Shown: positions 1-33,651 of the stretch, in pieces | How positions within the stretch are numbered: the stretch's first letter is position 1 | How the letters are laid out: the number at the start of each line of letters is the position of its first letter | Assembly (NCBI GenBank): GCA_903920205.1 | Contig: CAIXLI010000139.1 | Location: 1-33,651 of the forward strand | Origin: an uncultured Pseudomonadota bacterium | GTDB taxonomy: Bacteria; Pseudomonadota; Alphaproteobacteria; UBA9219 | Direction of reading: 5' to 3' | Length of the DNA: 33,651 nucleotides | The notes under the pieces: generated by a model | What the model was told of the DNA's origin: nothing | What the model saw: only the letters and a program-made list of their open reading frames with translations | Database searches by the model: none | Position numbers and translations under genes: made by a program

Positions 1-59
1 GGCTTTCTTCTTTTCCCGCTTTTTGGTACTATGCACCTCCTCTCGCCAAGGAGAAGATC

Positions 60-383
60 ATGACCTCAGAATGGATGTATCTTTTCGCCGGAGCCACGGC
101 TTTGTCCGCTGTGGGTTTTGTCTGCGTCGCCGTCCTTTGGCTGCGTAAATTGCGCGAGACTGTCTCAGGCGCTTTGAGCGAAGCGGCGGGACAGCAAATT
201 CGTACCGCGCAGCGCATGAGCGAAAGCATCGCGCAACTTCAAAAACAACAAGACAATTATACCCAGCAAATTCACGCGCTGGCACAAGAGGGATTGCGCC
301 TACAGCAAGAGCTGTCCAGTGTCACCCACCGCCTCGAATCCACGCAAGCGGAGAATACGCGGGGCGGGCAGACGTTGCATTAG
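60..383 (+). CDS. small membrane-anchored coiled-coil protein, unknown function
   Basis: A 107-residue protein that I do not recognise. An ideal ribosome binding site (AAGGAG, six bases before the ATG) supports the start. Residues about 5-27 form one hydrophobic membrane segment ending in positively charged WLRKLR. The rest is a Gln/Glu/Ala-rich helix with heptad-like spacing (about residues 35-95), likely a cytoplasmic coiled coil. The layout resembles small single-pass anchors such as YhcB-like or DUF948-like proteins, but this is shape only, not homology. The TerC gene downstream is on the opposite strand and converges on it, so the two are not co-transcribed. It lies too close to the window edge to judge an upstream operon. 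Confidence 0.7.
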   Translation: MTSEWMYLFAGATALSAVGFVCVAVLWLRKLRETVSGALSEAAGQQIRTAQRMSESIAQLQKQQDNYTQQIHALAQEGLRLQQELSSVTHRLESTQAENTRGGQTLH

Positions 384-435
384 TTTTGAACATTTTCAAA
401 CAGAGGTTGGCGACGCAACAACTGTCCTTTTGGCT

Positions 436-1008
436 TTACGCCCCGAGCCCTAACCCATCGTAAACCATCCTCAAGGCGGTGTAGAGAACGACCACAACCC
501 CCACATACCCAACCTTGGGATAGCGCGAGGTCAGCCGTGCGATCTGCGACGAGGCCAAGCCCATCAACGCGATGGATAGGACGAGGCCGATCACGAGTTC
601 CACCATATGGTCACGGGCAACGCCTGCGACGCCGAGCACATTGTCCAAGGACATGGAAACATCGGCGACAACAATCTGCCAAACGGCGGCAGAGAATTTT
701 TTGGCCGGTGCCTTGTCGAGCGCATGTTTGTTTTGGTGAAGCAGGCGCAGCTCCATCGCCATTTTCCACCCCACCCACAGCAGCAAGAGCCCACCCGCCG
801 CCAACAAACCCGTAACGTGCAAAAGCTGAACGGCAAAAAACGCCAACACAATACGCAGCAACGTCGCCGCCGCGATGCCGACGACCGTCGCATGTTTGCG
901 CTGTTGCGCAGGCAAAGAGGCAACCGCTATGCCGACAGCAATAGCGTTCTCGCCCGCAAGGGAAAGATCGATCAGAACGATCTGGATAAGATTAAAAAGG
1001 GAGGGCAC
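436..1008 (-). CDS. TerC/YjbE-family integral membrane protein
   Basis: A 190-residue polytopic membrane protein of the TerC family, YjbE-like subgroup. Members are linked to metal-ion (manganese) export or tellurite resistance. Two family hallmarks are visible: an acidic DLSLAGENA stretch in the first helix (about residues 14-22) and the related DVSMSLDN stretch near residues 115-122. Such paired acidic intramembrane motifs are thought to bind the cation. About six or seven hydrophobic segments are present, with a Lys/His/Ala-rich cytoplasmic loop in the middle (about residues 90-107). The start is GTG at 1008 with only a weak ribosome binding site; an ATG fifteen bases upstream is out of frame and gives a ten-codon reading frame. 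The substrate cannot be assigned from sequence. Confidence 0.85.
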   Translation of the reverse strand: MPSLFNLIQIVLIDLSLAGENAIAVGIAVASLPAQQRKHATVVGIAAATLLRIVLAFFAVQLLHVTGLLAAGGLLLLWVGWKMAMELRLLHQNKHALDKAPAKKFSAAVWQIVVADVSMSLDNVLGVAGVARDHMVELVIGLVLSIALMGLASSQIARLTSRYPKVGYVGVVVVLYTALRMVYDGLGLGA

Positions 1009-1091
1009 GGGTTAAAGCTTTCATGATCTCTAAAAACATGTGTGTATGAGCAGCCAAGACGAGCGACCTACCCTCTTTCTCTTGAGAGGGG

Positions 1092-1338
1092 CTAGAGGAT
1101 GGGCGCATCAAGCATAATCTTGCCACTACGGCGTATGTTGTAAGGGCTTGCCAGAATGCTTGGTGGTCCGTGGTTTGGCTCCTCCTGCTCACTTTCCTGA
1201 TGTTGATAGGCGGTCCCCTGAGGCTTGCGCGAATATCCTCCGCCAACTAACACAGTTTCTCCCGTTTTTTTTCTCATAATAAAGACCATATACACCCGTC
1301 TTATACGTTCGACCATTCAAATAATAAGATTGCGCCAT
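1092..1338 (-). pseudogene. small ORF split by a frameshift in an A8 run
   Basis: An ATG at 1338 has a good Shine-Dalgarno sequence (AAAGGA, about nine bases upstream) and opens a frame beginning MAQSYYLNGRTYK. It stops at 1189 after 49 residues. At an eight-A run (about 1265-1272, coding strand GAG then A8 then CGG) a second frame begins that reads TGETVLVGGGYSRKPQG and continues to a stop at 1092. Removing one A joins them into one protein of about 81 residues with no stops. The joined product looks more protein-like than the short one: a Gly-rich turn, then a hydrophilic Gln/Glu-rich tail. It may be a pseudogene, a sequencing error in the homopolymer, or a site of slippage. Function unknown. 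Confidence 0.4.
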
Positions 1339-1677
1339 GGAATTTGTTCCTTTCAAAATAAAAGTGAACTCAGGGCTACGGCGACCATAGATATGTCTCA
1401 CTAGTCTATAGGGATTGAAAACACCACATCACTCTTCATTTATATCACGCAGAAAATACTTTCAAAAAAATTTTCTGGTTAAGTCGTTGTATGTCTGCGC
1501 CAGATATGCCGCCTCTAGGCTGACGGATAACACTCTGCATTTTGGAAGCACAATCTCTCAAAAAATGTGTAAATCCGGAATCCACGATCCCTTCCTCAAG
1601 AGGTTGCCCCGCATTTAATGCAGGGGTAGCTGCCCACCATACCCTGTTGCTTACGATAATAAATAGTGAAGGGGCTC
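1339..1677. other. gene-poor stretch between the split ORF and trxA
   Basis: I see no recognisable gene here. On the minus strand a frame is open down to 1445. Within it a GTG at 1585 is preceded by a strong GAGGAAGG site and would give a 46-residue peptide starting MDSGFTHFLRDCASK; I do not recognise it and treat it as a weak candidate only. The sequence is more A/T-rich than its neighbours. No convincing terminator for trxA is present. Confidence 0.4.
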
Positions 1678-2004
1678 TTAGGCGTTTTCTTTGATCCAAG
1701 CCTGCAACGCCGCCTTGGGCACGGCACCAACTTTGGTCGCCACCATTTGACCGCCCTTGAACAACATCAAGGTTGGGATGCTGCGAATACCGTATTTGCT
1801 GGGCACCAAGGGGTTTTCATCGACATTGATCTTGGCAACAGTCAATTGTCCTTGAAGTTCCTCGGCGATTTCTTCCAAAACAGGGCCGATCATTTTGCAC
1901 GGGCCGCACCATTCTGCCCAAAAATCGACGACGACGGGCAGTGTGGACTGCAAAACATCCGCTTCGAAGCTGGAGTCGTTAACGGCTTTAGTGGCTGCGC
2001 CCAT
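1678..2004 (-). CDS. trxA: thioredoxin 1
   Basis: A 108-residue classical thioredoxin, the general cytoplasmic protein-disulfide reductase fed by thioredoxin reductase. The redox motif WCGPC is at residues 32-36, preceded by the typical VVVDFWAEW strand, and the cis-proline loop SIPTL is near residue 76. Length is normal for the family. I chose ATG 2004 over the in-frame ATG at 2022 because it has a well-placed GGGAGA six bases upstream and fits the usual N-terminus. It is a stand-alone gene: the glycosyltransferase upstream on the same strand ends about 150 bases away. In many alphaproteobacteria trxA follows the addA/addB exonuclease genes, which are not seen here. Confidence 0.96.
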
Positions 2005-2054
2005 GAGATTTCTCCCGATCATTTGGTTAATGTGGTGCCGAACAAAGAACGTTT

Positions 2055-2115
2055 AAGTCCTCGTTCGTCTTTACCGTCGCCCCTCCGCCTAAGCGAGGAC
2101 GAGGATGACAAGGCA
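2055..2115. repeat. GC-rich palindrome-like element upstream of trxA
   Basis: The gap between the glycosyltransferase and trxA contains a stretch with complementary CCTCGTTCGTC and GACGAGG arms and the string CGTCGCCCCT. The same ten-base string recurs in the purC leader near 32164-32173. It looks like an intergenic REP-type element, but with only one partial match in the window this is tentative. Confidence 0.3.
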
Positions 2116-2151
2116 AAAGCCTTATCCCTCTTCCTGATATTGCGTATCGCC

Positions 2152-3906
2152 TTACCTTTGGCAAGCTGAATTTTTAACGATGCCAAGTTTCTGAAGCCAG
2201 GCAATGGTGCGCCACAAGCGCGGTTGATCCAGCGCGGGGAAGCGGGAGAAAACGGATTCTATCCTCGCGTTGCCCTGTTGGCCCATCCAGCCCAGAAGCG
2301 TGGAAATGTCTTGCGGCGAGAGGAGGACATCATTGGCGTAGGTGTTCAGCGTATGTTGCCAAAGGATTTTGATTTGCTCGATTGAGGCGGAGAGAGAGAT
2401 GTGATCGTTTTTATCCAATGGTGCGGTCGAATAAGAGGCATACATCGTGTAGGGGTCGGGGAGTTGCGGGAGAGCGGAAGGGTAGCGTGGAATGGTTTGG
2501 GATTGCTCTTGCGGAGCACCCCCCTCCCCGACCCTTTCCGCGAGGGAGAGGGAATTCTTTTTTTCCTCTAAATCCTTCCACAAATCTTCATAGGCGGGGA
2601 TGATGTGTCGCCAATCATAAACTGCGCGGACACGGGCGCGAGCTTTTTCGGCCATGGTGGCGCGGAGATTTTTGTCGGCGATAAGTTGCGCCAGACGATC
2701 TCCCGCTTGTTCGGCATCGACCGCGACCGTCAGCGCGGCTTTGGCAAGAAAGCCGCCATAAACTTCGCGCCCGCTTAACACTTGCGCTGTCAGGTCGAAA
2801 CCGTTTCCGGCGGGGGGCTGCGTGGTGCGGATTAAAAAACCGTCTTCGCCGTCTGTCACGCTGTCGCGGTAGCCGTCCCAATCGCTGATGACGCGGGGCA
2901 ATCCTGCTGCCATCGCTTCGATGGGGGTCAAGCCAAAGCTTTCCTGCATATTGTCGATCAGCGACAGGAAGATATCTCCCGCCGCCCAAAGCCCGTCGGG
3001 AAAACGCGGGTCGTTGGCGGCGATAAACGTCACAGTGGACTTACTGCAAAGAGCAGCGGCGAGTTTCTTGAATTGGGTCTCGGCCTCGTCCGGCACGAAA
3101 TAGCCAACCATCACCAAATGCACCCGTGCACCCGACAGAGAGGCTGCGCGTTCCGCCGCTTGAAACATCGCCAAGGGATGTGCCTTGATCGCCGCGCTGA
3201 GCCTTCCGACCCACAGAACCATAATGTCGTCTTCGGCAAGACCAAGCTTCTTGCGCTGAGCGACGCGTTTGTCTTGTGTGGTTTTGGTGGCAAATTTCTC
3301 GATGTCGATGCCCAAGGGAATAACGGGCAATTGCACAGAACAACGATATGTCGCGCCGAAACGCGTGTGCAGATAATCGCCATAGGAATCCCAAAAAGCA
3401 CGAATAGCGGATTTTACCGCCCGCGACGGGCAAATAATCGCGTCCGTGTCTTGCGAGGGGGAAAGGCAATAGTCTTGTAAAACATCGCCCGCCTCTGTGC
3501 CGCTGATTGCGTGGGCGAGGCCGCAAAAGGAAAACGAGCCACCCTGTTGGCTTAAAGCCTGTCTTTGCCACAACACATGGCGCGTGTCGGGTTCGGCGCG
3601 AAAAATGGTCGAGAATTGCGGAAAATTCTGTTCGGGAAAGCGACGGTCATAGGCGACCAACCGCGAAGCATCCACCCCCGCTTGCGCTGCGAGTTCCTGC
3701 ACCTCTGCCCATTCTTCGCTTGCGCCTATCAGAAAGGAGAATGTCTCCGTGCGGGCATAACGAAAATAGGCCTTCAATAAATCCGCTATTGCCACCTGCA
3801 ACCCAAAAACCTCCCGCTCCCGCCCTGTCGGTGGCTTGATCGAGGTATAATGGATGACAACGGACATAAAAGGCGGGGGTTCGAAGTTGATAATCAGGGA
3901 TAACAT
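2152..3906 (-). CDS. family-4 glycosyltransferase with C-terminal extension
   Basis: A 584-residue GT-B glycosyltransferase of the GT4/Glycos_transf_1 type. It should transfer a sugar from a nucleotide-sugar donor to an envelope glycan or other acceptor in the cytoplasm; donor and acceptor are unknown. The C-terminal Rossmann half begins near residue 228 (IMVLWVGRLS). The E-x7-E donor-binding motif is E322-SFGLTPI-E330, followed by EAMAAGLPRVIS. After about residue 445 comes a segment encoded by a palindromic repeat (residues about 450-465), then a roughly 115-residue C-terminal region without recognised homology. The start at 3906 has only a weak GGGG site; ATG 3867 (MSVVIHYTS) is an alternative that begins directly at the first core strand. 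It is divergent from recO. Confidence 0.85.
   Translation of the reverse strand: MLSLIINFEPPPFMSVVIHYTSIKPPTGREREVFGLQVAIADLLKAYFRYARTETFSFLIGASEEWAEVQELAAQAGVDASRLVAYDRRFPEQNFPQFSTIFRAEPDTRHVLWQRQALSQQGGSFSFCGLAHAISGTEAGDVLQDYCLSPSQDTDAIICPSRAVKSAIRAFWDSYGDYLHTRFGATYRCSVQLPVIPLGIDIEKFATKTTQDKRVAQRKKLGLAEDDIMVLWVGRLSAAIKAHPLAMFQAAERAASLSGARVHLVMVGYFVPDEAETQFKKLAAALCSKSTVTFIAANDPRFPDGLWAAGDIFLSLIDNMQESFGLTPIEAMAAGLPRVISDWDGYRDSVTDGEDGFLIRTTQPPAGNGFDLTAQVLSGREVYGGFLAKAALTVAVDAEQAGDRLAQLIADKNLRATMAEKARARVRAVYDWRHIIPAYEDLWKDLEEKKNSLSLAERVGEGGAPQEQSQTIPRYPSALPQLPDPYTMYASYSTAPLDKNDHISLSASIEQIKILWQHTLNTYANDVLLSPQDISTLLGWMGQQGNARIESVFSRFPALDQPRLWRTIAWLQKLGIVKNSACQR
2510..2556. repeat. palindromic repeat inserted in frame in the glycosyltransferase
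   Basis: A C-rich arm (CCCCTCCC, about 2521-2528) is followed after a short loop by a G-rich arm (GGGAGAGGG, about 2544-2552). In the glycosyltransferase frame it encodes NSLSLAERVGEGGAP, the low-complexity translation typical of GC-rich palindromes that have landed inside genes. A similar palindrome lies between genes at 20782-20806. Confidence 0.55.
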
Positions 3907-4009
3907 AAAGCCCCAAAATCGTCATAGGCCAAAATCACCCGTCACGATCTTTCCTTCCCCGCCGCATTCTTCGTAGCCACGCCATCCTCCCCTTGCTACG
4001 CTCTTCCCC

Positions 4010-4783
4010 ATGGACTGGACTGACGAAGGCATTGTTTTATCTGCGCGGCCTCACGGCGAAAACGCCGCCGTGGTGACGTTGCTAACGGCGGCACATGGGC
4101 GGCATGCGGGATTGGTTCCCGGGGGGCAAGGACGCACCGCACGGCCTGTTTTGCAACCGGGCAATCGCGTGCAGGCGGTATGGCGAGCGCGATTGGTCGA
4201 TCATCTGGGCAATTATACGCTCGACCTCGCGGCGGCTCAGGCGGCTTTGTGGCTCGACGCGCCCGATATCATCGCCATCATCTCCAGCGCTTGCGCCGTG
4301 ACGGAGGCCAGCCTACCCGAACGCCAACCCCTGCCGGGCGTCTATGCGGGACTGGCAACCCTACTATCTTTGCAAGACGCGGATTTATGGGCGCCCGTTT
4401 ACATCAAATGGGAAATGAATTTGCTGCAGGCCTTGGGGTACGGACTTGATCTGAACCAATGCGCCGCCAGCGGCGAGACGGAAAATCTGGTCTATGTCAG
4501 CCCGCGCACAGGTCGCGCCGTTTCCCGCGAGGCTGGAGCCCCCTATCACGACAAGCTGTTCCCCCTGCCCCCCTTCTTGCTGGGCGGAGGGACATGGGAC
4601 GCAAGGGATATTCTGCAAGGCTTGGAAATGACGGGCCACTTCCTGTCGCGCCATATCTTCGCCAACCCCCATTCCCGCCAGTTAATCCCCCGCGATGGCG
4701 ACCTGCCCCAAGCGAGGCAAAGGCTTTTGGAATATTACAGGAAAGCGGCGGAATCCTTACAAGACGGAGCTGTTTTGGCATGA
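4010..4783 (+). CDS. recO: DNA repair protein RecO
   Basis: A 257-residue RecO. It anneals single strands and, with RecR, loads RecA onto SSB-coated gaps in the RecF recombination pathway. Residues 1-80 form the N-terminal OB fold (MDWTDEGIVLSARPHGENA, then the basic Gly-rich GGQGRTARP that contacts DNA). The helical C-terminal part contains the alphaproteobacterial signature LNQCAASGETENLVYVSPR and GRAVSREAGAPY (about residues 145-180). Length matches the family. There is no clear Shine-Dalgarno sequence before the ATG. In many alphaproteobacteria recO follows era; era is not next to it here. It precedes ubiT on the same strand with a 59-base gap. Confidence 0.93.
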   Translation: MDWTDEGIVLSARPHGENAAVVTLLTAAHGRHAGLVPGGQGRTARPVLQPGNRVQAVWRARLVDHLGNYTLDLAAAQAALWLDAPDIIAIISSACAVTEASLPERQPLPGVYAGLATLLSLQDADLWAPVYIKWEMNLLQALGYGLDLNQCAASGETENLVYVSPRTGRAVSREAGAPYHDKLFPLPPFLLGGGTWDARDILQGLEMTGHFLSRHIFANPHSRQLIPRDGDLPQARQRLLEYYRKAAESLQDGAVLA

Positions 4784-4842
4784 TATAGAACACTATCTTT
4801 TGGGGTTGTTTCTCGGCTCAGATTTTATAGGATTTCCCAACC

Positions 4843-5499
4843 ATGCAACAAAATCACCTCCCCACACCCCTTGCCCGCGCCGCGATGCGGGTTATTCCGG
4901 CATCCGTCCTGCAAAGGATGATTGACGCCCTGATGCGCGGCATGCGCCAAAGCCATCCGCGTTTGTTTAGCAATCTGGAACGGCTGGACGCCGCCGTCGT
5001 TCGTATTGAACCGTCTGACCTGCCGCATAATTTTACGCTGGCTTTCGGACACGGTGAAACCTCGCTGACTGTCACGAGTTCCAAGGACAGTGTGTGTTCA
5101 GCTCGCCTTAAAGGCAAGCTGGCGGCTTTGCTTGATCTATTAGAAGGGCGCATAGACGGCGATATGATGTTTTTCTCGCGTTCTATCGAGATTACGGGCG
5201 ACACCTCTGTTATGGTTGCGCTGCGCAACACAATCGACCGCGAGGAAATCAATTTACTGGACGATGTGACCGCCTTGTTCGGCCCCTTTGCCCGTCCGGC
5301 ACGACATGTCGCTTCGCTGATAGATAAGGTCGGGCAGCGCATGAAAGAGCGCATTCAAGAGATTAACGAAGAACGTTCCCCCGACGCGCAACCCGCCAAG
5401 GCCGAATGCGACGCCATGCGCGCCGAAGTGCAGGCGCTTAAAACACGCCTCGCCAAGCTTGAAGTCCGACGCCAACGCACGGAAGTTTCATCCCAATGA
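4843..5499 (+). CDS. ubiT: ubiquinone biosynthesis accessory protein UbiT (SCP2 domain)
   Basis: A 218-residue SCP2 (sterol carrier) domain protein. UbiT is known in Escherichia coli to bind polyprenyl lipids and to be required with UbiU and UbiV for ubiquinone synthesis without O2. The SCP2 fold spans about residues 40-145, with LTVTSSKDSVCSARLKGKL as the central sheet and LEGRIDGDMMFFSRSIEITGD as the characteristic lipid-pocket segment. A charged helical tail follows (residues 165-218). It overlaps ubiU by four bases (ATGA), so the two are translationally coupled. Neighbouring ubiU and ubiV make the assignment secure. I saw no FNR-like TTGAT-N4-ATCAA site upstream, so anaerobic control is not visible here. 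Confidence 0.93.
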   Translation: MQQNHLPTPLARAAMRVIPASVLQRMIDALMRGMRQSHPRLFSNLERLDAAVVRIEPSDLPHNFTLAFGHGETSLTVTSSKDSVCSARLKGKLAALLDLLEGRIDGDMMFFSRSIEITGDTSVMVALRNTIDREEINLLDDVTALFGPFARPARHVASLIDKVGQRMKERIQEINEERSPDAQPAKAECDAMRAEVQALKTRLAKLEVRRQRTEVSSQ

Positions 5500-6491
5500 C
5501 GCCATCCTATCTTGAACTTGTTTGTCCGGCGGGCACGCCCGCCTCTTTGCGCGCTGCCATCGATGCGGGAGCCGACACCGTTTATTGCGGCTTTCGTAAC
5601 TGCACCAATGCGCGGAATTATCCGGGTTTGAATTTCGATCAAGACGAGCTTGTCGAGGGCATCGCCTATGCGCATGAGCGTGGGCGCAAGGTTCTTGTCG
5701 CCATCAACACCTTTCCTCGCGCAGGAGACGAAAAGCCATGGCACCAAGCCGTCGATAACGCGGCGGAAGCGAGAGCCGACGCGATCATTCTCGCCGATAT
5801 TGGCGTTTTGGATTATGCCACGCGGCATCAACCCTCCATGCGCCGCCATTTGTCGGTGCAAGCCTCGGCAGCGAACGCTTTGTCCATCGCGTTTTACCGC
5901 GATCATTTCGACGTCAAGCGCGTGGTTCTGCCTCGCGTACTGTCGGTCGAAGATGTGGCGGCGTTGATTAAAGAAACTGGCATGGAAACAGAAGTTTTCG
6001 CCTTTGGCAGCGTGGGGCCAATGTCGGAAGGGCGCTGTTTTCTGTCGTCCTATATGACGGGGCTGTCCCCCACCAGCGAAGGTGTCTGCGCCCCTGCAAG
6101 CCATGTCGCCTACAAAGAAGACGGAGACTGCATCAAGTCTTGCCTTGGCTGCGTGACGCTAAACAAATTTTCTAAAGGGGAACCCGCGCCCTATCCTACC
6201 CCGTGCAAGGGCCGTTATGTGACGCATGGACAAGCATCCTATCTGTTCGAAGAACCGATAGGCCTGAACGCCATCGACATTCTGCCGCAACTGAAAGCGG
6301 CGGGCGTTACCGCGCTCAAGATCGAAGGCCGCCAACGCAGCCGCGCCTATGTCGCGGAAGTCGTAGGCGCGTTCCGCAAAGCTTTGGACGGTTTGGCGCA
6401 AGGCAACACGGAATCGTCAACCAATGATTTAAAAAACATCGCCGAAGGCGGACGCGAAACATTTGGCGCCTATAAAAAGGGATGGCGATGA
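5496..6491 (+). CDS. ubiU: O2-independent ubiquinone hydroxylation protein UbiU (peptidase U32 family)
   Basis: A 331-residue member of the U32 family. With UbiV it forms a complex that hydroxylates the ubiquinone ring anaerobically, using prephenate as oxygen donor. Landmarks are YLELVCPAGTPASL at the N-terminus, GRCFLSSYMTG (C181), GVCAPA (C198) and YPTPCKGRY (C237), followed by KIEGRQRS. E. coli UbiU uses four cysteines (C169, C176, C193, C232) for its [4Fe-4S] cluster. C181, C198 and C237 match the last three by spacing, but the first position is G174 in FAFGSVGPMSEGRC. Three extra cysteines (C212, C216, C219) sit between the second and third matched ligands. The cluster may use one of these instead; I infer this from position only. 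The start overlaps ubiT by four bases, and the stop overlaps the ubiV start. Confidence 0.93.
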   Translation: MTPSYLELVCPAGTPASLRAAIDAGADTVYCGFRNCTNARNYPGLNFDQDELVEGIAYAHERGRKVLVAINTFPRAGDEKPWHQAVDNAAEARADAIILADIGVLDYATRHQPSMRRHLSVQASAANALSIAFYRDHFDVKRVVLPRVLSVEDVAALIKETGMETEVFAFGSVGPMSEGRCFLSSYMTGLSPTSEGVCAPASHVAYKEDGDCIKSCLGCVTLNKFSKGEPAPYPTPCKGRYVTHGQASYLFEEPIGLNAIDILPQLKAAGVTALKIEGRQRSRAYVAEVVGAFRKALDGLAQGNTESSTNDLKNIAEGGRETFGAYKKGWR

Positions 6492-7411
6492 AAAAGACGA
6501 CGACCAAAACCAAAAAAGCCGCCAGCCGCCTGACCCTCGGCCCTCTTTTCTTCCATTGGCCTGCGGAAAAGCGGCGCGATTTCTATTTCCGTATCGCGGA
6601 CGAGGCCGATATTGACAGCGTTTATCTGGGCGAAGTCGTTTGTTCGAAACGCGAGCCGTTTTTCGAAGATTTTCTTCCCGCCGTCACCGCACGTCTTCGC
6701 GCCGCAGGCAAAGAAGTCGTTTTCTCCACGCTCGCGCTGGTAACCTCTGAGCGCGAGATGAAAGCGATCTTAAGGCGCGTCGAGGAAGGGTTTTTGATTG
6801 AGGCCAACGATGTCGCTTGTCTGCAAGCGTTAAAGGACAAGCCCCATGTCATCGGCCCCTTTATCAATGTTTTCAACGAAAGTTCGCGCGATTTCCTGAT
6901 CCGCAACAAAGCCAAGCGCATCGTTCTGCCAGTCGAAATTCCCGCCGCTTCAATTAAAACAGTCGCGGGGGGCAGCAAAGTCGAAACCGAAGTCATGGTG
7001 TTCGGTCGCCAGCCCCTTTCCGTCGCTATGCGCTGTTACCATGCGCGGTCACACGGGCTGAACAAGGATAGCTGCCAGTTTGTGTGCGGGCAAAATCCCG
7101 ACGGTTTGCAAACGCAAACGGTGGACGGACAGCAAATCCTGACCGTCAACGGCACGCAAACCATGTCGCATGGCTATGCCGTCTTGCTGGAAGAATTGGC
7201 ATCGTTGCAAAAAATGGGTGTCACCCATTTCCGCCTTTCGCCCCAAGATATCGACATGGTGGAAACGGCTCGCTTGTACCGCGCTGTTCTCAACAAAACC
7301 TGTGCACCGGATGAAGCCGAGATAAAACTAAAAACACTGACTGCCGATGTGCCCTTCGTGAACGGATTCCTGCATGGGCGCGAGGGATTGGCGTGGGTAC
7401 AAGGCACATAA
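6488..7411 (+). CDS. ubiV: O2-independent ubiquinone hydroxylation protein UbiV (peptidase U32 family)
   Basis: A 307-residue U32-family protein, partner of UbiU in the anaerobic ring hydroxylation of ubiquinone. All four [4Fe-4S] ligands expected from E. coli UbiV are present: C52 in LGEVVCSKREPF, then C183, C196 and C200 in MRCYHARSHGLNKDSCQFVC. I chose ATG 6488 because it overlaps the ubiU stop (ATGA) and has AAGG seven bases upstream; ATG 6482 would leave almost no space after the ribosome binding site. A Lys/Thr-rich N-terminal leader (about 15 residues) precedes the core, which begins LTLGPLFFHWP. It is the last gene of the ubiTUV run and converges on the Smr-domain gene four bases away. 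Confidence 0.93.
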   Translation: MKKTTTKTKKAASRLTLGPLFFHWPAEKRRDFYFRIADEADIDSVYLGEVVCSKREPFFEDFLPAVTARLRAAGKEVVFSTLALVTSEREMKAILRRVEEGFLIEANDVACLQALKDKPHVIGPFINVFNESSRDFLIRNKAKRIVLPVEIPAASIKTVAGGSKVETEVMVFGRQPLSVAMRCYHARSHGLNKDSCQFVCGQNPDGLQTQTVDGQQILTVNGTQTMSHGYAVLLEELASLQKMGVTHFRLSPQDIDMVETARLYRAVLNKTCAPDEAEIKLKTLTADVPFVNGFLHGREGLAWVQGT

Positions 7412-7415
7412 CCCC

Positions 7416-7922
7416 CTATTTCCTCCGCATCACCACATAAAACGCGCCCTCGCCGCCATGTTTGGGGGCGGCTGGGCGGAGGGCGAGGATGGCGGGGGCT
7501 TCCGGCAATTGTCCGAGCCAACTCTCAAAATTCCGGCGCAAAACACCATCCCCGCCGCGTCCTTTGCCCGTGATAATAAGAAGATGGCGTTTTCCCGCTT
7601 TGACCTTTTTGCGCATGAAGTCAGTTAAAGCTGCGAAGGCTTCAACCTGCGTCATGCCATGGAGATCGAGTTTAGCGTCGATCTCGACGCTCCCTTGCCG
7701 CAAGGATTTTTCGCGTTTGCGTTCAAGGGCATTAAACACATCCCCCGCCAAAGGCTTGGGAGCATTGATCTTAGACAGTCGCGGCACTTCTTTTTCCGCC
7801 AATACCCGCGCCGCTGATTTTTCCGACACCGCCTTAACGCTCGAAACCTTACGCCGCGTCTTCGGCACAGGCGCTACCTCTCGTGTGTAGGTTTCCCAAA
7901 CGTGCTTGTCTTTAATCGTCAT
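7416..7922 (-). CDS. Smr-domain protein
   Basis: A 168-residue protein with a C-terminal Smr (small MutS-related) domain over about residues 80-168. The domain is a nucleic-acid-binding or nicking fold found in MutS2 and in stand-alone proteins such as SmrA/SmrB. Hallmarks are DLHGMT (residues 86-91), IITGKGRGGDG (116-126) and the terminal HGGEGAFYVVMRRK. The first 75 residues are charged and probably disordered. Stand-alone proteobacterial Smr proteins act on DNA or on collided ribosomes (SmrB); which applies here is not shown. Its ATG lies inside the last codons of mltA (11-base overlap), so it is translationally coupled to mltA. That mltA-smr order is common in alphaproteobacteria. Confidence 0.92.
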   Translation of the reverse strand: MTIKDKHVWETYTREVAPVPKTRRKVSSVKAVSEKSAARVLAEKEVPRLSKINAPKPLAGDVFNALERKREKSLRQGSVEIDAKLDLHGMTQVEAFAALTDFMRKKVKAGKRHLLIITGKGRGGDGVLRRNFESWLGQLPEAPAILALRPAAPKHGGEGAFYVVMRRK

Positions 7923-9057
7923 GAGGCGTCACGGTTTTCGGCAACAGGATAAAAACGCGTCCACGACTTTGCATAGAGCCAGCTTGCGCGGCGGCTTCGT
8001 CACCTGCGCCCCAGAAAAAGTCCCCGCGCACGGGGCCTTTGATAGCGCCTCCCGTATCCTGCGCGACCATAAGGCGTTGCAGAACCTCACCGCGCCCATC
8101 GGTTGTGTCTACCCAAACAGGCACACCCAAGGGCAGAAAATCCCTATCGACCGCAAGGCTGCGCTGGGGGGTTAAGGCCACACCTTGCGCGCCTATGGCG
8201 TCTTCATTGGGAAGGCGACGGAAAAAGACATAGGACGGATTAAGATTCATCGCCTCTTGCGCCTGCGCCGGATGCGCGGCAAGCCAAGCGCGGATGGCTG
8301 GCATCGTGACAGGACGCCCCAAATCTCCACGATCCGCCAACACGCGCCCGATTGCCACATACGCTCGTCCATTGGCACTGTCATACCCGACAGGCAACAG
8401 GCTGCCATCGGTCAGGCGCACGCGCCCCGATCCTTGTATCTCTAAAAAGAATGCGCCGACGGGATCGTCGATCCACACCAAAGGCTTGGCTCGTTCGGTC
8501 AGCGAGCCTTGGGCAATCGCCGCGCGGTCGTCATAGGGAACAAGCGCGTTTTTGCGAACTTTGCCGACTAGATGCTGGCCTTTGAGATCGGTCTTAAACG
8601 CACCAAGATCGACCTCAATTTTATCATCCGGCGCAGCATAAAGAGGCGTTTGAAAGACACCCTCGCGCCGCAAGGAACCGCGCAATTCCGGCATGTAATA
8701 GCCCGTAAAAAGGCCGACATCGCCACCGCGCCCCGCAACGGCATAGGGTCGAAAAAAGTCTTCGAAATAAGCCCGGGCGGATTCGTCGGTCAAAGAAACC
8801 TTCCGCGCCGCCCCGCAAACATCGCGCCATGCGGCAACCTGTCCCCCAATCCCCATCGACGCCGCGCCATTCTTGCTCGCCAGCACGGAGCAGGAACGCT
8901 GAAACGCAGTCAAAGTCGCAGCATGAGAATCCTTACGCCACCCGTCAAGATCAGAAAAGGAAACAGGCGTCAAGGCGACGCGTTCCGCCCCCTGCTCCGG
9001 AACAACCGCGCAAGCAGCCAAAACAAAAAGAAGGATCGATACAAAAGCAATACGCAT
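7912..9057 (-). CDS. mltA: membrane-bound lytic murein transglycosylase A (MltA)
   Basis: A 381-residue lipoprotein enzyme that cleaves the MurNAc-GlcNAc bond of peptidoglycan with 1,6-anhydro ring formation. A signal peptide with lipobox LAAC (acylated C16) directs it to the outer membrane. The MltA domain covers about residues 105-270 (GLFTGYYMPELRGS, SGRVRLTDGS, GYDSANGRAYVAIGR). The C-terminal 3D domain follows, with AQDTGGAIKGPVRGDFFWG; by comparison with E. coli MltA the catalytic acid is probably D346. I chose ATG 9057 because AAAGG lies seven bases upstream and the lipoprotein signal starts there. The in-frame upstream extension to 9096 adds residues ahead of the signal peptide. Confidence 0.95.
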   Translation of the reverse strand: MRIAFVSILLFVLAACAVVPEQGAERVALTPVSFSDLDGWRKDSHAATLTAFQRSCSVLASKNGAASMGIGGQVAAWRDVCGAARKVSLTDESARAYFEDFFRPYAVAGRGGDVGLFTGYYMPELRGSLRREGVFQTPLYAAPDDKIEVDLGAFKTDLKGQHLVGKVRKNALVPYDDRAAIAQGSLTERAKPLVWIDDPVGAFFLEIQGSGRVRLTDGSLLPVGYDSANGRAYVAIGRVLADRGDLGRPVTMPAIRAWLAAHPAQAQEAMNLNPSYVFFRRLPNEDAIGAQGVALTPQRSLAVDRDFLPLGVPVWVDTTDGRGEVLQRLMVAQDTGGAIKGPVRGDFFWGAGDEAAAQAGSMQSRGRVFILLPKTVTPHDD

Positions 9058-9136
9058 CGCATGACCTTTCAAAAGGAACAGTGCTTTATACACCATCGCT
9101 CCTAAAAGCCCAAAAATAGGTTATGCAGCGTCGCTC

Positions 9137-9166
9137 TTGCGGGAGGCAGTGTGAGCGATGTATAAC
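9137..9166 (+). promoter_or_regulatory. candidate sigma-70 promoter for the 9196 gene
   Basis: TTGCGG (9137-9142) and TATAAC (9161-9166) are separated by 18 bases, about 30 bases before the start codon. The -10 box is a close match to consensus; the -35 box is moderate. Confidence 0.4.
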
Positions 9167-9195
9167 GGCGCACCTTCACCATAAAGGATTTCCCC

Positions 9196-9498
9196 ATGTC
9201 TCATACGTCGATGATTTTAAGCGGATTGATGACGATGGCGATGTTGGTTTTTATTGCGCCCAATATCTTTGCCCTTAATCGTGGGCATATCTTACGGAAT
9301 ATCGCTTTGTGGCTGGCGATCTTTCTTGGACTTGCTCTGGTCTATCAGAATTTCGGCCCGGGCAGCCCGCACCCTTTATTTCAATCGCCGGAAGCCATGT
9401 CGGGCATGCGCAAAGCCGCTCCCCAACCGACCACAGCCTCGCCCGATAAGGACGATAACGGCACAGGCGAACAAGGATTCACGCCACCGAAAGAGTAG
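9196..9498 (+). CDS. small two-helix membrane protein, unknown function
   Basis: A 100-residue protein with a good ribosome binding site (AAGGA seven bases before ATG). Two hydrophobic helices are visible at about residues 6-27 and 36-51, separated by LNRGHILRN. A Pro/Ala/Asp-rich soluble tail follows (residues 55-100). The second-helix region (ILRNIALWLAIFLGLALVYQ) is reminiscent of the membrane anchor that precedes the protease domain in retropepsin-like aspartic proteases of alphaproteobacteria. No protease domain follows here, so this is an anchor-like protein or a remnant. It is a single gene facing mltA divergently and skp convergently. Confidence 0.75.
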   Translation: MSHTSMILSGLMTMAMLVFIAPNIFALNRGHILRNIALWLAIFLGLALVYQNFGPGSPHPLFQSPEAMSGMRKAAPQPTTASPDKDDNGTGEQGFTPPKE

Positions 9499-9531
9499 TT
9501 CCGTCAGCCCGCTGGCACACGGGGGGCGCCT

Positions 9532-10104
9532 CTATTTTGCAAGCTTCTCTGACGGCATGGCGACGTCGATCTTGGGCATCTTCTGATCCAGGCGCTTCAG
9601 AACTTCGTCCGTAATATCCAAGGGTTGATCCGTCCATAAAGCCTGTTGTTTAACGATCACAATGTTCGCGCCGTGTTCGCGCGCGACTTTATCGACAACA
9701 TCGAGCAACGCGCCGCGCACCGCATTCATCGAGTCGGCAAAGGATTGATCCAAAACTTTGCGGCGCGACTGAACATGGGTTTCGACGGTTGAAAAACGCT
9801 GCCGTAACTGCTGCTCTCGATCGGCATAGGTCTGCGCCGCAAGTTGATCCCGTTGCTTGGAAAGAGACTGCTCAGCCTGACGCAAACCGTTTTCTTCGCC
9901 TTCAATTTCAGTTTGGAACTTGGAACGCTGCGCTTCCAACTGCTTTTGCACGCTTTTGGCCGCCAAAGATTCTTGCAGAATGCGCTGAACATCGACGATG
10001 GCGATCACCGGCGAGGGCAATTTCACCGGCGTTTCGGCGCGTGCCGCAGGCATCGCCAAGGCAACGCACATCGCCATAAGGCCAAGCAATCCTATCGTGC
10101 GCAT
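9532..10104 (-). CDS. skp: periplasmic chaperone Skp/OmpH family protein
   Basis: A 190-residue exported protein. Skp trimers hold unfolded outer-membrane proteins in the periplasm and pass them to the BAM complex. A signal peptide covers about residues 1-23 (hydrophobic core LLGLMAMCVALAM, cleavage near AARA-E). The mature part begins with the family strand VIAIVDVQRIL and continues as two long Gln/Glu/Arg-rich helices (the tentacles), ending with ANIVIVKQQALW and DITDEVLKRLDQK. I chose ATG 10104 because AAAGG lies seven bases upstream. It lies 45 bases downstream of bamA on the same strand, the conserved bamA-skp order. Confidence 0.93.
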   Translation of the reverse strand: MRTIGLLGLMAMCVALAMPAARAETPVKLPSPVIAIVDVQRILQESLAAKSVQKQLEAQRSKFQTEIEGEENGLRQAEQSLSKQRDQLAAQTYADREQQLRQRFSTVETHVQSRRKVLDQSFADSMNAVRGALLDVVDKVAREHGANIVIVKQQALWTDQPLDITDEVLKRLDQKMPKIDVAMPSEKLAK

Positions 10105-10149
10105 GAAACAACCTTTCGCAACGTCGCCCACCACAGATCCTCTTTGCCT

Positions 10150-12489
10150 CTAAAACTTCGTGCCGAAGCTAAAGTGGATATGTTCGATCTTGTCGAAGGA
10201 CTTATACAAAATCGGCTCGGCGAAATCCAAACGGATGGGACCGAACGGCGAATCCCACGTGATGCCGACGCCTGTGCTCAGATGCAGGCTTTGGTCTTGA
10301 GTGATCGAACCGCCCGCAATCGACGTTTGGTCGGATTTACCCAAGAAACCAGCATCCGTGAACAAATGCGCCTTAACGCCGAATTCCGGCGGCAAGGGCG
10401 TCGGCATCGCCAAATCCGCCGAACCGCGCACGAAACGATTGCCCCCCAAGGCGTCTTGGTAAGAACTGGTCGTGTCGCGTGCGCCTATGCCGGCATATTG
10501 GAAACCGCGCAAATTGTCGCCGCCAAGGAAGAAGCGTTCGTTGATCTTGGTGTGTTCGCCGATTCCCCAGATTTGCCCCGCTTCCGCCATACCGCTGATA
10601 ATCCATTTTTCAGCGATCGGATAGAACTGGGTACCGCCGATCTTGGCGCGGAACCACCTGCGCGAACCGCCAGCACCCGCGACATCGGTATCGAGATGGG
10701 TGACAAAACCCAACGTCGGGTCAAGCTTGCTGTCGCGCGTATCGTAAATCAAAGACTGACCGATCGACGATGTCGTCGTCGTCCCAACCTGATCGCGGAT
10801 ATAAAGCGAAGCGGTCGACGGCACGTTCAGAATTTGGTCCCCGTGGAAACTGTAATTCAGCTTCTGGCGGATCTCGCTCGACAAAGGATAGCCCAAACGC
10901 AGGGTGGTGCCCGCGCTGTTAACGTCGTAAGAGCTCAAATCCTGATTGTTGGTCTGTGACGCGAACACATCGGCACCCGCTGACAGATCGCGGTCAAGGA
11001 AGTAAGGCTCGGTAAAGCTGGTGTCGAGTTGCTTAGTACGGCCCGAAATGGTCGCCCCCACACGCACATCCTGCCCCTGCCCCATAAAGTTATGCTGGCT
11101 GATGCTGAAGTCGCCCAAAGGCCCGTCAGTCGAAGAGTATCCTGCGCCGATCATGACTTCGCCTGTCGACTTTTCCTTCACATCGACCTTGATATTGGCG
11201 CGGTCGGGCTGCGCTCCGTCCACCGGAGTGACCTTGGCCTCGGAGAAGAAACCGAGATCTTTCAGCCTCTGTTCCGATTTATGCAGTGCCGTAGCGTTAA
11301 AGGGATCACTTTCTGCCAATTGCATTTCGCGGCGAATAACCTTGTCGACCGTATTGGTATTGCCATTGACATCAATGCGCCCGACATAAACACGTTCACC
11401 CTGCTTGACAACGTAATTCAAATCGACGGTCAGAGTCTCTTTACGTCGTTCGGGGTTTGGCGTCACGGCAGCGAAAGCGTATTGGCGGTCGCCAAGCGCC
11501 GTGGTTATTTTGGAGATCGACTTTTCGATCCTGTCCGCATCATACCACTGGCCTTCCTGCGTCAGCAGATATTGGCGCAGCGTTTCGCTGTCCAGCCCCT
11601 TAATCTCGCTGGTTACAGTAACTTTTCCGAACTTATAGCGTTGGCCTTCTTCGACCGAGAAGGTGACGAAGAAATCGTCACGATCCGGCGTCAATTCCGC
11701 GACCGCCGACAAAACGCGGAAATCAACATAGCCTTCGTTAAGATAGAATTTCCGCAGCAATTCCTTGTCGTAGTTCATGCGATCGGGATCATAATAATCG
11801 GTCGAGGAAAAGAAGCGCCACCACGCGGTTTCGCGCGTATTGATGGTTTCGCGCAATTCACCATCGGCAAAATGTGAGTTGCCGACGAATTTGATGCTGC
11901 GAATACCGGTACGCGCGCCTTCCGCAATTTCAAAGACAAGATCGACGCGGTTTTGCTCCAACTTGACGATCTTGGGCTCGACGGTCGCGGCAAAACGACC
12001 GCTGCGGCGATAGACATCAAGGACACGCTGAACATCGCGCTCAACACGCGGCAGGGTATAGACCATGCGCGATTTAAGCTGAACTTCTTTTTCCAAATCT
12101 TCCTGAGAAATGGCGTCGTTACCTTCGAAAGCAACGCGGTTCAGGATCGGATTCTCCACGACCTTGGCAACCAAGGTATCGCCCTGCATCGTCAATGAAA
12201 TATCGGCAAAAAGTCCCGTGGCGTAGAGCGCTTTCAAGGCCGTATCGAGCGCCGCTGGCGTAGCCTCGTCGCCTTTGTTAAGGCTGAGATAAGAGGCAAC
12301 GGTTCCAGACTCCAACCTCTGGACGCCTTCAATACGAATATCGCCGATTCGGGATGCTGATGGCGCCGTAACAGAAAAAGGGTTTGATGCAGCCGGCGGC
12401 ATAAAAGCGACTGCCGACCCCGCACAAACGCACAACATGGCCCCAAGGCCAAACACTCCACGCAGACGACGCGCCAAAAATCTAGCCAT
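10150..12489 (-). CDS. bamA: outer membrane protein assembly factor BamA
   Basis: A 779-residue BamA/Omp85 protein, the central beta-barrel that folds and inserts outer-membrane proteins. A signal peptide (about residues 1-30, ending GSAVAF) is followed by five POTRA repeats to about residue 420 (first one IGDIRIEGVQRLESGTV). The barrel begins near GEVMIGAGYSSTDGP. The loop-6 LRGF motif is in GGDNLRGFQYAG, and the last strand ends HIHFSFGTKF with the C-terminal aromatic signature. ATG 12489 is preferred; an in-frame GTG at 12525 would put a charged stretch ahead of the signal peptide. Upstream rseP and downstream lpxD, fabZ and lpxA, commonly linked in proteobacteria, are absent here. Confidence 0.97.
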   Translation of the reverse strand: MARFLARRLRGVFGLGAMLCVCAGSAVAFMPPAASNPFSVTAPSASRIGDIRIEGVQRLESGTVASYLSLNKGDEATPAALDTALKALYATGLFADISLTMQGDTLVAKVVENPILNRVAFEGNDAISQEDLEKEVQLKSRMVYTLPRVERDVQRVLDVYRRSGRFAATVEPKIVKLEQNRVDLVFEIAEGARTGIRSIKFVGNSHFADGELRETINTRETAWWRFFSSTDYYDPDRMNYDKELLRKFYLNEGYVDFRVLSAVAELTPDRDDFFVTFSVEEGQRYKFGKVTVTSEIKGLDSETLRQYLLTQEGQWYDADRIEKSISKITTALGDRQYAFAAVTPNPERRKETLTVDLNYVVKQGERVYVGRIDVNGNTNTVDKVIRREMQLAESDPFNATALHKSEQRLKDLGFFSEAKVTPVDGAQPDRANIKVDVKEKSTGEVMIGAGYSSTDGPLGDFSISQHNFMGQGQDVRVGATISGRTKQLDTSFTEPYFLDRDLSAGADVFASQTNNQDLSSYDVNSAGTTLRLGYPLSSEIRQKLNYSFHGDQILNVPSTASLYIRDQVGTTTTSSIGQSLIYDTRDSKLDPTLGFVTHLDTDVAGAGGSRRWFRAKIGGTQFYPIAEKWIISGMAEAGQIWGIGEHTKINERFFLGGDNLRGFQYAGIGARDTTSSYQDALGGNRFVRGSADLAMPTPLPPEFGVKAHLFTDAGFLGKSDQTSIAGGSITQDQSLHLSTGVGITWDSPFGPIRLDFAEPILYKSFDKIEHIHFSFGTKF

Positions 12490-12585
12490 TGATGAGAAGT
12501 CCCGAATTGAATCTAACAGAGCCACAGGCTAAAAGATTAAGGAATGCTATACAAGGGCTAAGTTGCCCCGCCAAGAAAGCTCCTG

Positions 12586-13572
12586 ATGACCTCAACCCGC
12601 CCTTTGGAAATCGCCGCTTTTCTCGACCGCCAGCGGTGGGGAGAAGCGCAAGGAGAAGCGTTTGACGCGGATTTCTCGCCGCGCCGCTATATGCGCTTGA
12701 CCCAAGATACAGGAAAAACGGCGATCTTAATGGACGCCGATACCGACCAGAAAACGCCAGAATTTATCGCTGTGGCCAATATCCTGCGCCGGACAGGGCT
12801 TCTCGTCCCTGAGATTTATTCTGCCAACGCCGAGCAAGGTCTTGTTCTTATGCAAGATTTTGGCACACGGAACGTCGGCGCGTTGCTGGACGCAGGAGCA
12901 TCCCCCCTGCCCTTTTTCTTGCGCGCCGCCGAAGTTCTTGCGCGGCTGCATTGCGGCTTTGAGAGCACAGAGGCGATAGGGATTGACCTACCCCTTTATA
13001 ATGCGGCGCTTTTCACGACACAGGCCGAGCTTTTCCTCGATGCCTATTTCCCCTTCGCCACCCAGCGCGCGCCCACCGACGAAGAGCGGCAGGACTTTTG
13101 CACCGCTTGGCAAAGCGTCCTTCGCCCGATTGACCTTCTGCCGACAAGCTTGTTGTTGCGCGACTTTATGCCCGACAATTTAATGGATGTGCCACAACAA
13201 GGCTTGGGCGTGCTGGATTTTCAGGATGCGGGCATAGGCCCTACCGCCTACGACCTCGCTTCCCTCTGCGAAGAGGTGCGGCGCGATGGCGGATTTGCCC
13301 TGTTGCCAGAAGTCATTGCCCATTACCTCAAAATCCTTTCCCAAGAAGGAACGCCCGCCATTATCTCCGCACCAGACCTGCTTCGTGCCTGTACAATTCT
13401 CTCGGCCCAACGCCACACGCGCATCCTTGGCACCATTGTACGCCTGTCAATGAAATCGGGCCGCCGCGACAAACTTGCCTTCCTGCCCCGCATCCGCAAT
13501 CATCTGGCGTATATCCTGAACGAGCCTTACCTTTTTCCCGTTCAGGAATGGATGAAAAGTAATAACGCTTAA
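12586..13572 (+). CDS. AmgK-like aminoglycoside phosphotransferase-family sugar kinase
   Basis: A 328-residue kinase of the aminoglycoside phosphotransferase fold, COG3178 group. Characterised members (AmgK) phosphorylate the anomeric hydroxyl of N-acetylmuramate or GlcNAc in peptidoglycan recycling. The catalytic loop is LRDFMPDNLM (residues 191-200, with D193 and N198), and the metal-binding motif is DFQDA (211-215), followed by IGPTAYDLASLCEEVRRD. An N-lobe nucleotide-binding segment is visible around AILMDADTDQKTPEF. The usual partners tsaE and the nucleotidyltransferase murU are not next to it, so the recycling role is an inference from family. It is divergent from bamA and precedes a penicillin-binding protein on the same strand. 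Confidence 0.8.
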   Translation: MTSTRPLEIAAFLDRQRWGEAQGEAFDADFSPRRYMRLTQDTGKTAILMDADTDQKTPEFIAVANILRRTGLLVPEIYSANAEQGLVLMQDFGTRNVGALLDAGASPLPFFLRAAEVLARLHCGFESTEAIGIDLPLYNAALFTTQAELFLDAYFPFATQRAPTDEERQDFCTAWQSVLRPIDLLPTSLLLRDFMPDNLMDVPQQGLGVLDFQDAGIGPTAYDLASLCEEVRRDGGFALLPEVIAHYLKILSQEGTPAIISAPDLLRACTILSAQRHTRILGTIVRLSMKSGRRDKLAFLPRIRNHLAYILNEPYLFPVQEWMKSNNA

Positions 13573-13648
13573 AAACGGCAAGTTTGCCCTTGTCTTTCCA
13601 TAATCGACAGGCATGCTCTCCGCACCCCTATATAAAGAGTGCCCGTCG

Positions 13649-15595
13649 ATGCCCCCTCAGAAGAAAAAACTTCCTCTTAAAAAGAAAGTCGCGCCCAAGA
13701 AGAGCAACAACGGTTTTATCCGTTTTTTGCTGCGCACGGGGTTTGTTGTAGGCCTTTGGGCGTCTGTCGCGGTTGGGTTTTATGTCGGCTATTGCGCGCT
13801 TGATCTGCCGGACGTTCATCAGGTGACGCAAGCGCCTCTCCGTCCTTCGGTGGAAGTAGAATCCGACGACGGCACCGTTTTCGCCCGCTACGGCGATCTG
13901 ATCGGCGAGCATGTATCCCTGTCAGACGTTCCCGCCTATCTGCCCGAAGCGATTATTTCGATCGAAGACCGCCGTTTCTATCACCATTTCGGCGTCGACA
14001 TTTTGGGCATCCTGCGCGCAGCCGTGAGAAACGTCGCGGCGGGACATACAGTACAGGGGGGGTCGACCCTAACGCAGCAATTGGCCAAAAACCTGTTTCT
14101 ATCGCCCGAACGCGCCATGAAACGCAAAGTTCAGGAAGTACTTTTGGCTTTGTGGCTTGAGCATACCTATACCAAAGACCAAATCCTGACCGCCTATCTG
14201 AATCGTGTTTATTTAGGCAGCGGCGCTTATGGCGTCGATGCTGCGGCGCAGACTTATTTCAACAAACCCGCGCATGATTTGAACCTGCGCGAATCCGCGC
14301 TGATTGCCGGACTTTTACGCGCCCCTTCGCGTTTTTCCCCTATGCACAACCCCGCACAAGCCATGGATCGCGCCAAAGTCGTGATGCAGGCGATGGTCGA
14401 GGAAGACTATATAACAGACGCGCAACGCCGTGCAGCGATTGCCAGCCAACCCTCGGCAGAACGCAAACGGGGCAATGGGGGCGAAGGCCATTATTTCGCC
14501 GATTGGGTCTATGACCAGATCGGCCCGATGATCGCCGACACCGAACAGGATATGATCGTTAAAACGACGCTGGATTTATCTTTGGAGCGTCTGGCGGAGC
14601 GCCATGTCGAAGACATGCTTTCCAAACAAGGCGAAGCCCGCAAGGTTTCCGAGGCTGCGTTAATAACAGTAGCTCCCGACGGCGCGGTACGCGCTTTGAT
14701 CGGGGGGCGCGATTACCGTCAAAGCCAATTCAATCGCGCCACGCAGGCGCAACGCCAGCCCGGGTCTTCCTTCAAACCCATCGTCTATCTGTCGGCAATC
14801 GAGCAAGGACTGACGCAGGACGAGATTATCTCCGACGAGCCCCTGACCATTGGGAATTATTCGCCTGAAAACTATGAAGGCAAATATCTGGGGCTCATCA
14901 CCGTGCGTCAGGCTTTGGCGGAATCGATCAATACCGTCGCGGTGCGTGTGCTGCAACGCGCAGGTGTTGCGAATGTTATCGCTACGGCGCGGGATTTGGG
15001 TGTCACGTCGCCTTTGGAACGCGATGCGGCGCTGGCCTTGGGGGCGAGCGAGGTTACGCCTTTGGAATTGGCAACGGTTTATGCCTCTCTGGCTGCTGGC
15101 GGCAAAGCGATCACGCCCTATGCCATCAAGGAAATCGACAGCCGTGCGGGACAGGTTCTTTATCGCCATAACGATGTTACGCCGCCGCAGGTGGTCGGAG
15201 CTTCTTCCGTGGCGACACTGACAAGCATGATGGAAGAAGTCGTCAAGTCGGGCACCGGCAAAGCGGCCTCCCTCGGTTCGCGCCAAGTCGCGGGTAAAAC
15301 CGGTACGACATCCGATTACCGCGATGCGTGGTTTGCGGGCTTCACAGCAGACTACACCACGGTTGTCTGGATGGGCAACGACGACAATTCCCCAACCAAA
15401 CGCGTGACGGGGGGAACCTTACCCGCGACGCTGTGGCACAATTACATGATGGACGCCGAACGCACCCTGCCGGAAACAAGCCTGAAAACAGGCGGCGTAG
15501 TGCAACAAATCATCGAGGGTGCCGAAGCCATCACCGACGACGCGTCGAAGGCGTTCGGGGCGTTCATCGACAATGTAATGGGCGGGAAGAGATAA
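13649..15595 (+). CDS. bifunctional class A penicillin-binding protein (PBP1A type)
   Basis: A 648-residue peptidoglycan synthase that polymerises lipid II and cross-links the chains. A Lys-rich cytoplasmic tail and one membrane helix (about residues 28-50) anchor it to the inner membrane. The GT51 glycosyltransferase domain shows EDRRFYHHFGVD (catalytic E106) and GGSTLTQQLAKN (137-148). The transpeptidase domain shows the nucleophile in PGSSFKP (S373-x-x-K376), SIN (426-428) and KTGT (550-553). All catalytic motifs are intact. It is shorter than E. coli PBP1A and lacks a large inserted domain. ATG 13649 fits the Lys-rich start; ATG 13613 is an in-frame alternative with poor spacing. The stop lies three bases from the convergent rsmD stop. 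Confidence 0.93.
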   Translation: MPPQKKKLPLKKKVAPKKSNNGFIRFLLRTGFVVGLWASVAVGFYVGYCALDLPDVHQVTQAPLRPSVEVESDDGTVFARYGDLIGEHVSLSDVPAYLPEAIISIEDRRFYHHFGVDILGILRAAVRNVAAGHTVQGGSTLTQQLAKNLFLSPERAMKRKVQEVLLALWLEHTYTKDQILTAYLNRVYLGSGAYGVDAAAQTYFNKPAHDLNLRESALIAGLLRAPSRFSPMHNPAQAMDRAKVVMQAMVEEDYITDAQRRAAIASQPSAERKRGNGGEGHYFADWVYDQIGPMIADTEQDMIVKTTLDLSLERLAERHVEDMLSKQGEARKVSEAALITVAPDGAVRALIGGRDYRQSQFNRATQAQRQPGSSFKPIVYLSAIEQGLTQDEIISDEPLTIGNYSPENYEGKYLGLITVRQALAESINTVAVRVLQRAGVANVIATARDLGVTSPLERDAALALGASEVTPLELATVYASLAAGGKAITPYAIKEIDSRAGQVLYRHNDVTPPQVVGASSVATLTSMMEEVVKSGTGKAASLGSRQVAGKTGTTSDYRDAWFAGFTADYTTVVWMGNDDNSPTKRVTGGTLPATLWHNYMMDAERTLPETSLKTGGVVQQIIEGAEAITDDASKAFGAFIDNVMGGKR

Positions 15596-15598
15596 ACC

Positions 15599-16162
15599 TT
15601 ACCGCAGAAGAAAATGTAGCGCGGTATCTCCGTAATTTCTCGACACCACGACCTCGCAACCCTCAAGCGGCTCCAGAGGTTCCTTCTTCGCCGTTTCCGC
15701 GACAATGACGGCGTGAGGGGCTATCCATCCGGCGGCATCTAGCGCGGCAAAAGACGGGGGGATTAGGTTTTTGCGGTAGGGCGGCGCAAGAAAGACCAAT
15801 TTACATGCTGCGGGGGCCTGCGGCGGCTGGGTCGCATCCGCCGACAAGATCGTGCATTGCGCGGCGACGCCCAAAGCCGTGGCGTTCTGCCGTGCGATTT
15901 TCAGGGCTTGGGCGTCTTTATCAAATAACACCGCCTGTGCCGCGCCCCAAGAGAGCGATTCAAAGGCCAAAGCCCCTGTTCCGCAAAAAGCGTCCATCAC
16001 ATGAATATCGCTTTCAAACAAATCGCCGATATTCTTGCCCCAATCGCGGTGGGCGAGGATGTTAAACAACGCCTCGCGCACGCGATCCATCATAGGCCGC
16101 GTGACAAGGCTAAGAGGCGGTTCGATCTTCCGCCCAGAGAGAGTGCCGCCGACGATACGCAT
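15599..16162 (-). CDS. rsmD: 16S rRNA (guanine(966)-N(2))-methyltransferase RsmD
   Basis: A 187-residue Rossmann-fold methyltransferase that should modify G966 of 16S rRNA with S-adenosylmethionine. The N-terminus MRIVGGTLSGRKI and RPMMDRVREALFNIL are typical. Motif I for SAM binding is DAFCGTGALAFES (57-69), and the acidic end of strand 2 is LFDKD. Motif IV, normally (D/N)PP(Y/F), reads LAPPYRK with A126 in the acidic/amide position. That residue positions the target amino group, so activity is uncertain. The ATG overlaps the rluB stop by one base (TAATG), so the two are coupled. Length and the rest of the fold are normal, which argues against a decayed gene. Confidence 0.9.
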   Translation of the reverse strand: MRIVGGTLSGRKIEPPLSLVTRPMMDRVREALFNILAHRDWGKNIGDLFESDIHVMDAFCGTGALAFESLSWGAAQAVLFDKDAQALKIARQNATALGVAAQCTILSADATQPPQAPAACKLVFLAPPYRKNLIPPSFAALDAAGWIAPHAVIVAETAKKEPLEPLEGCEVVVSRNYGDTALHFLLR

Positions 16163-16947
16163 TATTTGCCCTTATGCCCTTCAAAAAACTTGCCCAAAGA
16201 ATCGCGCAAAGCGCGGCGCGGAATTTCCTCGATACCGCCGCGAGGGAGTTTACCCAACGGAAAGGGGCCGAAGGCGACGCGAATCAAGCGTGTCACTTGC
16301 AGGTCAAGATGTTCCATAATCTTGCGCACTTCGCGGTTCTTGCCTTCGCGGATGGTTACCGCCAGCCAACTATTCGTGCCTTCTTCTTTGCCTTTTTCAA
16401 TTTCGATTTTGACTGGCTCGTAATGAACGCCGGAAATCGTCACGCCCTTGGCAACCGAAGCCAGCTTGGCGGGATCGACTTCCCCATACACGCGCACGCG
16501 GTAATGGCGTAGCCATGCGTTCTGGGGCAATTCCAAATGCCGCGCCAATTCGCCGTCATTGGTGAGGAGCAGCAAACCTTCGGTATTGAAATCCAAACGT
16601 CCGACACTGACAACACGCGGCATTTCCGGCGGGAGTTTTTCAAACACCGTCGGGCGGCCTTGCGGATCGCGGGCGGTGGTGATCGTTCCAGCGGATTTGT
16701 GATAACGCCATACGCGGGTTTCCTCGGCGGCGACCAGAGGCTTGCCATCCACCGTAATGCGGTTGGCCTCGGTCACGTTCAGCGCGGGCGAGGTTAGAAC
16801 CTTGCCGTCCACGGCGACGCGCCCTGCCTCGATCATCCTTTCGGCGTCGCGGCGCGAGCAGACGCCGGAACGTGCCATGCGTTTGGCGATGCGTTCGCCT
16901 TCGAAAGCCTTGGGCGGTTTTTTTGATGTGTTGTCTTTTGTGTTCAT
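16162..16947 (-). CDS. rluB: 23S rRNA pseudouridine synthase, RluB/RsuA family
   Basis: A 261-residue pseudouridine synthase, most like RluB, which modifies the 23S rRNA helix 89 region (U2605 in E. coli). An S4 RNA-binding domain is at about residues 18-75 (RIAKRMARSGVCSRRDAERMI). The catalytic motif GRLDFNTEGLLLLTNDGE carries the nucleophile D119, and the late motif REGKNREVRKIMEHL is present. I chose ATG 16947; the longer frame to 16998 would run into the divergent tadA start and lacks a better ribosome binding site. It is followed by rsmD with a one-base overlap, forming a two-gene rRNA-modification operon. Confidence 0.92.
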   Translation of the reverse strand: MNTKDNTSKKPPKAFEGERIAKRMARSGVCSRRDAERMIEAGRVAVDGKVLTSPALNVTEANRITVDGKPLVAAEETRVWRYHKSAGTITTARDPQGRPTVFEKLPPEMPRVVSVGRLDFNTEGLLLLTNDGELARHLELPQNAWLRHYRVRVYGEVDPAKLASVAKGVTISGVHYEPVKIEIEKGKEEGTNSWLAVTIREGKNREVRKIMEHLDLQVTRLIRVAFGPFPLGKLPRGGIEEIPRRALRDSLGKFFEGHKGK

Positions 16948-16984
16948 AAACGGCACCATAAAGAAAGAAGGGGGCGAGGTCGAG

Positions 16985-17428
16985 ATGCCAAATTTCATGG
17001 AAATAGCGTTACAAGAAGCCGAACACGCCGCCTATAGGGGCGAAGTTCCCGTAGGCGCGGTCTTAGTATCGTCCACCGGCAAGATTCTGGCGCGTGCAGG
17101 CAACCGCACCGAGGAAGACTCCGATCCTACGGCGCATGCGGAAATCGTGGTTCTGCGTCAGGCCACGAAAAAGCGCGGCTCGCCACGCCTGTCGGGATGC
17201 GATCTTTATGTGACGCTGGAACCTTGCGCGATGTGCGCGGCGGCGATCAGCTTTGCGCGTTTACGCCGCGTTGTGTTCGCCGCCTATGATCCGAAAGGCG
17301 GCGCTGTCGATCACGGCCCTCGCTTTTTTTCGCAACCCACATGTCATCACGCGCCGGAATCTGTCGGCGGTGTAGAAGAAAAACGCGCATGCGCGATGTT
17401 GAAAAAGTTTTTCGAGGACAAACGCTGA
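16985..17428 (+). CDS. tadA: tRNA adenosine(34) deaminase TadA
   Basis: A 147-residue zinc deaminase that converts A34 to inosine in tRNA-Arg(ACG), letting it read CGU, CGC and CGA codons. The zinc site is complete: HAE (H51, with proton-shuttle E53) and PCAMC (C81, C84). FARLRRVVFAAYDPKGGAVDHG is the typical central segment. The true start is ATG 16985, preceded by GAGG five bases upstream; the reading frame extends further upstream only because it is open by chance. It is divergent from rluB with a 37-base gap, an arrangement common in alphaproteobacteria. Confidence 0.96.
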   Translation: MPNFMEIALQEAEHAAYRGEVPVGAVLVSSTGKILARAGNRTEEDSDPTAHAEIVVLRQATKKRGSPRLSGCDLYVTLEPCAMCAAAISFARLRRVVFAAYDPKGGAVDHGPRFFSQPTCHHAPESVGGVEEKRACAMLKKFFEDKR

Positions 17429-17527
17429 CTCGTTTTCCGTTCATCATTCGTTAGTAATTATCGCGCATAGCTTGTTCCATAGCGCGATTGCGGATTCTTT
17501 TTTGCGCTATGCGTTTCATTCTTTCAT

Positions 17528-17567
17528 CCCCCCGTGCATTGTCAAAGATGCGCGAGGGATTTTTTTT
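17528..17567 (+). terminator. intrinsic terminator downstream of tadA
   Basis: The arm CCCCCCGTGCAT (17528-17539) pairs with ATGCGCGAGGG (17548-17558), allowing one G-U pair and a bulge. The loop has eight bases and eight consecutive T follow (17560-17567). It would end transcripts from tadA or from a short RNA starting downstream of tadA. Confidence 0.7.
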
Positions 17568-17678
17568 GCGCGAATGAAAATTCGACTCGTTCGCCGCCAA
17601 ACATGTTGCGTCCATGCAACGCGTCGGAACGATGCGACATGTTTCGAGTCAAAATCATGATCGGCGCATAAAATCTTG

Positions 17679-17707
17679 TTGACTATTTTTGGGACAAGAC
17701 ACAACAT
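17679..17707 (+). promoter_or_regulatory. possible promoter for the lysine-rich peptide gene
   Basis: TTGACT (17679-17684) is a near-consensus -35 box. The -10 position at 17-base spacing (CAACAT, 17702-17707) is poor, so only the -35 supports this. Confidence 0.25.
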
Positions 17708-17745
17708 CAACTCCTCTACTCTAGTCAATCAACCAGGAGGTCACT

Positions 17746-17838
17746 ATGGCTGCTGCTAAAAAGAAGACCGCTGCGAAGAAACCCGCGGCGAAGAAGGTTG
17801 CTAAGAAGCCCGTCAAGAAGGCTGCTAAGAAGAAGTAA
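17746..17838 (+). CDS. 30-residue lysine/alanine-rich histone-tail-like peptide
   Basis: The peptide has 14 Lys and 10 Ala among 30 residues, arranged as repeated AAKKP and VAKKP units, and has no other charged side chains. This composition matches the C-terminal tails of histone H1-like bacterial proteins, so it probably binds DNA or RNA non-specifically; this is inferred from composition. A near-perfect Shine-Dalgarno sequence (AGGAGGT) lies five bases before the ATG, and two hairpins follow the stop, the second a strong terminator. It therefore looks like an independent, well-translated gene rather than a fragment of a longer histone-like protein. It is too short for routine gene finders. 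Confidence 0.75.
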   Translation: MAAAKKKTAAKKPAAKKVAKKPVKKAAKKK

Positions 17839-17843
17839 TCTTC

Positions 17844-17859
17844 GTCGCCTTCGGGCGAC
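17844..17859 (+). terminator. UUCG-capped hairpin after the lysine-rich peptide gene
   Basis: GTCGCC (17844-17849) pairs perfectly with GGCGAC (17854-17859) around a TTCG tetraloop, six bases past the stop. Only a broken T-rich stretch follows, so it may be a 3' stabilising hairpin rather than a terminator. Confidence 0.5.
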
Positions 17860-17873
17860 ATGATTTTATCTTC

Positions 17874-17931
17874 AACCCCCGTTCGGTATGCTACGCGACT
17901 GCTGGCAATCCGAACGGGGGTTAAGTTTTTT
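17874..17931 (+). terminator. strong intrinsic terminator with 13-bp stem
   Basis: AACCCCCGTTCGG (17874-17886) pairs perfectly with CCGAACGGGGGTT (17910-17922). Six T follow at 17926-17931. The loop is unusually large at 23 bases. Confidence 0.8.
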
Positions 17932-18271
17932 AGGGCCCATTTTATTTGATGATTTTGCGCTTTTTATTTTTGCAAAAAATACGCGCTCTCTCCGATTTTT
18001 TACGCGCCTCGGAATTTATCGCAAACACAAAAACGGCAAACCATTCTGCCTCTCTCAACAGAGAAGCGACAGAAATTGGCGCGAGTAAAAACGGCTCTTT
18101 TTCTTTGCGCATGCTGCAACAAAATTTTCCTTTGCTCTCCCGAATCAGTCCTTGGCACTCCGTCTAACTGATTCGCCTTTAAGGGCAAGGGAGGGCAAAA
18201 AAGAGGGAGAACGAACAAAAAGCATCCCTTTTCCCCTTTCCGCCCCCGAATATCCCGACGAATCTCTTGTG
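17932..18271. other. gene-poor A/T-rich stretch before tRNA-Leu
   Basis: I see no gene here. The stretch is A/T-rich, unlike its surroundings. The only clear structure is a 9-bp inverted repeat, CGAATCAGT (18141-18149) and ACTGATTCG (18167-18175), with a 17-base spacer, of unknown role. Open frames on both strands have no ribosome binding site or family resemblance. Confidence 0.5.
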
Positions 18272-18299
18272 TTGACGCGCCGATTTTTCCGGTTATCAT
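18272..18299 (+). promoter_or_regulatory. promoter of tRNA-Leu
   Basis: TTGACG (18272-18277) and TATCAT (18294-18299) are 16 bases apart. Transcription would start near 18306, about 13 bases before the tRNA 5' end, a typical distance. Confidence 0.55.
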
Positions 18300-18318
18300 C
18301 GCCGCCTCATCTCTGGAA

Positions 18319-18405
18319 GCCCCAGTGGTGGAATTGGTAGACGCGGTAGACTCAAAATCTACTATCGGCAACGATGTGGGGGTTCAAGTCCCTCCTGGGG
18401 CACCA
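18319..18405 (+). tRNA. tRNA-Leu (anticodon CAA)
   Basis: An 87-base class II tRNA. The acceptor arms GCCCCAG (18319-18325) and CTGGGGC (18395-18401) pair fully, followed by A73 and an encoded CCA. The anticodon stem GTAGA/TCTAC encloses the loop CTCAAAA, giving anticodon CAA, which reads UUG. The D loop contains TTGGTAGACG, the T arm contains GGTTCAAGTCC, and the variable arm is long, as expected for leucine. No other tRNA gene is adjacent; ettA follows 130 bases later on the same strand. Confidence 0.97.
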
Positions 18406-18476
18406 TCCTGCTTCGCTCAAGCTACGCAGGACTTGTCCTGCAACACAAGACAGCCCCTTCAGGGAGAATGTGTTGC
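18406..18476 (+). other. competing hairpins between tRNA-Leu and ettA
   Basis: TCCTGC (18406-18411) can pair with GCAGGA (18426-18431). The same right arm can instead pair as GCAGGAC (18426-18432) with GTCCTGC (18435-18441) around TT. A third stem, GCAACACA (18440-18447) with TGTGTTGC (18469-18476), encloses CCC-TTCA-GGG and shares bases with the second. The stems exclude one another, as in an attenuator or a tRNA-trailer processing site. No T tract follows. Confidence 0.45.
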
Positions 18477-18534
18477 CACCCGCTTGCTCTTGGACTAAAA
18501 CCGCCGTGAACCCTTGAACCACGGATGAACCGCT

Positions 18535-20217
18535 ATGGCCGCTTATCAATATATCTATGTTATGAAAAGCCTTTCCAAGGCGTGGCCTGGGGGCAAGAAG
18601 GTTTTGGACGATGTTTGGCTGTCCTTTTACCCCGATGCCAAGATCGGCGTGTTGGGGCCCAACGGGGCGGGTAAATCGACCTTGCTGAAAATCATGGCGG
18701 GGCTGGACACCGATTATTCGGGCGAGGCTTGGGTCGCCGAGGGCGCGACCATCGGTTATTTGCCGCAGGAGCCGCAGCTTGACCCCGCGCTGACCGTTTT
18801 GGAAAACGTGATGTCGGGCTTGGGCGACAAAAAGACCCTGCTCGACCGGTTTGAGGCCGTTAGCAATAAACTGGGCGAAGTCGAAGACCCCGACGAGATG
18901 CAAAAGCTGATCGACGAGCAAGCCGAGTTGCAGGAAAAGATCGAAGCCGGAAATCTGTGGGATTTGAACCGCTCTATCGAAATCGCGCTCGACGCGCTTC
19001 GTTGCCCCCCGCCCGATGCCGATGTCACAAACCTGTCGGGCGGCGAACGCCGCCGCGTGGCTTTGTGCCGTTTGTTGCTGCAAAAGCCCGATTTGCTTTT
19101 GCTTGATGAGCCGACCAACCATTTGGACGCGGAATCCATCGCGTGGTTGCAGCAATATCTGGCCGACTATACTGGCGCCGTAGTGATGATTACCCATGAC
19201 CGTTACTTCCTCGACAACGTCACGGGCTGGATTTTGGAACTCGACCGCGCCAAGGGCATTCCTTACGAAGGTAATTATTCCGCGTGGCTGGAACAGAAAC
19301 AAAAGCGTTTGGAGCAGGAATCGCGGGAAGAAACGGGGCGGCAGAAAACTCTCGCCCGCGAATTGGAATGGATTCGCCAATCCCCCAAGGCGCGGCATGC
19401 CAAAAGCAAGGCCCGCATCACATCCTACGACAATTTGCTGGCACAATGCGCCGAGGCGTCGTCCGATACCGCGCAGATCATCATTCCCGCACCACCGCGT
19501 TTGGGCAATACCGTCATCGATGCCGAACATTTGAAAAAATCCTATGGCGACAGGCTGTTGATCGACGATTTGTCGTTCAAGCTTCCCCCGGGTGGCATTG
19601 TCGGCATTCTGGGGCCTAACGGCGCGGGCAAATCGACCTTGTTCCGCATGATTACAGGGCAAGAACCGCCCGATGGCGGCACGATCAAGATTGGCGAAAC
19701 GGTTAAGCTTGGCTATGTCGATCAAAGCCGCGACAGTCTTCGCGCCGATAAAACCGTGTGGGAGGAAATCTCGGACGGGCTGGACATCATCGACCTCGGC
19801 AAAAAAACCATGCCCAGCCGCGCCTATGTCGCCGCTTTCGGATTCAAAGGCGTCGATCAGCAAAAGAAGGTCGGCATTCTGTCGGGCGGCGAACGCAACC
19901 GCGTTCATATGGCAAAAATGCTGAAATCCGGCGCGAATGTCTTGCTGCTCGATGAACCGTCGAACGATTTGGATGTCGATACGCTCCGCGCCTTGGAAGA
20001 CGCAATTGTCGCCTTCCCAGGCTGCGTCGTCGTTATCACCCATGACCGTTGGTTTATGGATCGCGTCGCCACGCATATTCTGGCGTTCGAAGGCGAAAGC
20101 CAAGTGGTCTGGTTTGAAGGCAATTACCAAGACTACGAAACCGACCGCCATCGCCGTTTGGGCGCGGAAGCCGACCAGCCGCACAGGATTAAGTACAAGC
20201 CGTTGGAAAGGGGATAA
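18535..20217 (+). CDS. ettA: energy-dependent translational throttle protein EttA (ABC-F)
   Basis: A 560-residue soluble ABC-F ATPase with no membrane segments. EttA binds the ribosomal E site and gates entry into elongation according to the ADP/ATP ratio. Two ABC cassettes are intact. The first has GPNGAGKST (41-49), LSGGERR (167-173) and DEPTNHLD (191-198). The second has GPNGAGKST (360-368), LSGGERNR (449-456) and DEPSNDLD (473-480). The inter-cassette linker holds the basic LEWIRQSPKARHAKSKARI segment typical of EttA, and the C-terminus FEGNYQDYETDRHRR fits that group rather than Uup or ABCF3. Length matches the family. It has no strong Shine-Dalgarno sequence and may be read from the tRNA promoter through the hairpin leader. 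Confidence 0.95.
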   Translation: MAAYQYIYVMKSLSKAWPGGKKVLDDVWLSFYPDAKIGVLGPNGAGKSTLLKIMAGLDTDYSGEAWVAEGATIGYLPQEPQLDPALTVLENVMSGLGDKKTLLDRFEAVSNKLGEVEDPDEMQKLIDEQAELQEKIEAGNLWDLNRSIEIALDALRCPPPDADVTNLSGGERRRVALCRLLLQKPDLLLLDEPTNHLDAESIAWLQQYLADYTGAVVMITHDRYFLDNVTGWILELDRAKGIPYEGNYSAWLEQKQKRLEQESREETGRQKTLARELEWIRQSPKARHAKSKARITSYDNLLAQCAEASSDTAQIIIPAPPRLGNTVIDAEHLKKSYGDRLLIDDLSFKLPPGGIVGILGPNGAGKSTLFRMITGQEPPDGGTIKIGETVKLGYVDQSRDSLRADKTVWEEISDGLDIIDLGKKTMPSRAYVAAFGFKGVDQQKKVGILSGGERNRVHMAKMLKSGANVLLLDEPSNDLDVDTLRALEDAIVAFPGCVVVITHDRWFMDRVATHILAFEGESQVVWFEGNYQDYETDRHRRLGAEADQPHRIKYKPLERG

Positions 20218-20219
20218 TT

Positions 20220-20244
20220 GGTTTTCGCCACTTTGGCGTTAACC
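20220..20244 (+). terminator. hairpin after ettA
   Basis: CGCCA (20226-20230) and TGGCG (20234-20238) form a stem with a three-base loop. Outer arms GGTT and AACC extend it across a 2x2 internal loop. There is no T tract, so it may be only a weak terminator. Confidence 0.35.
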
Positions 20245-20269
20245 ATACCCATAAATACGCCCTCTTATT

Positions 20270-20297
20270 TTGCATGAAAGTAATTGCGCCCTATAAG
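20270..20297 (+). promoter_or_regulatory. candidate promoter for the 20363 gene
   Basis: TTGCAT (20270-20275) and TATAAG (20292-20297) are 16 bases apart, about 65 bases before the start codon. Confidence 0.4.
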
Positions 20298-20362
20298 CAA
20301 AAGGCGTGAGCATGTATATTCACGTGGCTTAACGATGAGATATTTCAAAAGGAGAGAGAGAA

Positions 20363-20770
20363 ATGGTCGAACTTAGTGAACGTCAGAAACATATACTCAA
20401 GGCTTTCAGTGCCCTGCAAGAGATTAAAGATATCCCGATGTACGGTGATGGTGATCATACGCGCTGGGCTCAACTTATCGACAAAAAGTTAGCCGCGATC
20501 CATGACGCCCTTAACCAAGCAAAGGCTGGACTAACCGCTATTTTCCCCAAAGAAAACACGAATGATGGTGCGCTAGACGCCCTTAAAAATCTCTGTACTA
20601 AAAAAGGCTATGCCCAATATTTGGACTTCAAAAGAGCCCCTTTTGAAGCCCTGCATTTTGAACTTGGTCTTCAAAAACAGGCTCAAGTCAAAACCCATAT
20701 TGTCGTGCATCAGAGCAAAAGACCGTCACAGCAAAGACTTAAAGCTCTGCACCATCTGCGCCAGCAATAG
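20363..20770 (+). CDS. hypothetical soluble 135-residue protein
   Basis: I do not recognise this protein. The start is well supported by a purine-rich Shine-Dalgarno sequence (AAAAGGAGAG) before the ATG and by its own candidate promoter. It is soluble and mostly helical: an N-terminal helix (LSERQKHILKAFSALQEIK), a helix around residues 32-55, and a basic, Gln-rich C-terminus (QSKRPSQQRLKALHHLRQQ) that could bind nucleic acid. There is no signal peptide or membrane segment. It lies between the ettA hairpin and a GC-rich palindrome that separates it from the convergent DUF167 gene, so it is monocistronic. Its codon use is more A/T-rich than its neighbours, which may hint at a different history. 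Confidence 0.65.
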   Translation: MVELSERQKHILKAFSALQEIKDIPMYGDGDHTRWAQLIDKKLAAIHDALNQAKAGLTAIFPKENTNDGALDALKNLCTKKGYAQYLDFKRAPFEALHFELGLQKQAQVKTHIVVHQSKRPSQQRLKALHHLRQQ

Positions 20771-20781
20771 CAGCGATAAAT

Positions 20782-20806
20782 CTCCCTCCCCCTCGCGGGG
20801 AGGGAG
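20782..20806. repeat. GC-rich palindrome between convergent genes
   Basis: CTCCCTCCCC (20782-20791) and GGGGAGGGAG (20797-20806) form a perfect 10-bp stem with a five-base loop. It sits between two convergent stop codons, two bases before the DUF167 stop. It could act as a two-way terminator, and it resembles the palindrome embedded in the glycosyltransferase at about 2521-2552. Confidence 0.55.
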
Positions 20807-20808
20807 GG

Positions 20809-21138
20809 TTAAGCAGACAAGTCCGCCACGATCTTTCGCGCCAAGACTTGCGCTTCCCCTTCTATTTCAACGATTTTCAAGCGTCCGGTTTCGCCGGATT
20901 TGATTTTGATTTGTTTTTTGTTGAGGCTCCATTCCTCCGCCAGTCTATCGATCAAGGCGCGGTTGGCTTTGCCGTCGCGGGCATCCGCCGCGACGGAGAC
21001 CTCGACCGCCCTTTTGCCATCGCCAATATCCACCACTTTAACATCGCGGGCGCGGGACAGTCCTGGTTTAGCGCGAACGGTAATCCGTACGCCGTTCAAA
21101 AAAGGGCAGACAATATCTTCGAAACCGTCTGTGCTCAT
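20809..21138 (-). CDS. DUF167 (YggU family) protein
   Basis: A 109-residue DUF167/YggU protein. The family is small, alpha/beta and of unknown biochemical role. Diagnostic features are GVRITVRAKPGLSR near the N-terminus, VSVAADARDGKANRALIDRLAEEW in the middle and IKSGETGRLKIVEIEG near the end, the family's A-x-x-x-G-K-A-N and G-x-x-x-R-x-K pattern. I chose ATG 21138 because it overlaps the stop of the upstream membrane-protein gene (ATGA), which implies coupled translation; an in-frame extension upstream has no support. In many alphaproteobacteria DUF167 genes follow yggT or precede folD, but here it ends the valS run. Confidence 0.85.
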   Translation of the reverse strand: MSTDGFEDIVCPFLNGVRITVRAKPGLSRARDVKVVDIGDGKRAVEVSVAADARDGKANRALIDRLAEEWSLNKKQIKIKSGETGRLKIVEIEGEAQVLARKIVADLSA

Positions 21139-23063
21139 TTGACCTCGAACAGCAAATAATTCGACGGTTGATTGATGGGGATTTCGGTCAGCCAAGATGG
21201 CGCTTTATGAAGATTAAGTTGTCCGGCGAGACTGGCATTCTCCACCATTCTGACCCCGCCGTCGGGAAAGCTGACATAATGGGGGCCTTTGCCTTCCAAA
21301 TACATATCGGGAATGTTACGGCACAAGACAACCAAATTAATGCCGTCGCGCCGTGCGATCTTTTCAGCCTGCGCCGCGTCGGTCGTCAAGAAAAAGTCGA
21401 TGGAATCAATATTTCCGCGCAGATTAGTATGATACGGGGCCGCCATAACTTCGTGCGGCGTTAAAAACAGAAGCTCGGCTCCCTGCCCCGTCATATTCAT
21501 TAAGCGCAGCTTGCGATCAGCATAGGGGGGCGCATTCAAAAGGTGTGCAAGACCGGTCATTTCGCAACTTGAGTCAAAGCTTTGCGCCGGAAAGAGAAGC
21601 ATGCCTGTGTTGAACGCTCTGCCATCTTGCACCGCAGGCAGAAAAATGGCCATCAACGGCCCCACAGCAAGGACAAGGACAATTTCCGCCCAAAAACGCT
21701 GCCGCCCTTGATACTTCGCCGCAATCCACGACCACCCTCGTTCGACGCAAGCCGCCAAAGGAATAACGGCGAATAACTGCACATACATCAATACACGGAC
21801 TTGATAGAACACCGTCAGAGCGAGGGACGCGCCCAATAAGGACGCCATCAAGAACCATCCCCATTTTTTATAATCCTGCGCCACACGCGCAAAAGACAGG
21901 CTGGCAACAAACGCGGCTATGGAGGGAATGAGCAGATACGACGCTTTGACCACAGGAAAGCGTTTGCTTAACGGTACCGCTTCTTGAAGATTGGCAAAGA
22001 ATAATGCGGCAAGCCTTTTGTCCATCGCGCCATAAGGCCCCGCAAGCAACGCGGGAAAATGTCGCAAATAAACAGCCCCGAGGATTATGGCCACGCCGCC
22101 GGACACAATAAATCGCACCGCCGTCTTTTGTATAACCGTCGCCCCAGCGGCCACCACAAGGGCCAGAGCAATGCCCCCCATCAGAGCGACATAAGCAATG
22201 GAATAAGACAAAAGATCGGGCTGGAGGATCGACGCCATCGGTTTGTCGAGCGCAAGCAACGCTGCACCAGTCGCCAGCAAACTAAGACCAAACGACGCCG
22301 CAGATCGCGCGGCCTTGACTCCGGATGCGACCGTCCACAATCCTACGATGGCTGCGGTCAAAGCCATCCAAGGAAGAACCTCTAGAGCGATCGCTGTCGA
22401 CAGAGCTAGAGCCGCCCCTGCAGCAACAGCCCATCGCGTTTGATCAGGGCGCGCAAAGGCATGAACGGTCAGGCCTATGGCGGTTATCGTCAGGATCGCT
22501 TCCACCCCGTGATGGTCGACTTGCCCGGGGGAGAATTTAGAAAGCAAGACTGAGGAAAACATCACCACAAAGGCCGTCAGCCCCACCCAATCCGATGCCA
22601 TCAACCGCACCGCCGCTCCACGTAAGGCGGCAAACAAAACGCCCAAATAAACAACGGGCAAGACCAGAGATCCCAGCAATGCCGCGCCACGCCATGAGTA
22701 ATGAAACAGACGAAACAGCATGATCACGCCTGCAATCGGCATTTCTGCAAAACGCGTGTAATGAATGGCGACGCCTTCGGGAGGACTCATGCGGTGCTGA
22801 ACGTTGTCGAACCAGCTTTGCCCCTGCAACCAATCGAGCGTTTGCGAAAGATAGGTGTAATCGTCGGGGTCGGGCAAATTGCCACGCCAGATCGGGCATT
22901 GCACCATGGCGAAATAACTAAAAACGAAATAGAACCACATCACCACGGATAATCCGGAAAATGGCGTTTGAAAGATGCGCGCAACATCGTCAAAAAACTT
23001 CGCCATCCCTGTCGGTATACGCCGAAGCGATGCAATAAATTTTATGTAAAAAAAGCGGATCAT
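21135..23063 (-). CDS. polytopic membrane protein, GT-C-like putative glycosyltransferase
   Basis: A 642-residue inner-membrane protein with about ten to twelve hydrophobic segments up to roughly residue 475, then a soluble, presumably periplasmic C-terminal domain of about 165 residues. After the first helix comes a periplasmic-type loop with LPDPDDYTYLSQTLDWLQGQ and QHRMSPPEGVAIHYTRF. An acidic D-x-D-D pair in the first loop followed by such a motif is seen in GT-C-fold enzymes that use polyprenyl-phosphate sugars; this is the basis of the call and no substrate can be named. I chose ATG 23063, which overlaps the stop of the upstream gene by four bases (ATGA); a start at 23078 is also possible. 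It is coupled to DUF167 downstream. Confidence 0.65.
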   Translation of the reverse strand: MIRFFYIKFIASLRRIPTGMAKFFDDVARIFQTPFSGLSVVMWFYFVFSYFAMVQCPIWRGNLPDPDDYTYLSQTLDWLQGQSWFDNVQHRMSPPEGVAIHYTRFAEMPIAGVIMLFRLFHYSWRGAALLGSLVLPVVYLGVLFAALRGAAVRLMASDWVGLTAFVVMFSSVLLSKFSPGQVDHHGVEAILTITAIGLTVHAFARPDQTRWAVAAGAALALSTAIALEVLPWMALTAAIVGLWTVASGVKAARSAASFGLSLLATGAALLALDKPMASILQPDLLSYSIAYVALMGGIALALVVAAGATVIQKTAVRFIVSGGVAIILGAVYLRHFPALLAGPYGAMDKRLAALFFANLQEAVPLSKRFPVVKASYLLIPSIAAFVASLSFARVAQDYKKWGWFLMASLLGASLALTVFYQVRVLMYVQLFAVIPLAACVERGWSWIAAKYQGRQRFWAEIVLVLAVGPLMAIFLPAVQDGRAFNTGMLLFPAQSFDSSCEMTGLAHLLNAPPYADRKLRLMNMTGQGAELLFLTPHEVMAAPYHTNLRGNIDSIDFFLTTDAAQAEKIARRDGINLVVLCRNIPDMYLEGKGPHYVSFPDGGVRMVENASLAGQLNLHKAPSWLTEIPINQPSNYLLFEVK

Positions 23064-23542
23064 TGCGGTTGCAGACATAAAACGGCAAGCTTGTCTTGCT
23101 GCACGTCGGAAAGAGGCTGATCGTTCAATAAAACCTTGTCGCCTTCGACCGTCAGCACGCCTAATGCCGCCTCAGTTCCCACGCCGATTTGAGTGTAGGG
23201 ATAAACGGCGGTATTGAGATTCAACATTTTGACGAGATTGAGGGTCAAAGGAATCTTGATCGTGTCCGGCAAAGTCATGCGTGGCGAGTCTGGCAAATCA
23301 GCCGGAGCCACAGGCTTGCCGTAAACATCCACGCCGGATTGATACGCAACATCGGCCTGCGGTACATGCTTGGTCAAGGCGCGGCACAAAACAGGATCAA
23401 CAACAGGAGAAGCGAGAGCGAGGGGTGAATAAATACAGAGAAAAGTCGCTGCCAAGAACAGAAGAACGGGGAGGCCCCGGGTCACATCTCCCCACAAGAA
23501 GGAAGAAATTTTGTGGCACGCGCAGCACGCTTTCCTCTTCAT
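23060..23542 (-). CDS. exported protein of unknown function, valS operon
   Basis: A 160-residue protein with a basic, Cys-containing N-terminus (MKRKACCACHK), a hydrophobic segment at about residues 25-43 (LPVLLFLAATFLCIYSPLAL) and a likely signal-peptidase site near ALA-SP. The mature part is about 115 residues, with two cysteines (VLCRAL near its start, VLCLQPQ near its end) that could form a disulfide. I do not recognise the family. ATG 23542 is chosen because GGGG lies about seven bases upstream and it starts just beyond the valS stop. The frame continues upstream into valS with no support. Four-base coupling to the GT-C-like gene downstream suggests that the two act together in the envelope. 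Confidence 0.7.
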   Translation of the reverse strand: MKRKACCACHKISSFLWGDVTRGLPVLLFLAATFLCIYSPLALASPVVDPVLCRALTKHVPQADVAYQSGVDVYGKPVAPADLPDSPRMTLPDTIKIPLTLNLVKMLNLNTAVYPYTQIGVGTEAALGVLTVEGDKVLLNDQPLSDVQQDKLAVLCLQPQ

Positions 23543-23546
23543 GGCC

Positions 23547-26189
23547 CTACCCCGCCAAACTTTCTCGCGCGGCATTGAGCCTAGCGAGCGTTGCCTCGGC
23601 CTCGGCCTTTCGCTCGCGTTGTTCTTCGACAATTTCAGGAGGAGCGCGGTCTACGAAAGACTTATTGCCAAGCTTGGCTTCGATCTTGCCGATTTCGGCG
23701 GCGATCTTTTCGCCTTCCTTCTTCAGCCTTGCGCTTTCCTGGGCGATGTCGATGATTTCCGCCAAGGGCAAGATCAGGGTCGCTTCGTCGAGAATGGTCT
23801 GCGCCGAGCCTTTGGCAACGATTTCCGTATGCGTGACGCTGGACAAACGCGCAAGACGGCCGATGATCGCCTGATGACGGTCAAGCCGCGCCGTGGTTTG
23901 TGCCGAAGAGCCCTTGACATGCAACGGAATTTGCGCCCCCGCCGGAACGTTCAATTCGGCACGAACGGCGCGGATGGAGGAGATCAAGCGCACCAGCCAA
24001 TTCATTTCATCCTGCGCCGCCCGACCTTCGGCTTGCGCCATAATTTCCGGCCACTTTGCGGTTATCAGCATCGCCTGACTACCCGTGAATTCGCGCCATA
24101 ATTCTTCGGTAATGTAGGGCATAAAGGGATGCAGCAGATGAAGAATCTGCCCCAACACCCATGCCGTCGTGGCGCGGGTTTCCGCTTTGGCGGCATCATT
24201 CTCGCCCATCAAAATGGGTTTGGTGAATTCCAGATACCAATCGCAAAAACCGTTCCACACGAATTCATACGCCGCCGTGGAAGCAAGATCGAAGCGATGG
24301 TCGTCCAGAAGTCCGGCGACTTTATCCACCGCTACCTTGGTTTCCCCGATGATCCATTGATTGACTGCTTGCGTCGCCTTCGCCGGATCAAAATCCGCAA
24401 CCCAGACGCATTCGTTCATCTGGCAGAAACGCGCAGCATTCCATAATTTGGTGGCGAAGTTGCGGTTGCCTTCGATGCGGCTCGTGGCCAGCTTGATGTC
24501 GCGCCCGGGCGTAGACATAGTGGCAAGCGTAAAGCGCAAAGCATCGCAGCCGAATTTGTCGATGATGTCGATGGGGTCGATGACGTTGCCCTTGGTCTTG
24601 GACATCTTCTGACCCTTTTCGTCACGGACGAGGGCGTGGATGTAGACGGTTTTGAACGGCACATCTTTCATAAAATGCACGCCCATCATCATCATGCGGG
24701 CGACCCAGAAGAAGATAATGTCGAAGCCCGTCACCAAAACGTCGGTCGGATAATAACGCGCTATTTCCGGCGTTTCTTCAGGCCATCCGAGGGTTGAGAA
24801 AGGCCATAAAGCCGAAGAGAACCAAGTGTCGAGAACGTCTTCGTCGCGCTTGAGCTCGACCTTTGTGCCATAATGCTTTTCGGCTTCGGCATAGGCTTCG
24901 GCTTCATTTTCCGCGACGAAGGCTCTGCCGTCTTCGCCATACCACGCCGGAATCTGATGCCCCCACCACAACTGGCGGCTGATACACCACGGTTCGATAT
25001 TCCGCATCCACGCATAATAGGTGTTTGCCCATTGTTCGGGCACGAATTTCGTGCGGCCTTCTTCGACCGCCTTCAACGCGGGTGCCGCCAAAGTTTTGGC
25101 GTCGCAATACCACTGTTCGGACAGCCAAGGCTCAATCGGCACGCCCGAACGGTCGCCATGAGGAACTGCATGCGTGTGCGGTTCAATCTTTTCCAGAAGC
25201 TCTAAAGCTTCCATATCTGCCACGATGCGTTTGCGCGCTTCGAAGCGGTCGAGACCGCGATATTTTTCCGGAGCTTCTTCGTTCAGCTTAGCGTGTTGAT
25301 CGAAGATATTGATCCTCGGCAATTTGTGGCGCTTGCCGACTTCGAAATCGTTGAAATCGTGGGCGGGCGTAATTTTCACCGCGCCTGTGCCTTTTTCAGG
25401 ATCGGCGTAATCGTCGCCGATGATAGGGATCAACCGACCAACCAGCGGCAGAACGACGTTCTTGCCGATTAAATGTTTCAGCTTTTCATTTTCGGGATGC
25501 ACTGCGACAGCGGTATCGCCCAGCATCGTCTCGGGGCGCGTGGTGGCGACGATGATCGATTCATCGCTGTTTTCAATCGGGTATTTGAAATACCACATAT
25601 GGGATTTCACTTCGACCTGTTCGACTTCCAGATCGGACACCGCCGTCAGCATCTTGGGATCCCAGTTGACGAGGCGCTTGTCTTTATAGATCAGACCTTC
25701 GCGGTAAAGCGTCACGAAAACCTTGCGCACCGCCGCGGTTAGCCCTTCATCCATTGTGAAGCGTTCACGCGTCCAGTCGCAAGACGAGCCTAAACGCCGC
25801 AACTGCCGCGTGATCGTGCCGCCGGATTCGGCTTTCCATGCCCAGACTTTTTCCAAGAAAGCCTCGCGCCCCATATCGCGGCGGTTCAATTTCTGCGCCG
25901 CTAATTGGCGTTCAACGACCATTTGCGTGGCAATGCCTGCATGATCTGTTCCGGGCTGCCATAACGTATCTTTGCCCTTCATGCGCTGATAGCGGATAAG
26001 GATGTCTTGCAGGGTATAGCTCAGCGCATGCCCCATATGCAGGCTGCCCGTGACATTGGGTGGCGGGATCATGATCGTATAGGGCGTCTTGGACGAATGA
26101 ACGTCGGCGGTAAACGCCCCGGACTTTTCCCACTGGTCATAAAGCTTGGCTTCGGTCGCGGCGGAATCGTAATTTTTATCGATGGGCAT
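23547..26189 (-). CDS. valS: valyl-tRNA synthetase
   Basis: An 880-residue class I synthetase that charges tRNA-Val with valine. The HIGH motif is HMGH (51-54, within NVTGSLHMGHAL), and the KMSKS loop reads KMSKT (528-532, in EKGQKMSKTKGN). The CP1 editing domain lies between about residues 190 and 345 (ATTRPETMLGDTAVAVHPE). The tRNA-binding helical domain follows, and the C-terminus is the ValRS coiled coil (ESARLKKEGEKIAAEIGKIE). Length is normal. AAGGA lies seven bases before the ATG. In many alphaproteobacteria popZ (DUF2497) and tolC precede valS; here dedA does, 62 bases upstream. Confidence 0.97.
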   Translation of the reverse strand: MPIDKNYDSAATEAKLYDQWEKSGAFTADVHSSKTPYTIMIPPPNVTGSLHMGHALSYTLQDILIRYQRMKGKDTLWQPGTDHAGIATQMVVERQLAAQKLNRRDMGREAFLEKVWAWKAESGGTITRQLRRLGSSCDWTRERFTMDEGLTAAVRKVFVTLYREGLIYKDKRLVNWDPKMLTAVSDLEVEQVEVKSHMWYFKYPIENSDESIIVATTRPETMLGDTAVAVHPENEKLKHLIGKNVVLPLVGRLIPIIGDDYADPEKGTGAVKITPAHDFNDFEVGKRHKLPRINIFDQHAKLNEEAPEKYRGLDRFEARKRIVADMEALELLEKIEPHTHAVPHGDRSGVPIEPWLSEQWYCDAKTLAAPALKAVEEGRTKFVPEQWANTYYAWMRNIEPWCISRQLWWGHQIPAWYGEDGRAFVAENEAEAYAEAEKHYGTKVELKRDEDVLDTWFSSALWPFSTLGWPEETPEIARYYPTDVLVTGFDIIFFWVARMMMMGVHFMKDVPFKTVYIHALVRDEKGQKMSKTKGNVIDPIDIIDKFGCDALRFTLATMSTPGRDIKLATSRIEGNRNFATKLWNAARFCQMNECVWVADFDPAKATQAVNQWIIGETKVAVDKVAGLLDDHRFDLASTAAYEFVWNGFCDWYLEFTKPILMGENDAAKAETRATTAWVLGQILHLLHPFMPYITEELWREFTGSQAMLITAKWPEIMAQAEGRAAQDEMNWLVRLISSIRAVRAELNVPAGAQIPLHVKGSSAQTTARLDRHQAIIGRLARLSSVTHTEIVAKGSAQTILDEATLILPLAEIIDIAQESARLKKEGEKIAAEIGKIEAKLGNKSFVDRAPPEIVEEQRERKAEAEATLARLNAARESLAG

Positions 26190-26251
26190 GGCTCTATCCT
26201 TGGAATTTTTTTATATTAAAGCCGAAAAATGGGCGGAAGCGCAAGAAAAGC

Positions 26252-26845
26252 TTATCTTTTCTTTCTGTTCTGATACCAAACGATCAGCAGCCTGAAAACG
26301 ATGATCAGCAGGAAAAGCCCCAACGTCGTCATCGTAATCTGGCGGACGCTTTCTTCGACGACTTCGGTTTTATGGCGCATATGCCCGATAACGTCGCCGA
26401 AAAGATAACCGGCTCCCGTAAAAGCCGCCGCCCAGACAAAGGCAGCAAGAGCATTCCACGCCATAAATTTCTGCCACGGCAGACGGCTCATGCCTATGGC
26501 GATGCCACTGATATTGCGGATGCCGTACATAAAACGATAAGCAAGGATAAAAACGGCAGCGTGCCGTTCCAACCAGCCCAGCGAACGGTCGATGGGCGGT
26601 TTAAGCTTGGGAAACCGATCAAGAATATGGATGCCATAGCGGCGTCCGGCAAAAAAGAACACCTGATCGCCGCAAAAAGAGCCCAGCCACGATGCCAAAA
26701 ACAAGAGCCAGACATTCAGCATATTCTTTTGCGCCGCCAGCCCCGCGAAAATCACAAAAGTTTCCCCCTCCAACGCCGTCCAAAGGAAGGTAAGAAGGTA
26801 AAACAGATTTCCATGATGTTGTATCAGAAGGCGGACGTCAGGCAT
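26252..26845 (-). CDS. DedA/SNARE-associated-family membrane protein
   Basis: A 197-residue DedA-family (VTT domain) protein. Members are inner-membrane proteins implicated in flipping lipid carriers such as undecaprenyl phosphate or phosphatidylethanolamine and in proton-motive-force homeostasis. Family motifs are LEGETFVIFAGLAAQ (acidic reentrant region, about residues 25-39), SFCGDQVFFFAGRRYG, and the conserved RFMYGIRNISGIAIGMS segment (about 103-119), followed by a WNALAAFVWAAAFTGAGYLFG helix pair. A basic C-terminal tail follows. The start ATG has no obvious Shine-Dalgarno sequence. It lies 66 bases after greA and 62 before valS on the same strand, probably co-transcribed. Confidence 0.9.
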   Translation of the reverse strand: MPDVRLLIQHHGNLFYLLTFLWTALEGETFVIFAGLAAQKNMLNVWLLFLASWLGSFCGDQVFFFAGRRYGIHILDRFPKLKPPIDRSLGWLERHAAVFILAYRFMYGIRNISGIAIGMSRLPWQKFMAWNALAAFVWAAAFTGAGYLFGDVIGHMRHKTEVVEESVRQITMTTLGLFLLIIVFRLLIVWYQNRKKR

Positions 26846-26911
26846 GACGGGGACATAAAGGGGGTTGAAGGTGGGAATGCAAGCACAGCCATCCCTCTCA
26901 GGGACAAAACT

Positions 26912-27388
26912 CTACCTATACGCGACTTTGGTCACTTCATAGCCTCTGCCGCCCTTGGGGGTAGCGACTTCGACCGTATCGCCGATTGTTTTGTTGATCA
27001 GGGCGCGTGCCAGAGGTGAGGTGATCGACAGAAGGCCGAGTTTGACGTTTGATTCGTCTTCACCGACGATTTGATAGGCCACTTCTTCATCAGTCTCGGC
27101 GTCGATCAAGGTTACCGATGCGCCGAACTTGACGACACTGCCGGTCAAAGACGAAACATCGATGATCTCGGCACGGCCTATCTTGCCTTCCAATTCCTGA
27201 ATGCGGCCTTCGACGAAGCTTTGGCGTTCACGGGCGGCGTGATATTCGGCGTTTTCGGACAAATCGCCATGTTCACGCGCTTCGGCAATCGCCTTGACGA
27301 TGGCGTGGCGTTCGACATTTTTCAATCGCCTCAATTCTTCCTCAAGCCGTTCATAGCCTGACTTGGTCATCGGCACTTTATCTGTCAT
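26912..27388 (-). CDS. greA: transcription elongation factor GreA
   Basis: A 158-residue GreA. It enters the secondary channel of RNA polymerase and stimulates cleavage of backtracked RNA. The N-terminal antiparallel coiled coil (about residues 1-75) carries the tip with [16 protein letters not shown], including the acidic D and E that coordinate the catalytic metal. The C-terminal FKBP-like domain contains [24 protein letters not shown] and ends [14 protein letters not shown]. An AGG site lies six bases before the ATG. It follows carB by 65 bases on the same strand; carAB-greA linkage is a frequent proteobacterial arrangement. Confidence 0.97.
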
Positions 27389-27453
27389 AGAAACCTCGAA
27401 CGAAAGAAAGCAAAAAACACCCTCGGCACAGCAAGGAGCCAGAGCGATAAGTT

Positions 27454-30695
<3,242 letters not shown>

Positions 30696-30696
<1 letters not shown>

Positions 30697-31916
30697 TAGG
30701 CAGCTCTCCGCGAGGCTTTATGCGCTTCGATCATTTCGATGAACCTTTTAAACAAATAGTGGCTGTCATGGGGCCCGGGCGAGGCTTCGGGATGGTATTG
30801 GACGGAAAAGGCGGGTTTGTCTTTCAGACGAAGGCCTTCGTTCGATCCGTCGAACAGACTGACATGCGTGACTTCCGCCGAAGCCGGAAGCGTAGCGGGC
30901 AGAACGTGGAAGCCGTGGTTTTGGCTGGTGATGTCGACTTTGCCGGACAGGAGATCCTTGACCGGATGATTGGCACCGCGATGCCCACGCGGCATCTTCG
31001 CCGTTTTCGCGCCCAAAGCCAAAGCCAACATCTGATGCCCGAGGCAAATACCAAATAAGGGAATACCGCTCTCTAAAACCGCTTGGATCACTGGCACGGA
31101 ATAAACGCCCGTCGCGGCGGGATCGCCTGGACCGTTTGACAAAAACACGCCATCGGGTTTCAAAGCAAAGATGTCTTCCGCCGAGGTCGAGGCCGGAACC
31201 ACCGTGACACGGCAACCCGCACTGACAAGGCAGCGCAGAATGTTATGTTTCGCGCCGTAATCGATAGCGACGACATGATGCTTGGGACCCGCAGGTCTTG
31301 CATAGGCCGCGTGCTTATTAGGATACCATTTCCATATGCCCTCACTCCATTCGTAAGCAACGGGACAGGTGACATCTTTTGCCAAGTCCATGCCTTCAAG
31401 CCCAGGCCATTCCTTCGCCTTGGCTTTGAGCGCGTCCAGATCGAACGCGCCGTTACGGTCATGCGCAATCACGGCATTGGGCGCCCCAAGATCGCGGATG
31501 CGAATCGTCAAAGCGCGGGTATCGATGCCGGAAAGGCCGATCAGATTGCTGCGCTCCAGCCAATCTTCCAAATGTCCTGCGGCGCGCCAATTAGACGGCG
31601 TCGTGATTTGTTCGCGCAGCACCATGCCGCGCACCGACGGTTTGCGCGTTTCGACATCTTGCATATTGATGCCAGTATTGCCGATATGCGGAAAGGTAAA
31701 GGTAATGATTTGCCCCGCATAGCTGGGGTCTGTCGTGATTTCCTGGTACCCCGTCATAGAAGTATTGAAACACAATTCGCCCGTAGCGAATCCGTCTGCG
31801 CCCATCCCTCTGCCCCAGAAAACGGAGCCGTCGGCAAGAACAAGAACGCCTGTAGCGTTAGCGGGTTTTATGCTTGCGCATGAAGAAGCGCACCCCTGTG
31901 GAGAAGGATTCGTCAT
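30696..31916 (-). CDS. carA: carbamoyl-phosphate synthase small subunit
   Basis: A 406-residue CarA, the glutaminase subunit that passes ammonia to CarB. The N-terminal CarA domain runs from about residue 22 ([19 protein letters not shown]) to 150. The class I glutamine amidotransferase domain carries the nucleophile C291 ([11 protein letters not shown]) and the partners H375 and E377 ([12 protein letters not shown]). I chose ATG 31916; an in-frame TTG at 31925 is possible because GAGG lies only three bases before the ATG. A poorly conserved N-terminal stretch of about 20 residues is slightly longer than usual. It is divergent from purC across about 280 bases. Confidence 0.96.
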
Positions 31917-32195
31917 AGTCCTCAACTTTTCTGGAAACCGTTACCCAAACGGGATGGCACTATGCCGATTCTACCCCCTCGGCGCAACCCAAAAACAGGA
32001 GTCCAAAAAGAGGGGAACTTCTTACCTATCCCCTCAAAATTTCCCAAAATCATAATTCCGTATTTTGCCGATAGGCCATTGAATTTCCATAATTATTTAT
32101 CCACCCCATCTTCCGCTTGGCGCTGGGGGGAGCATAGGGTAGAACGAGCCTTGTCCGAAAGGACGTCGCCCCTAGCAATGGAAGGCTTACATTCG
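31917..32195. other. carA-purC divergent intergenic region
   Basis: No gene is seen. It contains a candidate purC promoter and a leader of about 95 bases. In the leader GTCC and GGAC (32154-32165) close a GAAA tetraloop, and outer TAGGG and CCCTA arms can enclose it. I see no known purine or pyrimidine riboswitch pattern. Confidence 0.4.
32065..32093 (+). promoter_or_regulatory. candidate purC promoter
   Basis: TTGCCG (32065-32070) and CATAAT (32088-32093) are 17 bases apart. Transcription would start near 32100 and leave a structured leader before the purC start at 32196. Confidence 0.4.
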
Positions 32196-33167
32196 ATGAT
32201 CGGTTCATTTCTTAACGCAACGATTGATGACATCGCATTAACGGGTTTATCCGCCCCTTATTCCGGCAAAGTTCGCCAAAGCTATAACGCGCCGGGTGGG
32301 CGCAAGATCATTGTGGCAACCGACAGGCTGAGTGCCTTTGACAGGCAAATCACGACGATTCCCCTGAAGGGACAGGTTCTTACCCAGCTTTCGCGCTATT
32401 GGTTTGAGAAAACACGAGATATTTGCCCTAACCATGTTATCGCCTATCCCGACCCCAATGTCGTGGTGTGCCGCAAGCTGAACATGCTTCCGGTTGAATT
32501 GGTCGTGCGTGGCTATTTGGCGGGATCGACGGGAACTTCTATTCTTAGGATGTATAAGGCCGGACGCAGAACCATGTACGGCGTCACCTTCCCCGACGGC
32601 ATGCGCGATTGTCAGAAATTGGATCACCCCATCATCACGCCGACGACCAAAGCGGGCGTGGCGGAGCATGACGCGCCGCTGACTCCGCAGCAAGTCGTTG
32701 CGGAAAACATTGTCGATCAGGCCACTTGGAATACGGTGAGCGCCTATGCTTTGGCCTTATTCGCTCGCGGGCAAGAAATCGCCGCGACACGAGGCCTCAT
32801 CCTCGCCGACACCAAATACGAATTCGGAGTCTTGCCGGACGGCACAATTCTGCTCGGCGACGAAATCCACACGCCGGATAGCAGCCGCTACTGGATCGCG
32901 GACACCTATCAGCAACGGTTGGATGCAGGAGAAATGCCGGACACGCTGGATAAGGATGTCGTGCGCCGCTGGCTGACCGCGCATTGCGATCCCTATAACG
33001 ACCCCATCCCGACGATTCCTGACGAGGTTAGAATCGCCACGGCGGAAACCTATATCTCCGTGTACGAAAAAATCACCGGAGAAAAGCTGGTTTTGCCCGA
33101 CGCGGCGGTTGATCCTGCGAAGAGGATACAAGCCGCCGTTCAAGATTATTTGGCAGGGAATCCGTAG
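32196..33167 (+). CDS. purC: phosphoribosylaminoimidazole-succinocarboxamide synthase
   Basis: A 323-residue SAICAR synthetase that joins CAIR and aspartate using ATP in purine synthesis. Landmarks are YSGKVRQSYNAPGGRKIIVATDRLSAFD at the N-terminus, PVELVVRGYLAGST in the centre, GLILADTKYEFGV and LGDEIHTPDSSRYW. Length is that of the longer, roughly 300-residue PurC class rather than the 240-residue E. coli type. The frame is open far upstream, but ATG 32196 fits the family N-terminus and has AAGG ten bases upstream; ATG 32178 is an alternative. It is divergent from carA, pairing purine and pyrimidine genes around one intergenic region. Confidence 0.95.
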   Translation: MIGSFLNATIDDIALTGLSAPYSGKVRQSYNAPGGRKIIVATDRLSAFDRQITTIPLKGQVLTQLSRYWFEKTRDICPNHVIAYPDPNVVVCRKLNMLPVELVVRGYLAGSTGTSILRMYKAGRRTMYGVTFPDGMRDCQKLDHPIITPTTKAGVAEHDAPLTPQQVVAENIVDQATWNTVSAYALALFARGQEIAATRGLILADTKYEFGVLPDGTILLGDEIHTPDSSRYWIADTYQQRLDAGEMPDTLDKDVVRRWLTAHCDPYNDPIPTIPDEVRIATAETYISVYEKITGEKLVLPDAAVDPAKRIQAAVQDYLAGNP

Positions 33168-33180
33168 GGAGAGAAGGGGG

Positions 33181-33450
33181 TTAACCGCAAGTAGGGTGTT
33201 GCGGCTTGATCGTAGCCCCGGGAAGTACGACCTCAGGCTTTGTCAAATGATAGTGTTTGGCATCCCTTGCCCCAAGAATTTCATCCAACGAACCAAAAGC
33301 AACATCATAATGATCCGCAAGCCCACAAAGAGAAGCGGATTGTGAGCTCTTTTGGGGGGCGGGGGCAACAACGGGCGTTTGGGAGGCGGGGGCAACAACG
33401 GGCGTTTGTAGTTTTTTTTCCATATCAACAATTCCCCTGAAGACAAAAAG
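33181..33450 (-). CDS. small Pro/Val-repeat protein with a LysM-like end
   Basis: The coding part runs from ATG 33423 to 33181 (80 residues); the interval shown includes its GGGGA ribosome binding site. After MEKKLQ comes a nine-residue unit occurring twice, TPVVAPASQ then TPVVAPAPQ, encoded by a 27-base tandem repeat. The remainder (SLCGLADHYDVAFGSLDEIL, then VVLPGATIKPQ) has the spacing of a LysM repeat: G-L-A-x-x-Y near the start and a PG-x-x-I-x-P end. LysM domains bind peptidoglycan. There is no signal peptide, so it may be a fragment or not exported. The match is by eye and weak. Confidence 0.45.
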   Translation of the reverse strand, partial: LFVFRGIVDMEKKLQTPVVAPASQTPVVAPAPQKSSQSASLCGLADHYDVAFGSLDEILGARDAKHYHLTKPEVVLPGATIKPQHPTCG

Positions 33451-33530
33451 TTTGGCTAACTCGCTTGGACTGTCTCACAAAACAAACCCATTTGCCAAGA
33501 GCGAATAACTCTTTGTCAACGCAAAGTTAA

Positions 33531-33651
33531 AATGTCCTTTTTTCCCGCAACGTGAGAATGTCCTCTTTTGGGACGGAGATGGGGGCTGTGGGTAAGGGCG
33601 GGTGACGCGCACCCCTCAGGTTGTGCGCTAGCGGCACCCGCCCTTATCCAC
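33531..33651. mobile_element. possible end of an insertion sequence at the window edge
   Basis: AATGTCCT occurs at 33531-33538 and again at 33557-33564 in similar surroundings, 26 bases apart, like the short multiple terminal repeats of some insertion sequences. It is followed by a long hairpin: 33588-33604 pairs with 33635-33651 over 17 positions with one G-T pair, enclosing a second stem GCGCAC (33607-33612) with GTGCGC (33623-33628). No transposase lies in the window, so identity rests on what follows beyond 33651. Confidence 0.3.

Follow-up and report, generated by a model that had tools for sequence, protein, structure and literature searches.

Conserved promoter-region DNA of a tiny Lys-rich peptide gene in an alphaproteobacterial order, with a terminator 5' of the promoter

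Organization and conservation of the peptide gene unit

In the window, i.e. the whole 33,651-nucleotide stretch of DNA that was analysed, an intergenic region separates tadA from a gene for a tiny basic peptide. Judged by comparison with relatives, the stretch 17440-17660 is mostly conserved promoter DNA of this peptide gene, with a genuine terminator 5' of the promoter. The following features have been distinguished:

17440-17468, plus strand: conserved box M1, TTCATCATTCGTTAGTAATT-N6-CATA, a candidate distal promoter or protein site
17460-17466/17482-17488, 17464-17471/17506-17513 and 17478-17485/17504-17511: competing pairings from an inverted-repeat check
17493-17497, no strand assigned: GATTC, a GANTC (CcrM-type) site 46 nt after TTCGTTAG
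17525-17567, plus strand: intrinsic terminator 5' of the peptide-gene promoter, conserved in the genus
17603-17621, no strand assigned: dyad ATGTTGC-GTCCA-TGCAACG, a putative operator/activator site
17646-17650, no strand assigned: GAGTC, a GANTC site 43 nt after the dyad start
17679-17707, plus strand: peptide-gene promoter, TTGACT-N17-CAACAT, its -35 conserved in all units and its -10 in most
17735-17740, plus strand: ribosome-binding site AGGAGG, conserved in alignment A1
17746-17838, plus strand: gene for the 30-residue Lys/Ala-rich peptide MAAAKKKTAAKKPAAKKVAKKPVKKAAKKK, with homologous tiny basic ORFs
17844-17859, plus strand: small hairpin GTCGCC-TTCG-GGCGAC directly 3' of the stop codon, similar in most units
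17875-17930, plus strand: main intrinsic terminator of the peptide gene (z -7.06), with a conserved inner loop

Relatives in the same order have been collected by DNA similarity, by sequence pattern and with a sequence model. Model matches at E 0.01 or better were obtained for 21 of 32 genomes of the order, two matches of family f2 (L117 and one other) being marginal. Among 385 genomes drawn from the class outside the order, only two further weak matches (L118 and L119) appeared. On inspection L117, L118 and L119 lack the basic peptide and are probably due to chance. Two candidate second copies, a 27-bp match at another place in the genome (L002) and one in G030 (L019), are apparently protein-coding or unrelated sequence. 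A recognisable copy was absent from several of the order genomes searched, namely f2 and most of genus g2. The named records of the relatives are MAGs labelled Alphaproteobacteria, Rhodospirillales, uncultured proteobacterium or Micavibrio sp.

The 5' neighbour of the unit is tadA in G000, G007 and G004, an outward-pointing tRNA with a CAT anticodon in G003, G006, G018, G016, G014 and G011, and another gene in each of the remaining units. Because the upstream neighbours differ among genomes, the unit is assigned to the peptide gene rather than tadA. Beside these different genes it keeps its form, and it closes with a covarying terminator: 9 of the 19 pairs of the hairpin at 17875-17930 are changed on both sides among 18 sequences. 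The inner CGCGA loop of this hairpin is kept across genera and is more conserved than termination requires.

The promoter hexamers follow the TTGACA-N17-TATAAT-like pattern of sigma-70; the -35 TTGAC is present in 19/19 units, and CAACAT, a weak -10, lies at 17-nt spacing in most. A ACTCTACTCTAGTCA-type leader is conserved 3' of the promoter in most units, and a GGAGG-type ribosome site is common to all units. Each unit carries a tiny basic Lys/Ala-rich ORF of 17-45 aa; no Pfam or NCBIfam match to the peptide was obtained. We infer from composition only that the peptide is histone-H1-tail-like, with a DNA-compacting role. The ORF family of 17746-17838, with its strong ribosome site and its presence in much of one alphaproteobacterial order, is a candidate overlooked small protein. 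Short genes like this one are usually skipped by gene callers, and here the gene comes with a rigid promoter layout in a poorly studied order. A minus-strand ORF at 17451-17615 was rejected, its frame being broken in relatives (by inspection), as was a mobile or viral unit, for which an IMG/VR search gave no match.

RNA folding and the upstream terminator

An earlier note on this DNA, made by eye, had described the intergenic region as unusually dense in RNA stems, and had overlooked the peptide promoter (17679-17707), the conserved box (17440-17459) and, 3' of the peptide gene, a second and stronger terminator. The inverted repeats it named are all present in the sequence, each at its coordinates, but most of the RNA folds are at the level of chance. 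The whole intergenic strand folds about as well as its dinucleotide shuffles (z -1.42, with 9 of 100 shuffles equally good); the reverse strand gives z -1.01. The overlapping pairings of 7-8 bp do exist, yet their part of the region (17455-17520) reaches only z -0.96 and the stems are lost in relatives, the same-genus alignment included. In the 67-base nested palindrome at 17584-17650 (z -1.70), the inner dyad GTTGC-N6-GCAAC proved conserved and the outer arms did not. These arms are two GANTC sites, GACTC at 17584-17588 and GAGTC at 17646-17650, rather than a hairpin; a pair of such sites can mimic an inverted repeat. A hairpin with a GNRA-type cap had also been described, but no convincing stem of this kind was found and the cap is not conserved. 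In the search against the family models of Rfam 15, only tRNA exceeded the gathering threshold within the window, the best sub-threshold match having an E of 0.58, and the intergenic region gave no match at the gathering threshold or at E 10. Dense inverted repeats spotted by eye between genes thus need not signal RNA structure.

The intrinsic terminator, in turn, has been confirmed. With z -4.80, it is the sole upstream element in clear excess over chance, and its hairpin and T-run recur in G007, G003 and G006, i.e. in four genomes of the genus including that of the window. In G007 the stem GCATC/GATGC is replaced by GCTTC/GAAGC and the outer stems are re-paired. In these relatives the terminator stems have changed yet remain paired; the alternative stems are not kept. 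For the inner helix of the terminator, 117 of 500 shuffles score equally well, which is a weak test with four sequences, so the case for the terminator rests on fold stability and position. A counterpart was not found in most other genera.

What this terminator serves can be read in several ways. As an attenuator, it would be toggled by exclusive stems between terminator and antiterminator, and a distal promoter located at the 17440 box would drive the peptide gene. The competing pairings are physically there and the terminator does lie 3' of them; however, they are unconserved even within the genus, the region folds like shuffles, and a conserved promoter of its own precedes the peptide gene, 3' of the terminator. 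The terminator, standing about 110 nt 5' of that promoter instead of between promoter and gene, cannot attenuate it. Given this order and the loss of the exclusive stems in the same-genus alignment, the attenuator suggested earlier is unsupported (a riboswitch would fail on the same two points), and we consider it hardly credible; in the genus, a form acting on read-through from a distal promoter near the 17440 box keeps a slight chance.

Alternatively, the terminator might just end the tadA mRNA, and the rest up to the promoter would be a promoter region of the usual kind, serving the peptide gene. Both the window and G007 have tadA directly 5' in the same orientation, where a terminator after the gene is to be expected. 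This explanation is a real possibility, though we doubt it: the same terminator occurs in G003 and G006 without an upstream tadA, G004 has an upstream tadA and no terminator there, and the box at 17440 is left unexplained. In G003 and G006 the interval from the outward-pointing tRNA to the terminator contains no known plus-strand gene, and this tRNA facing away hints at a short non-coding transcript. A trans-acting small RNA of about 100 nt that begins close to the 17440 box and ends with the terminator at 17567, with dyad and promoter as separate matters, would agree with that interval and with the conservation of both terminator and box in the four genomes of the genus. Still, no conserved sigma-70 promoter was seen 5' of the box, the terminator is the sole conserved internal structure, the box occurs without it in most other genera, Rfam gave no match, and in the window and G007 the terminator may simply serve tadA. 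Such an RNA is somewhat unlikely, a little more so than a mere tadA end.

The dyad, the upstream box and the GANTC sites

The arms of the dyad ATGTTGC-N5-TGCAACG are identical in 18 units from genomes of the order, with only the first base varying in three, an apparent invariance that is inflated, as many units were gathered with the dyad pattern itself; the dyad was found also in units retrieved solely through the DNA similarity of their promoters. Across 13 equally spaced units, identity is 100% in the arms, 33% in the centre and 39% in the spacer, the latter two being near random. The distance from the dyad to TGTTGAC (-35) is 55-56 nt, and 46 nt in G001, about one helical turn shorter. The centre of the dyad lies near -101 relative to the start presumed from the -10 position, and each genome has an exact copy at this locus only. 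Symmetric invariant arms, a variable centre and a fixed spacing to the promoter are the marks of an operator, and the dyad has all three. Because it is located 5' of the promoter and thereby outside the peptide mRNA, it is read as DNA. The earlier suggestion of an operator has thus gained support, and the dyad is likely an operator or activator site for a predicted binding protein.

A natural symmetric variant of the dyad, AGGTGATGCATCGTTGCATCACCT, occurs in G011 (L116, about 1500-1525). This variant, GTGATGC-N5-TGCATCAC, was retrieved by the model and not by the pattern; both arms are changed and the promoter spacing is the same (-35 at 77). It may be the mark of a regulator with altered specificity. 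The symmetric double change GATGC/GCATC is also what would be expected if the dyad worked as an RNA or DNA hairpin instead of a protein site. That alternative seems quite improbable: apart from G011, the 18 units show no compensatory changes while the loop varies freely, the dyad keeps a fixed distance from the promoter, and its position 5' of the promoter leaves it absent from the peptide mRNA.

The core of box M1, TTCATnATTCGTTAG at 17440-17454, is found in the same or a close form in 12/19 homologous units, 127-162 nt 5' of the dyad and beside several different upstream genes. It persists in units without an upstream tRNA, so a tRNA promoter has been rejected. Neither box nor dyad fits EcfG, RpoH, sigma-28, CtrA or parS/dif (compared by eye with their consensus sequences).

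GANTC sites recur in both blocks. Such a site stands 43-47 nt after TTCGTTAG in 8/12 box-bearing units, and 6/18 units have one at offset 43 counted from the start of the dyad (offsets 42-49 in 9/18). The two blocks carry 9.4 and 8.1 GANTC sites per kb, about two to four times the 2.3-4.5 per kb of other intergenic DNA; 0/500 and 3/500 shuffles reached these densities. The window as a whole (1-33651) is depleted in GANTC, with 79 sites where dinucleotide shuffles predict 142. The genome encodes gcrA and a RAMA-domain gene (388-codon open frame), whose product is taken as a candidate CcrM because the match is shared by Caulobacter alone among the control genomes. Two points weigh on the other side: GANTC is generally enriched in intergenic DNA of alphaproteobacteria (PMC7987155), and the sites near the main promoter, about 65 bp 5' of the presumed start, fall outside the -40 to +40 window used for GcrA targets in Caulobacter (PMC7987155).

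Proposed regulation and likeness to known systems

From the comparison of genomes it is established that the promoter, the strictly spaced dyad, the recurring GANTC and the upstream box travel with the peptide gene and its terminator. The explanation that we favour, and hold to be fairly probable, is cis-regulatory DNA of a lineage-specific Lys/Ala-rich peptide gene, with an activator-operated, possibly cell-cycle-timed promoter and, in the genus, a separate short upstream transcript. A dimeric activator would occupy the dyad, whose centre is some 100 bp 5' of the transcription start, always on the same face of the helix, and help RNA polymerase at TTGACT-17-CAACAT; GcrA and methylated GANTC may adjust the timing. 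In the genus, the short transcript would start near the upstream box and stop at the terminator 17525-17567, which could also shield the regulated promoter from upstream transcription. It counts against the activator that regulators devoted to one gene are unusual. A bolder version would be a CcrM/GcrA-timed circuit with a single target: a dedicated regulator would read the one dyad of each genome and turn on a minimal "linker-histone tail" micropeptide that compacts the nucleoid, accompanied by a small RNA encoded upstream. This version is improbable in our estimation. Dyad and GANTC provide a handle on whether bacteria of this order time the production of a histone-tail-like peptide.

In CRP/FNR-type class I activator promoters, two inverted 5-bp half-sites (TGTGA or TTGAT) lie 6 bp apart, 5' of the -35 and -10. 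The dyad shares the two inverted 5-bp half-sites, the 6-bp gap and the spacing shift of about one helical turn; it differs in its half-site GTTGC, in the single site per genome and in that its binding protein is a predicted one. Histone H1-like Lys-rich bacterial proteins and tails, such as AlgP, HU tails and phasin tails, are strongly basic and built of AAKK/KKPA/KKTA repeats. The peptide has the same repeats and basicity, but the whole of it comprises only 17-45 residues, with no folded domain and no Pfam/NCBIfam match. With the GcrA/CcrM-regulated promoters of Caulobacter (PMC3667746, PMC7987155) the unit shares a conserved GANTC near the promoter, several as YGAKTCK, as well as gcrA and the RAMA-domain gene, whereas GANTC is placed here some 65 bp 5' of the start presumed for the main promoter. 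Both terminators, at 17525-17567 and 17875-17930, have the GC-rich hairpin and T-run of Rho-independent terminators, to which 17875-17930 adds the conserved inner loop CGCGA.
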